A stretch of DNA of 64,000 bases from assembly GCA_025359945.1 (NCBI GenBank), contig JANYDD010000089.1, positions 1 to 64,000 on the forward strand. Direction: 5' to 3'. The stretch comes from Bdellovibrio sp. GTDB lineage: Bacteria; Bdellovibrionota; Bdellovibrionia; Bdellovibrionales; Bdellovibrionaceae. The position numbers and the translations under genes are program-made. Shown here in pieces: positions 1 to 64,000 of the stretch; positions within the stretch are counted from its first letter, which is position 1, and every line of letters starts with the position of its first letter. The notes beneath the pieces were generated by a model. It worked only from the letters and a program-made list of their open reading frames with translations, did not search any database and had not been told where the DNA came from.

Positions 1-211
1 TTTGGAATACAAGAAATTCAAAAAAATTGTAGATAAAATTATCGATCCAATTATCTAAAGAAAAAATTGAAATCGCTAAAAAATCATTAAATTCAACTGC
101 TTAAACTGGTTTTAAAGCTCAATTGTGAAAGAGATCTATTAAAAACCACTTCTCGCGTTTCGCACCGGCGTTACTGCGAATTAAAAAACTGGCACTAATA
201 CCGGAATCTTT

Positions 212-1066
212 TTAGGACTCCAAAGAACGCAAGACTGTCAAAAACTTTTTCCAAACGTCATCGAACGGTTCTTCGCCAGTTGTTAGCTCAACCGAACCCC
301 ATGCCTTTTTTAAAACGGCTAATTCAAACTCTTGAGCGGTTGCCAAGAACGATTCAGGGATTGGAGTCTTGCGGTTTTCAAAAGTTTTTTGAATGGCCTT
401 GCGAAGCAATTTCTTGTCTCTGATTTTTCCAAAGATGAGCTGCATATCGTAGATGTCTTTTGATCGGGAGTTATTGCTGCCACGAGAAAACAAGGCTTCC
501 ATTTTTTCGGCAAAGATAAACTCAAACGGATAGATCGACCAAGTGACAGGCGCTTCGCTCGCAAGAATGGAGGGCATGGATTGTTTTTCTGGCACCGAAT
601 CCAGAGCGTCGCCAAATCCCACATCAATGCGAATTCGGGAGAACTTTTTAATTTTGGGATCTTTGGCCGATGGAGTTTTTCCGATAGTGAAAGCTGCGTT
701 GAAAGTGTAGCCACCATACGGCCCTTGATTTACGAGATCGCTGGTCTTGACGTCGCCGAACCAAAGCCCATCCCCCAGATTTTGAGACAAAGCTTCTTCC
801 ACAAGGTCAGGGACTTGTTTACGCGAAAGGCTGATAGCAAGAGCGTCCACATCACGAGTGAAGCGATCTGAATTGACAGTTTTAAGCAAAACAAAACCGC
901 CCTTGAAAACAAAATGCTTTGATAGTTTTTTGTGAATCTCTACGCGGGCGATCACACGCTCCAAGGCCAAAATCATGCGAAGGTCATTCACCGAAAGAGT
1001 TTTCGAAGCTTTGGCAAGTTTGTTCAGTTCCAGTTGAATCTTATCTGGGGAAATCATCTTGCTCAC
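212..1066 (-). CDS. AbiEii/AbiGii-type nucleotidyltransferase toxin
   Basis: 284 aa. It is the toxin half of an AbiE-like (type IV) toxin-antitoxin pair; the family is a cytoplasmic nucleotidyltransferase whose members block growth or abort phage infection. Visible motifs fit the family: KGGFVLLK (55-62) followed by TRDVDAL (70-76) as the nucleotidyltransferase signature, RIDVGFGD (146-153) carrying a further acidic residue, then AEKMEALFSR (186-195) and SKDIYDM (202-208), the usual C-terminal AbiEii motifs. It starts at a GTG overlapping the stop of the upstream antitoxin gene by 4 bp, so the two are translationally coupled. It lies beside a broken integrase and a tRNA, which suggests island cargo. 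All recognised motifs are intact. Confidence 0.88.
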   Translation of the reverse strand: MSKMISPDKIQLELNKLAKASKTLSVNDLRMILALERVIARVEIHKKLSKHFVFKGGFVLLKTVNSDRFTRDVDALAISLSRKQVPDLVEEALSQNLGDGLWFGDVKTSDLVNQGPYGGYTFNAAFTIGKTPSAKDPKIKKFSRIRIDVGFGDALDSVPEKQSMPSILASEAPVTWSIYPFEFIFAEKMEALFSRGSNNSRSKDIYDMQLIFGKIRDKKLLRKAIQKTFENRKTPIPESFLATAQEFELAVLKKAWGSVELTTGEEPFDDVWKKFLTVLRSLES

Positions 1067-1629
1067 GCCATCGCCTCTAAGTACGGGAGTATGCGGTGAA
1101 CGACTTTCATTTTTTTTGCCATATCGAGCACTTTAGAAGACGTCGTTAATTTTTTTCTAACGGCTTCTCGCAGCGCTTCAATAGGGACGGTGCTGCCGAT
1201 CATATTTTTATAGCGGAAAGATTCAACGAGAGTGCGTTCAATGGACGTGATGGTGTATCCGTCTTTTTTTTCAATCCCGATGTTCCATTGGGGATCGCTT
1301 TGGCGCAAAACGTTTAGACTTGAAATTTGAGTTCGTTTTGTTGCAGGCACTGTGATCCACGTTTTACGTGGAATGACATCAGTAAGTCCATACACCGATA
1401 GTGCGGAGACCAAACAAATTGCCGAAGGCTGACCCACAACAAGAGTTGCCGCTTTGAATTGATTTACTTCATTATATTCAACGCTCGTAGGCATATAGAC
1501 GCCCTTAGCGACTGTGTAACATTGTTCGTCGGCGACAAGTTGTCTGACTGCTCGCAAATTGAGTCCAGAGGCCAAGGCTTGTTTATAGGTAAATGGCCCT
1601 TTCTGAAGGGCTTTTGGTAGCTTTGTCAT
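1063..1629 (-). CDS. AbiEi-type antitoxin / transcriptional regulator
   Basis: 188 aa. The N-terminal part looks like the winged-helix domain of AbiEi antitoxins (FTYKQALASGLN..., then AKGVYMPTS around 41-49). The central part (LVSALSVYGLTDVIPRKTWITVP) is the usual AbiEi C-terminal antitoxin-type fold. Family members bind inverted repeats in their own promoter and neutralise the AbiEii partner. Here the gene lies directly upstream of the toxin with a 4-bp overlap, and an imperfect inverted repeat begins 5 bp upstream of the ATG (1634-1677), a plausible operator. No Shine-Dalgarno sequence is obvious before the ATG. Confidence 0.85.
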   Translation of the reverse strand: MTKLPKALQKGPFTYKQALASGLNLRAVRQLVADEQCYTVAKGVYMPTSVEYNEVNQFKAATLVVGQPSAICLVSALSVYGLTDVIPRKTWITVPATKRTQISSLNVLRQSDPQWNIGIEKKDGYTITSIERTLVESFRYKNMIGSTVPIEALREAVRKKLTTSSKVLDMAKKMKVVHRILPYLEAMA

Positions 1630-1633
1630 TATG

Positions 1634-1677
1634 GTATAAATGCTGACATTTTTTTAAAAAATAGTCAACTTTTATAC
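1634..1677. promoter_or_regulatory. Imperfect inverted repeat upstream of abiEi (putative operator/promoter)
   Basis: The arms GTATAAATGCTGAC (1634-1647) and GTCAACTTTTATAC (1664-1677) are inverted copies matching at about 11 of 14 positions, separated by a 16-bp A/T-rich spacer. The repeat ends 4 bp from the antitoxin ATG and contains a TTGACT hexamer (minus strand, 1668-1663) that could be a -35 box. AbiEi proteins are known to autoregulate by binding inverted repeats in their promoters. That this one is bound is an inference. Confidence 0.5.
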
Positions 1678-1828
1678 GGACCACCTTAAAGGAATGGGGC
1701 TTATTAAGACAGAATAAACTGGATAGACCGTTACTACTCAAGTTTTTCTGCAAACTCCCGATAAGCCAAGTGCGTATAAGCGTTGATCTTTTGAGAGGAA
1801 CGCGGCACAAGAGCTATCCAAGGAGTTT

Positions 1829-3128
1829 ATGGCAAAAGGCAGAAGTACCATTCAGGGCATTTATCCAATGTGGCGAGCTGGGAAGAAGTTTGATTCCTTG
1901 CGGGTCGCCGTTCGTCCTCCGAATGGTGCGCAAGTGCAAATTAGCTCCAAAGTTCAACCCACCTTAAAACAGATCAATGAGTATCTTCGTGCTCACAAAT
2001 TGAAAAAGGCCGCAGCGAATCAGGATAATCATTTTCAAGCGTAGAAGCACCGTTTGTATGAAGAGCTGAAAGATTAATACGCTCTGCCGAAATACAAGAT
2101 TCAAGAGAAGCTCGATCTCAAGAGCAAAGAGTTTAACTTTGAGGACAACCTGGATGAGTTCGTTGCCGTCAAAAGTACCCACAGTATTCCGTTTGCCTAC
2201 AAAGGCTGGATGCGGCGATTCTGGATGCCGTTTTTTCTTGGTCATGGATGCAACCATCCTAAGGATATCAAAAACTTCAAAGCGAAAGCCCGCACTTATG
2301 TGATGATGGCCAAGACCCTGAGCGGAAAGAAATATTCGCACAACACGTATAGCTCAATCACGACACCGTTTAATGAATATATGCGGTTCCTTTTGGATTC
2401 GGGCTACATTGGTCAAGACGACTTTTATACTCTCGATATCAAAATGACCCTTGAACAGAAGAAACAAGCCCGTCGCCGCGGTGAGGATGTGACGGGTGTC
2501 CGCACGAAAGAGACCTACACTGAGGACGAGTTGAATGACATCAAGGATGCTATCGACAAGACTTACAAAGATAATCTGGAGATGAAAAAGAAAGCCTATG
2601 CGATTTTCTTCGGAGTATGCACGGGCCTCCGTCGTGGGAACTTACTGGGCTTGAATGCGGAATGTTTGCACCCCGACGACGACGTGCCGAACTTTGATTT
2701 GCAAGGACAATATCGTTTCTGGCTGGAGCCGTGGGGAAAAAGGTGCTCTCGTTTTTGAGGACGCAACTAAGACAACTTCAGGCGAACGAATCCAGTTACC
2801 AATGGTTCAGCCGTCACCCAAGATATTGGTGGATGTCGCTCGTTTCCTCAAAAAAAACATTGCCCCGAAAGATCGGTTGCTTGATTGCCATCCTGACACC
2901 GTTATGAAGTGGTGGCGACAGATTGCTAAAGATTGCGATTTCAAGTTTCTGCACCCGCTTGCATGGAAGCATAGCTATGCGACCATCGGTGCGCTCCATC
3001 TGCATGATTGGTATTTGGGGAATCCATATCTCCTGCAGAAGTGCTGTTTGCACAGTTCATTCAGGACGACCGAAAAGTACATCAATCAAGTCTCGAATCA
3101 GTTTTTGAAGGCTTTTGCTAAGAAATAA
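1829..3128 (+). pseudogene. Degraded tyrosine recombinase (phage/island integrase)
   Basis: The reading frame opens at ATG 1829, with AAGGAG at 1820-1825. It is interrupted by TAG at 2042-2044 and TAA at 2075-2077, continues in the same frame to about 2735, then needs a +1 frame change to continue to the stop at 3128. The conceptual protein of about 430 residues has an N-terminal SAM-like region, a catalytic-domain arginine motif (CTGLRRGNLLGL), a degenerate HxxR-like segment (LHPLAWKHSYAT) and the C-terminal LHSSFRTTEKYI, which carries the likely nucleophilic tyrosine. It points at the 3' end of tRNA-Gly at 3385-3460, the classic position for an island integrase. Three separate lesions make activity unlikely; the frameshift could be a sequencing error but the two stops are harder to explain that way. 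Confidence 0.85.
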
Positions 3129-3336
3129 CTTTGAATGAGGCTTTGAGTTTTGCCCGCTCTTTTTCGGCTCGCATAGCGCGGGCTCGCTCTTCCGAAGCTT
3201 TATGACCGGCTTGAACTTCAGGGCTGTCTTGAGCTTCCATCATAGGGATAGCCCACTTCAGGGAATCAGAAACATTTGCGTATTTGGGATTTACTTTCCC
3301 TTTGAAGAAGGGAACAACTTTAGGATCGCTATTCAT
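3118..3336 (-). CDS. Small hypothetical protein, charged C-terminus
   Basis: 72 aa, not recognised. The sequence reads like a genuine small protein: a proline/lysine N-terminus (PKVVPFFKGKVNPKYA) and then a helical, charged C-terminal half (EERARAMRAEKERAKLK) that could form a short coiled coil. It lies tail-to-tail with the integrase pseudogene, overlapping its last 11 bp, and about 50 bp from the 3' end of tRNA-Gly. No clear ribosome binding site precedes the ATG, which lowers confidence. It could be island cargo or an excisionase-like accessory gene, but no such signature is visible. Confidence 0.4.
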   Translation of the reverse strand: MNSDPKVVPFFKGKVNPKYANVSDSLKWAIPMMEAQDSPEVQAGHKASEERARAMRAEKERAKLKASFKVIS

Positions 3337-3384
3337 GCGATCGTCGATTCAGAACTCAAATTTTCTAATTTAAAAAAAGAAAAT

Positions 3385-3460
3385 TGGAGCGGGAGACGGG
3401 ACTCAAACCCGCGACCTCTGCCTTGGCAAGGCAGCGCTCTATCAACTGAGCTACTCCCGC
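3385..3460 (-). tRNA. tRNA-Gly (anticodon GCC), CCA encoded
   Basis: Read on the minus strand this is a full cloverleaf: acceptor GCGGGAG pairing with CTCCCGC, D-arm TAGCTCAGTTGATAGAGC, anticodon stem-loop CTGCC-TTGCCAA-GGCAG giving anticodon GCC, T-arm around GGTTTGAGTCC, discriminator T and an encoded CCA (3385-3387). The 3' end faces the decayed integrase, consistent with use of this tRNA as an integration site. The first 40 nt are repeated at 3602-3641. Confidence 0.95.
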
Positions 3461-3463
3461 GCT
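3421..3463 (-). repeat. 43-bp direct repeat, copy inside tRNA-Gly (5' half)
   Basis: These 43 bp cover tRNA-Gly nucleotides 1-40 (5' end through the anticodon stem) plus 3 bp upstream. They are identical to 3602-3644. The repeat is a candidate remnant of site-specific recombination or of tandem duplication at the tRNA. Confidence 0.85.
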
Positions 3464-3601
3464 TGAAAGCGCAGCTTTTGCCACTTAGCCAGTTTTGGCT
3501 TTTTGAGATGCCGATTTTCTCAAAGTGACTATTCTCTAAACTCATAAAATCTCTAACCAAACTCTCCCTTAGTCTACCAATCAAAAAGTGATAGACCGTC
3601 T

Positions 3602-3644
3602 CCTTGGCAAGGCAGCGCTCTATCAACTGAGCTACTCCCGCGCT
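3602..3644 (-). pseudogene. Truncated tRNA-Gly 5' half (second copy of the 43-bp repeat)
   Basis: Identical to the 5' 40 nt of the intact tRNA-Gly plus 3 bp of upstream sequence, ending abruptly in the 3' side of the anticodon stem, so it cannot fold into a tRNA. It lies upstream of the intact gene on the same strand. A candidate promoter (TTGACT at 3698-3693, 17 bp spacer, TTAAGT at 3675-3670, minus strand) sits just before it, as if this fragment kept the original tRNA 5' flank. Confidence 0.8.
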
Positions 3645-3669
3645 GTTGAATGTGACTGAATTATTCATG

Positions 3670-3698
3670 ACTTAACTAATTTTAAGTGCTGAAGTCAA
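3670..3698 (-). promoter_or_regulatory. Putative sigma70-type promoter for the tRNA-Gly locus
   Basis: On the minus strand TTGACT (3698-3693) and TTAAGT (3675-3670) are separated by 17 bp and lie about 29 bp upstream of the truncated tRNA copy. No comparably good promoter was seen in the 141 bp between the fragment and the intact tRNA, so this may drive both. This is motif matching only. Confidence 0.4.
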
Positions 3699-3701
3699 CA
3701 G

Positions 3702-3908
3702 ATGATGAACTTGGAAAATATCTCGCTTAAAAAATGGGCTGCGCAGATCTTGAAGAAGGCTTCGCGAATATTTTTGTTTATTTTCTTAGGTTGTAGTTTT
3801 CTGGTTTTTGGAATGTGGGTCGGGATGCAAAATTTAAAACCGACCGAGTCTTCGCCTTTCAAGAAATTTTCGCAAGATCACTTTTTTTTGATTTTAGAAA
3901 CAGACTGA
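3702..3908 (+). CDS. Small hypothetical membrane protein
   Basis: 68 aa, not recognised. A positively charged N-terminus (SLKKWAAQILKKASR) is followed by one hydrophobic stretch (IFLFIFLGCSFLVFGMWVGM, about 23-42), giving the layout of a single-pass inner-membrane protein. There is no good Shine-Dalgarno sequence, and two adjacent ATGs (3702, 3705) are possible starts. The 3' end overlaps the convergent pgsA gene by about 50 bp. It may not be expressed. Confidence 0.4.
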   Translation: MMNLENISLKKWAAQILKKASRIFLFIFLGCSFLVFGMWVGMQNLKPTESSPFKKFSQDHFFLILETD

Positions 3909-4509
3909 AATACTCCCAACCTGAAATTAGGCTTAGACTAGCACTTATCCACAGTAAAAAATATCCGACCTCGGCCATCAAAAAATAGGGCGATAGGTTT
4001 AACGTTACCGTTCTATTGGCAAAAGAAATTTGATCAAAAATCATCGGCCACGTGAAGTTCTCGCGGGTAACCGCCATCATCGTCGGAATCCCAATCATCT
4101 GAAACGCGGTTTTCCATTTGCCCGTCGCTTTGGCGTCAATAATAAAATTTTGACTGGCCGCAAAGGCTCGAACTCCACCAATAATATGGTCACGAGAAAG
4201 AATAACGATGACTAAAACCGGATCAATTTTTTGAAACGACAGAAAAAAAACTAGCAAACTGGTCACTAAAACTTTGTCCGCGACGGGATCAAAAAGTTTT
4301 CCCATATCACTGGTCACTTGCCATTTTCTGGCCAAAGCTCCGTCCCAGTAGTCGGTTAACGAAGCCAACACAAAAAGGAAAGCCGCTAGATATCTTTTTT
4401 GTGTCGTTTCCTGCCAGAGCAGGATAAGAAGAAATGGAACAACTGCCATCCGTGCCATGGTTAAAATTAATGGGATCGCTTTTTTGTAAGCGGAGGGAAT
4501 GGTTCTCAT
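3859..4509 (-). CDS. pgsA: CDP-diacylglycerol--glycerol-3-phosphate 3-phosphatidyltransferase
   Basis: About 216 aa from the chosen ATG at 4509 (the open frame extends to a GTG at 4563). It makes phosphatidylglycerol phosphate from CDP-diacylglycerol and glycerol 3-phosphate in the inner membrane. The CDP-alcohol phosphotransferase motif is complete: D53, D56-G57, A60-R61, G70, D74 and D78 (TDYWDGALARKW...GKLFDPVAD), flanked by several hydrophobic segments. The start was chosen because MRTIPSAYKKAIPLILTMAR resembles the usual PgsA N-terminus; neither candidate has a strong ribosome site. A paralogous CDP-alcohol transferase of other specificity is possible. Confidence 0.88.
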   Translation of the reverse strand: MRTIPSAYKKAIPLILTMARMAVVPFLLILLWQETTQKRYLAAFLFVLASLTDYWDGALARKWQVTSDMGKLFDPVADKVLVTSLLVFFLSFQKIDPVLVIVILSRDHIIGGVRAFAASQNFIIDAKATGKWKTAFQMIGIPTMMAVTRENFTWPMIFDQISFANRTVTLNLSPYFLMAEVGYFLLWISASLSLISGWEYFSLFLKSKKSDLAKIS

Positions 4510-4646
4510 CGGCGCGCAAGCCTTTGCGCAATGACTATAAAAGTGACCATAAAGTATTATCACAGTGGAAAGTCAGACGTGGCAAGGTTTAGTGATAGTT
4601 TAGTTAAAGTCCCAAAGTGGATGTTCGATTCTTAGGAGCCCTGATT

Positions 4647-5336
4647 ATGTTTCAGTATCAAACGTTTGAATTGAAGAAAACACCGCGCATTTTCCGCTCG
4701 TATCTGAAACAGCCTTTAAAGCATGTGCAACTTCAACTCGACGGCTTGCAGTTTCTTCCTCTGTATGACCTTTCGTTTGCGGGATTTGTGGGGCCGTCGC
4801 ACCCTCAATTTCACAAAATGAAAAAGGGTGTGGCTAAAACATTTAATTTAAAAATGGAGATTGTCGAAGAAAAGACCCAATTTAAAGCCGTTTTTTTTGG
4901 CGAAAAAGACGGGCAAGTTTTCTTTTTCATTGATCCCTTGGAAAAAGAAAAAAGAATTTTTTTAAACCAAGTCGTCAAAGATTATCTGATTCAATTTAAT
5001 TTAGCCGACGTTTCCCCATTTAGCGTAAATCCGGAAACTCTTCACCACTTCCACGGGCCCTTCGAGACGGATTTTGTAATTCTTAAAAATAATCGGTTTA
5101 TTATCGCTTATGATGGCATTATTTTTAGGGGCGGCCCTGATGGTGTGCATATTTTTCCGTCGGTATTTTATTTAAACTCGAATGAATTCTACGAAGACGC
5201 CTGGTTACCGCACAAAAAAAGTCATCCGATTTCGCTGGGCCAAAGCTGGCGCGAGAGGGTTTTAAAGCTGGTCGAAAAGCTTCCCATTGAATCCACACGA
5301 AAAGACGATCTTAAAATCAAAGTGGGGCAGCTGTGA
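4647..5336 (+). CDS. Hypothetical protein
   Basis: 229 aa, not recognised. The start was chosen at ATG 4647 because TAGGAG lies 8 bp upstream (4633-4638); the frame is also open from 4617. No signal peptide or membrane segment is seen. The middle (about 45-100) alternates hydrophobic and charged residues, as in a beta-rich domain, and a block around residues 138-175 (HHFHGPFETDFVILKNN, IIAYDGIIFRGG) looks conserved-like. Its stop overlaps the GTG of the next gene, so it is coupled to the thioesterase and glpX genes. Confidence 0.7.
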   Translation: MFQYQTFELKKTPRIFRSYLKQPLKHVQLQLDGLQFLPLYDLSFAGFVGPSHPQFHKMKKGVAKTFNLKMEIVEEKTQFKAVFFGEKDGQVFFFIDPLEKEKRIFLNQVVKDYLIQFNLADVSPFSVNPETLHHFHGPFETDFVILKNNRFIIAYDGIIFRGGPDGVHIFPSVFYLNSNEFYEDAWLPHKKSHPISLGQSWRERVLKLVEKLPIESTRKDDLKIKVGQL

Positions 5337-5755
5337 AAGTGTTTTCAACCCAACACCGAGTGCAGTTTTATGAAACTGATTTGATGGGGATTGTTCACCA
5401 TTCAAATTACCTTCGTTTTTACGAGGAAGCCCGGGTCCAATGGGCGAACGAAAAGGGCTTGATTGTTTTTGATCGCAAGGCTTCGGCGTTTCATTTTGCC
5501 GTACTAGAAACTTTTGTTCGGCACGTGAAGCCCAGCTACTTTGGGGATTTGTTGGTTTGCGAAGTGCAATCTAAAATCGAAGGGGTTCGATTGATCTTTC
5601 AGTACCGCTTGACCTGCCCCGCCCGAAAAAACGAAATTATTTCTGTTGGCAAGACGGTTCACGTGCCCTTAAATGAGGACTTAAAATTAGTTCGACCCAC
5701 TCAAAGTATGAAAAATATAATGGAGAAAGAATTATGGACAGAAATCTGGCTTTAG
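5333..5755 (+). CDS. YbgC/FadM-family acyl-CoA thioesterase
   Basis: 140 aa, hot-dog fold 4HBT family. The N-terminal motif YETDLMGIVHHSNYLRFYEEAR (residues about 13-34) carries the catalytic aspartate and the HxxY segment typical of YbgC-like thioesterases, and length is normal. YbgC hydrolyses short acyl-CoA or acyl-ACP and is often tied to envelope functions. It begins at a GTG overlapping the previous stop and overlaps glpX by 22 bp, so all three are probably one transcript. The exact substrate cannot be told from sequence. Confidence 0.85.
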   Translation: MKVFSTQHRVQFYETDLMGIVHHSNYLRFYEEARVQWANEKGLIVFDRKASAFHFAVLETFVRHVKPSYFGDLLVCEVQSKIEGVRLIFQYRLTCPARKNEIISVGKTVHVPLNEDLKLVRPTQSMKNIMEKELWTEIWL

Positions 5756-6708
5756 AATTTGTTCGAATCACCGAGGCCGCGGCCTTAGCTTCAGCAAAAT
5801 TAATGGGCCGAGGCGATGAAAAAGCCGCAGATCAAGCCGCCGTCGACGCCATGAGAAAGGCTTTTGATTCCGTCCGAATTAACGGCACTGTGGTGATCGG
5901 CGAGGGCGAACGCGACGAAGCGCCGATGCTCTTTATTGGGGAAAAGGTCGGGATGAAAACCGAAGACTCGCCATTTGTGGATATTGCATTAGATCCCTTA
6001 GAGGGCACCACGATTTGCGCCAAGGGCGGGGTGGGCGCTATCTCTGTGATTGCCGTAGCCGAACAAGGCGGGTTCTTGCACGCGCCCGATACTTACATGG
6101 ACAAAATCGCATGTGGTCCCGGCGCAAAAGGGGTAATCGATTTGGATCTTTCACCCAAAGAAAATATTTTTCGGGTCGCCGAGGCTTTGCGCAAACCCGT
6201 TGAAGATATGGTTGTTGTGATTTTGGATCGCGAGCGTCACGCGGATTTGATCGCAGCGGTTCGAAAAACCGGAGCTCGAATCCAGTTGATCGGGGATGGC
6301 GATGTGTCTGCGGCGGTGGCCGCAAGCTGGCCCGATTCTGGAATTGATCTTTTGCTGGGGACAGGTGGCGCCCCCGAAGGCGTTATTTCCGCAGCGGCCA
6401 TGCAATGTTTGGGCGGAGATTTTCAAGGGCGTCTGATGTTTCGAAACCAAAACGAACGCGGTCGCGCAGAAAAAATGGGCCTAAAAGATTTGGATCGCAA
6501 ACGAAACTTGCAAGATTTAGCCAATGGATCTGTCATGTTTTGTGCTACTGGCGTGACGGATGGGCCTTTTTTAAAAGGCGTCAAAGTTTATCCTGGGCGA
6601 AGGGCTTCAACTCATTCAGTGGTGATGCGTTCAAAAACAAAAACCATCAGAACCATTGAAGCTCAGCACGATCTGAATTCTAAACCTACGATGGGCGCAT
6701 GGCTGTAA
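5734..6708 (+). CDS. glpX: Fructose-1,6-bisphosphatase, class II
   Basis: 324 aa, full length. It dephosphorylates fructose 1,6-bisphosphate in gluconeogenesis, with Mn2+. The class II signature residues are present: GEGERDEAPML (56-66), the metal-binding DPLEGTT (87-93), and a glycine-rich block GTGGAPEGVISAAA later in the protein. The ATG at 5734 gives the standard N-terminus (MDRNLALEFVRITEAAALAS). It overlaps the thioesterase gene upstream and the zinc-ribbon gene downstream by 10 bp. Confidence 0.97.
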   Translation: MDRNLALEFVRITEAAALASAKLMGRGDEKAADQAAVDAMRKAFDSVRINGTVVIGEGERDEAPMLFIGEKVGMKTEDSPFVDIALDPLEGTTICAKGGVGAISVIAVAEQGGFLHAPDTYMDKIACGPGAKGVIDLDLSPKENIFRVAEALRKPVEDMVVVILDRERHADLIAAVRKTGARIQLIGDGDVSAAVAASWPDSGIDLLLGTGGAPEGVISAAAMQCLGGDFQGRLMFRNQNERGRAEKMGLKDLDRKRNLQDLANGSVMFCATGVTDGPFLKGVKVYPGRRASTHSVVMRSKTKTIRTIEAQHDLNSKPTMGAWL

Positions 6709-6992
6709 ACGGAATTTGTTTTCAGTGCCAAAAGGAATTTCAGTCATCGCACGAAATCGGACGAAAAGATGAATGTCCCCAATGCCATTCGGATTTAAGA
6801 GTTTGCAAGAACTGTCAGTTTTACTCGCAGCAAAGTCACTTTGATTGTGCCGAGCCCCAGGCCGAATGGGTTAAAGAAAAGGATCGCGCCAATTTTTGTG
6901 ATTATTTTCAGGTTCACATTGGCGCAAAAAATCAGCAGAATCAAAAGCAGGATCTATTGGCTGCTGCCGAAGCGCTGTTTCGGAAAAAATAA
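6699..6992 (+). CDS. Small cysteine-rich (zinc-ribbon-like) protein
   Basis: 97 aa. It has two N-terminal CxxC pairs (CFQC at 8-11, CPQC at about 27-30) and a second cluster CKNC...DC...C (about 36-65), enough ligands for one or two Zn sites, followed by a lysine/glutamine-rich tail. It overlaps glpX by 10 bp and is followed 16 bp later by the START-domain gene. Function unknown; the layout suggests a metal-stabilised accessory protein rather than an enzyme. Confidence 0.75.
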   Translation: MAVNGICFQCQKEFQSSHEIGRKDECPQCHSDLRVCKNCQFYSQQSHFDCAEPQAEWVKEKDRANFCDYFQVHIGAKNQQNQKQDLLAAAEALFRKK

Positions 6993-7008
6993 AAGGAATT
7001 TTTAAAAT

Positions 7009-7443
7009 ATGGCCCAAGCTCAAATCACCGAAGTCTTCTCGTGCTCACCCTTAGAACTTTTTAAAATTGTGACCGACTATTCAAAGTATCCCGAATTTTT
7101 ACAGGAAGTAAAATCTTGCGAGGTTCTAAGAACCGAAGGTTCAAGAAAGTTAGTCGAATACCAAGTTTCGGTAATGAAGAATTTCAAATATAATTTGTGG
7201 ATGACCGAAGTCGAACCTTCGGGGGTCAATTGGGAGTTTGCATCTGGCGATTTATTTAAGACCAGCCTCGGATCGTGGAAACTGCAGGACGAGCCCGGTG
7301 GAAAATGTCGCGCGACCTATTCCGTCGAAGCGACTTTTAATATGTTTGTTCCCGGTCCCTTGGCAAAAGCCTTGGTCAGCGTGAATTTGCCTAGTATGAT
7401 TTCGGCCTACCATAAAAGGGTGAAAGAACTTTACGGAAAGTAG
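7009..7443 (+). CDS. SRPBCC/START-domain protein (RatA/COQ10-like)
   Basis: 144 aa, the usual single-domain length. The N-terminus ITEVFSCSPLELFKIVTDYSKYPEFLQEVKSCEV matches the polyketide-cyclase/coenzyme Q-binding pattern seen in RatA and COQ10, and the C-terminal helix (ALVSVNLPSMISAYHKRVKELYG) is also typical. Such proteins bind hydrophobic ligands; the E. coli homologue RatA has been linked to ribosomes. AAGGAA precedes the ATG. The specific role is not predictable. Confidence 0.8.
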   Translation: MAQAQITEVFSCSPLELFKIVTDYSKYPEFLQEVKSCEVLRTEGSRKLVEYQVSVMKNFKYNLWMTEVEPSGVNWEFASGDLFKTSLGSWKLQDEPGGKCRATYSVEATFNMFVPGPLAKALVSVNLPSMISAYHKRVKELYGK

Positions 7444-7452
7444 TTTTTGATC

Positions 7453-8844
7453 ATGAGTTTTACGACCAAAAATCCAGCCACTGGCCAAATCCTAAAATCG
7501 TGGGAATATTTTTCTGATGTGGAAATTTTAAAAAAAACGCTTTTGGTCCGACAACAGTTCGAAGGATTTAAATCGGTCACGATGACTGAACGCAGTCAAA
7601 TTTTAATGGTGCTAGCGCAGGCTTTACGAGATTCGCGGGATGATCTGGCACGATCGATGGCCAATGAAATGGGAAAGCCTATTTCTCAAGGGTTATTAGA
7701 AATCGAAAAATGTGCCAAGACCTGCGAAGTCTATGCTGATTTGGGCCCCACCTGGTTAGAACAAAATTTTAGCGAAAAATCTGCTGGATCTAGGGTGCTG
7801 AAGCAACCCCTGGGTTTGCTTTTGGGAATTATGCCATGGAATTTTCCTTTGTGGCAGATTCTTCGTTTTATGATCCCGCAGTTTATTGTTGGCAATGGGG
7901 TATTGATAAAGCCATCGGATATTGTTTCCGAAACCAGCGAAAAATTAGAAAAAATTATTGTCTCGACGGTTCCAGAATTCCCGTATGCGAATATTCGCTG
8001 TTCGCATGCTCAAGCTGAAAAGCTGATGGCTGAACGTTGGGTTCGCGGGGTCAGCTTGACCGGAAGTGTTCGTGCGGGTTCTAGAATTGCCCAGATCGCC
8101 GGGCAAAATATTAAAAAAGTCGTTTTAGAATTAGGCGGAAGCGACCCCTATTTGGTACTCGAAGACGCCGAGGTCAAGTGGGCTGCAGCCCGGTGTGCGG
8201 CCTCGCGTCTGCAGAATAACGGTCAGTCGTGTGGGGCCGCCAAACGATTTATTATCCACGAAAAAATTTATGACCAATTCAAAGAATTATTTTTGAAAGA
8301 ACTTCAGTCATTTAAAAGTGGTGATCCTCTTTTGCGCGAAACCAAGCGGGGTCCCCTGGCCAGTGATCGATTTAAAGTACCGATGTCTCAGCAAATTAAA
8401 TCATTGCAAGAAAATTTAGGGTTTACGTGGGCGATGGGCTCTGAAAGCGAAATTCAGAATTCCACTGCCGCTTTTTTCCCGATTTGTGTTTTAGAAGCAT
8501 CCTCGTCGTGGTCCCCTGGGTTTATATGGAAAGAAGAAATTTTTGGTCCTGTCGCGTGTCTTTGGAAAGTTAAAAATTTTGAGGAGGGCTTGCAGATTTG
8601 CCAGAACTCGGAATTTGGTTTGGGTTCGGCGATTTTTTCCAAAGACGAAAACAGGGTCCAGCAATTTGTTTCTGCCACTGTCAGCGGTCTTGTGGCCATC
8701 AACGATTTGGTTCAGTCGGACCCGCATCATCCCTTTGGCGGGTCGTTTCACTCGGGATTTGGGCGCGAGTTAGGTCCGCAAGGTTTGTTTGAATTTACTC
8801 ATTTTAAAGCTGTCCTTGACCCCCAGAAAAAAGTAGGGCTTTGA
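7453..8844 (+). CDS. NAD(P)-dependent aldehyde dehydrogenase (succinate-semialdehyde dehydrogenase-like)
   Basis: 463 aa from ATG 7453; the frame is open from TTG 7447, but MSFTTKNPATG is the normal N-terminus. It oxidises an aldehyde to the acid. The catalytic cysteine is C260 (NNGQSCGAAKR) and the general base is E226 (LELGGSDP); PWNFPLW contains the conserved asparagine of the oxyanion hole. Overall it resembles the short succinate-semialdehyde dehydrogenases (Sad/GabD type), but substrate assignment is tentative. It follows the START-domain gene by 9 bp and precedes tilS by 9 bp. Confidence 0.9.
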   Translation: MSFTTKNPATGQILKSWEYFSDVEILKKTLLVRQQFEGFKSVTMTERSQILMVLAQALRDSRDDLARSMANEMGKPISQGLLEIEKCAKTCEVYADLGPTWLEQNFSEKSAGSRVLKQPLGLLLGIMPWNFPLWQILRFMIPQFIVGNGVLIKPSDIVSETSEKLEKIIVSTVPEFPYANIRCSHAQAEKLMAERWVRGVSLTGSVRAGSRIAQIAGQNIKKVVLELGGSDPYLVLEDAEVKWAAARCAASRLQNNGQSCGAAKRFIIHEKIYDQFKELFLKELQSFKSGDPLLRETKRGPLASDRFKVPMSQQIKSLQENLGFTWAMGSESEIQNSTAAFFPICVLEASSSWSPGFIWKEEIFGPVACLWKVKNFEEGLQICQNSEFGLGSAIFSKDENRVQQFVSATVSGLVAINDLVQSDPHHPFGGSFHSGFGRELGPQGLFEFTHFKAVLDPQKKVGL

Positions 8845-8853
8845 GATTAATTT

Positions 8854-9840
8854 ATGAAACACACTTGGTGCGCCCTTGAGCACCGCTTTTATAAAAATTT
8901 AAAATCTTTTAAAAATCTCCACAATGGATCTGTTTACCTGCTGGTTTCAGGTGGTCTGGATTCAATGGTTCTGTGGAGACTATTCGAAACTTTTGCACCG
9001 ATTTTAAAATTTGATTTTAGAGTAATTCATTTTCACCATGGTCCGTTTTCGAACAAAAAGTTTCGCGATCGAGCTCAAAAGTTAGTGCAGGTTTTAGGGA
9101 AAGAAAAAAAAAATAAAGTTAAGGTCTTTACGGCAAAGAAAAATTTAAAATCCGAAGGTGACTTTCGTCAGTTCCGCTTAAGCCGATTGCAGCAAATAAG
9201 CATTCAAGAATCTGAAGCGCTTTTTGTGTCCGGCCACCACGAGCAGGATTTACTCGAAACACGACTTCATCGCGTGTTTCGGGGAACTAGTCCCGCCGGT
9301 TTACAATCGATGACTATCGATCAGTCTCCTTATTTTCGACCTCTTTTATACGAAAACCATGCGGATATTTTAAATTTTGCTACTAAAAATCGTGTGCGTT
9401 TTGTTTCGGATCCGACCAATAAAAATCAGAAATATTTTAGAAATTGGATTCGACATCAATTTCTGCCCGCGCTGGAAAAACGAAATCCCGGAAGTCAAAA
9501 AAATCTGAATTCATTTTTTGAAAAGGTTGTTGAACTGTCGAAAGATTTTCTTTCGTCCCCGCCAGAAAATCAGCCGAAGCAGATCTTGCAGTTAAAAGAT
9601 CTTCAAAATTTGGATGTTGGTAGACAGAAAAAAATAATTCATGAATTTCTAAAGTTGCAAGTGGTCGCCAACAGTTTGCAAGGGCCAATTGGGGCTCAGA
9701 TCAATCAGGTTAACGGTTCGCATGTTTTGGAAGTTCTTAAGCGATTGAGTTCCGCGCGAAAAAAACAACGCTTTAGTCTAGTCGGTCTTCATTGGCAGCT
9801 TAACGCAAAGCAGTTGTTGGTCTGTAAAAAGCCTCTGTAG
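8854..9840 (+). CDS. tilS: tRNA(Ile)-lysidine synthase
   Basis: 328 aa, close to the short TilS form without the full C-terminal extension. It ligates lysine to C34 of tRNA-Ile(CAU) so that it reads AUA. The PP-loop SGGLDS (32-37) and the HFHHGPF motif are visible, and later GHHEQDLLET and RPLLYENHADI match the family core. It sits just upstream of ftsH, a common neighbour pair in bacteria. Confidence 0.93.
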   Translation: MKHTWCALEHRFYKNLKSFKNLHNGSVYLLVSGGLDSMVLWRLFETFAPILKFDFRVIHFHHGPFSNKKFRDRAQKLVQVLGKEKKNKVKVFTAKKNLKSEGDFRQFRLSRLQQISIQESEALFVSGHHEQDLLETRLHRVFRGTSPAGLQSMTIDQSPYFRPLLYENHADILNFATKNRVRFVSDPTNKNQKYFRNWIRHQFLPALEKRNPGSQKNLNSFFEKVVELSKDFLSSPPENQPKQILQLKDLQNLDVGRQKKIIHEFLKLQVVANSLQGPIGAQINQVNGSHVLEVLKRLSSARKKQRFSLVGLHWQLNAKQLLVCKKPL

Positions 9841-9921
9841 ATTCCATCGACGTTTGTGTCTGTCACCCAAGAGTGTTAGTGTCAGAATTAGACGGAAGTT
9901 GCTTCCAAGGAGTGTGCTCTC

Positions 9922-11868
9922 ATGAAATCGGCGCAAAAATCTTTAGCATTAATGTTTTTTATTTTGGTCTTGGGAATTTTTTTGATTCAGGCGTATTACG
10001 CCAAACAAGAAAAAACAATTTTGAATTTTAATTATTCAAAGTTCGCCGAAAGTTTAAAAGCTGGTGAAATTCAATCAGTCACTTTTAAAATCGACACGTC
10101 TGAGATCGAAGGAGTGATCAAGCCCGAGTTTGAAAAAAAATTCGAGGGTAAATCTTTTTCGATCGTTGGAAATACTGGTGACGAGGGTTACAAACTGGTC
10201 ACCAGCCACGGGATGACGCCAAATTACGTGCGAAGTGATAGCAATTCATCGATTCAATCTTTTTTAGTCAATTGGCTTCCGGTCCTTTTAATTTTGGGAA
10301 TGTTTGTTTTTATCATGAGACAAATTCAAGTGGGTGGGGGCAAGGCCATGTCGTTCGGGAAGAGCCGCGCCAAGCTTCTGACTGAATCTAAAAATAGAAT
10401 CACGTTCAAAGAAGTTGCTGGAGTCGAAGAGGCCAAAGACGAGTTGCAAGAGATCGTTTATTTTTTAAAGGACCCCAAGAAGTTTACAAAATTGGGCGGT
10501 CGAATTCCTAAAGGTGTTTTGTTGTTGGGGCCTCCGGGTACAGGGAAAACTTTGTTGGCCAGGGCCGTTGCTGGCGAGGCCGGTGTTCCGTTCTTTACAA
10601 TTTCTGGTTCAGACTTTGTCGAGATGTTTGTCGGCGTTGGTGCCAGCCGGGTCCGAGATCTGTTCGAACAAGGTAAAAAAAGTGCCCCGTGTTTAATTTT
10701 TATTGATGAAATCGATGCGGTCGGAAGACATCGTGGTGCCGGCATGGGCGGTGGTCATGACGAGCGTGAACAAACTTTAAATCAGTTACTCGTCGAGATG
10801 GATGGCTTTGAAAGCAATGACGGTGTTATTTTAATCGCGGCTACAAATCGTCCCGATGTTTTGGATCCAGCTTTACTTCGACCTGGTCGATTCGATCGCC
10901 GAGTTGTGGTGCACAAGCCGGATTTAAAGGGTCGTCATCAGATTTTAGAAGTTCACGTGCGAAAAACACCGTTGGGTCCAAACGTAGACCTAGAAAGAAT
11001 CGCCCGGGGAACACCAGGATTTTCTGGTGCCGACTTGGAAAATTTGGTCAACGAAGCTGCTCTTGTTGCAGCTCGTGCTGATAAAAAATATTTAGAGATG
11101 GAAGATTTTGAAAAGGCCAAAGATAAAGTGCTGATGGGTTCGGAAAGAAAATCGATGGTGATCGATGAAGAAGATCGCAAGATCACAGCCTATCACGAGG
11201 CCGGACATACATTGGTTGGAAAAAAACTGGCCGGAATTGATCCCATCCATAAAGTGACGATCATTCCGCGGGGAATGGCGCTGGGCCTGACGCAGACTTT
11301 GCCCGAAAAAGACAATTTAAATCTGACCAAGAGCAAAGCAAAAAATATGATTTCGTTTTTATTCGGCGGTCGTGCGGCTGAAGCTTTGATTTTTGGCGAT
11401 ATCACTACCGGTGCCGGAAACGATATCGAGCGCGCCACTGAGATCGCCCGACGAATGGTCTGCGAATGGGGAATGAGCGAAAAACTTGGACCTTTGTCGT
11501 ACGAAAAATCCGAAGGCCCAGTTTTCTTAGGCATGCAGTATGGAAATAAAACGCGCGAATATTCAGACTCAAAGGCGCAGGAAATTGATCAAGAAGTTTA
11601 TCTTTTAATCGACGAGGGGTACAAGATTGCGGCCAAAATTTTAGTGGATCATCGACCGGCTTTAGAGCGTTTGGCGCAAGCCTTGCTAGAGTTTGAAACC
11701 ATCGATGCCAACGAGGTGGAAATGCTTGTCAATGGCGCCGAAATTTCAGAGCTTCGAAAAGTGAGGGTGAATAACAAACCTCCGGGAAATGGCGGAATCC
11801 TTTCACCAGTTGCTGCGACCACGGCAGTGCCGGGTGTGGTGATTGACCCCAAACCCGCGACTTCTTAA
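9922..11868 (+). CDS. ftsH: ATP-dependent zinc metalloprotease FtsH
   Basis: 648 aa, normal length. This hexameric inner-membrane AAA protease degrades misfolded membrane proteins and regulators. It has an N-terminal membrane segment (about 6-24), a periplasmic domain, a second segment (about 116-135), Walker A GPPGTGKT (203-210), Walker B LIFIDEID, the second region of homology [19 protein letters not shown], and the zinc motif HEAGH (425-429). AAGGAG lies 9 bp before the ATG. The last 26 bp overlap an upstream extension of the cdaA frame, but the likely cdaA start lies after the ftsH stop. Confidence 0.98.
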
Positions 11869-11881
11869 TACGCGCTTAACC

Positions 11882-12679
11882 ATGTTTCAAACGATCACCG
11901 AGAACTTTTTATTTATAGTAAAGCATCTGCGTTTCCAGGACGTTCTGGATTTGCTTTTGGTATGGGCTGTAGTTTTTCGCGTGCTGGTTTTAATTAGAAA
12001 AACCGGAACGATTCAAATGCTTTCAGGATTGGGTGTTTTAGCGATCGCCTATATTTTTAGTATTTGGTTTGAGTTTTTTACTTTCAATTGGATTTTAGAA
12101 AAGTTTTTCACCAATTTGTTTGTGATTGTGGTGGTGCTGTTCCAGGGTGAGATCCGCAGGGCGCTAGCGCAGATTGGATCAAATCCGTTTTTCTCGGATA
12201 TTTCTGCTGTTCAAGAAACGCACGTGATCGAAGAGATTTTAAAAGCGATTTATGGATTGGCTCAAAGGGGTTACGGCGCGCTGGTGGTGATCGAGCGCGA
12301 GATTATGGTGGATTATCACATTGAGTTCGGCACCGAGATGGAATCAAAAGTTTCTGCCGAGGTCTTGAGTTCTATTTTTCTTCCAGGAAGTCCAATCCAT
12401 GACGGAGCCGTGCTGATCAGAGGAGGTCGAATTCATTCGGCAGGAAATTTTCTGCCGTTAAGTAAAAATCCCGCCTTGGATAAAAATTTAGGGACCAGGC
12501 ACCGAGCCGCCATCGGTCTGACAGAAGAGACCGATTCTTTTGTGATCATCGTCAGCGAAGAAAATAAAACTGTTGGAGTGGTTCAAGGGGGGCACTTGGC
12601 GCCATCGCACGAGATGAGCGCTTTAAGAAAAATGCTTTATGAAATTTATGGTTTGAAGTACAAGACCCCAGAAGTTTAA
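11882..12679 (+). CDS. cdaA: Diadenylate cyclase CdaA
   Basis: 265 aa from ATG 11882. It condenses two ATP into cyclic di-AMP at the inner membrane. Three hydrophobic N-terminal segments (about 20-85) precede the DAC domain, which carries DGAVLIRGG (D174) and TRHRAAIG (R206-H-R), the two catalytic motifs. The neighbours ybbR/cdaR and glmM form the conserved cda operon known from Firmicutes and found elsewhere. The frame is open upstream to 11843 inside ftsH, but MFQTITENF fits family N-termini better. Confidence 0.93.
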   Translation: MFQTITENFLFIVKHLRFQDVLDLLLVWAVVFRVLVLIRKTGTIQMLSGLGVLAIAYIFSIWFEFFTFNWILEKFFTNLFVIVVVLFQGEIRRALAQIGSNPFFSDISAVQETHVIEEILKAIYGLAQRGYGALVVIEREIMVDYHIEFGTEMESKVSAEVLSSIFLPGSPIHDGAVLIRGGRIHSAGNFLPLSKNPALDKNLGTRHRAAIGLTEETDSFVIIVSEENKTVGVVQGGHLAPSHEMSALRKMLYEIYGLKYKTPEV

Positions 12680-12716
12680 TCAGGGGACTAAAAGAAAGTT
12701 TTGGGATTTTTTTATT

Positions 12717-13118
12717 ATGTCGAAAACATTTCCGCGATTAGCGAAAGATTTTTTAACTCAGAATTTGAGTTACAAACTAGTGTCACTATTTATTGCCATG
12801 GTTTTATGGATGACGATTTTGGGTCGTCGAGATTTTATTGTGAATAAGGAATTTGAACTAGAAATTGTTTCGGCGCCGCACATTCAGGTGCAGGCTTTGT
12901 CAGCAAATAAAGTAAACGTGAAAGTGACGGGCTCGAAAAACTCACTTCGTCAGTTTGTTGATCGAGGAGCTTCGACGGTGGTGGTCGTGGATTTGTCATC
13001 AAAAGAAGATGGCAATTATGATATTGAAATTCCGATTCAAAAATTTGATTTGCCTTTTGGAGTAAAAGTTCTTCAAGTGCGTCCGAATCAAATTCATGTC
13101 AAGTTGGTTCGGCGATGA
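12717..13118 (+). CDS. YbbR-domain protein (CdaR-like)
   Basis: 133 aa. It has a single membrane anchor (YKLVSLFIAMVLWMTILG, about 20-37) followed by one extracytoplasmic YbbR domain (about 45-130). Firmicute CdaR has several YbbR repeats and modulates CdaA; this version has only one, so it is a minimal form. It overlaps glmM by 4 bp. A role in regulating the cyclase is inferred from the neighbours. Confidence 0.85.
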   Translation: MSKTFPRLAKDFLTQNLSYKLVSLFIAMVLWMTILGRRDFIVNKEFELEIVSAPHIQVQALSANKVNVKVTGSKNSLRQFVDRGASTVVVVDLSSKEDGNYDIEIPIQKFDLPFGVKVLQVRPNQIHVKLVRR

Positions 13119-14494
13119 CCAGTCTTCCAAAAAATACTAAATTGTTTGGCACCGATGGGATTCGTGGCACCGCCAATCTTTACCCTATGACACCGGAGAT
13201 GGTGGTACGCATCGGGCAATCGATTGGATATCTATTACAGCAAAAAGAAATGGCGGCGGGTCAAACTGTTCGTAAAGTTGTGATCGGAAAAGACACTAGG
13301 CTATCTGGGTATATGGTCGAGCAAGCTTTGTCGTCGGGCCTAAATAGTATGGGAGTTCAAGTGCAGTTGGTGGGGCCACTTCCGACTCCGGGCATTGGTT
13401 TTTTAACTAGAAATATGAGGGCGCAAGCGGGGATCGTGATCTCGGCCTCGCACAACGCCTACCAAGACAATGGAATTAAAATTTTTGGTGCTGATGGATA
13501 CAAAATTACAGATGAAGAAGAACGCGAAATTGAACGACTAGTTTTAACCGAGAATTTGGAACAGTTGCTTCCGCCATCAGCGCAAATGGGACGCACAAAA
13601 AGAATCGAAGATGCTCAAGGGCGATATATTGTTTACGTTAAAAATTCTTTTCCGCTGGAATACACATTGGATGGATTAAGGATTGTTTTAGATACCGCGC
13701 ATGGGGCTTCGTACAAAGTGGCACCCGCTGTGTTTGAAGAATTAGGGGCTGAAGTTGTGCATTTGGGAAATCAGCCTAACGGAACAAATATCAACGACAA
13801 GGCTGGTGCTTTGTATCCTGCAAAAGTTTCAGAAGCTGTTTTAGAGTTTCGTGCTGATGTGGGCATCAGTTTAGACGGCGATGCTGATCGCGTGGTGATG
13901 GTCGATGAAAAAGGTGTGTTGATCAATGGTGATCATATTTTAGGAATTTGCGCGCTTCATATGAAAAAAAATGGAACGCTTAAACAAAATACTCTAGTGG
14001 CTACGCAAATGAGTAACTTTGGCTTGGATAAACGAATGCTTCAGGCTGGCATACGAGTCATTCGCACAGGTGTGGGCGACAAACAGGTCGTCGAAGAAAT
14101 GCGAAAGCACGGGTACAATTTAGGTGGTGAGCAGTCGGGACATATTATTTTCAGAGATCACTCCACGACTGGCGACGGGTTGATTGCTTCCTTAAGTGTT
14201 TTGGCGGTGATGAAGCAAACTGGTGTAAAGATGAGTGAGTTGAATCGAATTATTGACGACGTTCCCCAGGTGCTGATCAATTGTCGCGTGAAAAAGAAAC
14301 AAGATTTAGATCTAATACCTGGATATTCCCAGCGCCTAGAAAAAATGAACGAAGAATTGAAAGGCGAGGGCCGGGTGTTCGTGCGATTTTCCGGCACCGA
14401 ACCAGTTCTTCGAATTTTGGTCGAAGGGCCTGATTCAAGGCGGATAGCTTCGATGGCCCAAGAGATGGCCGAATTTCTGACGGAGAATCTGTGA
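13115..14494 (+). CDS. glmM: Phosphoglucosamine mutase
   Basis: 459 aa. It interconverts glucosamine 6-phosphate and glucosamine 1-phosphate for UDP-GlcNAc, peptidoglycan and LPS. The N-terminal KLFGTDGIRGTAN, the phosphoserine loop SASHN (S112 phosphorylated), the metal loop DGDADR and the C-terminal phosphate-binding RFSGTEPVLR are all present. ATG start coupled to ybbR. GlmM is known to interact with CdaA in other bacteria, consistent with the operon. Confidence 0.97.
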   Translation: MTSLPKNTKLFGTDGIRGTANLYPMTPEMVVRIGQSIGYLLQQKEMAAGQTVRKVVIGKDTRLSGYMVEQALSSGLNSMGVQVQLVGPLPTPGIGFLTRNMRAQAGIVISASHNAYQDNGIKIFGADGYKITDEEEREIERLVLTENLEQLLPPSAQMGRTKRIEDAQGRYIVYVKNSFPLEYTLDGLRIVLDTAHGASYKVAPAVFEELGAEVVHLGNQPNGTNINDKAGALYPAKVSEAVLEFRADVGISLDGDADRVVMVDEKGVLINGDHILGICALHMKKNGTLKQNTLVATQMSNFGLDKRMLQAGIRVIRTGVGDKQVVEEMRKHGYNLGGEQSGHIIFRDHSTTGDGLIASLSVLAVMKQTGVKMSELNRIIDDVPQVLINCRVKKKQDLDLIPGYSQRLEKMNEELKGEGRVFVRFSGTEPVLRILVEGPDSRRIASMAQEMAEFLTENL

Positions 14495-15204
14495 AACTAG
14501 GGGTGAATATTGATCATGCTGCGACCTTACGGCAGCTTCGCCAAGGCACGACTAGTTACCCTAATTTGGTGGAACTGGTTAAAAAAATAAAAAAATCTGG
14601 CGGCGATCAAATCACGATTCATTTGCGTGAAGATCGCCGCCACATTCAAGATCAAGATGTCAAAGTTTTGTGCGCACGAAAAATTTTGCCGATCAATTTA
14701 GAAATGGCAGCGACAGAAGAAATGGTTTCCATAGCTTTGAAAAATCGCCCCGCTTGGGTTTGTTTTGTTCCTGAAAAGAGAAAAGAATTAACTACAGAAG
14801 GCGGGCTAGATGTTGTTCGCAAAAAGAAATTCTTCCAGAAAAATTTAGATCGACTTTTTGCACGTGGAATTCAAGTCTCGATGTTTATCGAACCTTTAGA
14901 AATTCAAGTTTTAGCGTCAGCTCAGTTAGGTGCTTCGGCCGTTGAATTTCACACCGGGAGCTGGGTTTTGCTGAAGGGTTCGCAGCGATCAAAAGAATGG
15001 AAAAAACTGCAGCGAGCAGCAAAGCTTGCTCACCATTTAGGAATGCGAGTGCACGCTGGTCACGGACTAGATTTAATCTCGTGCCGCCAACTGATGTCTT
15101 TGCCCTTTTTAGAAGAAGTGAACATCGGCCATTCGATTATCTGCTACTCCTTAGATTGGGGAGTAGAAAACACCATCAAAAAATTCACCGAAATACTTCG
15201 GTAG
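14491..15204 (+). CDS. pdxJ: Pyridoxine 5'-phosphate synthase
   Basis: 237 aa, typical length. It makes pyridoxine 5'-phosphate from 1-deoxyxylulose 5-phosphate and 3-amino-2-oxopropyl phosphate (the DXP-dependent vitamin B6 route). The N-terminus KLGVNIDHAATLRQLRQG, then ITIHLREDRRHIQDQDV, CFVPEKR and the C-terminal HAGHGLDL and EVNIGHSII blocks are diagnostic. Its GTG start overlaps the glmM stop by 4 bp. Confidence 0.97.
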   Translation: MKLGVNIDHAATLRQLRQGTTSYPNLVELVKKIKKSGGDQITIHLREDRRHIQDQDVKVLCARKILPINLEMAATEEMVSIALKNRPAWVCFVPEKRKELTTEGGLDVVRKKKFFQKNLDRLFARGIQVSMFIEPLEIQVLASAQLGASAVEFHTGSWVLLKGSQRSKEWKKLQRAAKLAHHLGMRVHAGHGLDLISCRQLMSLPFLEEVNIGHSIICYSLDWGVENTIKKFTEILR

Positions 15205-15263
15205 AAGGGAGGCGCGAAATGTTTATTTACCCCAATTCTCGTCGAAATTGACCCGCTAACGAC

Positions 15264-15767
15264 CTAATATGTCTCGGATTGCGATCTTGAAATCAGGCTG
15301 ACGACTCGCTTATCGGCTTTTGTTTTTTGAATTTGAATTTGATATACGGTCCAGGTTTTGGGAATTCGATTTTCAAGGTTGTGGGGCCATTCAACAAAAA
15401 TTGAACTTTTGGAATCTAGAAATAAATCCCAAAATCCGATATCCTCTAGATCACTTTGGTTTTCTAAGCGAAAAAAATCTAGATGATGAATTTGCTCTAC
15501 TTTCAAGACGCCCTGTTTCTGGTTTCTAGATTCGGCCGATGTTTTAAGCTTTGGAATTTGGTAAGTTTGCAACAAAGAAAAAGTGGGCGACACCACCTGG
15601 TCTTTAATTCCAAAACAAACCTGTAGTAGGGTTCGGACGAATTCAGTTTTTCCCGCGGCCATTTCACCGTTGAGCAGAAAAATACTTTTTGGCACGACCA
15701 GCTTTTCAAAAGGCAATAATTCTTTTGCTAAGTCTTCGACCGTGGAAACTTCGAATTCAAGATGCAT
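15264..15767 (-). CDS. tsaE: tRNA threonylcarbamoyladenosine biosynthesis ATPase TsaE
   Basis: 167 aa. This P-loop ATPase of the t6A37 tRNA modification complex works with TsaB and TsaD. The P-loop GEMAAGKTEFVR (about 34-45), the threonine/serine-rich VVSPTFSLLQTY and the downstream HHLDFFRLENQSDLEDIGFWDL plus FVEWPHNL match TsaE. It overlaps the upstream hypothetical gene by 11 bp and converges on pdxJ. Confidence 0.9.
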   Translation of the reverse strand: MHLEFEVSTVEDLAKELLPFEKLVVPKSIFLLNGEMAAGKTEFVRTLLQVCFGIKDQVVSPTFSLLQTYQIPKLKTSAESRNQKQGVLKVEQIHHLDFFRLENQSDLEDIGFWDLFLDSKSSIFVEWPHNLENRIPKTWTVYQIQIQKTKADKRVVSLISRSQSETY

Positions 15768-16638
15768 CTTTGAAAATTTCGGGATTAAGGCTTAACGACA
15801 CTGAAATTTCTTGGGCCATTTTGTCGGCCAAAGACAAACTTCTCTTGTTGTTTGTGCTGTGATCTCCGATTCCTAAAAGGAAACCTTTCAATTCTTCATC
15901 CTGAATCAGCGGTGAAATTGTCAAGTGATCTGGTTGCATGCCGCCGTTGACGCTTGAAAAAAAACTATCGGTAATCTCGTTGGTGGAAACGGCGCCGTGA
16001 AAAGGTTTTTGGGTTTTGGCAACCACGCGGAAAGGGCTAGGTGAATCTAACGAAAAGGATTCAAGCGCCACATCCTTTGAAGACCCCGGCCAGTCAGGGA
16101 TTTTTGATCTTTTCCAAACATAAAAAGCATTTTCTTTCTTAAGTAGAATCATGGATTCCGAAAAGTGAGCTTCCATTTCCTCAAAGACTTTTTTAATCCA
16201 GTTGTCAGACGAAGTGCCCGCTTCACCCGCTTTAGATTCATGGATCTTATCGTACGGGATCAAGCCGGTCGGCGCTTCAGAGAACGCAGAGTCCTCGCGA
16301 ATTTGCGACGGTGCGATGCCTTCGGGCGACGCAAAATCTTCGTTAAAAACTATGGGCGGCTTGGGTTCACTGCCAAATTCCAGCGGGCCCGAGGGGTCAT
16401 TCAGCTGATTCCAGACGGCCTGGGTCAATTCCACTTTCGCCGACACAAAAACACAGGGGAATTTCTTGCGGATTCGGGGTGGGGCCTCGCCCGAAAACAC
16501 CACAAATAGAGCTCCATCCCACTCGTAAACAGGAAAGCAAGCTTCGGTCCATGCCCAAAGAGTTTTCCACTTCTTGATCAGCTCGGGCTGAAGGCCGTGG
16601 TCTTTAAAAAATTGTGCTTTCAAAATGGGATATTCCAC
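15757..16638 (-). CDS. Hypothetical protein with GAF-like C-terminal region
   Basis: 293 aa, no confident family. Residues 1-75 form a compact domain (PILKAQFF, TEACFPVYEWDGALFVVFSG). A proline/serine-rich linker (about 85-140) is followed by about 150 residues whose pattern PFRVVAKTQKPFHGAV...DSFFSSVNGG, then HLTISPLI and GFLLGIGD, resembles GAF-like or sensor domains seen in deltaproteobacterial regulators. No kinase, cyclase or DNA-binding module is attached. It is coupled to tsaE by an 11-bp overlap. Confidence 0.7.
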   Translation of the reverse strand: MEYPILKAQFFKDHGLQPELIKKWKTLWAWTEACFPVYEWDGALFVVFSGEAPPRIRKKFPCVFVSAKVELTQAVWNQLNDPSGPLEFGSEPKPPIVFNEDFASPEGIAPSQIREDSAFSEAPTGLIPYDKIHESKAGEAGTSSDNWIKKVFEEMEAHFSESMILLKKENAFYVWKRSKIPDWPGSSKDVALESFSLDSPSPFRVVAKTQKPFHGAVSTNEITDSFFSSVNGGMQPDHLTISPLIQDEELKGFLLGIGDHSTNNKRSLSLADKMAQEISVSLSLNPEIFKDAS

Positions 16639-16760
16639 AGTCTCTTGTATCGGAAAAATGCAAAGAAATCCTAAGAGGGCAGGCTTTGCCTTAGTTTACC
16701 TTGTTAGGGTTTCTTGATTATGCTATGAGCCATATAAATAAAACCCCTCAAAGGTCTGAA

Positions 16761-17975
16761 ATGATTAAAAAAGTTTACTTAGACTACAATGCCACCACAC
16801 CGCTGGGCCAGTCGATCGTCCAGGCCTGGGCTGACGGCTTAAACTTTTGGGGTAATCCATCCAGTATCCATTGGGCGTCTCGTCCGGTCAGAACTTTACT
16901 GCGCCAAACCAGGCAAGATCTGGCCGATCTTTTTGGCGCGTCTTCGACGGAATTTATTTTTACGGGCGGAGCTACTGAAGCTAACAACACGGTCTTTAAT
17001 TCTTTGAATGAATTGAAAAGGAAAAATCATCCGTATTTTAAGAATCGAAATCAGATTTTAGTATCCAACACCGAGCACCCATCGGTTATCCAATCGGCCT
17101 CACACCTACAGGCCATGGGATGGAAAGTGGATTGGATCAAAATCAATCAAGACGGATCTATAGATTTGGCTGAAGTGCAGGAACAACTGTCAGAACAAAC
17201 GGCATTGGTCAGCCTGCATATCGCTAACAACGAAACCGGAGTCGTTTACCCCATCGCAGAGCTTTCAAAAATGGTTAAAGGCGTCGGTGCGCTTTTTCAC
17301 ACGGACGCAGTTCAAGCCTTAGGCAAAATGGATATTCATTTACCTACGTGGGGGGTGGACCTAGCCACATTTTCAGCGCACAAATTTTATTCACTGAAAG
17401 GGTTAGGAGTTTTGTACGTGAAAAAGCAAACTCCCTTTGAACCGCTTATGTTGGGCGGATCGCAAGAACGCAAACGTCGAGGCGGCACTGAAAACACTTT
17501 CGCAGTTTGGTCATTTTCGCTGATGCTCAAAAAACTTTTAGACGATCAGCAGAACTCAAACTCCCCCCGACCCCCGTTCGAGCACCTGAAAAACCTTCGC
17601 GATCTTTTGGAACAGCAGATTGAAAAAAGAATTTCAGGAGTTCGCTGGACTGGAACTGCAATGCCAAGGCTTCCCAACACCAGTCACATGATGATCTCGG
17701 GCATCGATGGAGAATCCCTTTTGATGTCTTTGGATTTGGAGGGCTTTGCTGTCAGCACTGGGGCTGCATGTTCCAGCGGAAATCCAGAACCCAGTCCGGT
17801 CTTAATTAATATGGGATTTTCCAAACAACAGGCGCAGCAAAGCTTGCGTGTTTCTTTAGGGTATCCGACCACAAAAAGTGATATTTATTCCTTTGTTGAT
17901 TCCTTGGAAAAAATTGTGGAACGCTTGCGAAAATATCAATTGAACACCATTGAAAGGGAAGTCAATGCCATCTAA
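16761..17975 (+). CDS. iscS: Cysteine desulfurase (IscS/NifS family)
   Basis: 404 aa from ATG 16761, preceded by AAAGG 6 bp upstream; the frame is open from 16701, but MIKKVYLDYNATTPLG is the standard N-terminus. This PLP enzyme removes sulfur from cysteine. The PLP lysine is K208 (FSAHKFYSLKG) and the persulfide cysteine is C337 (GAACSSGNPEPS). The immediately following mnmA, overlapping by 11 bp from its ATG at 17965, suggests a main role as sulfur donor for tRNA 2-thiolation; a general Fe-S role is also possible because no isc operon is seen. Confidence 0.93.
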   Translation: MIKKVYLDYNATTPLGQSIVQAWADGLNFWGNPSSIHWASRPVRTLLRQTRQDLADLFGASSTEFIFTGGATEANNTVFNSLNELKRKNHPYFKNRNQILVSNTEHPSVIQSASHLQAMGWKVDWIKINQDGSIDLAEVQEQLSEQTALVSLHIANNETGVVYPIAELSKMVKGVGALFHTDAVQALGKMDIHLPTWGVDLATFSAHKFYSLKGLGVLYVKKQTPFEPLMLGGSQERKRRGGTENTFAVWSFSLMLKKLLDDQQNSNSPRPPFEHLKNLRDLLEQQIEKRISGVRWTGTAMPRLPNTSHMMISGIDGESLLMSLDLEGFAVSTGAACSSGNPEPSPVLINMGFSKQQAQQSLRVSLGYPTTKSDIYSFVDSLEKIVERLRKYQLNTIEREVNAI

Positions 17976-19047
17976 GGGCCGCGTATTAATGGCCATGTCG
18001 GGCGGTGTGGATAGCTCGACCGCAGCAGCGCTTCTAAAATCTCAGGGCTATGATGTGATTGGTGCGACGATGCAAGTGTGGGATTATTCTCAGTGTGAAA
18101 TCGTCGAGGGCGAAGGGACTTGTTGCTCGAGTATCGATGTTGAAGATGCTCGGGCAGTTGCGGATCTGATTGATATTCCTTTTTATGTTTTGAATTGTGA
18201 ATCTCAGTTTCGCGAAAAAGTGATCGACCCTTTTGTGCAATCCTATCTACAGGGGCATACGCCACTTCCTTGTGTTGACTGCAATACCTATCTGAAATTC
18301 GATCACTTGATTCGCAAAATGGCAGAGCTTGATTGTCAGTTCTTGGCCACCGGTCATTATGCGCAAGTGGTGCCAACGCCATCGGGCGCGCTGGGTATTC
18401 AAACCAGTTCGGATCGGTGGAAAGATCAAACTTATTTTTTATTCACAATTGATCCGGCAATCCTACCGCGCTTAATTTTTCCCATCGGTCATTTGCAAAA
18501 AGATGAAGTCAGAAACTTAGCGCGCCAATTTGGGTTATCGGTGGCTAGCAAAAAAGATTCCACTGGAATTTGCTTTGTAGGCCAACAGGGCTATCAAAAA
18601 TTTGTAGAAGCAGAAGTGCCTACAAATATTTTAAATCAAAAGCGCGGCGATATAAAATTATTTCCAACGGGATCAAAGCTGGGCACCCACGAAGGGATCC
18701 ATCGCTTCACCTATGGTCAAAGCCGTGGCCTTGGTTTAGACCATCACGAAAAATTATTTGTGATAAAAATAGATGGCGAAAAAAATGTGGTTTGGGTAGG
18801 CGAAGAAAAATATCTGTACCGAGACTCTTTAATGGTCAAAAACTTTAAACAACTTTTACCAATGAAATCCGGTGATACCTTAAATGTTAAAATTCGTTAC
18901 GCGCATGTGGGTGCAGAAGCTCGGATCGAACAAATGGGCGAAACTTGGAAGGTTCAGTTTAAAGAACCTCAGCGCGCCATTACTCCGGGACAGGCTTGCG
19001 TTTTTTATCAAGACGAAGTGCTTATGGGAGGCGGATGGATCGTGTAA
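17965..19047 (+). CDS. mnmA: tRNA-specific 2-thiouridylase MnmA
   Basis: 360 aa from ATG 17965 (GGGAAG lies upstream). It adds the 2-thio group to U34 of tRNA-Lys, Glu and Gln. The PP-loop AMSGGVDSSTAAALL, the first catalytic cysteine in LPCVDCNTYLKF, the KDSTGICFVG motif with the second cysteine, and ATGHYAQV are all visible. It is paired with the cysteine desulfurase that would feed it sulfur, and its 3' end overlaps the mtaB start by 13 bp. Confidence 0.95.
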   Translation: MPSKGRVLMAMSGGVDSSTAAALLKSQGYDVIGATMQVWDYSQCEIVEGEGTCCSSIDVEDARAVADLIDIPFYVLNCESQFREKVIDPFVQSYLQGHTPLPCVDCNTYLKFDHLIRKMAELDCQFLATGHYAQVVPTPSGALGIQTSSDRWKDQTYFLFTIDPAILPRLIFPIGHLQKDEVRNLARQFGLSVASKKDSTGICFVGQQGYQKFVEAEVPTNILNQKRGDIKLFPTGSKLGTHEGIHRFTYGQSRGLGLDHHEKLFVIKIDGEKNVVWVGEEKYLYRDSLMVKNFKQLLPMKSGDTLNVKIRYAHVGAEARIEQMGETWKVQFKEPQRAITPGQACVFYQDEVLMGGGWIV

Positions 19048-20354
19048 ACGATTACCAAATCCATACCTTTGGCTGCAAAGTGAATACCTATGATTCAGGA
19101 TTGCTGGAGAAAAAACTAGACGGAAACGGCATGTCGTCATCTTTGACATCGCGGGTTCATATTTTAAATACCTGTGCGGTCACTCACGAGGCCACTAAAC
19201 AAGCGCTGAAATTGTCGCGTCAGATAAAAGCGAAAGATCCTTTCAGTTTGGTTCTAGTTACCGGATGCGGGGCTCAGGTTGATACCCAATTTTTTGAAAA
19301 ATCCAGTGCCGTAGATCTTGTGGTTGCCAACTCAGAAAAAGCACTGATTCCTGAAATTATTAAAAAATATTACGCCGGAGTTTTGGAACAAAAAGTTTTT
19401 AAAAGTAATATTTTTAAAAAAGATGATCTAGAGGCTGGCGGAGGAATTGAATCACATCACACACGCGCATTCCTAAAGATTCAAGACGGGTGCAATAGTT
19501 TTTGTAGCTTTTGTATTATTCCCTACGCTCGTGGCCTTTCGCGCAGTCTTCCGATTGATTATTTAGTGGAAAAAATCCGGCAATTTGAATCTCAGCAAAT
19601 TAAGGAAGTGGTGTTGACCGGAATTCACATTGGTGACTACGAAGATGTATCAAATCCATCAGTGAAAAAAAACCTAGATGATTTAGTCGAAGCCGTTCTT
19701 TTAAATACTAAAATTTCAAGAGTCCGACTGACATCCTTAGAGCCCTTAGAAATTTCAGATCGCTTGCTAGAGTTTTTTAAAGACGAGCGCATGTGTCCTC
19801 ACATTCATCTTTCAATACAAAGTGCTTCGACGGAAGTTTTAAAAAACATGAAGCGCAAATATTCTCGAGAAGATGTTGAAACTTGCTTGGAAAACCTTGA
19901 AACAAAAATCCCTAAAGCCTTTGTAGGGATGGATGTGATCGCCGGCTTTCCCAGCGAAACCGAAGAGCAGTTTCAAGAAACGTATGAATCCTTGCAAAAA
20001 ACGTCTTGGACTAGACTTCATGTTTTTCCGTACAGTCTTCGCCCTGGGACCTTGGCCACTAAAATTAAATGCGTAGTTTCGGAAGTCCAGAAGCGGCAGC
20101 GAAGTCTTTTTTTAAGAAATCTCAGCGCAAGCCGTCTTTTGGGAAAGTTTGAAAACCAGGTGCATCAGACGAAAAAAATTCTAATTTTAAAAAATAAAGA
20201 AAGTTTAGTTGGTTTAAGTCGTGATTATTGGTCCGTTCATTTTCAGGAAAGCACACTCAATCAAACACAGTTTTTCGCCGGAGAAGAAGTCGAGCTTCCA
20301 ATTGTGGCATTTGAACCTGCAGATGGCCCTAGAGGTGGAGTTTTGATTGCTTAA
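19035..20354 (+). CDS. mtaB: tRNA methylthiotransferase, MtaB-type radical SAM enzyme
   Basis: 439 aa from ATG 19035, with GGGAGG immediately upstream. It likely converts t6A37 to ms2t6A37 in tRNA. There is an N-terminal UPF0004 domain (IHTFGCKVNTYDS; NTCAVTHEA), then the radical SAM cluster motif in DGCNSFCSFCIIPYARG, later LSIQSAS and DVIAGFPSETEEQF, and a C-terminal TRAM-like tail. MiaB-like family members differ in substrate; the KVNT-type N-terminus favours MtaB. The t6A enzyme TsaE is encoded nearby. Confidence 0.9.
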   Translation: MDRVNDYQIHTFGCKVNTYDSGLLEKKLDGNGMSSSLTSRVHILNTCAVTHEATKQALKLSRQIKAKDPFSLVLVTGCGAQVDTQFFEKSSAVDLVVANSEKALIPEIIKKYYAGVLEQKVFKSNIFKKDDLEAGGGIESHHTRAFLKIQDGCNSFCSFCIIPYARGLSRSLPIDYLVEKIRQFESQQIKEVVLTGIHIGDYEDVSNPSVKKNLDDLVEAVLLNTKISRVRLTSLEPLEISDRLLEFFKDERMCPHIHLSIQSASTEVLKNMKRKYSREDVETCLENLETKIPKAFVGMDVIAGFPSETEEQFQETYESLQKTSWTRLHVFPYSLRPGTLATKIKCVVSEVQKRQRSLFLRNLSASRLLGKFENQVHQTKKILILKNKESLVGLSRDYWSVHFQESTLNQTQFFAGEEVELPIVAFEPADGPRGGVLIA

Positions 20355-21033
20355 AGATTTAGAGACCACCATGGATTATTCTTTTCAAAATCAGTCCTTA
20401 TTATTGGAAGCGATGACTCACAAAAGTACATGCGAGGATCGCGATAACGAACGGCTGGAATTTTTAGGAGATTCCGTCATCGGATTGATCGTAACAGAGT
20501 CTCTTTATCGTAATAACCCGGCCAAAGACGAAGGCGAGCTGACTCAGAAAAAAGCTTGGTTAGTCAGTCGCCAAAAATTATTTGAAGTGGCCGAAAAAAT
20601 TCAGCTGCAGAACTTTCTTCGTATCGGAAAAAATGAATCATTTGCTGTGGTGTCTTTTCGCGAGCGCGTTTTGGCTAGTGCTTTTGAAGCTTTAATAGGC
20701 GCTCTTTTTTTAGATGGTGGCTTTGCGGTGGCATCGAAAATCTTAGGGGGATGGATTTCTCAAGAATTAAGCGACACTGAAAACGTGGCATTGGATTACA
20801 AAAGCGAGCTTCAAGAATATTTTCAAAAGAAATTAAAAAAAACGCCTACGTATCAGTTGACCGAAGCCTTAGGTCCTTCGCACAACCCCTTGTTTAAAGT
20901 GGAAGTTCGATTGGACGAACAAGTTTTAGGTCGCGGCCAAGGATCCTCAAAAAAACGCGCAGAACAAGAAGCCGCACTTGAGGCTTTGAAAATCAATCGC
21001 GCTGAACCTCAGGAAGAAGGCGACACCTTATGA
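20347..21033 (+). CDS. rnc: Ribonuclease III
   Basis: 228 aa. It cleaves double-stranded RNA in rRNA maturation. The signature NERLEFLGDSVIGL carries the catalytic acidic residues, with a second acidic cluster in ALIGALFLDGG; the dsRNA-binding domain spans about 150-220 (DYKSELQEYFQKK, GSSKKRAEQEAA). It starts at a TTG overlapping mtaB by 8 bp. era follows 46 bp later, the common rnc-era arrangement. Confidence 0.95.
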   Translation: MLKDLETTMDYSFQNQSLLLEAMTHKSTCEDRDNERLEFLGDSVIGLIVTESLYRNNPAKDEGELTQKKAWLVSRQKLFEVAEKIQLQNFLRIGKNESFAVVSFRERVLASAFEALIGALFLDGGFAVASKILGGWISQELSDTENVALDYKSELQEYFQKKLKKTPTYQLTEALGPSHNPLFKVEVRLDEQVLGRGQGSSKKRAEQEAALEALKINRAEPQEEGDTL

Positions 21034-21079
21034 TAAACGGTCGAGTAAAAAAAATTGAAACCTCGAAGAGATTAAGAAT

Positions 21080-22045
21080 ATGAAAAACGAATCCCAGAAA
21101 AAAATCGAAACAGCCGGCCACTTAACTTTGGTGGGTTTTCCAAACTCGGGAAAAAGCACATTGTTCAACAGATTGCTGGATCAAAAACTTTCGATCGTTT
21201 CAGCAAAGCCTCAAACCACTCGAAAAAGAATTCGGGGCTTTCTTGAATTCCAAGAAAAACACCAAATGATTATTAGTGATTCACCCGGAATTGTTGAATC
21301 CACCTCGGGGATTAACCCTTTTTTAAAAGAGGAAAGCCTAAGTTCCCTTGCAGAAACTCATGTCATCTTGTTGGTCATAGCTCTGGATACGACATCACGC
21401 CGCCGAGCTGTCGAGTTAATGGAACGAGTTCAAAAATATGAAACACCCTGGGCGCTGGTGATCACCAAAGGCGACTTGGTGGAATTTCAACCTCGCCGCC
21501 AAATCCTTAAAGAAGAACTCAACCGCTTGAATGAAATCGCGACGCGTGAAAAAAAGCAACACGCTGGAATGCTTTTTGAGTACTCCACCGAATGGGGCAA
21601 GGAATCCAAAAAAATTCAAGACGATCTTTTGGTCTGGGCCAGTCACAGCATGCCCAAAGCTAAAGGTCCGATCTTTGATGCTGACGATTTGACGGATCTT
21701 TCGCTGAAAGAAATTTGTGAAGAGCTGATTCGCGAGAAAGTGTTTCTTCTTTTCGAACAAGAAATTCCCTACCAATCGGCAGTTCAGATTAGAAAATTTG
21801 ACGAGTCGAAAAGCTCGCAATGGCAGATTTACGCCGACTTGGTCGTCAATAAAGAAAGTCATAAAAAAATGGCCATTGGCGTCAAAGGGCAAATGATAAA
21901 AAAACTAAGCCAAAGTTCGCGCAAAGCGATCATCGCTTTTTTAAAACACCCGGTGCGATTAGATCTGCAGGTCAAATGCAAACCGCAATGGCATCTGGAT
22001 AAAACATTTATGAAAGAGATGGGATATGTCAGCACAAAGAAATAG
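21080..22045 (+). CDS. era: GTPase Era
   Basis: 321 aa. This ribosome-assembly GTPase binds the 3' end of 16S rRNA. G1 is GFPNSGKST, G3 is DSPG, G4 is TKGD, and a C-terminal KH-type domain (EEIPYQSAVQIRKF-like segment, then HKKMAIGVKGQMIKKL) completes the family layout. The P-loop asparagine context differs slightly from the usual GRPNVGKST. It overlaps der by 20 bp. Confidence 0.94.
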   Translation: MKNESQKKIETAGHLTLVGFPNSGKSTLFNRLLDQKLSIVSAKPQTTRKRIRGFLEFQEKHQMIISDSPGIVESTSGINPFLKEESLSSLAETHVILLVIALDTTSRRRAVELMERVQKYETPWALVITKGDLVEFQPRRQILKEELNRLNEIATREKKQHAGMLFEYSTEWGKESKKIQDDLLVWASHSMPKAKGPIFDADDLTDLSLKEICEELIREKVFLLFEQEIPYQSAVQIRKFDESKSSQWQIYADLVVNKESHKKMAIGVKGQMIKKLSQSSRKAIIAFLKHPVRLDLQVKCKPQWHLDKTFMKEMGYVSTKK

Positions 22046-23384
22046 TTCCGAAGAAACGGGCATCGCAAGTAAATACGATTTGAAAAAAGTGGCGCTGATT
22101 GGTCGTCCCAACGTGGGCAAGTCATCGCTGTTTAATTTACTGACTGAATCCCGAAAGTCAGTCGTTAAGAATCAGCCGGGTGTGACTCGTGACTTGGTGA
22201 TTGAAACCTGCGATGTCTGGGGTAAAAAATTTGACCTGATCGACACCGGTGGTTTGACCGAAAGCCAAGAGGGTTTTTATCAAATGGTCCGAGAACACGT
22301 GGTCGAGTTTCTGACAACCGTAGATTTTTTAATCGTGATGGTTGATGGTCGCGTGGGTTTGGTGCCAGAAGACCGAGATTTATTTAAAATTGCTAGGCAG
22401 ACAGGAAAGCCTTTTTTGGTTGTCGTCAATAAAATCGATCAAGAACAAGATATGGAATCTTTTAAAGCCGAATTTTACGAATTTGGGCAAGAGGTCGCCG
22501 GCGTCAGCGTCGAGCAGCGGAAAAATATTTCGCAAATCCTAGAGTGGCTGGATAAAAATATCCAGCAAACAGCAAGCCTTCCCCGCGAGGGCTTGCATTT
22601 AACTTTTGTGGGCAAACCCAATGTGGGCAAAAGCTCTTTAGTGAATCGGTTGCTGGGCGAAAAGCGCGTTTTAGTTTCAGAAATCCCCGGGACTACTGTC
22701 GATGCTATCGAAGTGCCATTTTATTTCGAGGACAAAAAGTTCGTGTTGGTAGATACCGCGGGTTTGCGCCGATCCTCGCGACGTGAGGAAGATGTTGAAA
22801 TTATCTCGGCGTTTAAATCCCAGGAGGCCATTCGAAAATCAGATCTAGTTTGTTTGGTGATCGATATCGAAGACGGTCCTTCGGAACAGGATGCAAAAAT
22901 TCTGAGCGCTGTCTTGGATGCGCACAAATCGGTTTTGGTCGTCGTGAACAAAGTGGATTTGATTTCCAATGAAAAAAACGATCGCAAGAAGGATTTTGAA
23001 GAAAAATTAGGCGACACATTTCATTTTTTCCGAGATATCCCGTTTTGTTATGTCTCGGCGAAAAAAGGTTTTGGAATGGAAGCTTTTTTACGAGAGGTCC
23101 AAAAAATAGATGAGAAAATTCATCGGCACATTTCTACATCCGAATTGAATGAATTTTTTTATTCTGTGATCCGCAAAGCTCCATCGCCCGTTTACGCCAC
23201 AAAGAACGTAAAATTTTATTATTTAACTCAAACCAAGCAAGTGCCGCCGGCATTTATCGCGTTTGCCAATCACCCCGAGGGCGTCGACCCCGCGTATCGC
23301 CGGTTCTTAATTAACAATCTAAAAGAACACTTTCATTTGGAAGGAATTCCACTGCGATTGTTCGTAATGAAAAGCCGCGGTTGA
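22026..23384 (+). CDS. der: GTPase Der (EngA)
   Basis: 452 aa with tandem GTPase domains, needed for 50S subunit assembly. The first P-loop is GRPNVGKSSLFN with DTGG and NKID; the second is GKPNVGKSSLVN with DTAG and NKVD; a C-terminal KH-like domain includes PSPVYATKNVKFYYLTQ and ANHPEGVDPAYRRF. It overlaps era at the start, and the SNF transporter ATG overlaps its stop by one base. Confidence 0.97.
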   Translation: MSAQRNSSEETGIASKYDLKKVALIGRPNVGKSSLFNLLTESRKSVVKNQPGVTRDLVIETCDVWGKKFDLIDTGGLTESQEGFYQMVREHVVEFLTTVDFLIVMVDGRVGLVPEDRDLFKIARQTGKPFLVVVNKIDQEQDMESFKAEFYEFGQEVAGVSVEQRKNISQILEWLDKNIQQTASLPREGLHLTFVGKPNVGKSSLVNRLLGEKRVLVSEIPGTTVDAIEVPFYFEDKKFVLVDTAGLRRSSRREEDVEIISAFKSQEAIRKSDLVCLVIDIEDGPSEQDAKILSAVLDAHKSVLVVVNKVDLISNEKNDRKKDFEEKLGDTFHFFRDIPFCYVSAKKGFGMEAFLREVQKIDEKIHRHISTSELNEFFYSVIRKAPSPVYATKNVKFYYLTQTKQVPPAFIAFANHPEGVDPAYRRFLINNLKEHFHLEGIPLRLFVMKSRG

Positions 23385-24742
23385 TGAGAAGTTCATGGAC
23401 TTCCCGATATTCGTTCTACCTGGCGACCCTGGGCACGGCGTGCGGGCTGGGAAATATCTGGAGATTTCCCTATATCGTGGCGCAAAATGGTGGCGGCGCC
23501 TTTGTTTTAATTTATCTTTTTCTAGCGCTTACTCTTGGGCTTTCAGTTTTAATCGCCGAACTAATGCTTGGTAAAGTGACCCATTCTGGAATTTTACTGT
23601 CGTTTGAAAGGCTAGCTCCGCATAAAAAATCCCTGATCCGATTTTTTCCGTATCTGCCCTTGGTATTAACTTTTTTGGTGCTTTGCTATTTTGCCGTGAT
23701 CAGCGGCTGGACACTGCACTTTGTGTTTTCATTTTTTTTAGAAAATATCAGCCAGTTGGCCGCTTTTTTGGGCGGTTGGGCTACTGGAGTCTCGCCGTCG
23801 ATGGCACATCTGATGACCTCGCCATGGTTGCAACTTCTTTTGGCCAGCGTGCACCTTTTGTTTTTGGTGGTGATCACCTCGAAAGGATTTCAGGATGGTC
23901 TTGAAAAATGGGTCGGTCTTTTGATGCCTTTTTTTTCGATCCTTTTGGTGGTGTTGGTCATTCAGTCTTTGGCGCTTCCAACGGGTGTCGCGGCCTTGCG
24001 ATATATTTTCTACCCGGATTTTTCAAAGCTGACTTTCTCCAGCCTGGGCCAAGCTTTAGGACACGTTCTTTTCACATTGAGCATTGGCTTTGGGATGTTA
24101 GTGACCTTTGGAAGTTATCTCAAGGATAAAGACCACCTGCCCACCGCCGGAGTTTGGGTGACTTTTATTGATACGACTTTATCGCTTTTTGCGACTTTAT
24201 TAATTTTTCCCATCGCATTAAGTCTATCGGCGGTGCCGCTGAATGATCCAGCCTTGTTGTTTGAATCTTTGCCACCGTTTTTTCAAAATGGGGTCTGGGG
24301 ATCTTTGGGGACTTTTTTTGGCTTTTTATTTTTCTTATTTCTTTATCTCTCGGCCTTAGGAGCAAGTCTGGGGCTGTTCGAGACATTGGTCACCAACACC
24401 AGTTCGAAACTTGAATCTTCGCGAACGATCACCAGCTGGTCTTTGGGTGCGGTCGGTTTGGCGATCAATGCGCTGATTATTTTTTTGGGGCGATCCTCTG
24501 AGAAGCCCTTGATCCACACTTTGGATTCCATTTTCATCAACTGGCTACTGCCATTAGTAGCCCTGGGAATTTGCGGTGCGGTCGGCTGGCTGATCCCCAA
24601 AAACGAACTTAAAAAAATATTTGTGGATGCCAGAAATATAGAAAGCGAAGTGCTTTTCTCACACTGGATCTACCTGGTCAGGCTGATCGTTCCAGCGGTT
24701 ATTTTACTGGCGCTCTCGCTGCAGGCTTTTGATTTATTTTAG
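23384..24742 (+). CDS. Sodium-dependent transporter, SNF family
   Basis: 452 aa inner-membrane protein with about 11-12 hydrophobic helices. The N-terminal TSRYSFYLATLGTACGLGNIWRFPY is the hallmark of the neurotransmitter:sodium symporter family (TM1 unwound region with Na+ ligands), followed by NGGGAFVLIYL. Bacterial members such as LeuT and TnaT import amino acids with Na+. The ATG overlaps the der stop (TGATG). The substrate is not predictable. Confidence 0.93.
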   Translation: MRSSWTSRYSFYLATLGTACGLGNIWRFPYIVAQNGGGAFVLIYLFLALTLGLSVLIAELMLGKVTHSGILLSFERLAPHKKSLIRFFPYLPLVLTFLVLCYFAVISGWTLHFVFSFFLENISQLAAFLGGWATGVSPSMAHLMTSPWLQLLLASVHLLFLVVITSKGFQDGLEKWVGLLMPFFSILLVVLVIQSLALPTGVAALRYIFYPDFSKLTFSSLGQALGHVLFTLSIGFGMLVTFGSYLKDKDHLPTAGVWVTFIDTTLSLFATLLIFPIALSLSAVPLNDPALLFESLPPFFQNGVWGSLGTFFGFLFFLFLYLSALGASLGLFETLVTNTSSKLESSRTITSWSLGAVGLAINALIIFLGRSSEKPLIHTLDSIFINWLLPLVALGICGAVGWLIPKNELKKIFVDARNIESEVLFSHWIYLVRLIVPAVILLALSLQAFDLF

Positions 24743-24822
24743 GGCTTTGGCTTTTGGAATTAGCCGGGCAATTTCTTTGAAAGGCTCAATTGGTTTGAGA
24801 CTTAAAACGTGAACACTTACTG

Positions 24823-25608
24823 CTAAAAATTAAGTCCCAAGATCCCCAGTAGATCCCAAGTATCGCCGTTGGGTCTGGCTTGGGTTGGCGTTCCGTCAGG
24901 CAAAACAATCAGAGTGTTTCGGTCTTTGAAGCTAAGATAGTGATAAGTTCCTTGGACGCCAAAAAACGCACGTCGTTTCATCAGCGGAATTTCAAGCCCT
25001 GCGCCCAGATCCAATGACAAGGCTGAATCCCGGCCCAAACCGTCGGAAGCGGGAACGGTGTAGGTTCGATAGACTTGCGAAAAGCCGCCGATCATGTAGG
25101 GATTTAAATCCGCAAGTCCCTTGGTCACGTTTTTAGTGTTGAAGTAATACTTTAAGTTGATGGGGATAAAAGTCAGCGCCACGTTACCATTTACGCGGCT
25201 GGTGGGCGCGCTGAATTCAAAGCCGTGATCGCTCAGTTGAACGCCAATTTGAAGTGCCATCCTAAGGTCGAAGAAAAAACTTAAAAAAATCCCAAACGTT
25301 GGACCTGGACTGTACAGTGAGCTGAGATTTTGCGTGAATGATCGTTGCCCAAGGGCAAATCCCAGGACTAAAAATCGCCCATTGCGAAAGAAATTGACGT
25401 CGGCTTCCTCTTCTTCCGACTGATCGTACTCGGAGTAGTCTGCAAAAGGGTCATAGGTTTCATCTGAAGAATCTACCTGCGCCAAAAGATGGTATTCCTT
25501 GGCTGCGAACGCAGGGCCTGAGCTTTGAAAAAACAGGACCGCAAAGGTCAAAAGCTGAATCGCTCTGGATCTTAAAAAATTTTTGGAAAGCCTATGGAAA
25601 ATTCTCAT
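24823..25608 (-). CDS. Putative outer-membrane beta-barrel protein
   Basis: 261 aa from ATG 25608 (frame open to 25680). An N-terminal signal peptide (RAIQLLTFAVLFFQSSGPAFA, likely cut after AFA) is followed by an acidic stretch (DSSDETYDPFADYSEYDQSEEEEAD) and about 190 residues with alternating strands (FGIFLSFFFDLRMALQIGVQLSDHGFEF, VALTFIPINLKYYFNT) ending in LLGILGLNF, a terminal aromatic as in OMP barrels. No family could be named. It stands alone between two plus-strand operons. Confidence 0.75.
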   Translation of the reverse strand: MRIFHRLSKNFLRSRAIQLLTFAVLFFQSSGPAFAAKEYHLLAQVDSSDETYDPFADYSEYDQSEEEEADVNFFRNGRFLVLGFALGQRSFTQNLSSLYSPGPTFGIFLSFFFDLRMALQIGVQLSDHGFEFSAPTSRVNGNVALTFIPINLKYYFNTKNVTKGLADLNPYMIGGFSQVYRTYTVPASDGLGRDSALSLDLGAGLEIPLMKRRAFFGVQGTYHYLSFKDRNTLIVLPDGTPTQARPNGDTWDLLGILGLNF

Positions 25609-25756
25609 ATAAAAAAATTCTGACATCTTCGAAAGGACTCCGTCAAAAAGTAAAAGGGCAGGCTTCATCCTTAAGCACATCCTCAGGCACGTCCTCTGGC
25701 AATTGACGCGAAGCTATGGTGTGACAAAAAAATCAAAAAAAGAAATAGTCTTTTAA

Positions 25757-26791
25757 ATGGCCAAGAAGACCTTTCCGGACATCCCGAGGAAAGAAAAATT
25801 AGATTATAAAAAATCAGGTGTCGATGTCGATCAAGGCGATGCTTTGGTCGATTGGCTAGTGGATTCACAGAACCAATCGGCAAATCAGGGTTCGCCCTGG
25901 AAGTCCCGAGTGGTCGAGGGCATCGGCGGATTTGCCTCGCTTTTTGATATTCAGTTTCCTGAAATTAAAAACCCTTTGTTGGTGACCTGCACCGATGGCG
26001 TTGGCACAAAAGTAAAGTTGGCTGTTCAATACGATCGCTATGATGAAGTGGCGCAAGACTGCGTGGCCATGTGTGTGAATGATTTGATCTGCACGGGCGG
26101 GCGACCGCTTTTATTTTTAGACTACTACGCCACTGGAAAACTAGACCTGCAAAAGGCCAAAAAATTTGTCGCGGGCTTAAGAAAGGCTTGCGTGTTAGGA
26201 GACTGCGCTCTTGTCGGTGGTGAAACCGCCGAAATGCCCGGAGTTTACCAGGGATCGGATTTTGATTGTGCTGGGTTTGCGGTCGGAATTGTGGATCGAG
26301 ATCAAAAGTTAGGTCCAGACAAAGTAAAACCTTCGGATGTTTTACTGGCGATCAAAAGTTCGGGCTTTCATTCCAACGGTTATAGCTTGGTGCGCAGGGC
26401 TTTTGCTGATGACATGGATCAGTGGATCGAGAAGATCATTCAGCCCACGTCGATTTATGTTCAGGCTTTTTTAAAAATTTTAAAAAATTGCGAAGTGCAT
26501 GCTGCGGCTCATGTGACGGGCGGCGGTTTTAGTAATATTCCCAGGGTTTTGCCGTCGTCATTGCAACCGGTTTATCGGCCTTACCTGCTTCCGCCTTTGT
26601 TTCAAGAATTGCAAAGACGCACTGGTCTTTCAGATGACGAGCTTAAAAAAAGTGTCAACTGCGGGGTGGGATTTGTGATTGTACTTCCGCAAGCGGAACT
26701 CTCTGCCGCCCAAATCATTTTATCGGAATTTGGCTTTGAAACATTCCAGCTGGGTAGTTTATCGCCCAAACCTAAATCAGAGCCCTTGTGA
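25757..26791 (+). CDS. purM: Phosphoribosylformylglycinamidine cyclo-ligase (AIR synthase)
   Basis: 344 aa. It closes the imidazole ring (FGAM to AIR) in purine synthesis. DYKKSGVDVDQGD at the N-terminus, TCTDGVGTKVKLA, GGETAEMPGVY and HVTGGGFSNIPRVLP are family signatures. It is the first gene of a long coupled purine run; purN overlaps its stop by 4 bp. No strong Shine-Dalgarno sequence is apparent before the ATG. Confidence 0.97.
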   Translation: MAKKTFPDIPRKEKLDYKKSGVDVDQGDALVDWLVDSQNQSANQGSPWKSRVVEGIGGFASLFDIQFPEIKNPLLVTCTDGVGTKVKLAVQYDRYDEVAQDCVAMCVNDLICTGGRPLLFLDYYATGKLDLQKAKKFVAGLRKACVLGDCALVGGETAEMPGVYQGSDFDCAGFAVGIVDRDQKLGPDKVKPSDVLLAIKSSGFHSNGYSLVRRAFADDMDQWIEKIIQPTSIYVQAFLKILKNCEVHAAAHVTGGGFSNIPRVLPSSLQPVYRPYLLPPLFQELQRRTGLSDDELKKSVNCGVGFVIVLPQAELSAAQIILSEFGFETFQLGSLSPKPKSEPL

Positions 26792-27345
26792 TCGCACCAC
26801 CACGCTGGGCGATCTTTATCTCTGGTCGCGGCAGTACGCTTCAAAGTTTTTTAGATGTTTCTTTTTTATTTCCGGTGGCCTTGGTGGTTAGCTCAAAGCG
26901 ATCGGCATTGGGCTTGGCCAGATCGCGCCGAGCCGGAATCCCTACACTAGTCTTAGAAAAATCCATCGACTGGGATTTAGTTTATCGTGAATTGAACACA
27001 AGAAAAATTTCAAGAATTTTTTTACTTGGTTTTATGAAAGTAGTGCCGGCCGCGTTTATCGACAAGTGGTCGGAAAGGCCGTCAAGAAAAATCTGGAATT
27101 TACACCCCAGTCTTCTGCCGAAGTTTCCGGGGCTTAAGGGTTTTGAAAAAAGTTTTGAAGCTGAAAGTGATGTGGGTGCGACGGTCCATCAAGTCACCGC
27201 GCGATTGGATGCTGGACCCATTGTGAAACAAAAAATATCTGTAAAGCATTCTCAGAAATCGACTCTAGAACATGCTCAAATGAGGAATTCTTTGATCGAA
27301 CAGCGGCTTGTGCAAAACCTAGCCATAGTAGCGGGCCCTTTATGA
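26788..27345 (+). CDS. purN: Phosphoribosylglycinamide formyltransferase
   Basis: 185 aa, near the usual length. It transfers formyl from 10-formyl-THF to GAR. The N-terminus AIFISGRGSTLQSFLD and the folate/catalytic motif NLHPSLLPKFPGLKGFEK, with the asparagine and histidine of the active site, are clear; GATVHQVTARLDAGPIVKQ carries the conserved aspartate. GTG start overlaps purM by 4 bp. Confidence 0.94.
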   Translation: MIAPPRWAIFISGRGSTLQSFLDVSFLFPVALVVSSKRSALGLARSRRAGIPTLVLEKSIDWDLVYRELNTRKISRIFLLGFMKVVPAAFIDKWSERPSRKIWNLHPSLLPKFPGLKGFEKSFEAESDVGATVHQVTARLDAGPIVKQKISVKHSQKSTLEHAQMRNSLIEQRLVQNLAIVAGPL

Positions 27346-28583
27346 GCTTTCGGGTGGCCGTGGTGTCAGCCTATGGTCGGGGGCATTCATTGGCGGTGCA
27401 ATTGGCAAGGCTTGGGGCCGAGGTGACTTTATTCGAGGTCAGCGATTCTTTGGGCCCTTGGATTTATGAAGAAAGCGAAGGCCCTTTTGGAATTTTTCAA
27501 TCCGAATCTCTTCGCTCTGAACAAAAGGAATTTTTAGATCACGATGAACCTTTGCGGGCTCAAGAAAATGGATTTGTGATTTGGTTTCCTTCAGGTCCAG
27601 TGGAAATGCGCCATGCTTTGGGATCTTATCGCCAAGTTCAATATTCTTTGGGGCCCGAGAAAAAATGCATTGATAAAATAGCGGCTTCCTTGATGAGCAA
27701 CCGTGCTGAGAGTTTAGCGGCGTTGGGTCCTGAAATAGATCTTCAAGCTTCTTTTGGAATTCGAACGCCAACCCGAAAAAGTTTTTTACAAAATATCGAA
27801 TGGTGTGAAAAAAGTGGGGTCTCGACACTTTTGCAGTCCGAGATCGTGGATGTATCCGGCCCGGTATCGTCCCCCTTGTCATCGCTGAGGACTAGCTTTG
27901 CTAGCTCGCTGGAATTTAAAATAAAAGGCCGCACGACCAGCGAAAACTTTAATTTTGATCATTTGATTTGGTGTTTATCATCTTTGGAATCCACCAAAGC
28001 CTGCCCCTTGGGTTCAAAAAAACTTTTTCCCAAAGGCGGCTTAGATCCCCTTTGGTCTTGGGAACGATATCAATTTCAGATTTCAGAAAGTCTAGAGCGT
28101 GATTCGCTGCCAGAATATATGGCGGTGATCGGTCACATGGATTTTCCTTTGACCCACGAAAATTTCCTGATCGTGCGTAGAACCCCATTGCCGGATCTTT
28201 TCGATGTATGGGCGCGCGGATCGTTCGAGCAAAAATATTCAAAGGATTATTTGCTTGATCTGTCTGAACAGATTAAAAAGGTTCTTGCCAAAAGGCTTCC
28301 AGGATCCAAATCGCAGATCAACACGTATCCCGCAAGTTTTGAATCGCCTTTTCAAGTTATTGGTGGCCCTAAGCATCCCATTTTTTCAAAAGATAGTTTA
28401 AGGAAACTCAAAGTGACCCCTTGGAAAAACACTGATTTTTTAGGACAGGAATTTTGTCCTACATTGGGTTGGGCTGGACTTTTTCGGCGTCACAACGATA
28501 TTTTTGATAAGGTCAAAGTTTTGTTCCAAAAAAATATGGCGAAGAAGCAAAATCAAAAATTAAATCTAGAAAAGGGCCCGTGA
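27342..28583 (+). CDS. Hypothetical protein in pur operon, Rossmann-like N-terminus
   Basis: 413 aa, not recognised as a purine enzyme. The first 35 residues (FRVAVVSAYGRGHSLAVQLARLGAEVTLFE) resemble a beta-alpha-beta dinucleotide-binding fold with a degenerate glycine motif and a terminal acidic residue, as in FAD/NAD-binding oxidoreductases. The remainder has no recognised catalytic motif but is tryptophan- and proline-containing throughout and ends in a lysine-rich tail. It overlaps purN upstream (ATGA) and purB downstream, so it is expressed with the purine genes. It could be a diverged flavin amine oxidase-like protein. Confidence 0.75.
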   Translation: MSFRVAVVSAYGRGHSLAVQLARLGAEVTLFEVSDSLGPWIYEESEGPFGIFQSESLRSEQKEFLDHDEPLRAQENGFVIWFPSGPVEMRHALGSYRQVQYSLGPEKKCIDKIAASLMSNRAESLAALGPEIDLQASFGIRTPTRKSFLQNIEWCEKSGVSTLLQSEIVDVSGPVSSPLSSLRTSFASSLEFKIKGRTTSENFNFDHLIWCLSSLESTKACPLGSKKLFPKGGLDPLWSWERYQFQISESLERDSLPEYMAVIGHMDFPLTHENFLIVRRTPLPDLFDVWARGSFEQKYSKDYLLDLSEQIKKVLAKRLPGSKSQINTYPASFESPFQVIGGPKHPIFSKDSLRKLKVTPWKNTDFLGQEFCPTLGWAGLFRRHNDIFDKVKVLFQKNMAKKQNQKLNLEKGP

Positions 28584-29872
28584 TGATCGATCGCTACTCT
28601 CGAGAAAAAATGGCAGGGATCTGGTCCTTGGACAGCCGGTTCGCAAAAATGCTTCAGGTGGAAGTCACGGTGGCGCAGGTTCAAGCGCAAATGGGAATTA
28701 TCCCCATCGCGGCCGCGCGAGCCATCACTAAGAAATCCAAGTTTTCAGTCAAAAGAATTTTAGAAATCGAGGCTCAGACAAAGCACGATGTGATTGCGTT
28801 TGTGACCCAGGTCGCAGAAGAAGTCGGCGAGTCCGGCAAATATTTGCACTATGGCATGACCAGTTCAGATGTGTTAGACACCGCTTTAAGTTTGCAAATT
28901 CAAGAGGCCGGTGCCGAAATTTTACAAGGAATTGATTTTTTACTAAAGGTCTTGAAGGCATTGATTCTAAAAACGCAAAAATTTATTTGTCCGGGGCGAA
29001 CCCACGGGATGTTTGCCGAGCCCACCACTTTTGGGCTTAAGCTGTCAGGTTTTTACGCCGAGATTCAAAGAAATAAAATCCGAATTCAGATGGCTTTGGA
29101 AAACAATCGCATTTGTAAACTTAGCGGTGCTGTTGGAACTTACTCTGGGCAGTCACCAAAAGTTGAAGAAAAAGTCTCAGAAAAATTAAATCTGATTCCT
29201 GAAACTGTGGCCACCCAGGTCATTCCCCGAGATCGTCACGCGGAACTTTTTTACAGCCTTGCGCTTTATGGATCGGGGCTAGAAAGACTTTCTATCGAGC
29301 TTCGCCATTTGCAAAGAAGTGAAGTCGCCGAAGTCACCGAAGGTTTTTCGCGCGGGCAAAAGGGTTCGTCGGCGATGCCGCATAAAAAAAATCCGATCAG
29401 TAGCGAAAATTTGACGGGGCTTTCAAGACTGCTTCGCGGCTATGCCTGGGCGGCGTTAGAAAATGTTCCCTTGTGGCATGAACGCGATATCTCGCATTCA
29501 TCCGTCGAGCGGGTGATTTTTCCGGATGCATTTATTTTGACTGACTATATGACCCACAGGGCCAGCGTGTTGATCTCGGGACTGCAAGTGCACTCTAAAA
29601 AAATGAAGCAAAATATAGAGCTCTCCCAAGGCCAGATTTTCAGTTCGCAAGTTCTCAATCATTTGGTGGCCAAAGGTTTATCTCGCGAAGAAGCTTACTT
29701 ACATGTTCAAAGGCTTTGCCATTCGATGGGGTTTGGGGATCATCTCAAGAAGAAAATTCAGCAGGATTCGGAAGTTAAAAAATATTTCAAACCCCAAGAC
29801 CTGCAAGATATTTTTGCAGGCCAAAGAAATCAGAAATTTATTCCTGAAACTATCAAAAGGACCCTTCGATGA
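28583..29872 (+). CDS. purB: Adenylosuccinate lyase
   Basis: 429 aa from ATG 28583 (a GTG at 28580 is also possible). It cleaves SAICAR and adenylosuccinate, releasing fumarate. The fumarase-superfamily signature GSSAMPHKKNPISSENL, containing the flexible catalytic serine loop, is intact; MTSSDVLDTALSLQ and GRTHGMFAEPTTFGLK are further conserved blocks. Overlaps of 1-4 bp join it to its neighbours. Confidence 0.97.
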   Translation: MIDRYSREKMAGIWSLDSRFAKMLQVEVTVAQVQAQMGIIPIAAARAITKKSKFSVKRILEIEAQTKHDVIAFVTQVAEEVGESGKYLHYGMTSSDVLDTALSLQIQEAGAEILQGIDFLLKVLKALILKTQKFICPGRTHGMFAEPTTFGLKLSGFYAEIQRNKIRIQMALENNRICKLSGAVGTYSGQSPKVEEKVSEKLNLIPETVATQVIPRDRHAELFYSLALYGSGLERLSIELRHLQRSEVAEVTEGFSRGQKGSSAMPHKKNPISSENLTGLSRLLRGYAWAALENVPLWHERDISHSSVERVIFPDAFILTDYMTHRASVLISGLQVHSKKMKQNIELSQGQIFSSQVLNHLVAKGLSREEAYLHVQRLCHSMGFGDHLKKKIQQDSEVKKYFKPQDLQDIFAGQRNQKFIPETIKRTLR

Positions 29873-30603
29873 ACTACGATCAAAATCAGGATTTACTTTA
29901 TGAGGGAAAAGCGAAAAAAGTTTTTGCGACAAAAAAAGCAGATCAGTTAAGACTTTTTTTTAAGGATGATCTAACGGCTTTCAATGCTCAAAAAAAAGGA
30001 TCGTTTCAAGGCAAAGGAGCTTTGAATCGGGATTTAGCTTCCTTGTTCTTTAGTTTCTTAGCCGCCAACAAAGTTAAATCCCATCACGTCAGCGATATGG
30101 GCTTGACTGAAATGATTGTTCAAAAGTTGCAGATGATCCCGCTTGAGGCCGTCGTTAGAAATTTTATGGCGGGATCGTTCGCAAAAAAAATGGGCCGAGA
30201 CGAAGGGGAAAAGCTGGCATTTCCGATTGTTGAATTTTATTTTAAAGATGATGCTTTAAATGACCCCTTTCTTTCCGACGAACAAATTTTGGTGTTAGGC
30301 ATTGAGAAGGCGGCTGTTGTTGAGCAAATCAAAGTTAAAACTTTACAGATCAATTCGCTATTGAGGGATTTATTTTCTCAAGCCGGATTTGATCTGATTG
30401 ATTTCAAGATTGAATGGGGCCGTAATGCCAAGGCCGAGCTGATCTTGGGCGACGAAATCAGTCCGGACAGTTGTCGAATTTGGGATCAGAAAACGCATGA
30501 AAAATTTGATAAAGATCGTTTTCGTCGAGATCTAGGTGGCGTTGAAGAAGCGTATGCAGAAGTCTATCGCAGACTAAAAAGCGTTAGGGAGAATCAGTCG
30601 TGA
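29869..30603 (+). CDS. purC: SAICAR synthase
   Basis: 244 aa. It joins CAIR and aspartate using ATP. LLYEGKAKKVFAT at the N-terminus, DDLTAFNAQKKGSFQGKGALN, PLEAVVRNFMAGS and LIDFKIEWGRN...LGDEISPDSCRIWD are diagnostic. It lies between purB and purS, with 4-bp overlaps at both ends. Confidence 0.97.
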   Translation: MNYDQNQDLLYEGKAKKVFATKKADQLRLFFKDDLTAFNAQKKGSFQGKGALNRDLASLFFSFLAANKVKSHHVSDMGLTEMIVQKLQMIPLEAVVRNFMAGSFAKKMGRDEGEKLAFPIVEFYFKDDALNDPFLSDEQILVLGIEKAAVVEQIKVKTLQINSLLRDLFSQAGFDLIDFKIEWGRNAKAELILGDEISPDSCRIWDQKTHEKFDKDRFRRDLGGVEEAYAEVYRRLKSVRENQS

Positions 30604-30839
30604 CTAAATTAGGCGTAAAAATCATGCCCAGAAAAGTGATCTTAGATTCTCAAGGGCGGGCGGTCGAGCAAACGTTAAAACTAAACCAAATGAACGTGCA
30701 GCATGTACGGGTTGGGAAATTTATCGAACTTGAATTTCAGCAAAACAAAAACGACGCGCTGATCGAGGCCCGTCGTATTGCAGAAAAAGTTTTGTCGAAT
30801 CCTTTGATCGAGACTTTCGAGATTGTTGAAATGGAATAA
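30600..30839 (+). CDS. purS: FGAM synthase subunit PurS
   Basis: 79 aa. This is the small structural subunit that bridges PurL and PurQ in the three-part formylglycinamide ribonucleotide amidotransferase. KLGVKIMPRKVILDSQGRAVE, NVQHVRVGKFIEL and NPLIETFEIVEME match the family over its full length. GTG start overlaps purC; purQ begins directly after its stop. Confidence 0.95.
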   Translation: MTKLGVKIMPRKVILDSQGRAVEQTLKLNQMNVQHVRVGKFIELEFQQNKNDALIEARRIAEKVLSNPLIETFEIVEME

Positions 30840-31481
30840 ATGATGAAGAAAAAAATGGGAATTGTACAGTTTCCGGGAAGCAATTGCGATCGCGATTTGT
30901 TCTCGTTTGTCACCAAAAAGGGATATTTTGCGGAATTTTTGTGGCACAAAAACTCATTCAATGAATCTGATTTTGAGGCTTTGCTTCTTCCGGGGGGATT
31001 TAGTTACGGAGATTATTTGCGAGCTGGGGCCCTGGCGGCCTTAAGCCCGGTGATGACCTCGGTGAAAAGTTTTGCCAAAAAAGGCGGTCCTGTCTTGGGG
31101 ATTTGCAATGGCTTTCAGATTCTGACCGAAGCCGGACTTTTGCCAGGAGCTTTAATTAAAAATCAATCTTTGCGATTTCAAGACCAGTGGGTGGATTTAG
31201 AAGTCTCATCTTCGGGAACTTATTTTGGAAAAAAATTAAAAAAAACAATTCGCTTGCCGATCGCACATGGGCAGGGCCGATTTTATCTTCCTGAATTCGA
31301 TCTTAAACTTTTGCAAGACAATGATCAAATATGGCTGACCTATTTGGATAATCCAAATGGGTCCATGGCCAATATTGCAGGCGTTTTAAATCGCGAAAAA
31401 AATGTGGCCGCGTTAATGCCTCACCCCGAGCGTGCGATCGAAGACTGGATGGGATCAAAAGACGGGTGGGATTTTTTATGA
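30840..31481 (+). CDS. purQ: FGAM synthase, glutaminase subunit PurQ
   Basis: 213 aa. It hydrolyses glutamine and channels ammonia to PurL. The N-terminus IVQFPGSNCDRD, the oxyanion/nucleophile region GPVLGICNGFQILTEAGLLPG with the catalytic cysteine, and the MPHPERAIEDW motif holding the His and Glu of the triad are present. Two adjacent ATGs are possible starts. It overlaps purL by 4 bp. Confidence 0.96.
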   Translation: MMKKKMGIVQFPGSNCDRDLFSFVTKKGYFAEFLWHKNSFNESDFEALLLPGGFSYGDYLRAGALAALSPVMTSVKSFAKKGGPVLGICNGFQILTEAGLLPGALIKNQSLRFQDQWVDLEVSSSGTYFGKKLKKTIRLPIAHGQGRFYLPEFDLKLLQDNDQIWLTYLDNPNGSMANIAGVLNREKNVAALMPHPERAIEDWMGSKDGWDFL

Positions 31482-33613
31482 ACGACTTGCAAAATAAATT
31501 ATCACGCTACCGAATGAAGCCGGTAGAATATGAAAAAATGCGCAAGCTTTTAGGAAAGGAACCGTCGAATATTGAATGGGCTTTGTTTTCAGCATTGTGG
31601 AGCGAGCATTGTTCGTACAAGAGCTCAAAAATTCATTTAAAGAAATTCAGCGAGACTCTTAACGATCGAGTCGTCAACTCGCAAGGCGAAAACGCAGGCG
31701 TGGTTGATCTGGGTCAGGGCGAACGTATTGCCTTTAAAATGGAAAGTCACAATCATCCCAGTTTTATCGAACCCTACCAAGGTGCTGCCACCGGCGTGGG
31801 TGGAATTTTGCGGGATATTTTTACGATGGGGGCGCGTCCTATTGCATTGGCTGATTACCTTTGTTTTGGTTCGCCAACCGCCCCCCGGATGCAAGCTTTG
31901 GTCGACGGTGTTGTTCGTGGAATTGCTGGTTATGGAAACAGCGTGGGCGTCCCCACGGTCACTGGACAAACTCAGTTTGATGATTCCTTTAACCAAAATA
32001 TTTTAGTGAATGCCATGGCCGTGGGATATTTGGCCCCGGGCGACCCCATCGCATTATCAAAAGCAGAAGGCGTTGGTCATTGGGTCGTGGTGGTGGGCGC
32101 ACAAACGGGTAAAGACGGCGTTCATGGCGCTTCCATGGCCAGCCAATCTTTTGAAGAGGGTCAAGATGACCTAAAACCAAATGTCCAAATCGGCGATCCT
32201 TACTTTGAAAAACTTTTGATCGAATCTTGTCTGGAAGTGATCCAAAAAAAATTAGTGGTGGCCATTCAGGATATGGGTGCCGCAGGTCTGACCAGTTCAA
32301 GTTTTGAAATGGCCTCGAAGGGTCAAATCGGAATGGATCTGCGCTTGGATTTAGTTCCCGTTCGCGAGAATCTTTCACCCGAAGAACTTTTGCTGTCTGA
32401 ATCTCAAGAACGCATGCTTTTAATTTGCAAGCCGTCGCAATGGGAACAGCTAGAAAAGCATTTTTTAAATTGGGGTCTTGTTGTCGCCAAAATCGGAGAG
32501 CTAACCGCGGGCAGAAAGGTTCGTCTGTTTTGGGAAAAAGAAATTTTGTGCGAAATTGATCCTGACGTACTGGTAGAAAATGCGCCGGTCTACGATCGGC
32601 CTTATCATGCAGGGCAAATTTCTTCTGCCGCTAAAGAGATAAAAAGAATCTCAGGAAATTTAAAAGATCTTTATCAACAAAAATTTTTAGGAGTCGATCA
32701 TTCCTCTAGAGAATCAATTTACCGACAGTATGATCAGCGAGTTGGCGCATTGACTGTGCAGGATGCCTCGGTGGATGTAGCTTTGCTTCGTTTGCCAGCG
32801 TCGGGAAGGGGTCTATCGATCAATGTGGGCTGTCGATCTTTTCTGATGAAACAAGATGTGCAAATAGGTGCGAAAGACGCCGTCTATTATCCCGCTTTGC
32901 AGATGGCTATCAAGGGTTGCCAACCCATTGCTTTGACGGATTGTCTTAATTTTGGAAACCCCGAAAATCCGGAAGTGATGACTCAGTTTGTGGCCAGTTG
33001 CGAAGCTCTGCGACGAGCTTGCCTGGATTTGGATTTGCCAATTGTTAGCGGCAATGTTTCGTTCTACAACGAAACTCAGAGTCAAAACGCGCGCGGGGAA
33101 TTGGTTCGAGAAAATATTATTCCCACACCAGCGACGGGCCTGATTGGATTGCGAGAAAACGTTTCGGATGTTCCAGCTGATGTTTTTCAAAAAAGCGGCC
33201 GCACGGTTTTCCTGGTTGATGGCCGGGAAGTTCAGGGCAGTTTGAAGGTCGATCTGGCACATTTTATCCAGCTTTCAAAACTAAGCGCTAGCAGTCAGAT
33301 GGTTTCGCAAGGGGGCTTGTTTTTTTCACTTTTGAAAATGTGTCAGGGCCAGATCGGATTTGAAGTGAATGAAAAATCGGAAAGCTTAACCAATAAAAGA
33401 ACCATCACTTCGGAAATCTTGTACGCTGCCATTTTTGAACCTAAGGATCAGGACATGTTTGAAAATTATTTATCGCAGCATAAAATGTCTTTTTCAAAGC
33501 TTGGGAAAACAAACGATTCGGATATTAGCATTCTAGATTTTTTTATCACTCGCGAGGCTTTCGATACGGATCGCGCAAGGGGCTTAAGGAGGGATTTTGA
33601 AATCTTGGCGTGA
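31478..33613 (+). CDS. purL: FGAM synthase, large subunit PurL (small form)
   Basis: 711 aa from ATG 31478, which overlaps the purQ stop. It is the ATP-dependent synthetase subunit of the PurS/PurQ/PurL complex, not the fused 1300-residue enterobacterial form. EWALFSALWSEHCSYKSSK, FKMESHNHPSFIEPYQGAATGVGGILRDIFTMGARP and QDMGAAGLTSSSFEMA are hallmark blocks of the two AIRS-like halves. It overlaps purF by 17 bp. Confidence 0.97.
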   Translation: MNDLQNKLSRYRMKPVEYEKMRKLLGKEPSNIEWALFSALWSEHCSYKSSKIHLKKFSETLNDRVVNSQGENAGVVDLGQGERIAFKMESHNHPSFIEPYQGAATGVGGILRDIFTMGARPIALADYLCFGSPTAPRMQALVDGVVRGIAGYGNSVGVPTVTGQTQFDDSFNQNILVNAMAVGYLAPGDPIALSKAEGVGHWVVVVGAQTGKDGVHGASMASQSFEEGQDDLKPNVQIGDPYFEKLLIESCLEVIQKKLVVAIQDMGAAGLTSSSFEMASKGQIGMDLRLDLVPVRENLSPEELLLSESQERMLLICKPSQWEQLEKHFLNWGLVVAKIGELTAGRKVRLFWEKEILCEIDPDVLVENAPVYDRPYHAGQISSAAKEIKRISGNLKDLYQQKFLGVDHSSRESIYRQYDQRVGALTVQDASVDVALLRLPASGRGLSINVGCRSFLMKQDVQIGAKDAVYYPALQMAIKGCQPIALTDCLNFGNPENPEVMTQFVASCEALRRACLDLDLPIVSGNVSFYNETQSQNARGELVRENIIPTPATGLIGLRENVSDVPADVFQKSGRTVFLVDGREVQGSLKVDLAHFIQLSKLSASSQMVSQGGLFFSLLKMCQGQIGFEVNEKSESLTNKRTITSEILYAAIFEPKDQDMFENYLSQHKMSFSKLGKTNDSDISILDFFITREAFDTDRARGLRRDFEILA

Positions 33614-35000
33614 AGAGTGCGGCGTTTTCGGAGTCTGGAATCATGAAGAGGCCTCTCGACTGGCCTACTTGGGTCTGTACGCCATGCAACACCGGGGGCA
33701 AGAGTCCGCTGGAATCGTTTGTCTACAAAATAAAGCGCATTTATCGCACCGGGGGTTAGGCCTGGTTGGAGATGTTTTCCGCGAAGAAACTTTGGAACAG
33801 TTGAAGGGTGATACTAGTATTGGCCACGTTCGCTATTCGACCACCGGGGACAATCTGATTTTGAACGCACAACCCTTGATGGCCAATCTTTTAAATGGAC
33901 CGGTCGCGATCGCGCACAATGGAAATATCGTCAACAACGCAAAACTGCGCCACGAGCTTCAAGAGTCCGGATCGATCTTTCAAGGGACCAACGATACAGA
34001 AACTCTGCTGCATTTAATTTCGCGAACGAAAACAAATCAGATTGTGCCAGCGCTGATGCAATCTTTAGAAAAAATTGTCGGTGCATACAGCATTGTCCTT
34101 CTGACTCGAGATAAATTAATCGCGGCTCGTGATCCCCTGGGTTTTCGGCCTTTGGTGTTAGGATACAAGACCAATCACAAAGGTCAAAAATCACCAGTGC
34201 TAGCCAGTGAAACCTGTGCTTTTGATTTGATCGGCGCTCAGTTTAGCCGCGAAATTTTGCCCGGAGAAATCTTGGTGATTGATGATCAGGGTGAAAAATC
34301 CTACATGCTTTCATCAATTCCATCGCCTGTGGATCGCGCAAAAGCCCAATGTATTTTCGAACACGTTTATTTCTCACGGCCTGATTCTATTGTGTTTGGC
34401 CATAGCGTTTATGAATCCAGAAAAAAGTTCGGAGCGTGGTTAGCGAAAGAAAATCCATTGGATGCTGACGTGGTGATCCCGGTTCCCGATAGCGGTGTCC
34501 CCGCGGCGATCGGCTACGCCAAAGAAAGTGGCGTGCCCTTTGAGTTTGGAATTATTCGAAACCACTATATCGGTAGAACTTTTATCCAGCCGCAACAGTC
34601 GATTCGAAATTTTGGGGTAAAAATTAAACTCAACCCGCAATCCGCAGTTTTGAGCGGAAAACGAGTGGTCGTAGTCGATGATTCCTTGGTTCGAGGCACG
34701 ACCAGCCAAAAAATTGTGCGACTGATTCGCCAAGCCGGTGCTAAAGAAGTTCATATGCGGATCGCAAGTCCTCCGACGATTTCTCCTTGTTATTATGGCG
34801 TCGATACTCCTCAAAAATCGCAGCTGATTGCTGCCCAATCCACAATTTTGGAAATCGAGAAATTTATCGAAGCCGATAGTCTTCGATATCTTTCGATCGA
34901 AGGATTGTTTCATGCTTTTGGTGAGCTTCCGCAGACCAATTTTTGCGCGGCCTGTTTTGATGGAAAATATCCAACCGAAATCGCTGACGGGGTAGCGTGA
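33597..35000 (+). CDS. purF: Amidophosphoribosyltransferase
   Basis: 467 aa. It catalyses the committed step from PRPP and glutamine to phosphoribosylamine. It starts at a TTG with AGGAGGG just upstream; this places cysteine 8 (MKSWREECGVFG) as the nucleophile exposed after removal of a seven-residue propeptide, as in Bacillus-type PurF. The PRPP loop VVVVDDSLVRGTTS and the C-terminal NFCAACFDGKYPTEI with Fe-S-type cysteines support the Fe-S-containing class. It overlaps purL by 17 bp and the S66 peptidase gene by 4 bp. Confidence 0.96.
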   Translation: MKSWREECGVFGVWNHEEASRLAYLGLYAMQHRGQESAGIVCLQNKAHLSHRGLGLVGDVFREETLEQLKGDTSIGHVRYSTTGDNLILNAQPLMANLLNGPVAIAHNGNIVNNAKLRHELQESGSIFQGTNDTETLLHLISRTKTNQIVPALMQSLEKIVGAYSIVLLTRDKLIAARDPLGFRPLVLGYKTNHKGQKSPVLASETCAFDLIGAQFSREILPGEILVIDDQGEKSYMLSSIPSPVDRAKAQCIFEHVYFSRPDSIVFGHSVYESRKKFGAWLAKENPLDADVVIPVPDSGVPAAIGYAKESGVPFEFGIIRNHYIGRTFIQPQQSIRNFGVKIKLNPQSAVLSGKRVVVVDDSLVRGTTSQKIVRLIRQAGAKEVHMRIASPPTISPCYYGVDTPQKSQLIAAQSTILEIEKFIEADSLRYLSIEGLFHAFGELPQTNFCAACFDGKYPTEIADGVA

Positions 35001-35953
35001 AACCGAAAAAGGAAAAGCCCCTTTTTTTACGTTCTGGAGATTTGATAGATTTAATCGATCCTGGTTTTTCTTTCGATCGAAGTCGATTGCCCGCGATGAA
35101 AGAGTTGGTTCGATCGTGGGGGTACGAGCTTCGATATCCTTTTGAACACCGTCCAATAGATGACAACAAAGAACCTTATCATGCGTGGTCGGACGCAGAT
35201 CGATTTCAACTTTTAAAAACGGCACTAGTTGGTTCGCCTTCGCGAATGATTTGGTGTGCCCGAGGCGGGTACGGCGCCAATCGTCTGATCGCGGGTTTAC
35301 ATAAAATTAAAAAGCCAAAACACGAAAAAATATTTTTGGGATTTAGTGATAACTCCAGTCTGCATTTGTTTTTAAATCAAAAATGGGGATGGACCACTTA
35401 TCACGGCCCCCATTTAGACCGGGTTGTAGACCCAGCATTTCCGATGAAAAAATTGCAGCGAATTCAAACTCTTTTGAATGGCAGTCAGTTGGAATTCCAT
35501 TACGAACTGGCGCCTTTTAATAGCCTTGCGGAGAAACCAAAGAAATTAGTTTATCCCTTGCGAGGCGGCAATCTAGCGACCTTAACTTCGTGGGCAGGAA
35601 CACCTTTGCAGGTTATTTTAAAGGATCGATTTCTATTTCTCGAGGACACCGGTGAGCGTGGCTACAAACTGGACCGCATGTTATTTCAGTTGCAAGCGTC
35701 GGGCAGTATGAAGGGCTGTCGTGGAGTTATTTTAGGTCCATTTATTGGCGGAGCCGATCCCAGCGGTCAAGATCACACGCAGTACGCGGTTCGCAGGTGG
35801 GCCGAGACTTTACGCATTCTAAATATCCCAGTTTGGGGTGGGATCAGCAGCGGCCACGGGTCTCACTTTGATATCGTGCCCTTCGAGAAAAAAGCGACGA
35901 TAATTTTAAAGAACAACCCTGGCAAAAACCCAAAGGTGTTGTTGTCTTTATGA
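34997..35953 (+). CDS. LD-carboxypeptidase (peptidase family S66)
   Basis: 318 aa. It removes the terminal D-alanine from murein tetrapeptides in the cytoplasm. WCARGGYGANRLI, FLGFSDNSSLHLFLNQ with the likely nucleophilic serine, FLEDTGERGYKLDRML with the glutamate and SSGHGSHFDIVPF with the histidine form the S66 Ser-Glu-His arrangement. MccF-type immunity proteins share this fold, but mpl two genes downstream favours murein recycling. GTG start overlaps purF. Confidence 0.88.
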   Translation: MKPKKEKPLFLRSGDLIDLIDPGFSFDRSRLPAMKELVRSWGYELRYPFEHRPIDDNKEPYHAWSDADRFQLLKTALVGSPSRMIWCARGGYGANRLIAGLHKIKKPKHEKIFLGFSDNSSLHLFLNQKWGWTTYHGPHLDRVVDPAFPMKKLQRIQTLLNGSQLEFHYELAPFNSLAEKPKKLVYPLRGGNLATLTSWAGTPLQVILKDRFLFLEDTGERGYKLDRMLFQLQASGSMKGCRGVILGPFIGGADPSGQDHTQYAVRRWAETLRILNIPVWGGISSGHGSHFDIVPFEKKATIILKNNPGKNPKVLLSL

Positions 35954-37017
35954 ATCACACTGTTTTTGAATCAAACCTTTTAAAAAAAATCGAATCCCGG
36001 CTTCCAGGGGCAGCTCCCGGAGTGATGGTCCAGGTTTATCATCAGGGTCGAAAAATTTGTGACATTCAGGCGGGTTCAACTTTTGCGTATTATGATTTAG
36101 CTAGTCTGACTAAAATTATTTTTCCAGTGCAAGCCCTGATTTTGGCATTCCAAAACGAAGTTTGGAATTTGAATTCCAAGGTCGCGGATTTTGTTCCCGA
36201 TTTTCCACACAAAGATTTAAAAATTGCGCATTGCTTGAATCATTCGGCTTTATTTCCAACACACCAACCGTTTTTTCAAGAACTGATTAAATATCCCTCT
36301 CGCCCTGAAAAAAGAAAAGTTCTTCGCCAGTTGTTGGATCATGTTCCTTTGGTAGAGGATCCTGAAAATAAAAGCAATTATTCGAATTTGTCTTTTTTAG
36401 TGCTGATTCCCGTTTTAGAAAAAATTTTCGACAAGCCTTTGGAAGAAATATGGGAAGAAATCAAATCGCTGTTTTTTCCAAGACTGTCTTTAGAATTTAG
36501 TTTGGATAATCATCCCAAATCCGATCCCAAACATTATGCGCCAACAGAAAAATGCCCGTGGCGAGGTCGAGTTTTGCAAGGCGAAGTCCATGACGAAAAC
36601 ACTTGGGCCTTAGGGGGCATTTCAACCCACTCTGGGTTGTTTGGAAGCATCGATGATGTGGGCTGGTTTGGTTTATTCTTGCGCGGCCAACTTCTGGGCG
36701 TTTCAAAAACCGCGATTAAACAAAAAACGGCAAAACTTTTTGCGACAAGATCTAGGCCTCCGGGTGGCGGCGACTGGGCCCTTGGCTATATGATGCCAAC
36801 GGAAGGCGCCTCCAGCGCTGGAGACTATTTTTCGCCTTTTTCGATTGGACATACCGGGTTTACCGGGACTTCACTTTGGTTTGATCCGCTTCAAGATCTG
36901 TTGGTGACAGTTTTAAGTAACCGCGTTGCCTTTGGTCGCGAGGTTCAAGATTTTCGAAAGCTGCGCCCGCAAATTCACAACTGGATTGTCGAGGGCTTGC
37001 GAAGGGGAAGTTCATGA
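35950..37017 (+). CDS. Serine hydrolase, beta-lactamase/penicillin-binding-protein family
   Basis: 355 aa. The three class C-type motifs are visible: SLTK (SxxK) in YDLASLTKIIF, YSN in KSNYSNLSFL, and HTG in GHTGFTGTSLWFDP. No signal peptide is seen, so it is probably cytoplasmic, which fits an esterase, amidase or D-aminopeptidase on muropeptides better than a secreted beta-lactamase. It is coupled by ATGA overlaps to the S66 peptidase and mpl genes. Confidence 0.88.
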   Translation: MNHTVFESNLLKKIESRLPGAAPGVMVQVYHQGRKICDIQAGSTFAYYDLASLTKIIFPVQALILAFQNEVWNLNSKVADFVPDFPHKDLKIAHCLNHSALFPTHQPFFQELIKYPSRPEKRKVLRQLLDHVPLVEDPENKSNYSNLSFLVLIPVLEKIFDKPLEEIWEEIKSLFFPRLSLEFSLDNHPKSDPKHYAPTEKCPWRGRVLQGEVHDENTWALGGISTHSGLFGSIDDVGWFGLFLRGQLLGVSKTAIKQKTAKLFATRSRPPGGGDWALGYMMPTEGASSAGDYFSPFSIGHTGFTGTSLWFDPLQDLLVTVLSNRVAFGREVQDFRKLRPQIHNWIVEGLRRGSS

Positions 37018-38438
37018 TTCGGCTTCAAGATTTAAAAGCGGGAGCTCATATTCATCTGTTGGGAATATGTGGAACGGCGATGGCTTCATTGGCGGGGCTT
37101 TTAAAACATCGCGGCTTTCGAATTACTGGAAGCGATTCACAAAGCTATCCGCCAATGTCAACTCAACTTCAGAATTTAGGCATTGAGATCCAAATTCCTT
37201 ATTCCGTCAAAAATCTTAAACCTTCACCCGATTTTGTGATTGTCGGAAACGTTATTTCTAGAAAAAATGAAGAGGCCGAAGAACTTTTTCGCTTGAATTT
37301 GCCTTACGCCAGCTTGCCGCAAGCTTTGGGCGAGCTGATCATCGCCGATCACCAAAGTTTTGTGGTCGCTGGCACCCACGGAAAAACAACAACGACGTCG
37401 ATTCTTTCTTGGGTGGCTGAATGTTTGGGTTTACAACCAGGATTTTTAATTGGCGGCATTCCGAAAAATTTTGGAAAGTCTTTTCAAAACCCCAAAAAAG
37501 ATCTCTTTATCATCGAGGGTGACGAATACGACACCGCTTTTTTTGATAAAGTTCCCAAGTTTATTCACTACAAACCCAAAGAAGTTATTTTAACTTCCAT
37601 CGAATTTGATCACGCGGATATTTATCCCAATCTTCAAGCGGTGATCGATGCTTTTGCAAAGCTGATGCAGTTAATTCCAAAGGATGGATCTTTGGTTTAT
37701 GCCAAAGGGGATTCCAATATCGAAAAGATCTTGGGCCTGTGTGGCGCCAAGAATATATTCTCCTATGGGATGAATGATAAAAATCCTGGCGACTATAGCG
37801 GTGAACTTATTTCTGAGGACTCTGAACAAAGACAATTCAGAGTTTTTTTCCGCGGCCAAGAAATCCTGCAAGCCTGGACCGCCTTATCTGGCGATTACAA
37901 TCTGATGAATTTGACAGCCGTAGTGGCCCAATGCCATTTGCAAAAATGGGATCTTAAGAAAGTGGCCGCTGCTATTGAATCTTTTTCTGGGGTGAAACGC
38001 CGCCAAGAAATTTTAGGAGAACCATCCGGTATTTTAGTGATCGAAGATTTTGCTCATCATCCCACCGCAGTCGCCCAGACTTTAATGGGGATCAAGAAAA
38101 AATATCCACAGAGAAAAATATTTGCGGTGTTTGAACCTCGCAGCGCCACTTCAAGGCGAAAAATCTTTCAAAAAGAATACGTGCGGGCTTTTCAGGCGGC
38201 TTCCGATATTTTAATCGCGCCTGCTTTTGACCAAAAATCGATTGCAGACACCGATCGGTTTTCTGTCGACCAGCTAATTCAGGATCTTCGTCATGATAAT
38301 AAAGAAGCGCAAAGTCTTGCGACAGACATGATGGTTGAATACTTAAAAAAAAATGCGCGCCGGAATGATCTGATCTTGATTATGTCCAATGGAGGCTTTG
38401 ATGGAATTTACCAAAAGCTCTTACAAAGTCTTAGATAA
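37014..38438 (+). CDS. mpl: UDP-N-acetylmuramate:murein tripeptide ligase
   Basis: 474 aa. It reattaches recycled L-Ala-gamma-D-Glu-mDAP to UDP-MurNAc. The Mur ligase N-terminal domain HLLGICGTAMASLAGLLKHRG, the P-loop VAGTHGKTTTTS and FAHHPTAVAQTL in the C-terminal domain are typical; the GICGTAMAS form distinguishes Mpl from MurC. It follows two murein-peptide hydrolases and overlaps mutS by 38 bp. Confidence 0.93.
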   Translation: MIRLQDLKAGAHIHLLGICGTAMASLAGLLKHRGFRITGSDSQSYPPMSTQLQNLGIEIQIPYSVKNLKPSPDFVIVGNVISRKNEEAEELFRLNLPYASLPQALGELIIADHQSFVVAGTHGKTTTTSILSWVAECLGLQPGFLIGGIPKNFGKSFQNPKKDLFIIEGDEYDTAFFDKVPKFIHYKPKEVILTSIEFDHADIYPNLQAVIDAFAKLMQLIPKDGSLVYAKGDSNIEKILGLCGAKNIFSYGMNDKNPGDYSGELISEDSEQRQFRVFFRGQEILQAWTALSGDYNLMNLTAVVAQCHLQKWDLKKVAAAIESFSGVKRRQEILGEPSGILVIEDFAHHPTAVAQTLMGIKKKYPQRKIFAVFEPRSATSRRKIFQKEYVRAFQAASDILIAPAFDQKSIADTDRFSVDQLIQDLRHDNKEAQSLATDMMVEYLKKNARRNDLILIMSNGGFDGIYQKLLQSLR

Positions 38439-40950
38439 GTCCAGCGAGTTGACCCCATTGATGAAGCAATACTGGGAAGTTAAAAATCTTCACTCCGATA
38501 AAATTTTATTTTTTCGAATGGGCGATTTTTTTGAACTTTTTTATGACGACGCTGTTTTGGTAGCCCCTTTGTTGGGGATCACATTGACCAGTCGGAATAA
38601 AAAAAATCAGTCGGACACTCCGATGTGTGGCATGCCCCATTTTTCAATCGCCTCGGCGGTGAATAAACTTTTAGAAAAGGGTTTTAAGATTGCTATTTGT
38701 GATCAGATCGAAGACCCAAGGCTTGCCAAAGGGCTCGTCAAACGGGCGGTGACCCGAATTTTGACTCCTGGAATGGTTTATGATCCCGAAAATGTCGATG
38801 CCTCAAAGCCCAACTATTTGGCGTGTTTTGAAAATAATATTTTGGCCTTTGCTGATTTAACTACGGGCGAAGCTTTTTGCTTGCAGTCCTCGACCAACGA
38901 AGAAATTCGCGATTGGCTGGAAGTTTTAAATGTTAAAGAGCTGATCTTTGATCAACCGGCTGGATTTAAAGGGATATTTCAAGGCACTGAAACTTGGTTT
39001 GCCGATTATGCGCCTGATGATCATCCCCTTTTGGGCAGTTTAAAACGGGCTGCTGATAACCATGCGATACCCGCCTGCGCCAAACTTTTAGCCTACATTC
39101 AAAGTTTAACTTTCAATGAAATCAAGCAGACGCTTAGGCCTTTTACATTTCGAAAGATAAAAACAAGTTTAAAACTGTCACCACAAACTTTTCGGCAACT
39201 AGAGATTTTTGAACCTTTAACCGGCGACAAAATGCAAATCTCGGACACTTTATTTTTTTCGATGAATAAAACCAAAACCGCAGGGGGAAGTCGGCGCCTC
39301 AGATATGCCTTACAGTTTCCTTCGACGGATTTATCCCTGATCGAATTGCGTTTTCAAGAAATCGAATTTTGGCGCGCGCATTTTTCTGAGTTAAAGAATT
39401 TCCGTGAGCGTATGTCGGGCCTTGGAGATCTTGAACGAAAATTCGCAAAACTATCTCAGCCTCAAGCGGGTCCCAGGGATTTTCAGGCTTTGGCTTTAAA
39501 TCTATTGACCGCCTTTGATTTAAAAAAAGAGGTTGATCTTTTCCGCAGTCAAAAAATGCAAGTTCCTTTGGAAGCCATGGGGGAATCTTGGTTGAATTCA
39601 GTGCACTCAATTCTTGATTCGCTTCATCCCGAAGAACTGCCCATCAGTCCCAAACAAGGACATATTTTTAGATCAGGTGTTCATCCCCAGCTGGATGAAT
39701 TGATTTTGCTAACAACGGATGTGAATAGTCTTTTGGCCAGTATGGAAAAGCGCGAAAGGGATTTGACCGGAATTTCCAGTTTGAAAATTCGCTACAATGG
39801 CGTATTTGGTTATTATATTGAAATCACCAAAACGAATGCCGAAAAAGTTCCAAGCCACTATCGGCGAAAACAAACACTGGCCCAAGCCGAAAGATTCTAT
39901 ACCCCAGAACTTTTGCAAATCGAGGAGAAAGTGCTGTCCGCACAAACCAAACGCCAGGAATTAGAATTCAGTTTGTTTGAAGAGAAAAAGAATTTTCTTT
40001 TATCCCTGGGCACTGAAATCTTAGATTTGGCGACGCAGATCAATGATCTGGATTTTATTATGGCGCTGGCTTTTTTATCTTTAGAAAGAAATTACTGTCG
40101 TCCAAGTTTGAATGAAAATAAAACTGAAATCGACGTCGATCAAGCTAGGCACCCGGTCGTCGAAACAAAGGTAAAGAACTTTGTTCCCAACTCTTTAAAG
40201 CTTTGCCCTGAAGAAATTTTTTTAATCACCGGGCCGAATATGGCCGGAAAAAGCACTTTGATGCGGCAAATGGCTTTGATTCAAATTATGGCCCAGATAG
40301 GTTCGTTCGTTCCCGCATCCAGTGCCCAACTTCCGATTGTTGATGCTATTTTAACCAGAATTGGGTCTCACGATCTGCTGTCGCAGGGAAAATCAACCTT
40401 TATGGTGGAAATGTCCGAGACCGCCGAGATTCTTCAGCAAGCGAGCAGCCGAAGTCTAATTTTGTTAGACGAGCTTGGACGTGGCACATCCACTTACGAC
40501 GGAATGAGTTTGGCACAAAGTCTTTTGGAATATTTGGTCAAAAACGTGAAAGCTTATACTTTATTTTCAACGCACTATCACGAACTGACCGAGCTTGAAA
40601 ACAGCGAACCCAAGTTTAAAAATTTTCATATGAGTGTCGACGATCAACATGGAATGATCGAATTTAAACACACCCTAAAAAGAGGTCCCGCTGGAAAATC
40701 CTACGGAATCCATGTGGCGCGATTGGCAAAATTGCCCTTCGAGATCACTACAAGGGCAGAACAGATTTTGAAAGGTTTTGAAAAGCCCACCCAGTTTCAA
40801 CTGCCGCTTTTCCAATTTAAAGAAAGTGATTCCACGGATACCGAAATCAAAAGTCTGAAAAAACAAATTCAAGCCTTAAAAAGCGAAAACCTTGAAGGTT
40901 TAGAACGATATTCAAAATTAAAAACCAAAGTAGAAGATCTTCTGTCGTAA
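38401..40950 (+). CDS. mutS: DNA mismatch repair protein MutS
   Basis: 849 aa from ATG 38401, with GGAGG about 7 bp upstream; an ATG at 38389 is an alternative. It recognises mismatches. The N-terminus LTPLMKQYWEVK and ILFFRMGDFFELFYDDA carry the mismatch-probing Phe and Glu; ATPase motifs are GPNMAGKSTLMRQ, STFMVEMSET, LILLDELGRGTSTYDG and STHYHEL. Its translation start lies inside mpl, and it is the last gene of the coupled run that begins with purM. Confidence 0.97.
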   Translation: MEFTKSSYKVLDKSSELTPLMKQYWEVKNLHSDKILFFRMGDFFELFYDDAVLVAPLLGITLTSRNKKNQSDTPMCGMPHFSIASAVNKLLEKGFKIAICDQIEDPRLAKGLVKRAVTRILTPGMVYDPENVDASKPNYLACFENNILAFADLTTGEAFCLQSSTNEEIRDWLEVLNVKELIFDQPAGFKGIFQGTETWFADYAPDDHPLLGSLKRAADNHAIPACAKLLAYIQSLTFNEIKQTLRPFTFRKIKTSLKLSPQTFRQLEIFEPLTGDKMQISDTLFFSMNKTKTAGGSRRLRYALQFPSTDLSLIELRFQEIEFWRAHFSELKNFRERMSGLGDLERKFAKLSQPQAGPRDFQALALNLLTAFDLKKEVDLFRSQKMQVPLEAMGESWLNSVHSILDSLHPEELPISPKQGHIFRSGVHPQLDELILLTTDVNSLLASMEKRERDLTGISSLKIRYNGVFGYYIEITKTNAEKVPSHYRRKQTLAQAERFYTPELLQIEEKVLSAQTKRQELEFSLFEEKKNFLLSLGTEILDLATQINDLDFIMALAFLSLERNYCRPSLNENKTEIDVDQARHPVVETKVKNFVPNSLKLCPEEIFLITGPNMAGKSTLMRQMALIQIMAQIGSFVPASSAQLPIVDAILTRIGSHDLLSQGKSTFMVEMSETAEILQQASSRSLILLDELGRGTSTYDGMSLAQSLLEYLVKNVKAYTLFSTHYHELTELENSEPKFKNFHMSVDDQHGMIEFKHTLKRGPAGKSYGIHVARLAKLPFEITTRAEQILKGFEKPTQFQLPLFQFKESDSTDTEIKSLKKQIQALKSENLEGLERYSKLKTKVEDLLS

Positions 40951-40959
40951 TTGATTGAG

Positions 40960-40997
40960 TTGCATCTGTTGGTTGGCTTGCACCTGTTGGTTCGCTT
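40960..40997. repeat. Short imperfect tandem repeat after mutS
   Basis: Two adjacent copies of about 19 bp (TTGCATCTGTTGGTTGGC and TTGCACCTGTTGGTTCGC) follow the mutS stop in the 119-bp gap between convergent operons. A perfect hairpin, GCCGCCGAAATCGGCGGC (41038-41055), lies further on. It has no T-run on either side, so it is only a weak terminator candidate. Confidence 0.5.
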
Positions 40998-41069
40998 ACA
41001 AAACATATTCGGTCAGTGAATTTGCTTAAATTTGTGGGCCGCCGAAATCGGCGGCAAATGAGTTTCTAG

Positions 41070-41795
41070 TTAAACTGAACCCACCAAAACGGCTTCTGAT
41101 TTTTGGTGGGTTACCTTGCGCAATTTAAATAGATACCCCAACATCCGCAGCACCGAGGCCAACTTATCACCGGAATAAACGCTGACCCCTGCGCGCCGTT
41201 CAAAGTGGGCTACCGGAGTTTGGGTCACCCGCAGGCCATTTTGAATGGCACGAGCAAAGATTTCCGGGCCAACAAATTTTTCTTTGTAAGCAACAGTTAT
41301 TAAATTCGCAGCCTTTTTATTAATCGCACGATACCCGCAATTCAGATCATGAATTTTGCAATTTAAAATCAATTTAGAAACAAAATTAAAACCCCAGTTC
41401 ATAATCAACCGATCCCAGGGATCGTTGCGCTGAACTCGCCATCCAACCACTATATCAAAACCGTGGGATAATGGCACAATCATTTTTGGAACATCTGCCA
41501 ATGAAAATTGACCGTCGCCATCCAAAGTCACGTAAATATCCCCAACCGGAACCTTCATCGAAGACAAGGTTGATCCTGCGTAACCCACATTTTGAGATTG
41601 TCGGTAGCTTCGCAAGCGGGGCAAAGTCTTTTGCAGCTCGGACATAATTTGCGGTGTGCTGTCCGAGGAGTGGTTATCAAAAACCCAAAGCTCAAAATCC
41701 AAACCCGTTTTTTCTAGAATCTGATATCCTTCGCTTACGGTTTGGCCAATACTTTCGGCCTCGTTGTAGGACAAAAGTGAAACGATCACTTTCAT
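41070..41795 (-). CDS. Family 2 glycosyltransferase (polyprenyl-phosphate type)
   Basis: 241 aa. The GT-A fold begins KVIVSLLSYNEAESIGQTV, continues with ELWVFDNHSSDSTPQI and carries the DGDGQFS metal/nucleotide motif. No C-terminal membrane helices are evident. Similar enzymes load sugars on to polyprenyl phosphate or extend O-antigen units. It is the last gene of a five-gene minus-strand operon for a CDP-sugar, overlapping the previous gene by 4 bp, so it probably uses that sugar or primes its transfer. Confidence 0.85.
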   Translation of the reverse strand: MKVIVSLLSYNEAESIGQTVSEGYQILEKTGLDFELWVFDNHSSDSTPQIMSELQKTLPRLRSYRQSQNVGYAGSTLSSMKVPVGDIYVTLDGDGQFSLADVPKMIVPLSHGFDIVVGWRVQRNDPWDRLIMNWGFNFVSKLILNCKIHDLNCGYRAINKKAANLITVAYKEKFVGPEIFARAIQNGLRVTQTPVAHFERRAGVSVYSGDKLASVLRMLGYLFKLRKVTHQKSEAVLVGSV

Positions 41796-42355
41796 AAAAG
41801 CTCCTTTGATTCACTGCGATAACTGTTTTTAAATTCCTGAAAGCTGGGAAGTGTTTGATCTTTCACAGATAGAATAGGGTTTTTAATGTCCCAATTAAAA
41901 CCAAAGCTGTCCCACTTGATACCGACATCTAAATCCGCCGCATATAAATCCGTTGCCATATACATGACGATAGATTGATCTTTTAGGACTTTGTATCCGT
42001 GCGCGCAGCCTTGGGGGATATACAAGGCTTTGGGGTCATCAGCGGAAAGTACAATCGAAAAAGTCTTTCCAAAGGTTTCAGATTCAGGACGCAAATCCAA
42101 AATCACATCCAAAACACTGCCCTGAATAATCGCCACCAGTTTTTCACAAGCACGAGGCGCCACCTGCAAATGCATCGCGCGGATTACATTTAAATTTGAT
42201 CGCGTAAACCAAGTTTCTTTAAAATCTAAATTTAAAGAAATTTCTTTTTGATAAAGACCTTGTGAAAAGGGTTTTAAAAGTTGACCGCGAAGGTCTTCGA
42301 AGTTTTTTAAATCTACTTGGAAAAGGCCATCGATAAAAGTTTTAGTGATTTTCAT
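41792..42355 (-). CDS. RmlC-like sugar epimerase (dTDP-4-dehydrorhamnose 3,5-epimerase family)
   Basis: 187 aa cupin protein. ETWFTRSNLNVIRAMHLQ contains the family arginine/histidine region, GSVLDVILDLRPESETFGK and YIPQGCAHGYKVL are standard RmlC motifs. Because it sits with CDP-glucose pathway genes, its substrate is probably CDP-4-keto-6-deoxyglucose rather than the dTDP form. Whether it acts at C3, C5 or both cannot be decided from sequence alone. ATGA overlaps join it to both neighbours. Confidence 0.85.
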   Translation of the reverse strand: MKITKTFIDGLFQVDLKNFEDLRGQLLKPFSQGLYQKEISLNLDFKETWFTRSNLNVIRAMHLQVAPRACEKLVAIIQGSVLDVILDLRPESETFGKTFSIVLSADDPKALYIPQGCAHGYKVLKDQSIVMYMATDLYAADLDVGIKWDSFGFNWDIKNPILSVKDQTLPSFQEFKNSYRSESKELL

Positions 42356-43272
42356 TTATAGTTTTTTTCAGCTAAAAGTTCATTCCACATTTCTAAAATT
42401 CCTTGTTCCAATGTGACCCTGGGTTGCCAGTCTGGCAACCGTGGAAATGGCGGCGAAAAATACATTATTTCGCGTGCTCGATAGGGGTAACCCCCAAACT
42501 GATCATCCAATTTTTTCTGCACCAAAACCTCAACTAAAGCAGCAAGCTCTCGGACAGTCACCACGCTGTCCGAGGCAATGGTGAAATTCTGCTTTTGCCC
42601 CGGTTGCAGAAGGGGAAGCCTTTGCGATCCCTTTTGTAAAGCTTCGACGACGTCATTAACGTGCACGTAACAAATCTGCTGCTGACCCGGAGACATCTTT
42701 AGGGTTTCTGATTTTTGAATCGCCTTTAAGATCAGATTTAAAAGTTTTGGTCTAGGATCCTTGGGCCCATAGGAATCATAAAAATAAAGATTTAAAACCT
42801 TAATAGAAAAAGCCTGGCGATAGAATTCAAGAATACTTTCAAATGCGGTCTTGGTCGAAGCATACAAATTCTGTGGCATTTCGGACCGACCATCCATCTT
42901 TTGTGCGTAAGTTCCCACGTTCAAAAACTCAAGACATTGATGAAGGCTCATCCATTCTAAAACCTGAGTTCCCAGGGTGACGTTGGCTGCCATCAGGTTA
43001 ATAATATCTTCGGATCTGTGTTGAGACTTAAAACAAGTGGCCAGATGTACGACCTGATCGACCTTTAATCCCGTTAAACCGTGTTCTATCGAGCGATAGG
43101 TGCCATCATATCCAATGGGGCGGACGGTGCTTGGCCAATCAGAAGGGATCCCAATCGGTGAATTGTCATGGGGAGTACGAATCAAGGCGTAAACTTGATA
43201 GGCTTTGTCCGCCAAAGATTTGACCAATCTTTTTCCGATAAATCCTGTTCCGCCGGTGACTAGAATATTCAC
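42352..43272 (-). CDS. NAD-dependent epimerase/dehydratase (probable CDP-4-keto-6-deoxyhexose reductase)
   Basis: 306 aa short-chain extended dehydrogenase. The N-terminal Rossmann motif is VTGGTGFIGKRLV (5-17); the catalytic YxxxK is YASTKTAF (LYASTK around 132-137). It resembles CDP-abequose/paratose synthase type reductases (RfbJ/RfbS). In this operon it would be the final 4-keto reductase. It lies between the epimerase and the 4,6-dehydratase with 4-bp overlaps. Confidence 0.8.
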   Translation of the reverse strand: MNILVTGGTGFIGKRLVKSLADKAYQVYALIRTPHDNSPIGIPSDWPSTVRPIGYDGTYRSIEHGLTGLKVDQVVHLATCFKSQHRSEDIINLMAANVTLGTQVLEWMSLHQCLEFLNVGTYAQKMDGRSEMPQNLYASTKTAFESILEFYRQAFSIKVLNLYFYDSYGPKDPRPKLLNLILKAIQKSETLKMSPGQQQICYVHVNDVVEALQKGSQRLPLLQPGQKQNFTIASDSVVTVRELAALVEVLVQKKLDDQFGGYPYRAREIMYFSPPFPRLPDWQPRVTLEQGILEMWNELLAEKNYK

Positions 43273-44381
43273 GATCGATTCTCGTCAGGATCTTTAGAAA
43301 AACTAGCGATTTGCCCCAATGAAAATGCGCGCATATCTTGTTGTGCTTTAAAAGCTAGATGCCATTCCACTATCTTTTCTAGTGTCGTGTCTAAGCCCCA
43401 TCGCGGAATCCAACCTAATTTCATATGCGCTTTGCTTGAGTCCAAATGTAAAAGGCTGCTTTCAAAAACCGGGGCCGTTATTTTCTGGATAAGAAGTTCT
43501 TTGTTTTGTCCGGTGATGTTTCCCCAGTGCTGAGCCAAACGTTCTGTGACCCACTGGACCGACCGATGGCTATCATGAGCTTCGGGTCCGAAATTCCAAG
43601 CTTCAGAAAAAGTAAGGTGATTCTGATGATGATCAGTTTGATGATACAGGGCTTGCGCTAACATTAAATATCCGTGCAAAGGCTCAAGCACATGTTGCCA
43701 TGGTCGCACCGCCATTGGATTGCGAAGTTTTATCGGTTGATCAGATAAAAGCGAATTTAAAATATCTGGAACCAGACGGTAACCAGACCAGTCGCCGCCG
43801 CCGACCACATTGCCGGCTCGGGCACTTGCAATGCTGGCACCCTGCTTTGTGAAAAAGGAATGACGGTAAGACGCCGTAATGATTTCAGCACAAGCTTTGC
43901 TGGCACTGTAGGGATCGCTTCCGCCCAGGGCTTCGCCTTCTCGGTAAGGCCAAATCCATTCGCGGTTTTCGTAACACTTGTCTGTTGTAACAATCACAGC
44001 GGATTTTACAAAATCACACTTTCTTAAAGCCTCTAAAACATTTGCGGTTCCAATAATATTTGTGGTGTGCGTGTCGAGTGGATTTTCGTACGAGGGCAAA
44101 ACTAATGCCTGAGCCGCTAAATGCAAAACAATTTCACTTTCAGATTTTTCTAAAGCTTGCAGCAAGGATTTTAGATCGCGGATGTCGCCTTCAACAGAGT
44201 GAATATTTTTTGCAACCTCAGCTATTTCAAACAAAGAGGGGTTTGTAGCCGGGGGCAATGCGTATCCCGTCACTTGCGCCCCCAAAGATTCAAGCCATAG
44301 CGCTAACCACGAGCCTTTAAATCCTGTATGGCCAGTGATAAAAACCTTTTTATTTTTCCAAAATTCTAGAGCCTGGATCAT
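43269..44381 (-). CDS. rfbG: CDP-glucose 4,6-dehydratase
   Basis: 370 aa from the ATG at 44381, which overlaps the rfbF stop by 4 bp (the frame is open to 44465 inside rfbF). It converts CDP-glucose to CDP-4-keto-6-deoxyglucose. The N-terminus WKNKKVFITGHTGFKGSWLALWL is the family form of the NAD motif, VIVTTDKCYEN contains the catalytic Thr-Asp, and DPYSASKACAE is the YxxxK motif. It is the second step of the CDP-deoxyhexose pathway. Confidence 0.93.
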   Translation of the reverse strand: MIQALEFWKNKKVFITGHTGFKGSWLALWLESLGAQVTGYALPPATNPSLFEIAEVAKNIHSVEGDIRDLKSLLQALEKSESEIVLHLAAQALVLPSYENPLDTHTTNIIGTANVLEALRKCDFVKSAVIVTTDKCYENREWIWPYREGEALGGSDPYSASKACAEIITASYRHSFFTKQGASIASARAGNVVGGGDWSGYRLVPDILNSLLSDQPIKLRNPMAVRPWQHVLEPLHGYLMLAQALYHQTDHHQNHLTFSEAWNFGPEAHDSHRSVQWVTERLAQHWGNITGQNKELLIQKITAPVFESSLLHLDSSKAHMKLGWIPRWGLDTTLEKIVEWHLAFKAQQDMRAFSLGQIASFSKDPDENRS

Positions 44382-45166
44382 TTCCAAATTTTCCACGGAG
44401 CTTCTCCGGACTTCCACAGATCTTCCAAATGGTTTTTGTCTCTCAGCGTGTCCATGGGGTGCCAAAATCCCAAGTGCTTAAAAGCAGAAAGCTGTTGGGT
44501 TTTAGCTAAGGTTTCCATGGGTTCACGTTCCCATGTGGTGTGATCTCCTTCGATGGTTTGCAAAACTTTTTTCGAAAGAACAAAAAACCCGCCGTTAATC
44601 CACGCCCCATCGCCCGCCGGTTTTTCACGAAAACTCACGATCTTATTTTCAGTCGCTGCGGCTTCGCCCCAAGCCAAAGATCCAAAACGACCCGGAGGTT
44701 GCACTGCGGTCAAAGTAGCCAAGCAATTTTGTTTTTGATGAAAAGCAATCAGTTCGTTGATGTCGACATTACAAACGCCGTCTCCGTAAGTCATACAAAA
44801 ATCCTGGTTGTCGTCCAAGTGATCGGCCACGCGCTTAATCCGGCCGCCTGTCAGAGTCTCTTCGCCAGTATCAACTAGGGTCACCTTCCAGGGCTCGGCA
44901 GTTTTGTGGTGCACCTTCATCGAGTTTTCGTGCATATCAAAAGTTATATCCGAAGTGTGCAGAAAATAGTTAGCGAAAAATTCTTTGATCAAATAACCTT
45001 TGTAGCCTAGGCAAATAACAAAATCGTTAATCCCCTGCGCGGAATAGATTTTCATCACGTGCCAAAGAATCGGCTTTCCACCAATTTCAACCATCGGTTT
45101 CGGTTTTAATGAAGTTTCCTCGCTAATTCGAGTGCCCAATCCACCGGCTAAAATAACTGCTTTCAT
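44378..45166 (-). CDS. rfbF: Glucose-1-phosphate cytidylyltransferase
   Basis: 262 aa from ATG 45166, preceded by AGAAGGTG (frame open to 45184). It makes CDP-glucose from CTP and glucose 1-phosphate. AVILAGGLGTRISEETSLKPKPMVEIGGKPILWHVM is the nucleotidyltransferase signature, with MTYGDGVCNVDI holding the metal aspartates. It is the first gene of the minus-strand CDP-sugar operon (45166 down to 41070). Confidence 0.95.
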   Translation of the reverse strand: MKAVILAGGLGTRISEETSLKPKPMVEIGGKPILWHVMKIYSAQGINDFVICLGYKGYLIKEFFANYFLHTSDITFDMHENSMKVHHKTAEPWKVTLVDTGEETLTGGRIKRVADHLDDNQDFCMTYGDGVCNVDINELIAFHQKQNCLATLTAVQPPGRFGSLAWGEAAATENKIVSFREKPAGDGAWINGGFFVLSKKVLQTIEGDHTTWEREPMETLAKTQQLSAFKHLGFWHPMDTLRDKNHLEDLWKSGEAPWKIWK

Positions 45167-45324
45167 TTTCACCTTCTGTTTCAAGTCTAAATTCGATCTT
45201 GTTCGTTGTTTACTCTAATTTGATTTTCATGTTGTCTTTGATTCAGTCTCTGATTCAGTCTTCCAATTCGCTGAAACTTTTCCAATTTTTAAAGTTTTAT
45301 TTTTTCAAATGTTTAGTTTCAAAT

Positions 45325-46644
45325 CTACTTTTTTGTCATTTTAAACTTCTGCACTATTTTTTCTACCGCTTGTTGGCCCTGCAGATAACTTTCATCCGAC
45401 CACAAGTAGGCCCAATCTCCGAAACGCCCCACCGAAAAAATATTTTTAGATTCTAAATATTTTAAGACCTCTGAACGTGCGGGCTCTCGATGATGATCAA
45501 AAAGCACGTTGGCGTGGGAAATCTGTCGGGTATCGCTATCGACAATATCTTTCTCTCGCAAAAGCTGCATTTTTTCAAGGCCACGCACCACAGAAGCGTA
45601 GTCGTCATGGGATTTTTCTCGCGAACGGTAAGGGGATGAATAAACTTCCACCTGAACCGCCTGCAATCGGGCCTGATGATCTTGTACCAAAGCTTTCGGA
45701 AAATACAGGCGCGCAAAAGGAATTTCGGGATCGTAAACATACATCCAATGCGTCTCATTGGATTGGTCCGAACGAAAAACAAAGGAGTAAAGGGTCACGC
45801 TAGTGACACATAATTTTTGCGAAGCCAGAGCAATTTCTTGGGGAACTTCATCCAAAACCCTAGAAATCCGGTTCAGAGGCATGGAGCTTACTATAAATTC
45901 AAAGTTGTTAGTCGTGCTGTCAGAAAGCTGGATTTGCTTTTGCCTAGTGTGAATGGCCCGAACTTCGCACTTGAGCTTTAGACTTTCTTGGCTTTTTTGA
46001 AGACTTTTTTTTAAAAAAGATTCAAAACCCCCGGCTTTAGGGTAGCGAAAGTGGGTAAAGTAATGTCCTTGGGCAGCATCTTGAGGTCCAGCGAGAGTGG
46101 AAAGCATGTCTTTCTCGGTTGGCCGATGAATGCGTTCGCCGATCCAATCGGTGGTCATCTGTGTTGCCGAAACGGTCCAGTATTTTTTGGTGTAAACTTC
46201 GGGAAACAAATCCGTGAAAGTCTGTCCAAACTGAGAAACCAACCAGTCGTAATAGTTGACAGTCGAAAGGGGCGGGCGATCACAAATGTCTTTTTGTAAG
46301 GAGGCATGGTGTATCTGCGGAACCTGGTACAAGTGCGACTGCGGCGGGTGAGAAATTTTTAAACCTTTCCAGAAATTCATCATTTTTGGCTGAAGCAGAT
46401 GGGGTTCGCCTGCGCTTTTTTTAAAAACTTCCTGCACCAATTCCTTTTTGGTAAAACTGATGTGCGGGCCTTCGTCAAAATAAACTTCCGGAAGTGATTT
46501 TAGCGCGAAGCTCTTGCAGTGACCAAAGGCTTGAGTTTTGCTTTCTAGGATCGAGTACTGCAATTGAAGTTCTAAACATTTGTCGGCTGCGCCAAGCCCC
46601 GCTGGGCCCGTTCCGATAATTGTAATATGTGGACTAGAGTTCAT
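45325..46644 (-). CDS. FAD-dependent amine oxidase-like protein
   Basis: 439 aa from ATG 46644. The N-terminal dinucleotide-binding motif ITIIGTGPAGLGAADKCLEL is followed by an acidic ILES, and the C-terminal FSVGRFGDWAYLWSDESYLQGQQAVEKI matches the FAD-closing segment of protoporphyrinogen oxidase/UDP-galactopyranose mutase-like flavoproteins. YFTHFRYPKAGGFESFLK is also typical. Such genes are frequent near surface polysaccharide operons. It is on the same strand as the CDP-sugar operon but 158 bp upstream of it, so co-transcription is uncertain. Confidence 0.82.
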   Translation of the reverse strand: MNSSPHITIIGTGPAGLGAADKCLELQLQYSILESKTQAFGHCKSFALKSLPEVYFDEGPHISFTKKELVQEVFKKSAGEPHLLQPKMMNFWKGLKISHPPQSHLYQVPQIHHASLQKDICDRPPLSTVNYYDWLVSQFGQTFTDLFPEVYTKKYWTVSATQMTTDWIGERIHRPTEKDMLSTLAGPQDAAQGHYFTHFRYPKAGGFESFLKKSLQKSQESLKLKCEVRAIHTRQKQIQLSDSTTNNFEFIVSSMPLNRISRVLDEVPQEIALASQKLCVTSVTLYSFVFRSDQSNETHWMYVYDPEIPFARLYFPKALVQDHQARLQAVQVEVYSSPYRSREKSHDDYASVVRGLEKMQLLREKDIVDSDTRQISHANVLFDHHREPARSEVLKYLESKNIFSVGRFGDWAYLWSDESYLQGQQAVEKIVQKFKMTKK

Positions 46645-46797
46645 TCTTTCAGATTTATCATCTTTGACGGAAGACCAACAACACACTAGGAGAAAATGCC
46701 TCGCGCCGTTCCAACTGAAAGTTCAATCTAAAAAAGAAGCTTCAACAAAAAAAAATCTGAATGCTAAGCTGGTGTGAAGAAGAAAGGTTGGTGAAAA

Positions 46798-47028
46798 TTG
46801 TCCAAGAATCAAGGTAATCGCAAATCCGGAATCGGGAAAATGGTTTTAGATTTTTTATTTGGAAAAGATCCAGATATTTTCGATGAAAAGGGAAACGTTT
46901 TGCATCGCCATCCTAAGAAAAAATGGGATCTTTGGATTCATAGAATGAAAACCGATCCTTCAATGAATTGGCGAAACCACACCGGCACCAGGGCCGGCGC
47001 TCCGGGGAAATCTTCGGACCGAAATTGA
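46798..47028 (+). CDS. Small hypothetical protein
   Basis: 76 aa, not recognised. TTG start with AAAGG about 10 bp upstream. The N-terminus is basic, and then GKDPDIFDEKGNVLHRHPKKKWDLWIHRM looks like a constrained, coding-type sequence with tryptophans, ending in a G/A/R-rich tail. It is not seen to be part of an operon. Expression is plausible but unproven. Confidence 0.5.
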   Translation: MSKNQGNRKSGIGKMVLDFLFGKDPDIFDEKGNVLHRHPKKKWDLWIHRMKTDPSMNWRNHTGTRAGAPGKSSDRN

Positions 47029-47134
47029 CCACCGGAATCTTTAAAGACAGCAAAGCCTATTACTGGAAATCTTGCACAACCTGTGAACCTGTGTTTGGAT
47101 TTGGCTGAGCAATCAGAAAATCAAGGAGATTTAA

Positions 47135-47380
47135 ATGTCAGAAGATTTGAAAGCAGAAATTGAAAGATTAAAAGCCGAGAACGCAGATCTTAAAAGTGCA
47201 AAGCCATCGCGTGGAACTTTATCAATGAAAGTCAGCGAAAAAGGAGCCCTTTCAGTTTACGGAATGGGTCGCTTCCCAGTGACGCTTTATAAAGAACAAT
47301 GGCTTAAACTGATGTCCATAGCCGAAGAAATTAAGCAATTTATTACTGACAACGACTCCAGACTAAAAACAAAGGATTAA
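47135..47380 (+). CDS. Small hypothetical protein with N-terminal coiled coil
   Basis: 81 aa. AAGGAG precedes the ATG by 7 bp. Residues 2-20 (EDLKAEIERLKAENADLKS) form a leucine-heptad coiled coil, and the rest (LSMKVSEKGALSVYGMGRFPVTLYKEQWLKLM) is a conserved-looking block found in small proteins of this lineage. Dimerisation is likely; function unknown. Confidence 0.8.
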   Translation: MSEDLKAEIERLKAENADLKSAKPSRGTLSMKVSEKGALSVYGMGRFPVTLYKEQWLKLMSIAEEIKQFITDNDSRLKTKD

Positions 47381-47504
47381 GAGAATTCTAAAAAGCAATT
47401 CTAAAAAAGAATTGGGAAGAATAGTTCATTGGCGGCCTATCTTGTTTTCCCTGGGCGATTTGTCTAAGCTTGTTGAAGTTTGTTGAGGTTTATTTCTCGC
47501 AAAC

Positions 47505-47798
47505 TTAGATTTTTTTAGGATTCGCGCAAACGTCGATGATTTCTAATTTGTCGTCTTCAGAGTAGTTGTTTGATTTGTTAAAGTGATTGTAGCAGGCAAA
47601 AGCGGCTTTTTCGAAGATGTCATTTTCGCTAGCTGAAGTTCGAGATGTTCCCGGGTAGACGAAATTTTCGCCCTGATAAGTATAGCTATATTTTGGGCTA
47701 GATCGCTCTTGATCCGAAACTGCCGCGAACACGTTTGAAAATGCGTTCAAGCTGACTAAGCCAATTAGAAATAATTTCAGTCCGAAGGTTTTTGTCAT
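47505..47798 (-). CDS. Small secreted hypothetical protein
   Basis: 97 aa. A signal peptide (KLFLIGLVSLNAFSNVFA, cleavage after VFA at about 25) is followed by a 70-residue mature part with two cysteines (AFACYNHF and DVCANP) that could form a disulfide in the periplasm. No family recognised. Confidence 0.7.
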   Translation of the reverse strand: MTKTFGLKLFLIGLVSLNAFSNVFAAVSDQERSSPKYSYTYQGENFVYPGTSRTSASENDIFEKAAFACYNHFNKSNNYSEDDKLEIIDVCANPKKI

Positions 47799-48009
47799 AA
47801 AATTCCCCTTTTATTGCTTGCTTATATCAAAGTGCAAGCCGACGACCGGGCTTCACAAATCGCCTTAAAATGGGACTTGGTTTTTCTAGCTTTTATCGTG
47901 GGTTTGGGATGTCTCGTTTTGGGAAAACTCTAAGATGATTGAAGTGCCAAAAAACGCTCGACACCGTAGGGGATTGCTTTACACATGGGAATTGCCTACA
48001 TATTCGAAG

Positions 48010-48444
48010 ATGATGTCGCTGGATGAAAAAGAAAAGAAATTCATTGATGAATTTCAAACTTTCCCAAGCTGGAAAGAAAAATACGAACGACTGATTCGGA
48101 TGGGTCAGCAAGCCGCGGGACTAGAAGAATCTCAGAAAACATCAGAGGCTTTGGTGAAAGGATGTCAGTCTCAAGTTTGGCTTCACGCTAAGCTGAATGA
48201 ACACGGCCAAGTTATTTTTTCTGCGGACAGTGATGCCCTAATTGTTAAGGGTTTAGTTTCACTCTTGGTGCAAGTTTTTTCGAACGAAAGACCAGAAGTG
48301 ATTTTGCAGTCCCCATTTTCATTGATTGAAAAAATAGGCCTTTCGCAAAACTTAAGTCCCAGCCGATCCAACGGATTATTTTCAATGGTCAAGCAAATGA
48401 AAAATTTTGCTTTAGCTTTTTCAATGATTCAGCGAGGACTTTAG
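48010..48444 (+). CDS. sufE: SufE-family sulfur acceptor protein
   Basis: 144 aa from ATG 48010; the frame is open to 47935, but the added 25 residues do not resemble SufE. It accepts sulfur from a cysteine desulfurase. FQTFPSWKEKYERLIRMGQQ and ALVKGCQSQVWL, with the persulfide cysteine, are diagnostic, as is the ADSDALIVKGLVSLLVQVF segment. It stands away from iscS and any suf operon. It may serve a SufS elsewhere or the desulfurase at 16761. Confidence 0.88.
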   Translation: MMSLDEKEKKFIDEFQTFPSWKEKYERLIRMGQQAAGLEESQKTSEALVKGCQSQVWLHAKLNEHGQVIFSADSDALIVKGLVSLLVQVFSNERPEVILQSPFSLIEKIGLSQNLSPSRSNGLFSMVKQMKNFALAFSMIQRGL

Positions 48445-48562
48445 GTCAGTTTGGAGTTCCTGAGGTTAAATCCAGAATAAACTCTTTCAGCACTACGAAA
48501 GCCACGACTTTTGGGAGGACGAAATTCTGAAGCTGAATCAATATTTGTCGGGCTGACCTGCG

Positions 48563-49000
48563 ATGTCCCAACAAGATATTTTGAAAAGGAAAGGTGCCCT
48601 TGAAAAAAAAATCAAATCCCCAGCTTCGACATCACCAGCCAGCGACGCCCTTAAAAACTTAAAGGATGCCCTAGACTTGAAAAAGGCATCGGCCCTAGAA
48701 AAAGACGGTACCGTTCAAAGATTTGAATACTCATATGAAATGATATGGAAACTGGGCCAACGCGTTCTTAAAGACAACGAAGTTTTTGCAGAATCCCCTA
48801 AGACCGTCTTTAAAGAACTCGGCCGTTTAGGGTGGATTGAAAATGTAGAAGACTGGATCGAGTTCCAAAGATCACGCAATGAAACTAATCATGAATATGG
48901 TGCCGCTTTGGCTAAGAAATCACTCAAACTAGCTCGAAGATTTTACCCATTGGCGAAGCAACTACTAAAAATACTTCTAGAGAAATCCGTCCGTGAATAA
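48563..49000 (+). CDS. HEPN-domain nucleotidyltransferase partner (HI0074 family)
   Basis: 145 aa. It belongs to the substrate-binding partner family of MNT nucleotidyltransferases and has the HEPN RxxxxH motif in FQRSRNETNHEYG (R-NETN-H), the RNase-type active site. RFEYSYEMIWKLGQRVLKD is also a family block. In HEPN/MNT modules this protein is usually the toxin and MNT the antitoxin. It overlaps the MNT gene by 8 bp. No Shine-Dalgarno sequence is evident. Confidence 0.85.
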   Translation: MSQQDILKRKGALEKKIKSPASTSPASDALKNLKDALDLKKASALEKDGTVQRFEYSYEMIWKLGQRVLKDNEVFAESPKTVFKELGRLGWIENVEDWIEFQRSRNETNHEYGAALAKKSLKLARRFYPLAKQLLKILLEKSVRE

Positions 49001-49313
49001 GTTTGGCCTGCAATCAAAGGCCGTTTCCCTAATTCAAGAAATCATAAATAATGCCCTTGCCAAAAAGTTAAAATTTTCAGTTTTTGTATTTGGCTCCAGA
49101 GCCTTGGGCCGCCAACGAAAGTATTCAGATCTTGATTTAATGATCCAGGCCGATCCTGAACTTTCGGAAACTGAGCTTGCTGAACTCATCGAAAGGTTTT
49201 CTGAAAGCGATCTGGCCATCCAGATTGAGATCCTGACAGAGCGGACGGCACTAAAGGATTTCATCCAGCGAATTGAATCCGAAAAGGTTTTTTGGTTCTC
49301 GGGGCCTAAATGA
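48993..49313 (+). CDS. MNT-type minimal nucleotidyltransferase (HI0073 family)
   Basis: 106 aa. The nucleotidyltransferase motif is intact: VFGSRALGRQRKYSDLDLMIQ, with GS and the D-x-D pair in SDLDL, plus a third acidic residue in IQIEILTE. These proteins add AMP to the HEPN partner or neutralise it. It overlaps the HEPN gene upstream by 8 bp, giving a complete two-gene toxin-antitoxin module. Confidence 0.88.
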   Translation: MNKFGLQSKAVSLIQEIINNALAKKLKFSVFVFGSRALGRQRKYSDLDLMIQADPELSETELAELIERFSESDLAIQIEILTERTALKDFIQRIESEKVFWFSGPK

Positions 49314-49365
49314 GCGATACCAATGCTTGGTTTGGTTGGGCTCCGTTAAAACACACGCACTGCAA

Positions 49366-50400
49366 TTAGGGGACCGGTTGAGATTCCGGTGGCTGCGGCG
49401 GGTTCTTAGAAGCGTGTTCGCCAATTGCTTTCCCCATGCCTTCGGCAAATCGCCTTCCGAAATTTTCAACAAAATCCTTGATAGCGGCTCGTAATCTATT
49501 TAAGGCTGGAATGATCACGACTTCGCCTTCAATCGCTGGAGCAATCACCCGACTGATAAACTCTTTTGTTTTCGCGTCGACATCTTCGGATGCGTTGGCG
49601 GTGCTATAGATCTTTTGAATTTGTAGAGTACGTACTGTAGTTTCTAGGAAACGCAGGTCCTCGCTCTTTGCTTGGGTTGAGCTGTCGGAAAAATTATTTG
49701 TGGTGAAAAATGAGGTCAGATTTCTCCTACCTATGCACATGACGCCAGCAAATTCGCCTTGTCGAATATTGTCGACTTGAATGCGCTCCAGTCGAACACG
49801 ACAGGTAGGTGGCGTCATGTGCATACGTAAGAGATTTCTTGCCAAGTTTGCAAATATTTCTGCTGGTGTTTGGATTTCGGAATCCATTTTAAAAACACTT
49901 TGTGAAGGTTTGAAAACCCCTTCAAAATGAATGCTTCCGTTAAGCAATGGATAGAACCCGACCCATCGGATAGTTCCTACTACAGGAATTTCCGGACCAA
50001 CTAGATCGTTTCCCGTCACCATCGACCCAATAGCCAAATTTCTTACTTCCAGTACTTTAAAGTTTTTAAAAATAATTTCTTGAGCTGCGGGGGTCAGAAA
50101 AAGAGCTCCACCCGAAGTCACCAGTAAATCATAGACTGCATCTTGTGGGACCGAATTTACTATTGGCTGAATGGTTTGGAAGACTTGAACTCTTTTGACC
50201 AAGTCAATATTGCTAGGAGCGATAAAACCTAAGGCGTTAGCTGATTCAAGGCTCTGATAACAAGTTTTCACTTTGATTTGCGCGCCCACTTTGCAAACTT
50301 GATCACCACTTTTTTCAAGGTCATACGCCTCCTGGGCGCAAACATAAAAAGCAAATAAGGCGAACGAAGCTTGGCTTAAAATAAAACGGCGAATGAACAT
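49366..50400 (-). CDS. Secreted hypothetical protein containing an in-frame inserted element
   Basis: 344 aa; no family recognised. GAGGAG precedes the ATG. The N-terminus (RFILSQASFALFAFYVCAQ) looks like a signal peptide, and two cysteines follow soon after. Residues near 190-224 are the peptide LRMHMTPPTC...MCIGR encoded by the 105-bp element at 49726-49830, flanked by R-N-L on both sides from the target-site duplication. Removal would give a 306-residue protein. The C-terminus has a charged helix and a Pro/Gln tail (PPQPPESQP). Tail-to-tail with the MNT gene. Confidence 0.8.
   Translation of the reverse strand: MFIRRFILSQASFALFAFYVCAQEAYDLEKSGDQVCKVGAQIKVKTCYQSLESANALGFIAPSNIDLVKRVQVFQTIQPIVNSVPQDAVYDLLVTSGGALFLTPAAQEIIFKNFKVLEVRNLAIGSMVTGNDLVGPEIPVVGTIRWVGFYPLLNGSIHFEGVFKPSQSVFKMDSEIQTPAEIFANLARNLLRMHMTPPTCRVRLERIQVDNIRQGEFAGVMCIGRRNLTSFFTTNNFSDSSTQAKSEDLRFLETTVRTLQIQKIYSTANASEDVDAKTKEFISRVIAPAIEGEVVIIPALNRLRAAIKDFVENFGRRFAEGMGKAIGEHASKNPPQPPESQPVP
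49726..49830 (-). mobile_element. 105-bp miniature inverted-repeat element, copy 1 (in-frame insertion)
   Basis: Terminal inverted repeats share a perfect 16-bp core TATGCACATGACGCCA (49732-49747; inverted at 49810-49825), with partly matching outer ends. Flanking 9-bp direct repeats AGAAATCTC/AGAAATCTG (49831-49839 and 49717-49725, minus strand; 8/9) look like a target-site duplication. On the minus strand it is open and reads as a 35-residue peptide within a host gene. It matches 53481-53585 at 104 of 105 bases; the single difference swaps Arg for Leu. It encodes no transposase, so would need one in trans. Confidence 0.9.
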
Positions 50401-50554
50401 GGCTTTCTCCTCTTTTTTTTAGAAAAAGTAATTCGTTAGGTGCAGAGGTTTACCAGCGAGTGGTTAAAATAGAAATCCAAATTCACTACCAGTGAAAAAG
50501 AGATAAATGTGTCATCAAGATGTGCAAATTTCTTGACGGCTTTTTAATCCACTT

Positions 50555-51253
50555 TTAATACAAGCTCGCGAAGACTTTTTGGACGTCGTCGTGGTCATCC
50601 ATTTCGGCCAAAAATTCCACCACGTCTTTTTTTTGCGCGTCGGTGATTTCGGTGGGGTTTTTAGGCATATAGCCGAGTTCTGCTTTTTGAATTTTCCAGC
50701 CTTGTTTTTGCAAATCCGTTTTCAGGGTCTCTAAATTTTCACTGGGGCCGTAAAAGACAAAGCCTTCTTCTGTCGGGTAAACTTCGTTGGCATTCGCCAT
50801 AATGGCTTCTTCTTCGGGGTCAAAAGTTCCGGATTTGGTGCCTTCGACCATCGAGACCCGTTCGAACATCCACTGAACGCTGCCGGATTCTCCCATATTG
50901 CCGTCGTGACTTTTAAACAAAAGCCGGATTTCGGGCACCGTGCGGTTGCGATTATCGGTCAGAACCTCGACTAAAACTCCGACGCCGTGGGGGCCGTAAC
51001 CCTCGAAGGTGATTTCTTCGATTTGTTGACCGTCAAGCTGGCCCGAGCCTTTTTTGATCGCGCGATCAATGGTGTCGTTGGGGCAGGATTGCTTGCGGGC
51101 GGCTTCGATGGCTAAGCGCAAGCGAGAATTCATTTGCGGATCGGGCCCACCCATTCGCGCGGCGACTTGAATTTCGCGGGCCAGCTTAGTGAATATCGCG
51201 CCTTTTTTCTGCGCGTTGGCGGTTTTAGATGTGTTGATCCAGCCTCTTCCCAT
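50555..51253 (-). CDS. yebC: YebC/PmpR-family regulator (TACO1-like)
   Basis: 232 aa, standard length. MGRGWINTSKTANAQKKGAIFTKLAREIQVAARMGG (first 36 residues, an ANKHSK-type variant), then DRAIKKGSG, EEITFEGYGPHGVGVLVEVLTDNRNRT and the acidic C-terminus form the family. Members act as DNA-binding regulators and, as shown more recently for YebC-type proteins, as factors easing ribosome stalling at polyproline. A single copy stands alone here. Confidence 0.93.
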   Translation of the reverse strand: MGRGWINTSKTANAQKKGAIFTKLAREIQVAARMGGPDPQMNSRLRLAIEAARKQSCPNDTIDRAIKKGSGQLDGQQIEEITFEGYGPHGVGVLVEVLTDNRNRTVPEIRLLFKSHDGNMGESGSVQWMFERVSMVEGTKSGTFDPEEEAIMANANEVYPTEEGFVFYGPSENLETLKTDLQKQGWKIQKAELGYMPKNPTEITDAQKKDVVEFLAEMDDHDDVQKVFASLY

Positions 51254-51397
51254 AAAATCCCCGTGTGGTGTGACGAAATAACTTTCAAAGTTTAATTAAA
51301 AAAAAATTATTTGGGTAGCCGCCTGGTGCCGCAGGAAGAGGCTTCAATTGATACAACAATCGCTTCTGATCGCAAAAGTCGGAGACAAGGTAAAAAC

Positions 51398-52171
51398 TTA
51401 AACAAAACTTTCGGATTCACCCACGATGCGCCAGTGGCCCTCGGGCAAATGTCCCAGCATGATCCGACCGACACGCACTCGTTTAAGACCGGTGACGCGT
51501 AAACCTACTTGTTCGCAGACTCGTCGAATTTGGCGCTTTTTGCCTTCGCGAAGAATCATTTTTATTGAAACAGGAGTTAGCCGCTGGATATCCATGGGCT
51601 TTAAGACTTCGCCGTCCAGTTCTCGGGTGTCGCGCAGCTGCCGAATTTGAGTTTCGGTGATTTCACGTTCTAGCCGGACCAAATATTCTTTTTCAACCTG
51701 CGATTCAGGTCCAATCAAAGTTTTTGCGACCCGACCGTCTTGGGTAAAGATTAAAAGCCCCTGAGAATCGATGTCCAACCGACCGCAAACCCGCAGATGT
51801 TCCAAGCGCAATGCATCCCATGGTGGAAGCTTTTCACCGTCAAAATTTTCTGGCTTCAGCAAGCGAATGGCTGGTTCGTAGCCATCTTCTGGCTGCGAGG
51901 ACACAAAGCCAATCGGTTTGTGCAAAAGTATCGTGACTGAATCACTTTGAATTTTACGTGCGGGCGGTGCAAGCGTGATCTTGGAGTTCGGAGAAACTCG
52001 GGCGCCCGGATGCTCGCAAACCTGGTCGTCAAAAAACACCCATCGCTTCTCGATCCAAGCTTCGGCCTCGCGGCGAGAGCATATCCCTTTTTCTGAAAGA
52101 AGCTTTGCTGGCCGAATCAGCGCATTTTGATTGTCTGGATTTTCATTTTTAATCATAATTAAAGTGTTCAT
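51398..52171 (-). CDS. rRNA pseudouridine synthase (RsuA/RluB family)
   Basis: 257 aa. An N-terminal S4 domain (RPAKLLSEKGICSRREAEAWIEKRWVFFDDQ) precedes the catalytic domain with GRLDIDSQGLLIFTQDG, whose aspartate attacks the uridine, and the C-terminal REGKKRQIRRVCEQVGLRVTGLKRVRVG. It modifies 16S or 23S rRNA; RluB, RluF and RsuA are not separable here with confidence. Start is ATG 52171 or 52156. Confidence 0.9.
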   Translation of the reverse strand: MNTLIMIKNENPDNQNALIRPAKLLSEKGICSRREAEAWIEKRWVFFDDQVCEHPGARVSPNSKITLAPPARKIQSDSVTILLHKPIGFVSSQPEDGYEPAIRLLKPENFDGEKLPPWDALRLEHLRVCGRLDIDSQGLLIFTQDGRVAKTLIGPESQVEKEYLVRLEREITETQIRQLRDTRELDGEVLKPMDIQRLTPVSIKMILREGKKRQIRRVCEQVGLRVTGLKRVRVGRIMLGHLPEGHWRIVGESESFV

Positions 52172-52196
52172 TAGTTCATGCTTTCAGGAGTTCCAA

Positions 52197-52931
52197 ATGA
52201 AATATTTTTTGGTTTTAGGTTTTGTGTTTTTTTCGAACCTTGTCCAAGCTCAGTACACCGCCAAAATTCTAGATCCAAAAACAAAAGCAGTTTTGTTTAC
52301 GATGGAACATAGCCTAAAGCCGAATTTGCCGGCAGATACCGGTGGTGAAATCGTATCTCATCTGGAGATTAAAGACCCCGAGGGCCAACTTGTTTTCACT
52401 GATCAGACCGTTCTGCAGGGGCTTGAACTTTTAAAATCTGAAATTCAATCTCAACAATTAGGGGTTAAAGCCCGTGTTGAGGTTAAGAAAACATCAACAC
52501 CCCAGGTGCGCGAAATCAGCTTTTGGAAAAAAGATTTGGTTTCTGGGAAAGAAGAAATCGCTTCCGAGAAAACCAAAGAAGACATTGTCATCCAATCCAA
52601 TTTTGTAAAATATGTCGGTGCCCATTGGCCGCAAATTCAAAATGGGAAGGAAATCTCGTTTAGGTTTGTTTCTTGGGAGAGAATGGAGTCCATCGGATTT
52701 AAAGTTAAGCTGGATAAAAAAGTCGATGAAAAGGGCTTAAAAACAGTCGTCTTGCTAATGAAACCCACTTACGCCGTCATCCGGATGCTAGTCGATCCGT
52801 TGAAGTTAACTTTTTCTGAAGACGGACGAAAGCTTTTGCAAAGTTTGGGAAGGGTGACCCCAAAAATCAAATCCGGAAGCCGATGGAAAGACTTAGATGC
52901 CCTGGCCGTGTACTCCGATCGCGCTCCATAA
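52197..52931 (+). CDS. Secreted hypothetical protein
   Basis: 244 aa from ATG 52197 with CAGGAG about 6 bp upstream; the open frame extends to 52131 without a better site. The signal peptide YFLVLGFVFFSNLVQAQ (cleavage near 17-19) leads a periplasmic protein without cysteines in the mature part and with an alternating beta pattern. No family recognised. Confidence 0.78.
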   Translation: MKYFLVLGFVFFSNLVQAQYTAKILDPKTKAVLFTMEHSLKPNLPADTGGEIVSHLEIKDPEGQLVFTDQTVLQGLELLKSEIQSQQLGVKARVEVKKTSTPQVREISFWKKDLVSGKEEIASEKTKEDIVIQSNFVKYVGAHWPQIQNGKEISFRFVSWERMESIGFKVKLDKKVDEKGLKTVVLLMKPTYAVIRMLVDPLKLTFSEDGRKLLQSLGRVTPKIKSGSRWKDLDALAVYSDRAP

Positions 52932-53054
52932 AAAGTCAGCATCCAAAATTCCGACAGTTCCAAGTAATTTTTTTTAAGCTCGCAGTTTTGTTTTTAATCT
53001 GCTTGACGTTTTTGGCAGATCAAAATTCAACCGTGCAAACTTTGGAGGTTATAG

Positions 53055-53630
53055 ATGCTAAAATCATTAATGTTCGTATTGTTGATCGCAGCAACGCTTG
53101 GATCAAAACCCGTTCAAAATTCACCCCGAGAAGGCGGCACCTATTTAGGAGACTCAAATAAACAGGGGGGAGATTTGGCCAGTTTGGTTGCGGATTCCGG
53201 CCGACGTGGCGAAGGCGGCGACTATGTGAGCTTGGTAGTTGCGGACCCTGGTCGCCAGGGCGGAAGTTATGCTTCGTTGACTCTGGCTGGTGCGCCTGGT
53301 GTTTTCAAAGGCGAAAACTTGGGTCCTGAAGATATGGATGCTTGCGAAGGCCCCCAGTCTGAAGTGGCCTCTTTGTATGCTGTTGAAGACGGCCGTGCAC
53401 TTTATAATACAGATCCTTCCAGTGGCCCCCAGTCTTGTGAAGTGATGTCTTTGTACGCTGACGAGGGGACTAAACTTTACTTACGTATGCACATGACGCC
53501 ACCTACCTGTCTTGTTCGACTGGAGCGCATTCAAGTCGACAATATTCGACAAGGCGAATTTGCTGGCGTCATGTGCATAGGTAGGAAACTTTACAATACT
53601 GATCCGTCGAATGCTGAGTTGGTTGTATAG
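53055..53630 (+). CDS. Secreted repeat protein containing an in-frame inserted element
   Basis: 191 aa; TGGAGG precedes the ATG. A signal-like N-terminus (MLKSLMFVLLIAATLGS) is followed by glycine-rich repeats (GGDLASLVADSGR, GGDYVSLVVADPGR, GGSYASLTLAG) and then two copies of a 30-residue unit, GPQS...SLYA...LYNTDPS. The second unit is split after TKLY by the 35-residue peptide from the 105-bp element and resumes RKLYNTDPS, so removal of the element plus one 9-bp duplication restores the repeat exactly. Function unknown. The repeats suggest a surface or matrix protein. Confidence 0.8.
   Translation: MLKSLMFVLLIAATLGSKPVQNSPREGGTYLGDSNKQGGDLASLVADSGRRGEGGDYVSLVVADPGRQGGSYASLTLAGAPGVFKGENLGPEDMDACEGPQSEVASLYAVEDGRALYNTDPSSGPQSCEVMSLYADEGTKLYLRMHMTPPTCLVRLERIQVDNIRQGEFAGVMCIGRKLYNTDPSNAELVV
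53481..53585 (+). mobile_element. 105-bp miniature inverted-repeat element, copy 2 (in-frame insertion)
   Basis: Terminal inverted repeats (53481-53501 and 53564-53585) share the perfect core TATGCACATGACGCCA. A perfect 9-bp direct repeat AAACTTTAC flanks it (53472-53480 and 53586-53594), the expected product of transposition. Length 105 plus 9 is 114 bp or 38 codons, so the host reading frame is kept, and the element is read in the same frame as copy 1 (LRMHMTPPTCLVRLERIQVD...). One base differs from copy 1. No transposase in the window. Confidence 0.93.
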
Positions 53631-53680
53631 TTTCCGTCAGATTAAAAAAAAATCCGTTCTTCAATTGAAATCTTGAAAAT

Positions 53681-53715
53681 AAAAAACCTGAAACCAAAAA
53701 AGTTTCAGGTTTTTT
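53681..53715. terminator. Bidirectional rho-independent terminator
   Basis: A perfect 14-bp stem AAAAAACCTGAAAC (53681-53694) and GTTTCAGGTTTTTT (53702-53715) with a 7-base loop; the T-run works for the plus-strand gene ending at 53630 and the A-run for the minus-strand gene ending at 53736. It sits midway between two convergent genes. Confidence 0.9.
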
Positions 53716-53735
53716 TTTGAGATTTTTCTTTTGGA

Positions 53736-54041
53736 TTAAGCGGCTTGTTGTTTTCTTCTCATCATTGAATGATATTTTTTATCGAAGTCTTTGGCCTTGT
53801 AGCCCTCCAAAGTCAGCAAACCTTCTTTAAACCAGTTGTAGTGTTCATCGCAGAATCCGGCGCGCGCGGGTTTTTGCTTGCAGTCTTCGGCGGCGCATTT
53901 ATGGGCCGACAATTGGATCATATTGCTGGGGGTGGGAGGCGTAAATTTCTTAGCCTCGGGAGCTTGCCCGCCGCCTTGTTTTTCGTATTGAGGTGGAACA
54001 ACGCTGAGTTGGGCTTTGAGAGTCCCTTTTTTGTCTGCCAT
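53736..54041 (-). CDS. Small cysteine/histidine zinc-finger-like protein
   Basis: 101 aa. AAGGAG lies upstream of the ATG. A flexible N-terminal half (VVPPQYEKQGGGQAPEAKKFTPP) is followed by CAAEDCKQKPARAGFCDEHYNWFKEGL (residues about 49-75), a C-x5-C-x8-C-x2-H cluster that could bind zinc. The end is basic (MMRRKQQ). Similar small proteins occur in Bdellovibrio and myxobacteria; function unknown. Confidence 0.8.
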   Translation of the reverse strand: MADKKGTLKAQLSVVPPQYEKQGGGQAPEAKKFTPPTPSNMIQLSAHKCAAEDCKQKPARAGFCDEHYNWFKEGLLTLEGYKAKDFDKKYHSMMRRKQQAA

Positions 54042-54107
54042 CTGAAAGATCTCCTTTTTGTTTTTTAGATCGACTAAAGTCCTGACCTACGTCTCATCGG
54101 CAGGATC

Positions 54108-54491
54108 TTGGTCGAGTTAAAGACTTTTTTTGCAAAAGACCACCCTAAGGTCGTCGAATTTTCAACGGTGTCTAAATACTGGTCAAAAAAATTAAATTTA
54201 GATCGACGACGTTTGGAAGAAATCCAGACCCTAGCAGAAGACCAGTTCCTTCTAGAAAAACTGAGTGTTTGGCTTGGCTTTTCAAAAGTGAACTCTTTGT
54301 CACCCCAAAGCGTGCACAAACGTCCAGAACCAATACTTCTAGCCTTTAAAGGTACCTTGTCCATCGTTATTCTAAATACAGTGGTCAATGCGCCGAAGGA
54401 GAAACTAGATGCGTTTGATTTTAAATATTCTGTTCTGCGGGCTTTTGTTCATTTGCGTTTCTGCAACCACGGTTATTGCCCAAGGAGATGA
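54108..54491 (+). CDS. Hypothetical protein (doubtful start and end)
   Basis: 127 aa from a TTG start. The first about 100 residues (EFSTVSKYWSKKLNLDRRRLEEIQTLAEDQFLLEKLSVWLGFSK) have coding-like composition and could be a helical domain. The frame then overlaps the well-supported gene starting at 54409 by 83 bp, which is unusual. An opposite-strand frame of 104 aa covers the same region and is less convincing. It may be a small regulator or a decayed gene tail. Confidence 0.4.
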   Translation: MVELKTFFAKDHPKVVEFSTVSKYWSKKLNLDRRRLEEIQTLAEDQFLLEKLSVWLGFSKVNSLSPQSVHKRPEPILLAFKGTLSIVILNTVVNAPKEKLDAFDFKYSVLRAFVHLRFCNHGYCPRR

Positions 54492-55293
54492 TCGAGGCGG
54501 AGATGCTCTGGTCAGAGGTGCAAGTGCTCGCAAACAAGTAAAGCTTCCCGGAGTTGCCGAGTTGTTTAAAAAAATTAGTTTTGCGCCAGCGCCGGTCCAA
54601 AACCAACTAGATTTTGATACTAGATTTTTAAAAATTAAAGAGGAACTTGCCAAGGCCAACAAGGATAAAGAGCAAATTGCTAGCTACGACGCTGAAGGGA
54701 AACTGAATTCGGGTCAACTTTTTGAGGCCAAACAAAGTATGGATGTCGCGCAGCAGGATTTTCGCAAAACCCCGTTGTTTTCAGATGCAGAGACAAGCGT
54801 AGGGTCTCTCGTTGTAGTTAATAAAGAATCTTTAGCCCGGCTAGAGAAAGCAAAGGCCGATTTAGCGCTGGCCAAAGAAAAAGTGCGCCAGCAGCAAAAC
54901 AATTTGGTCGGAACAGAAAAATTAGTTGCATCACTCTCCAGCGCACAAACGTCTTTGTTGAAAGAAAAAGACAATGCGCTGAAAGCACTAGACGTGTTTA
55001 TTCAGACTAAAGGTGTGCAGACAGATCTTTCTAAATATTTGGAAATATATAATGATTCTAATGAAGTTCTAGAGCACATCGCAAAAGTCTACGATAAATC
55101 AGCGATGGGATCGTACATGGCAGAAAGATTTGCGCAACTTCTGAATGACAAAAATCTTTTTTGTCAGGCGCAGAACAATTGCTCGTCCAAGACACCTGCG
55201 GATATTAGCTTCGATCAGGTCAAGGACAGTATTTTTAATTCATACGTTCGCGGTGTGCGACCCAGAGCAAGGGCACCCGGGACGACTAAATAG
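54409..55293 (+). CDS. Secreted coiled-coil protein
   Basis: 294 aa. AAGGAG lies 8 bp before the ATG. The signal peptide is MRLILNILFCGLLFICVSATTVIAQ (cleavage after about 25). The mature part begins acidic/glycine-rich, and residues about 70-190 are a long alanine/lysine/glutamate helical stretch (KEELAKANKDKEQIASYDAEG, RLEKAKADLALAKEKVRQQQ) typical of a coiled coil in the periplasm. Two cysteines (CQAQNNCSS) lie near the C-terminus. No family named. Confidence 0.78.
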   Translation: MRLILNILFCGLLFICVSATTVIAQGDDRGGDALVRGASARKQVKLPGVAELFKKISFAPAPVQNQLDFDTRFLKIKEELAKANKDKEQIASYDAEGKLNSGQLFEAKQSMDVAQQDFRKTPLFSDAETSVGSLVVVNKESLARLEKAKADLALAKEKVRQQQNNLVGTEKLVASLSSAQTSLLKEKDNALKALDVFIQTKGVQTDLSKYLEIYNDSNEVLEHIAKVYDKSAMGSYMAERFAQLLNDKNLFCQAQNNCSSKTPADISFDQVKDSIFNSYVRGVRPRARAPGTTK

Positions 55294-55343
55294 CTTCAGG
55301 CAAGACGGCGCCAAATTAGCTCGTATCAGATAAGGGAATTTTT

Positions 55344-56942
55344 CTAGTTTATTTTTTGAAGGCCTGAAAGGTCCAATTCATTTGAAGGGCTTAAAAACCA
55401 ACCTTTCCAGGACTTTGATGCCAATATAGAAAAGTAAATCGCCCCAGTAGGGATAAAGCCCATTTGGTTCATCAAGTAGTTTTGACCCAAAAAGCAGGCT
55501 TGGGGATCCGCACTTGCCTTCAAACTTCGAACCCACTTATTTAAAGACACCGCCGGAACTTTTAAATAAGATTCGCGACCGTCGGGTAAAAATTCTTTTA
55601 ATACTTGGTAACAGCTGGGTAGGTCGGGCGAAAAGCCCCGGCGAAAAACCAAAGCAGTTTGAGTTTTAATTTTTTGAATAAAAATTCTGTCCTCCATGGG
55701 ATGGATTTCAAATTCTAATCTAAGATTTTTTTTCCCCTGCAATTGGAACCATTCCGCTGAAACTTGGTGGTCAAGTCCCCCCAAAAGAGAAAAAGAATAA
55801 GACCATTTTTGCGACCGAAGCTTTCTGAAAGCTTCGGGGTTTTTCTTTTCTTGTTGTTCAAGAGTGTCTGAAATGGTCTGGATACAAGGGGTCTGGCCCG
55901 ACCACGATGTTGGCAATCCCGAACATCCCGGAGGACTTTTGGCAGAATAGATTTTTTGTAGTTCCGAAAATTTCAAATTCTGTGCGATTATTTTTTTCAC
56001 TACGATATCAGTGATCTGTGGCGAGAATGCTAAAAAATCAAATTTGATTTGATCGAATTTGTAGAAATCTGATCGCCCTTCAAGTTTTGGAATAAATGGG
56101 GTGGGAACTCGTCGGACGAAATCCAAATCCCCGATCTGGTACATTTGAATCGCTAAAGAATCATCGTTAATAATTTTAAATTCGATTTCTAAATTGTCTT
56201 TGGTCGGCGCAAATCTTTGTCTCTTTAACATAATACTTTTTCCGTGATTCCAATATTTGACCTCGAAATCGCCAGCCCAATTTTGGTTGTATTCGTAACC
56301 AACATCCTTGGGATGGGTAGGAGTCCACTGAGACAAGGTCAGCGTGTGCATAAAGTCGGCTTGGGGAGTCTCTAGGGTGATTAACATTTTGTCCTTTTCA
56401 ATCTTGATCCCCAGCTGCTCGACTGAAATTGATTTTTGATAAATCATTAGGGCGTTCTTGATCGGAAAAAATAAATCTGCTTTCGGAGATTGCGCCTTGG
56501 GATCCAAAAAACGCAGAACGGTTCTAAGGTAGTCCGTCATCGTTAGGGCACTACCATCGCTCCAAAATTGGCCGGGCAAAAGTTGGCATTGAATTTTCAA
56601 ACTATTTTTAATCCACGAACATTTGGCCTTGTAGGGCTTGAACTGGCCGTCGCGAAACTTTAAGAAAGGCGCCGATAGTTGGTGCTGCAAGTAAATTCCG
56701 CCCGTTGATTTTTGCAGAATCGGCGAAAGTGTTGTTGGGTCGAAATAAAGCCCCAGTCGAAATGGAGATTTTGGGCTAGAGTTTCCCGTGGCAGGAGAGC
56801 CTGAACGGTCCCCTTTGCCTGCTGGGCTTCCAAGGGTACTTCCGGTACTTCCAACGGAATCCTCAGCTAGAGCGTAAAGACTCCACGTCACAAGTAACAA
56901 AAGAATTCTAAAAAATTTGAAACAAATGATGAGTTTGTTCAA
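55344..56942 (-). CDS. Extracellular solute-binding protein, family 5-like (oligopeptide type)
   Basis: About 532 aa from a putative TTG at 56942; the frame is open further into the acyl-CoA dehydrogenase gene. The hydrophobic N-terminus (KFFRILLLLVTWSLYALA) would be the signal peptide, followed by a low-complexity Gly/Ser/Thr-rich linker. From about residue 60, GLYFDPTTLSPILQ, CQLLPGQFWSDGSALTMTDY and KYWNHGKSIMLKRQ fit SBP_bac_5 proteins. No ABC permease or ATPase genes are adjacent, so its partner is unknown. Confidence 0.78.
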   Translation of the reverse strand: MNKLIICFKFFRILLLLVTWSLYALAEDSVGSTGSTLGSPAGKGDRSGSPATGNSSPKSPFRLGLYFDPTTLSPILQKSTGGIYLQHQLSAPFLKFRDGQFKPYKAKCSWIKNSLKIQCQLLPGQFWSDGSALTMTDYLRTVLRFLDPKAQSPKADLFFPIKNALMIYQKSISVEQLGIKIEKDKMLITLETPQADFMHTLTLSQWTPTHPKDVGYEYNQNWAGDFEVKYWNHGKSIMLKRQRFAPTKDNLEIEFKIINDDSLAIQMYQIGDLDFVRRVPTPFIPKLEGRSDFYKFDQIKFDFLAFSPQITDIVVKKIIAQNLKFSELQKIYSAKSPPGCSGLPTSWSGQTPCIQTISDTLEQQEKKNPEAFRKLRSQKWSYSFSLLGGLDHQVSAEWFQLQGKKNLRLEFEIHPMEDRIFIQKIKTQTALVFRRGFSPDLPSCYQVLKEFLPDGRESYLKVPAVSLNKWVRSLKASADPQACFLGQNYLMNQMGFIPTGAIYFSILASKSWKGWFLSPSNELDLSGLQKIN

Positions 56943-56964
56943 AAGAGAAGCCAAATATTTTCGA

Positions 56965-58125
56965 CTAAAGTTCCAGCTCCATTTTAGCGATGGTCTGCAA
57001 TTGCATATTGCTGGTGCCTTCGTAAATTTGCCCGATCTTGGCATCTCGCCAGAATTTTTCAACCGGATATTCTTTGGTAAATCCATTGCCACCATAAAGA
57101 TCAATCGCCATCGAAGTTATTTTTTCTGCAGCTTTTGACGAGAACAACTTTGCAATTGCCGCCGCTTCAATAAAATCAGATCCTTCGTCCTTCAACCTGG
57201 CCGCATTGTAAACCAATAATCGCGAAGCCTCCAGTTGAGTCCGCATTTCAGCCAGTTGAAACTGCACACCCTGAAACTGCGAAATGGATTTACCAAATTG
57301 ATCTCGGGTTTTGACATATTTTAACGCCGCTTCATAGGCCCCTTGACCTATGCCCACCATTTGCGCGCCAATTCCGATGCGGCCTTCGTTCAAAGTTTCG
57401 ATGGCGATTTTATAGCCTTTGCCGACCTCGCCTAAAATATTTTCTTTGGGAATCTCGCAACCTTCAAAAACCAATTCGCAAGTGGAGCTTGCCCGAATTC
57501 CAAGTTTGTCTTCTTTTTTGCCAATTTTAAATCCGGGAGTGTCTCGTTCCACTAAAAACGCAGTGATGCCTTTGTAACCTTTGGCCGGATCAACATTGGC
57601 GAAAACAATAAATAAATTGGCCTCGCCGCCATTGGTAATCCATAGCTTATGGCCTTGCAAAATGTAAGAGTTCCCCTTGGGCTGAGCCAATAATTTCAAA
57701 GCAAACGCATCCGATCCACTGCTGCTTTCTGACAGCGCATAGGCCCCCACCCAGCTGCTAGCAAGCTTTGGCAAGTAATTCGATTTCTGATCCTCCGTGG
57801 CCCACTTCAGGAGGGCGTTGGTCACCAAAGTATTTTGCACATCAACCAAGACGCTGATCGACCCGTCAATTCGACCCAGCTCTTCAACGGCTAAGCAAGC
57901 CATGGTGAACGAGCTTCCGGCGCCGCCCCACTTTTCAGGCGTTTCAATTCCCATCAAACCCATTTCGAACAGTTTTTTTAAAATGTCTTTGTCGATCTGG
58001 GCATTTTTATCCATCGCATGGACGTGGGGTTTAATATCTTTTTCTGCAAACTCTCGAACGGCTTGTTTAAAAGCGGCTTCTTCTTCTCCAAGTGTGGTCA
58101 GGGCGGGTCTCTTTGTTGATATCAT
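56965..58125 (-). CDS. Acyl-CoA dehydrogenase
   Basis: 386 aa, full length. It oxidises acyl-CoA at alpha-beta with FAD, feeding electrons to ETF. ALSESSSGSDAFAL and KLWITNGGEANLFIVFA are FAD/substrate motifs; YGGNGFTKEYPVEKFWRDAKIGQIYEGTSNMQ contains the catalytic-base glutamate in YEGT. It is closest in feel to short-chain (butyryl-CoA) enzymes, but chain-length is an inference. No other beta-oxidation genes are adjacent. Confidence 0.95.
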   Translation of the reverse strand: MISTKRPALTTLGEEEAAFKQAVREFAEKDIKPHVHAMDKNAQIDKDILKKLFEMGLMGIETPEKWGGAGSSFTMACLAVEELGRIDGSISVLVDVQNTLVTNALLKWATEDQKSNYLPKLASSWVGAYALSESSSGSDAFALKLLAQPKGNSYILQGHKLWITNGGEANLFIVFANVDPAKGYKGITAFLVERDTPGFKIGKKEDKLGIRASSTCELVFEGCEIPKENILGEVGKGYKIAIETLNEGRIGIGAQMVGIGQGAYEAALKYVKTRDQFGKSISQFQGVQFQLAEMRTQLEASRLLVYNAARLKDEGSDFIEAAAIAKLFSSKAAEKITSMAIDLYGGNGFTKEYPVEKFWRDAKIGQIYEGTSNMQLQTIAKMELEL

Positions 58126-58266
58126 TTCTGGGTGTGCTCCTTTGGATAGAATGAAATCAAAATTTGCGGGGAAACGCTTTTTTTTGCAATCAACAAAGTT
58201 TTTTGTGATCGCCTATGACAGAATGCATTCATAGACTTCAATCCAAGGATCCTCTACCTTGAGAGA

Positions 58267-58929
58267 ATGAATTTCGAAGAACGTCTGGTACGATTGCCAC
58301 TTTTTTTTGTGACCTTTTTGCTTTCATTGTGTTTTCACGAGTACGCGCACGGATGGATGGCTAAAAGAAAAGGCGATCGCACCGCCGAACAAATGGGTCG
58401 CTTGACCCTAGATCCAATGGCTCACGCTGACTGGATAGGTACTTTTGCACTGCCGATCGTTTCGTTTTTATTTGCCAGCCCGATTTTGTTTGGCTGGGCC
58501 AAGCCGGTGCCCGTCAATCCCAACCGGATGAAATCTCCGCGAAAAGATATGTTTTGGGTGGCGCTGGCCGGGCCTTTGTCAAATTTACTTTTGGCAACGA
58601 TGGGCGCTTTTATTTTCGCAGTCGCCTACCGGTATTTCACTGCGACACTGCCGATGAAGGGCATCCAAGAATTTTTTATGAGCTTTTTTATTCCGATGAA
58701 TATGTTCTTGTGCGTGTTTAATTTAATTCCTTTGCATCCGTTAGACGGGGGCAAAGTTTTGGCCCGGTTTCTGCCTGACAGTATAAACCAGAAACTGGAA
58801 GACAACCAGATGATGACCAGCATGGTTTTAATGGCGCTGATTTTTACGGGGATTTTAAATATTTTTTCTTATCCCGTTTATCTTTATACCGAATCTTCGA
58901 TTAATTTATTTTTGAGGCTGTTGCCGTGA
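58267..58929 (+). CDS. Site-2 protease-like metallopeptidase (family M50)
   Basis: 220 aa inner-membrane protein with about five hydrophobic segments. The zinc-ligand motif HEYAH (LCFHEYAHGWMA, about 23-27) and the second motif NLIPLHPLDGGK (NxxPxxxLDG) are intact. It matches the compact M50 group without a PDZ domain, whose substrates are mostly unknown. It is coupled to trpS by a 4-bp overlap. Confidence 0.9.
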   Translation: MNFEERLVRLPLFFVTFLLSLCFHEYAHGWMAKRKGDRTAEQMGRLTLDPMAHADWIGTFALPIVSFLFASPILFGWAKPVPVNPNRMKSPRKDMFWVALAGPLSNLLLATMGAFIFAVAYRYFTATLPMKGIQEFFMSFFIPMNMFLCVFNLIPLHPLDGGKVLARFLPDSINQKLEDNQMMTSMVLMALIFTGILNIFSYPVYLYTESSINLFLRLLP

Positions 58930-59930
58930 GCGAAAAAGCGACGCGTGAAATTGTGATGAGTGGAATGCGGGCCACCGGAGCTTTGCATATTGGGCATTAT
59001 TTTGGCGCGCTTAAGAACTGGATTCAATTGCAAGATCAGCACGAGTGTTTTTTTGGCGTGATGGATTGGCATGCTTTAACCACCCATTTTAAAAACCCCG
59101 AAGGAATCGCTCAATCAAATCGCGTAATGATGGCCGAATATATTGCGGCCGGAGTCGACCCTGATAAATGTGTTTTATTTATTCAGTCGCAGGTGCCCGA
59201 ACATTTAGAACTTTACTTTATTTTTTCAACGCTCACTCCTATGGGTTGGCTTGAACGAGTACCAACGTGGAAAGATGCCGAAGAGGAAATGCGCGTTTCT
59301 GACACTCATAATTTGGGTCGATTTTCTTATCCCGTGCTTCAGGCTGCGGACATTTCGGTTTACGCCGGGACCCGAGTTCCCGTGGGTCCGGATCAAGTAT
59401 CGCATCTTGAACTTTCTCGTGAAATTGTTCGTCGTTGGAATCATCTTTTCAAAGGCCACTGGCCCGAGCCCAAACCTTTACTGATGCGGCCGCAAGTGGT
59501 GCCTGGATTGGACGGTCGAAAGATGTCCAAAACGTATGGAAATTCTATTTTGCTTTTTGAAGAATCAAAAGATTTGCAGAAAAAAATTCGCGGGATGCCC
59601 ACCGATCCAGCGCGGATCAAGCGTGAAGATCCTGGCGAGCCCTCTAAGTGCACGGTTTATTCTTATCATCAGCTGTTTTCATCAGCAGAAGATCTATCTT
59701 GGGTTGAATCCGGCTGCAGAACTGCAGGTATTGGCTGCGGAGATTGTAAAGGTCGATTGATAGAAAATATTGAAAAAGTGATTTTACCTCTAAGAGAAAA
59801 GAAAAAAGAATTCTTGAACAATCCTACTCGGCTTGATTCAATAGTGAAGGAAGGTTGCAGGAAAGCTCGCGAGCGTGCGTCTCGGAACTTGAGTGAAATC
59901 AAAAAACAAATGAAATGGCCGTTAACCTAG
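58926..59930 (+). CDS. trpS: Tryptophanyl-tRNA synthetase
   Basis: 334 aa class I synthetase. The HIGH motif is SGMRATGALHIGHYFGAL and the KMSKS motif is GLDGRKMSKTYGNSI, with Thr replacing the last Ser. MGWLERVPTWKD and GDCKGRL are family blocks. GTG start overlaps the M50 gene and the 3' end overlaps scpA by 16 bp. Confidence 0.96.
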   Translation: MSEKATREIVMSGMRATGALHIGHYFGALKNWIQLQDQHECFFGVMDWHALTTHFKNPEGIAQSNRVMMAEYIAAGVDPDKCVLFIQSQVPEHLELYFIFSTLTPMGWLERVPTWKDAEEEMRVSDTHNLGRFSYPVLQAADISVYAGTRVPVGPDQVSHLELSREIVRRWNHLFKGHWPEPKPLLMRPQVVPGLDGRKMSKTYGNSILLFEESKDLQKKIRGMPTDPARIKREDPGEPSKCTVYSYHQLFSSAEDLSWVESGCRTAGIGCGDCKGRLIENIEKVILPLREKKKEFLNNPTRLDSIVKEGCRKARERASRNLSEIKKQMKWPLT

Positions 59931-60985
59931 CCGTCAATCTCAGTATTCAATTGCCCAAATTCGAAGGGCCCTTGCATCTGCTTCTCTATCTTATCCGTAA
60001 AGAAGAGATGGATATTTTTGATATCGAAATTCACCAAATTACCGAACAGTTTTTAGAGTATTTAAAAATTATGAAGGAGCTTGATCTTGAGCGCGCTGGC
60101 GACTTCGTGTCGATGGCGTCCACACTTTTGCATATTAAATCGCGAATGCTGCTTCCGACCTACAACGAAGAAGGGGAAATCGTCGAGACCGAAGACCCTC
60201 GACGAGAATTGGTGCAAAAACTTTTGGAGTATGAACGCATTCAAGAGGCCTCGAGAAAACTTTTAGATCGTCCACTGAAGGGTCGAGATTTCTGGGTGCG
60301 GGGTTTGCGAGAAAAACTAGAAACGCCCGCAGAAGAAATCCAGGTCGAAGAAAACGCCTTATTCGTTTTAATCTCTTCGTATAAAAAAATCATCAGTACG
60401 ATGTCTAAAAAAGTCCATCAAGTGGCGGCCAAGGTTCAGTCCATTTCGCATCGAATTTTGGAACTTAAAAATCAATTTGTTGCTGGCGCAAAGCTAACTT
60501 TGCGCCAGCTAATTTCTGTCACGTCGGACCAGCCCGAGGAAAAACGAAGACAGATTTTGATGACATTTCTGTCTTTGCTTGAACTTGGCAAACTGGGGTT
60601 TGTTAAACTTTTTCAGACCACCCCAGATCATGATATTCACGTCGACGTCACCAAAGATGTGGGATTTGATGTTTTATCTCGGGTCGAGGAATACGAATCC
60701 TTGCAAATGGCGCCGGCCCCAGTGTTGGCCGATAGTCCAATCGCTGATCAGAAAGTGTCTATGGATTTCGAGGATCTTGGGGATTTCGAGGATCTTGGTG
60801 ACCTCGGTGAGGTCTTGCCTGATTTTCAAAGGCCTTTGGCTAGTTTTGTCGAAAACGAAAATAGTGAAAGCTTAAACGTAATTAGTTCGGACGATCTAGC
60901 TACCGATGAGGAAATCTTGCAGGCCGAAGCCGAAATGGCGCTTGAGGATCGGTCGGAAAGTGAAAAAGGAATAAATCATGGTTGA
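59915..60985 (+). CDS. scpA: Segregation and condensation protein A
   Basis: 356 aa, longer than the usual 240-270. It is the kleisin subunit of the SMC-ScpAB condensin. FEGPLHLLLYLIRKEEMDIFDIEIHQITEQFLEYL is the diagnostic N-terminal SMC-binding block, and the C-terminal winged helix (RRQILMTFLSLLELGKLGFVKLFQ) follows. The extra about 90 residues at the C-terminus are acidic and include a tandem FEDLGD repeat. It overlaps scpB by 8 bp. Confidence 0.94.
   Translation: MAVNLAVNLSIQLPKFEGPLHLLLYLIRKEEMDIFDIEIHQITEQFLEYLKIMKELDLERAGDFVSMASTLLHIKSRMLLPTYNEEGEIVETEDPRRELVQKLLEYERIQEASRKLLDRPLKGRDFWVRGLREKLETPAEEIQVEENALFVLISSYKKIISTMSKKVHQVAAKVQSISHRILELKNQFVAGAKLTLRQLISVTSDQPEEKRRQILMTFLSLLELGKLGFVKLFQTTPDHDIHVDVTKDVGFDVLSRVEEYESLQMAPAPVLADSPIADQKVSMDFEDLGDFEDLGDLGEVLPDFQRPLASFVENENSESLNVISSDDLATDEEILQAEAEMALEDRSESEKGINHG
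60767..60799 (+). repeat. Tandem repeat in scpA coding for FEDLGD units
   Basis: Two near-identical 18-bp units, TTCGAGGATCTTGGGGAT and TTCGAGGATCTTGGTGAC, encode FEDLGD-FEDLGD and are followed by a partial copy (CTCGGTGAG). It lies in the acidic C-terminal extension, consistent with recent slippage-type expansion of a linker. Confidence 0.8.
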
Positions 60986-62063
60986 TGATATAAAGAAGGA
61001 TTCAAGAATTGATTTAGATGAAGACATAGAAACAAGTTCTTCCGGTGCAGACGAACTTGATGAATTCGACGTCGAGGATATTTCTGCAGACGGTCTGGAA
61101 CTGCAGCCCGATCTCGACGGCACAGAGCTTGGCGGCTTTGATGCGGCCTCAATCGAAGAGTTCGAAGAAATTTTGCCCGAGCGTTTGGACGCCATATTAG
61201 AAAGCATTTTTTTCGCTACCGATAGATCTTTGGGGATGGGTGCTTTGCGTGTCCTGTTCAAAGGGACCAATATCAAGACCGAAGAAATCAAAGCGGGCCT
61301 GGATCGCCTAAAAGAAAACTTACAAAGTTCTTCGCGCGGGATTCAATTAGAAGAAACCGTGGGCGGATACCAGCTGAGAACCAAGCCTGAAAGTTTAAAA
61401 TTTATCGCACGTTCCTTGAAAGTCAGACCTTTTAAACTTTCAGGTCCTGCGATGGAAGTTTTGGCCGTGGTGGCCTACAAGCAGCCCGTAATTAAATCAG
61501 AAATTGATCAAATTCGCGGTGTAGAATCAGGCCATCTGCTGCGAGCATTGATGGAAAAAAATTTAGTCACTTTCGAAGGCAAGTCCGATCTTCCGGGAAA
61601 GCCAATGCTCTATTCCACGACAAAAAAATTTCTAGAGGTCTTCAGCCTTAGAAATCTTAAAGAGCTTCCGACGTTGGCGCAGATCGAAGAACTAATACCC
61701 GAGGGCCTAACGCCCGAGGAAAGTGAAAAGACGACGTTAAGTCAAGTGTCCGAACAAATGGCCAATCAAAAGTCCAATGATGCCCAGATCAGCAGTTACT
61801 CGATTGGAGAAGAAGAACTTTCTGAAATTTCTGACCAACTTCAAGTGATAAACACTTCAAGCGAATTTTTTGAAAAAGAAAAAGAAAATATGCGTCTGAA
61901 AAAGATTGAAGACCGCGCAAAGGATATTCGCGAGGCTTTAATGCTAGGAGAAGAAGTTTCTGATCGAGATCGCAACTGGCTAATCAAGCACGACGAAAGT
62001 TTAATGGCCGGCCCAAAATCGGACCCAGAATCGAAAAAGGCGCCCGAAGATATTGGTCTCTGA
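60978..62063 (+). CDS. scpB: Segregation and condensation protein B
   Basis: 361 aa, longer than the usual about 190-200. An acidic N-terminal extension (about 1-65, DELDEFDVEDISADGLE-type) is followed by the two winged helices: LESIFFATDRSLGMGALRVLF, then GGYQLRTKPE and AVVAYKQPVIKSEIDQIRGV, which is the ScpB hallmark. A long charged C-terminal tail follows (about 240-361). ScpB dimerises and stabilises ScpA on SMC. Confidence 0.93.
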   Translation: MVDDIKKDSRIDLDEDIETSSSGADELDEFDVEDISADGLELQPDLDGTELGGFDAASIEEFEEILPERLDAILESIFFATDRSLGMGALRVLFKGTNIKTEEIKAGLDRLKENLQSSSRGIQLEETVGGYQLRTKPESLKFIARSLKVRPFKLSGPAMEVLAVVAYKQPVIKSEIDQIRGVESGHLLRALMEKNLVTFEGKSDLPGKPMLYSTTKKFLEVFSLRNLKELPTLAQIEELIPEGLTPEESEKTTLSQVSEQMANQKSNDAQISSYSIGEEELSEISDQLQVINTSSEFFEKEKENMRLKKIEDRAKDIREALMLGEEVSDRDRNWLIKHDESLMAGPKSDPESKKAPEDIGL

Positions 62064-62616
62064 AAAAACTAGAAACTTCATTAAGGTGGCCGCATCAATC
62101 TGGATTTGTTTTCATTTAGTTGTGATTGGTCTAAGTCCTAATTCCAGCGGATATTTTTCGAGACGCTTTTCAAAGTATTATTCAGGATATATCAATTTAG
62201 TGGGGATTAACTATAACTGGAGTTTTTTTTCTCCTAGCCCACCATCCGCATTGTACTTTCGTTATGACGTGGCCTATGAAACCGAATCTGGCGACGAGCT
62301 TAAACCCATGGAAAGTTTTGTCTTTCCCGACGAATCCAAAATAAGCTCTTTTGATAACGGCAAAAGAAGATTTTCCACCGCGCAAAGATTTTTTAATCTG
62401 CAACGGGATGCTTTGCGAGAACTCTTTATTCCATGGGTGTGCAAAAATCATTCGGGGGCAAGCCACGTCTATGTTTCTACCGAGACCGTCGATCTGCTGA
62501 CCATCGAGACGGCTCAACTCAATTCCGAATCCCCCCTTTCCGAACTCTATCAAAAGCATAAAACGGAAGCCCAAAGATTTTCCTGCGCAGACTCTGCTGA
62601 GGTGTCAACGCTATGA
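62053..62616 (+). CDS. Hypothetical protein with N-terminal membrane anchor, HTTM partner
   Basis: 187 aa from a TTG overlapping the scpB stop by 11 bp. One N-terminal hydrophobic segment (VAASIWICFHLVVIGL, about 10-25) is followed by a soluble domain with INYNWSFFSPSPPSALYFRYDVAYET, and two cysteines. It is coupled to the downstream HTTM-type protein by a 4-bp overlap, and the pair probably works together. Function unknown. Confidence 0.72.
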   Translation: MVSEKTRNFIKVAASIWICFHLVVIGLSPNSSGYFSRRFSKYYSGYINLVGINYNWSFFSPSPPSALYFRYDVAYETESGDELKPMESFVFPDESKISSFDNGKRRFSTAQRFFNLQRDALRELFIPWVCKNHSGASHVYVSTETVDLLTIETAQLNSESPLSELYQKHKTEAQRFSCADSAEVSTL

Positions 62617-63452
62617 AAAATTTGGGTTTAGCTTTTCAGCGATTCTGGTTTGAATTTGATCCCGGCGAAAATTTAAAGACTTTTCGAATTGTCTTTGGCG
62701 GGACTCTTTTATTGTCCTATCTGGAAAGGTTTTTAAGGTTTGATCAGTATTTTGGGTCGCAAAGATTTTGTAATCTCGATCAAGCCATTGCTCTTTCGCC
62801 AGGATTTTATCGCCCCGCTTTTTTCTGGAGCTTCTGGCCGGACTCGTGGAATTTGGCGATTTATTTATTACTTTTGACAGGCCTAGTGGTTTTTATTTGT
62901 GGTCGGGGTGGGCGACTCTTGGGGCTCCTATTGTGGGTGGTTTCTTACGGATTTATTCAAAGAAATCCGCCGATTGTTTTTGGCGCCGATTTTATTGGTG
63001 CGCTTTTTCTTCTCTACACGGTGCTGACGCCGATACTTAGTAAAAATAAAACCGGATTTTTAAATCGGTTGGGAACGTCAGTGGGTTGCCGAATGATTCA
63101 GGTTCAGTTGTGCGTGATTTATTTTTATTCAGGAGCCGAAAAATTAAAAGGCGTTGAATGGTGGGATGGCACGGCCTTGTGGGCTATTCTGTCTAGCCCA
63201 CAAATTGCGACCTTTGATTTTGGATTTTTAAGAAATTTCTCTTTTATTTTGGCGCTTTCAACTTATCTGACTTTGTTGTTCGAGCTTTTCTTTCCCACCT
63301 TGGTGTGGAATCATTCTTTGCGAAAACCTTTCTTAATCTGGGGCTTTCTGATGCATATTGGAATCGCCCTTTTTATGGGGATGTGGACTTTTTCCATGGT
63401 GATGGTCAGCACTTATGTTTTATTTTTTAAAACTAACGAAGCGAAGGGCTGA
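62613..63452 (+). CDS. HTTM-domain membrane protein
   Basis: 279 aa with about six to seven hydrophobic segments. FRIVFGGTLLLSYLERFLRF near the N-terminus, a conserved tract VQLCVIYFYSGAEKLKGVEWWDGTALW and a C-terminal GFLMHIGIALFMGMWTFSMVMVS match the horizontally transferred transmembrane (HTTM) family related to vitamin K-dependent gamma-carboxylase. Bacterial members have no settled function. It overlaps the previous gene by 4 bp and a convergent gene by 33 bp. Confidence 0.82.
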   Translation: MKNLGLAFQRFWFEFDPGENLKTFRIVFGGTLLLSYLERFLRFDQYFGSQRFCNLDQAIALSPGFYRPAFFWSFWPDSWNLAIYLLLLTGLVVFICGRGGRLLGLLLWVVSYGFIQRNPPIVFGADFIGALFLLYTVLTPILSKNKTGFLNRLGTSVGCRMIQVQLCVIYFYSGAEKLKGVEWWDGTALWAILSSPQIATFDFGFLRNFSFILALSTYLTLLFELFFPTLVWNHSLRKPFLIWGFLMHIGIALFMGMWTFSMVMVSTYVLFFKTNEAKG

Positions 63453-63989
63453 AGCCTTTTGATTGGGATTGATCGGTAAATTCTCAAATTCAAGCAGCGT
63501 TGTTTTTAAATCTAAATGATCTAGGAATATTTTTTGAAATCGGGCCTGCAAAAGAATTTCTATTCCTAAATTCATTTCGGAAACGCTTAAATCGCCGACC
63601 GGAATCACTTGCAAAAAATTCAAGCGGCGATCCTTATCGATTTTCCAGAATAAAGGGATGACCTTGGTCTTAAGAGTACCTTTGGTTAAAAAATCAGGAT
63701 GGATTTTCATGGCTAGCTTTTTTGCAAGGTCTGGATTCTCTTTGATCTCGAATACCTCTGCGGCCTCGCGATCCGACGAGATCAAAAATCCAGGTTGTTT
63801 TAATGTGCCATTGTGCGAATCCTTTAAGACATGCCAAAAAATTTGCGCGCCAAAGTTTTTAGATCGAAGCACTTCAAGTGTTTTTTCTGTCAACAGCTCT
63901 TGATTAAAAGTATAAATATGAATTTGGCGTTCTGAAGGGGCTACAAAAGAATAAAAAATGGGGCTCTTGACAATCAGAACCCCCATCAC
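63420..63989 (-). CDS. Hypothetical protein, N-terminus possibly outside the window
   Basis: At least 189 aa from a GTG at 63989. The frame stays open to the end of the window (ICFVMGVLIV...), so the true start may lie beyond and could form a membrane anchor. The sequence is coding-like (RQIHIYTFNQELLTEKTLEVLRS, LNFLQVIPVGDLSVSEMNLG) but not recognised. It converges with the HTTM gene, sharing 33 bp. Confidence 0.65.
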   Translation of the reverse strand: MMGVLIVKSPIFYSFVAPSERQIHIYTFNQELLTEKTLEVLRSKNFGAQIFWHVLKDSHNGTLKQPGFLISSDREAAEVFEIKENPDLAKKLAMKIHPDFLTKGTLKTKVIPLFWKIDKDRRLNFLQVIPVGDLSVSEMNLGIEILLQARFQKIFLDHLDLKTTLLEFENLPINPNQKASALRFVSFKK

Positions 63990-64000
63990 AAAACAGATCA

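Follow-up and report, generated by a model that had tools for sequence, protein, structure and literature searches.

A 413-codon gene between purN and purB in a Bdellovibrio purine operon, here called X, is tied to purB and not to the purine operon overall, and it encodes a protein with the predicted fold of FAD-dependent oxidoreductases in which the cofactor loop has been rewritten. The explanation that we tentatively favor, at a probability of about 0.4, is that X is a former flavoenzyme that now acts as a non-redox accessory of adenylosuccinate lyase (PurB).

An uncatalogued gene in the purine operon

In the Bdellovibrio sp. window (the whole 64,000-nucleotide stretch of DNA that was analyzed), purM, purN, X, purB, purC, purS, purQ, purL, and purF form a same-strand run at positions 25757 to 35000. 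X is the name used for the open reading frame (ORF) at 27342 to 28583 (+), which extends from an ATG to a TGA and encodes 413 amino acids (aa). The genes of the run are as follows.

25757..26791 (+): purM, the first gene of the run; NCBIfam TIGR00878
26788..27345 (+): purN; TIGR00639 is the best match, below its cutoff; overlaps X
27342..28583 (+): X; ORF with an AlphaFold2 model, fold matches, and homologs in 46 of 59 genomes
28580..29872 (+): purB (adenylosuccinate lyase); TIGR00928, 445 bits against a cutoff of 326
29869..35000 (+): purC, purS, purQ, purL, and purF, the remainder of the run; NCBIfam

The assignment of PurN is based on TIGR00639 (E of 4.9e-28; 98.0 bits against an NCBIfam cutoff of 150.1). 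Unlike X, purM, purB, purC, purS, purQ, purL, and purF each exceed their own NCBIfam cutoffs, the downstream models being TIGR00081 (purC), TIGR00302 (PurS), NF002957 (PurQ), NF002290 (PurL), and TIGR01134 (purF). A first-pass annotation of this DNA had described X as translationally coupled between purN and purB, and overlaps were found at both ends. The end of purN and the start of X share 4 nt (ATGA), and the TGA stop of X (28581 to 28583) overlaps purB by 4 nt if purB begins at its listed GTG start (28580) or by 1 nt if it begins at the ATG at 28583. The ATG is the likely start; it yields a protein beginning MI-R-Y, a start common to the PurB proteins of many relatives.

Domain searches agreed with the same annotation that X is unrecognized and carries no purine-enzyme signature. 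Nothing reached the cutoff in Pfam, where X had one weak match (NAD_binding_8, E of 0.045, 14.5 versus 21.9 bits, residues 14 to 46), or in NCBIfam, where the best E value was 0.17. Among 30 aligned members of the family, Pfam gave only seven scattered one-member matches (best E of 0.0091), none at its cutoff, and no NCBIfam model reached an E of 0.1. The Pfam and NCBIfam matches of X and the 30 members include no purine family, which rules out a purine-pathway enzyme, and no DNA-binding family. Searched by sequence against solved structures, the X profile found nothing firm (best E of 0.21) and the profile of the sister family f11 found nothing up to an E of 1, a single f11 protein giving a best E of 0.28. 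As searched here, Pfam and NCBIfam hold no entry for the X family. Our literature searches found no paper on X, and the word "purine" is absent from the main text, in its accessible part, of a Tn-seq study of Bdellovibrio bacteriovorus (PMC6561027).

Distribution, selection, and shortened forms

At an E of ≤0.001, X homologs were found in 46 of the 59 genomes in the sample of relatives (own genome counted). Across three close Bdellovibrio genomes, X shows a dN of 0.010 to 0.017 and a dS of 0.34 to 0.47, a ratio of ~0.03 to 0.04; the ratio for purB in the same genomes is ~0.013 to 0.017. X is plainly constrained, being under strong purifying selection. Homologs in 46 of 59 genomes, together with this dN/dS ratio, rule out a chance or spurious ORF, and X is confirmed as a real gene.

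A profile search of the phylum identified X matches in 123 of 368 genomes, with the frame open in nearly all rows listed. These genomes (own genome counted) are all of the same order as the window organism, save three from family f11, which belongs to the same class. Scanning contigs with the X protein alone gave 42 pattern matches and zero relatives, and scanning with a tighter alignment (A2) gave 30 X loci. The records of the latter are labeled as Bdellovibrio, Bdellovibrionaceae, Bdellovibrionales, Pseudobdellovibrionaceae, Bdellovibrionia, Oligoflexia, or Proteobacteria metagenome-assembled genomes, with one labeled Streptomyces griseus. One X locus (L080) is from B. bacteriovorus strain kdesi, and we infer that Bdellovibrio belongs to f1, the family of the window organism.

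The apparent lack of X in 13 of the 59 genomes is mostly a limit of sensitivity. Profile searching recovered X in G010, G015, G028, G031, G039, and G046, all missed by the first search, and detected a weak match (E of 8e-6) in the X slot of G027. The slots of two further genomes, G002 (315 aa) and G034 (336 aa), contain unrecognized ORFs related to the slot proteins of G027 and G031; G002 keeps its 315-aa ORF with no purM or purL match. Slot proteins of this Pseudobdellovibrio type are 315 to 336 aa long and have almost no recognizable N-terminal match to X, their profile matching it solely in the middle (E of 8.4e-6, positions 196 to 347). X is missing from G047, in which purN and purB are 150 nt apart and the remaining pur operon is intact, and from G021, in which purB is present and the slot contains no ORF. 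G020 and G025 have no true purB match in their assemblies and so were left outside the absence count.

Over the long term X has evolved fast, with a tree length of 41.8 versus 12.1 for purB and a range of 11.7 to 22 across the Pur proteins, whether f11 was included or left out. This divergence, the shortened forms, and the two absences might be taken as signs of a dispensable, functionless gene in decay. Such decay is contradicted by the dN/dS ratio in Bdellovibrio and by the breadth of mostly open matches across the phylum, and we regard it as extremely improbable.

X is tied to purB

The first-pass annotation had raised the question of whether orthologs keep their position or scatter away from purine genes. 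X lies directly upstream of purB, on the same strand, in 83 of the 86 genomes where both could be placed, and such scatter was not seen. The 83 comprise 60 genomes placed from sequence stretches plus 10 and 13 placed from coordinates; partial matches underlie three of the last 13 (G227, G237, and G239). The 69 stretches represent 68 genomes, G048 being split over two contigs; an X match and purB are both present in 60 of these genomes, and X is the next gene upstream in 60/60. With the longest ORF taken for each gene, 55 X-purB junctions fall between −80 and +100 nt, and 29 of the 55 are exactly −4. Start choice accounts for three of the five remaining junctions; at L053 purB is interrupted by a stretch of N, and at L181 the two genes are separated by 216 nt. 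The exceptions to adjacency are G257 and G258, in which X and purB are 2.3 kb and 3.6 kb apart, and G259, in which they are on different contigs and X is beside purM.

Rearranged genomes separate purB from the other purine genes as partners of X. In Bdellovibrio (G005, G024, G030, G033, and G036) and in G012 and G037, X and purB remain together with purM and purL elsewhere, and the distant PurL is a different, longer protein (open frames of 945 to 1,018 aa). In G230, G231, and G254 (95, 93, and 91% complete), the X-purB pair is present and purM has no match. Because the pair persists with purM and purL elsewhere, and without a purM match, X is tied to purB and not to the purine operon overall. 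The tie to the purine operon that the first-pass annotation proposed therefore holds for the purB link and fails for the operon as a whole.

These arrangements also bear on the regulatory role raised by the first-pass annotation, taken here as one in which X senses redox state or nucleotides and regulates the entire operon or pathway flux. Although X is embedded by overlap in the operon of most genomes, as such a regulator might be, it stays with purB where purM and purL are elsewhere or purM was not found, it has been lost from G047 despite an intact pur operon, and it matches no DNA-binding family in Pfam or NCBIfam. We consider this role very unlikely. The related suggestion that X moonlights found no footing, as no primary activity was identified from which it could do so.

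Covariation of evolutionary rates was measured on 35 full-operon stretches (67 branches, fixed topology), with the other Pur proteins regressed out. PurB ranked first of six Pur proteins as the partner of X (Spearman coefficient of 0.33, P = 0.006). Over 48 settings, PurB was first in 43 and PurL in 5, the uncorrected P values for PurB ranging from 0.001 to 0.14; the five were among the 12 settings that used Pearson correlation on the full set. Rate covariation weakly favors PurB as the partner of X, and neighboring genes share assembly and sampling effects.

A predicted flavoenzyme fold with a rewritten cofactor loop

The AlphaFold2 model of X, made with 28 relatives in the alignment, has a pLDDT of 91.2 and a pTM of 0.91, and that of the B. 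bacteriovorus ortholog has a pLDDT of 91.8 and a pTM of 0.90. A Foldseek search with X returned 797 chains at an E of ≤0.001, headed by the L-amino acid oxidase 3kve (E of 7.5e-11, TM score of 0.55). VIA-align 2 matched X to the carotenoid desaturase 4rep (Z of 19.0, root mean square deviation [rmsd] of 4.1, 364 aligned), to 3nrn (Z of 18.5, rmsd of 4.0, 323 aligned), and to the protoporphyrinogen oxidases 4ivo and 1sez (Z of 18.5 and 18.3). Its top matches cover nearly the entire chain (residues 1 to 400) at 11 to 12% identity, and the B. bacteriovorus ortholog fell into the same structural group (4rep, Z of 18.7). Both predicted structures have the two-domain FAD-oxidoreductase fold, and the confident model of X points to a full-length fold of the FAD amine-oxidase/protoporphyrinogen-oxidase/phytoene-desaturase type. 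VIA-align 2 rows within a Z of 1 were treated as ties, so X is placed in this type and not in a single subfamily. The first-pass annotation had allowed for a match to a known, unrelated enzyme; the resemblance found extends to the fold and stops short of the family and of the cofactor motif. The fold of X is known, and the family is uncatalogued in Pfam and NCBIfam.

The following sites in X were compared across the family.

27366..27383 (+): degenerate dinucleotide loop S-A-Y-G-R-G, residues 9 to 14, at the place of GxGxxG; from the f11 alignment, column counts, and motif counts
27435..27437 (+): E32, the last residue of strand 2 (modeled as E27-32); acidic (D or E) in 91 of 100 rows
27477..27491 (+): EGPFG block, residues 46 to 50, the family's own conserved signature; P48 in 98 of 100 rows, G47 in 88, E46 in 79
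28059..28061 (+): tryptophan 240 (W240), the sole checked column identical in 100/100 Bdellovibrionales and 3/3 f11 rows

The first-pass annotation had noted a degenerate Rossmann motif, and the sister family makes the change visible. In the profile alignment with f11 (E of 3.5e-28, 429 columns), the SAYGRG of X sits under GSGFRG, and two of the three f11 members retain the motif, as GSGFRG or GSGLRG. Most Bdellovibrionales members read SAFGRG. Over 100 Bdellovibrionales rows, Ser occupies the first loop position in 84 and Gly occupies it in 10; 84 rows have Phe or Tyr at the middle position, where a single row (G015, which lacks Gly at the first column) has Gly; Arg precedes the final position in 84; and the final Gly is kept in 75. 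Those rows contain near-duplicates that differ in start, and 92 distinct sequences were left once these were removed by C terminus. A pattern search for GxGxx[GA] at the loop matched 0 of the 92; two stray hits fell away from the loop, at residues 36 and 39. Control FAD proteins of the phylum carried the motif in 30 of 32 cases within the first 140 residues and in 28 of 32 within the first 60; these were the 32 distinct proteins from the 33 of 78 loci that gave an ORF of the right length across the locus center, and the two motif-less controls (L253 and L317) look like wrong ORFs.

The position of E32, which we take to be that of the acid binding the FAD ribose in FAD proteins, is acidic as in the superfamily (D in 84 rows, E in 7). 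Other conserved residues include E216 (91 of 100) and N274 (93 of 100). From the pattern of the loop columns and the retained strand 2 acid, we conclude that the loop has been rewritten, as opposed to randomly lost, and that X may still bind a nucleotide-like ligand.

X might still work as a flavoenzyme, gripping FAD (or NAD or FMN) with an unorthodox loop and catalyzing a redox reaction unrelated to PurB, with which it is merely coexpressed. The predicted fold is that of a whole FAD enzyme, including the substrate domain; the strand 2 acid, W240, E216, N274, and many charged or aromatic residues are conserved; f11 relatives with an intact GSGxRG fill the equivalent slot between purN and purB; and X is under strong purifying selection. 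However, the middle glycine has mostly become Phe or Tyr, the motif is absent at every distinct loop, the Pseudobdellovibrio-type proteins have been cut back with their N-terminal match almost gone, and the purB partner is constant. We judge a working flavoenzyme somewhat unlikely. The coexpressed flavoprotein that the first-pass annotation had offered as one of its two options draws support from the fold and is less likely given that GxGxxG has been lost across the family.

A candidate relative in an envelope operon

Other Bdellovibrionota families encode a protein of ~467 to 552 aa with an FAD-type start, here called Y. In 10 of 20 purB stretches from these families, Y lies within two genes upstream of purB; it is immediately before purB in G355, G358, and G317, and in the others it is behind a GT4 glycosyltransferase gene (inverted in G336). 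The Y operon consists of heptosyltransferase GT9, Kdo transferase, 4HBT thioesterase, Y, (GT4), and purB, the Y neighbors having been run against Pfam in G358 and GT4 in G343. GT9-KdtA-Y occurs with no purB in two f22 genomes, G304 and G316.

Profile comparison (hhalign) related f11 to Y with an E of 2.9e-12 over 397 columns and X to Y with an E of 5.2e-5 over 219; a control cluster of phytoene desaturases gave 2.8e-10 against Y and 7.7e-6 against f11. In the tree, X joins f11 at 99.9/100, and X, f11, and Y together are split from the sampled FAD controls with a support of 89.9/83. One control, L269 (branch length of 3.1), falls within Y and is probably a wrong reading frame. A Y profile search did not have X among the matches listed for any of seven Bdellovibrionales genomes, and it found the f11 gene in G270 (best match, E of 0.003) and G271 (second, E of 0.009) and not in G269. 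Because the phytoene-desaturase controls match Y almost as well as f11 does, and the Y profile misses X in the seven genomes searched, common descent of X and Y is no more than possible; a shared origin of the Y-purB and X-purB neighborhoods is an attractive possibility.

Y suggests another account, in which X is a passenger derived from the Y of a Kdo-transferase/heptosyltransferase operon, plays a part in the envelope or in lipids, and is beside purB only because Y was. The frequent position of Y near purB, its presence beside GT9 and KdtA without purB, the f11-Y and X-Y matches, and the splitting off of the controls are all consistent with this account. So are the genes found after X-purB in genomes that lack local pur genes (L184), which encode LD-carboxypeptidase, beta-lactamase-like, and Mur-ligase proteins. 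Against it, besides the closeness of Y to the phytoene-desaturase controls and the failure of its profile to find X, purB travels with X in pur-operon genomes and envelope genes do not, and 4-nt overlaps rarely survive several reorganized neighborhoods in passengers. We think a passenger origin unlikely.

A proposed accessory of adenylosuccinate lyase

The accessory reading that we favor would run as follows. The ancestor of X would have been an amine-oxidase/phytoene-desaturase-type oxidoreductase that depended on FAD and settled beside purB. The FAD-gripping phosphate loop was then rewritten in Bdellovibrionales, from GxGxxG to SAFGRG in most members, and it disappeared from the shortened Pseudobdellovibrio-type forms; X meanwhile stayed next to purB under strong purifying selection. 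X would most likely no longer be an ordinary FAD redox enzyme, its FAD presumably having been lost. Made together with PurB via overlapping translation, it could serve as a dedicated accessory that binds PurB or a purine nucleotide ligand and tunes or stabilizes this step. The predicted fold, the missing motif, the selection, the near-constant purB neighbor, and, weakly, the rate covariation speak for this reading.

Several observations run counter to an accessory role. PurB manages without X in G047 and G021; X is away from purB in G257, G258, and G259, and with purM in the last; the FAD-ribose acid is retained in 91 of 100 rows, as though a nucleotide were still bound; G015 has Gly at the middle loop column; the rate covariation is weak, with PurL ahead of PurB in five settings; and the candidate relative Y is in an envelope operon.

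The first-pass annotation had left a choice between a moonlighting or regulatory protein and a coexpressed flavoprotein. The purB-specific tie, the loss of GxGxxG, and the lack of evidence for moonlighting narrow those options without deciding between them.

If the accessory reading is correct, the order that includes Bdellovibrio has an uncatalogued protein family in which the FAD site of a purB-linked protein decays stepwise, from GSGFRG in the sister family through SAFGRG in most members to the cut-down Pseudobdellovibrio-type forms. X would also be a concrete candidate for controlling adenylosuccinate lyase, kept by prey-feeding bacteria even without a purM match. B. bacteriovorus carries the X-purB pair, so the question is directly testable there.

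Comparison with known systems

X resembles the FAD amine-oxidase/protoporphyrinogen-oxidase/phytoene-desaturase superfamily (PF01593 type) in its full-length fold, with a Z of 18 to 19 to 4rep, 4ivo, 1sez, and 5mog, and in the acid ending strand 2, which is mostly kept. It differs in its low identity (10 to 14%), in the missing GxGxxG at the loop, in having no Pfam or NCBIfam match over the cutoff, and in its link to purB. The family-model cutoff of the superfamily is missed by X and by the 30 members, and one f11 relative matched PF01266 with an E of 6.9e-5, also below the cutoff.

The Bdellovibrionota Y proteins share with X an FAD-type N terminus, a loop that is often altered (GDHPGA, GGSLAS, or GGTFSS), and a position that is often just upstream of purB. 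Unlike X, they belong to a Kdo-transferase operon and are 401 to 552 aa long, and their homology to X is only moderate.

HflD is to our knowledge not a flavin-fold protein; like X, it is encoded by a gene fixed directly upstream of purB. The E. coli gene for HflD (YcfC) forms an hflD-purB operon, and an hflD deletion was complemented by purB and not by hflD, indicating a polar effect on purB, according to the accessible text of one study (PMC11963563).

A more specific version of our proposal, which we consider rather unlikely as a whole, would make X a cofactor-free partner of PurB and a bacterial counterpart of Rab GDI. Its old FAD groove would bind PurB or the nucleotide ligands of PurB, and X would control the conversion of IMP to AMP, also in species that use prey purines and have no purM. 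As far as we know, GDI binds no FAD. No GDI chain was among the 50 matches listed by Foldseek and VIA-align 2 for X and its ortholog, which does not count against the likeness. Rab GDI/REP is described as similar to FAD oxidases and to 3NRN in the available portion of one paper (PMC4915359). X, too, has 3NRN among its top matches, and in Rab GDI/REP the fold has been reused as a chaperone of another protein. X has no Rab or prenylated partner, its candidate partner being PurB, and the likeness would be one of how the protein works and not of membership.

Gene neighborhoods around purB

Upstream of the purine operon, the window carries a divergent gene whose product contains a DPFxDY motif:

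24823-25680, minus strand, outer-membrane beta-barrel-type protein (PF13505, E = 1.4e-7)

In several families, such a beta-barrel-type DPFxDY protein adjoins, in divergent orientation, either the pur operon or the pair formed by purB and X, the 413-residue gene with a predicted FAD amine-oxidase-type fold (other loci, L167, L170, L180, L183, and L184).

Where the other pur genes do not adjoin purB, X-purB or purB alone is followed 3′ by three genes, also found at L167 and L170, whose Pfam identities were taken from L184 only:

L184:9106-12483, 3′ of purB, LD-carboxypeptidase, beta-lactamase-like protein, and Mur ligase family gene

In Bdellovibrio and some relatives (G005, G012, G021, G024, G030, G031, G033, G036, and G037), the small operon PurL is replaced by a distant PurL (open frames of 945 to 1,019 residues), encoded at a separate locus with purM close by.

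Outside Bdellovibrionales, purB often lies within an envelope-type operon of GT9, Kdo transferase, 4HBT, Y, and GT4 genes, with a FadJ-like gene close by. Y, a possible relative of X, is encoded in such operons at L222, L223, L225 to L227, L230, L231, L236, L238, and L241 and at L217 and L218; it is a FAD-type protein with an altered loop and matched no Pfam family at cutoff.

Copies and losses of X

A Bdellovibrionales X locus is also borne by a metagenome-assembled contig (CALQIT020000054.1; L088) titled Streptomyces griseus, a title that looks wrong. Profile searching located an extra, partial X copy in a genome of the genus Bdellovibrio (G191:C1:2392167-2392646), covering profile positions 271 to 430 with one internal stop. 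X has been cleanly lost, with purB intact alongside, in G047:C8 (L176) and G021:C4 (L170), and these two losses provide natural controls useful for judging the dispensability of X.

Follow-up and report, generated by a model that had tools for sequence, protein, structure and literature searches.

A 106-bp element inserted in frame in two genes of a Bdellovibrio relative is probably an IS1595-type MITE

The stretch of 64,000 nucleotides analysed here (the window) carries two near-identical copies of a 106-bp inverted-repeat element, each in frame within a gene, and in all likelihood this element is an IS1595-type MITE that is moved in trans by an IS1595-family transposase. It constitutes a new sequence family, in a Bdellovibrio relative, of this known kind of MITE. 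The in-frame landing of both window copies is mostly luck, because most insertions into other genes cut these genes short.

The first copy is located on the minus strand at positions 49726–49831, inside host gene 1 (49366–50400, minus strand; 344 aa, or 306 aa without the element), and is bordered by an 8-bp target duplication (AGAAATCT on the minus strand) at 49718–49725 and 49832–49839. The second copy is located on the plus strand at 53480–53585, inside host gene 2 (53055–53630, plus strand; 191 aa, or 153 aa without the element), and its 8-bp duplication (AAACTTTA) occupies positions 53472–53479 and 53586–53593. The copies differ at a single base, and, as a first-pass annotation of this DNA had observed, both host open reading frames remain open across the element and translate it, in the same codon register, into the same peptide. 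Signal-peptide-like starts were recognised by eye in both hosts, and no Pfam match was obtained for either. Homologues of host 1 in one genome of the family (G042) align across the insertion site without the 38 residues. A search of the family's 65 other genomes yielded no homologue of host 2; the insert in this gene interrupts the second copy of a LYNTDPS repeat, and removal of the element restores a LYNTDPS that matches the unit located earlier in the same protein. The homologues devoid of the segment (host 1) and the restored repeat (host 2) thus indicate insertion into existing genes, and both window copies are genuine in-frame insertions. Host 2 is a small protein with internal repeats (SLYA..LYNTDPS). 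Elsewhere in the window (48563–49313), two short overlapping genes were noted by eye that resemble a nucleotidyltransferase (MNT) and a HEPN-type partner.

The borders of the element were defined by aligning 41 copies, which placed its length at 106 bp and that of the target duplication at 8 bp. The two near-identical inverted-repeat copies and the presence of a duplication had been correctly identified in the first-pass annotation, with lengths of 105 bp and 9 bp, respectively, that require adjustment. A cytosine precedes the 105-bp repeat in 40 of the 41 copies while the flanks differ among copies, and this base is therefore part of the element. The duplication is perfect over 8 bp in 35 of the 41 copies, and the ninth base agrees in 12 of these 35; the 9/9 and 8/9 direct repeats originally described reflect a chance ninth base. 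The sum is unaffected by the corrected borders, and each insertion still adds 114 bp (106 + 8), equivalent to 38 whole codons. Target sites lean towards A in their first half and towards T in their second half. The perfect 16-bp core reported earlier (TATGCACATGACGCCA) is indeed present at both ends of the element, which terminates in CTTACGTATGCACATGACGCCA and CCTACCTATGCACATGACGCCA and whose imperfect terminal inverted repeat matches at 20 of 22 bp; the core was found four times in the window against 0.25 expected from shuffled windows, far beyond chance. The element lacks a transposase gene, and only one of the six frames crosses its 106 bp without a stop; this sole open frame consists of 35 codons, and the resulting 35-residue peptide includes the segments IQVDNIR and QGEFAGVMCIGR. 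The RNA fold of the element is strong (z −7), but an RNA function was set aside since terminal inverted repeats yield such folding; an Rfam search of the region returned no match, and no promoter or terminator pattern was found in the plus copy.

The genome from which the window derives (G000) is a draft of 2.74 Mb in 106 contigs, assigned to the order of Bdellovibrio. A search of this genome with the repeat sequence returned 40 full matches, and 41 distinct full-length copies were aligned once flanks were included. These copies differ on average at 2.05 of 106 bases in pairwise comparison and 14 of them are identical to the consensus, and their spread is therefore recent; this bears out the proposal of a non-autonomous, recently mobile inverted-repeat element, for which near identity of the two window copies had been the original argument. 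A few copies are older (78% at C29 and 94% at C13). Two copies lacking a duplication have their flank partners on other contigs (L017 with L061, and L039 with L060); left and right duplications of single insertions were found split between C26:15307 and C57:7947 and between C26:213 and C63:73801. Such split flanks are explained by assembly chimeras or recombination between MITE copies, the L017/L061 and L039/L060 pairs being located near contig ends. IS630-type elements (assigned by eye from N-terminal sequence and TA flanks) have inserted at TA dinucleotides within MITE copies or at their margins at C57:7944, C20:42397, C41:2862 and C96:67, and the composite ends at these sites were rejected as a parent insertion sequence, being IS630-type insertions into the MITE. 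An IS1595 fragment at C40:810–923 was likewise rejected as the parent, as it is a decayed piece adjoining a MITE.

Beyond this genome, the element was absent from the other genomes of the family (66 genomes scanned), and when 141 genomes of the order were searched for MITE-like paired ends, these were seen only in the window's genome and in G118 (Pseudobdellovibrionaceae MAG 336R_concoct_85_sub), a member of a different family. G118 harbours two copies (C7:1965–2070 and C237:9246–9351), one matching the consensus at 106/106 bases and one at 99%, and both are flanked by a perfect 8-bp duplication. The presence of the MITE in two families of the order suggests recent transfer, unless the G118 contigs are misbinned. 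No MITE copy was found in plasmid and phage collections; viral contigs that carry the 15-base end motif were taken as chance matches, having neither a second end nor a related transposase.

Three features point to the IS1595 family, namely the ends of the MITE, its 8-bp target duplication and the elements with which it co-occurs; the MITE had at first been considered unlike any family that could be named. IS1595 insertion sequences are characterised by 8-bp duplications (usually), a Zn finger and a DDE domain (PMC8101967), and 8-bp AT-rich duplications have been shown for a composite transposon of an IS1595-family insertion sequence (PMC7835479). A complete 952-bp insertion sequence with one 291-aa protein was identified in G060 (Bdellovibrionaceae UBA2316); the protein matches NF033547 transpos_IS1595 (3e-34), PF12762 (3e-19) and the Zn-ribbon PF12760. 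The ends of this element (CCTACCTATGCAC[T/C]TGACGCCGG) resemble those of the MITE, and no matching flanks were found around it. A broken relative, whose protein is 92% identical, is present in G031. Across the IS1595-type elements the end pattern is CCTACCTATGCAC[A/C/T]TGACGCC[A/G]G, which is similar, not identical, to the MITE ends. The window's genome itself contains a related element of the IS1595 type, whose ends read CCAACCTATGCACTTGACGCAAGT and which is truncated at the ends of contigs C20, C47, C69 and C34: at three of these contig ends, CCAACCTATGCACTTGACGCAAGT is followed by the final 36 codons of a transposase (94% identical), and at the fourth by the opening 30 codons of a related frame. 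Such contig breaks in a transposase are the usual sign of a repeated insertion sequence that the assembler did not cross, and the related ends (approximately 20/23) were seen in this genome at contig breaks only, the IS1595 element being incomplete in the assembly. Additionally, a contig break in G118 carries an IS1595 end that agrees at 140 of 141 bases with that in the window's genome. The joint occurrence of the MITE and the IS1595 end in the only two genomes found to bear the MITE supports this insertion sequence as the transposase source, with misbinning of G118 possible.

The prediction that the transposase is encoded elsewhere is supported. Between the MITE and IS1595-type elements, approximately 20–21 of 23 terminal bases agree, the nearest elements differing at 2–3 of 23; among the genomes examined, no insertion sequence with exactly the ends of the MITE was found. 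In the proposed mechanism, for which we infer both trans-mobilisation and the transposition chemistry, the 22-bp ends of the MITE, itself devoid of a gene, would be recognised by an IS1595-family transposase supplied in trans, and the MITE would move into weakly AT-rich 8-bp targets that become duplicated. Since 114 is divisible by three and a single frame is free of stops, one in six genic insertions would be expected to add 38 residues in frame, and both window insertions are of this sort.

To assess reading phase, the uninterrupted target was reconstructed for each insertion, and the frames running across the junction were scored with a codon-usage model trained on the window. This placed 18 sites within a convincing gene, 17 of them on codon usage and one, a marginal case, with an HNH domain. 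Six of these 18 genes keep their frame through the inserted copy and gain 38 residues (both window genes, C58, C88:24227, C85 and C18:21550), and 12 stop early, the latter including an NDH-2 type dehydrogenase, an AAA/DUF4143 protein and an IS3-type transposase. One of the 12 closed cases is ambiguous, as it affects codon 2 of a sigma-54 regulator whose real start may be downstream; the same doubt about the start site applies to every copy, open or closed, located within codons 1–40, and omitting these leaves 4 of 13 open (P = 0.16). Judged by eye, the two G118 copies differ in phase: one keeps open the gene of a protein that has a signal-peptide-like start, and the other closes a transposase-like frame. 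Compared with the expected 1/6, the open phase accounts for 6/18 (P = 0.065) or 5/17 (P = 0.14) in this genome and for 7/20 (P = 0.037) when G118 is included. The excess is at most mild, as loss of harmful insertions would produce. Furthermore, genes contain approximately half of the placeable copies, against approximately 85% expected from the coding density of the window (P ~1e-6). This difference, which would shrink if the scoring overlooked short genes, points to selection against genic copies. Changes among copies in the peptide frame comprise 4 silent and 19 replacement substitutions, where 23% silent would be expected without selection, and there is no sign of purifying selection on the peptide among the copies.

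These data bear on the earlier suggestion of an element selected or designed to be tolerated in proteins, that is, selected for its open frame and for in-phase genic sites in the strict manner of Rickettsia palindromic elements (RPE). While both window copies and the 6/18 genic copies (7/20 with G118) in the open phase exceed one in six, the 12 copies in closed phases, the half of placeable copies outside any convincing gene and the ratio of 4 silent to 19 replacement changes argue against such adaptation; a mild excess would result from loss of harmful insertions alone, and one open frame in six across 35 codons is what chance predicts. We consider this reading very unlikely: the phase-keeping on which it depends was not borne out by the count, with many intergenic copies, and it fails the refuting condition that the first-pass annotation had itself set, that of phases at random or copies between genes. 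It is similarly improbable that another 8-bp-duplicating family moves the MITE and that its IS1595-like ends arose by chance or recombination: ISL3, IS66 and IS6 types also make 8-bp duplications and an insertion sequence with exactly identical ends was not seen, but the agreement at approximately 20–21 of 23 terminal bases and the presence of the same insertion sequence in both MITE-bearing genomes favour an IS1595-family source. If the repeat were no mobile element but an ancestral domain common to both proteins, or a gene segment that had been duplicated, the same peptide in two proteins would be accounted for; this is refuted by the intergenic and closed-phase copies with target duplications, the 8-bp duplications at 35 sites and the host 1 homologues without the segment, and retains hardly any probability.

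Most of the in-frame pattern of this IS1595-type MITE is explained by arithmetic plus survivorship. There is a slim chance that phase-compatible insertions are truly enriched and that some of the 38-residue fusions, several of which affect predicted secreted proteins, yield functional translation products; the MITE would then supply Bdellovibrio relatives with new protein segments. The burst is clean and recent: 35 target duplications are intact, a parent family is likely, and both open and closed phases occur among the sites. It can thus serve as a control where MITE or RPE peptides are claimed to be under selection for protein tolerance.

The literature searched contained no previous report of a Bdellovibrio MITE; in-frame fusions of MITEs and RPEs have been published (PMC10969869). 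The RPE parallel drawn in the first-pass annotation applies to the outcome, a peptide inserted in frame in unrelated proteins, and not to the keeping of phase: RPEs are approximately 150 bp and are reported frequently in frame inside genes, whereas most genic copies here close the frame (6 open, 12 closed). Unlike RPEs, the present copies are near-identical and have visible target duplications and a likely transposase family. The element has the properties of a MITE, being short and without a transposase, with terminal inverted repeats, a target duplication and multiple dispersed copies. Similarly, the bacterial elements QMITE1, MITEb/MITEe of Anabaena and ERIC with ORFs are short, have inverted-repeat ends and many near-identical copies, and possess an ORF able to fuse in frame with host genes (PMC10969869), although the 106-bp element is a separate sequence family. 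With IS1595 insertion sequences (Zn-ribbon N-terminus, DDE_Tnp_IS1595) it shares closely similar terminal repeats, the 8-bp duplication and host genomes, while differing in that it lacks a transposase and in that its interior (approximately 60 bp) is absent from, and unrelated to, every insertion sequence seen here.
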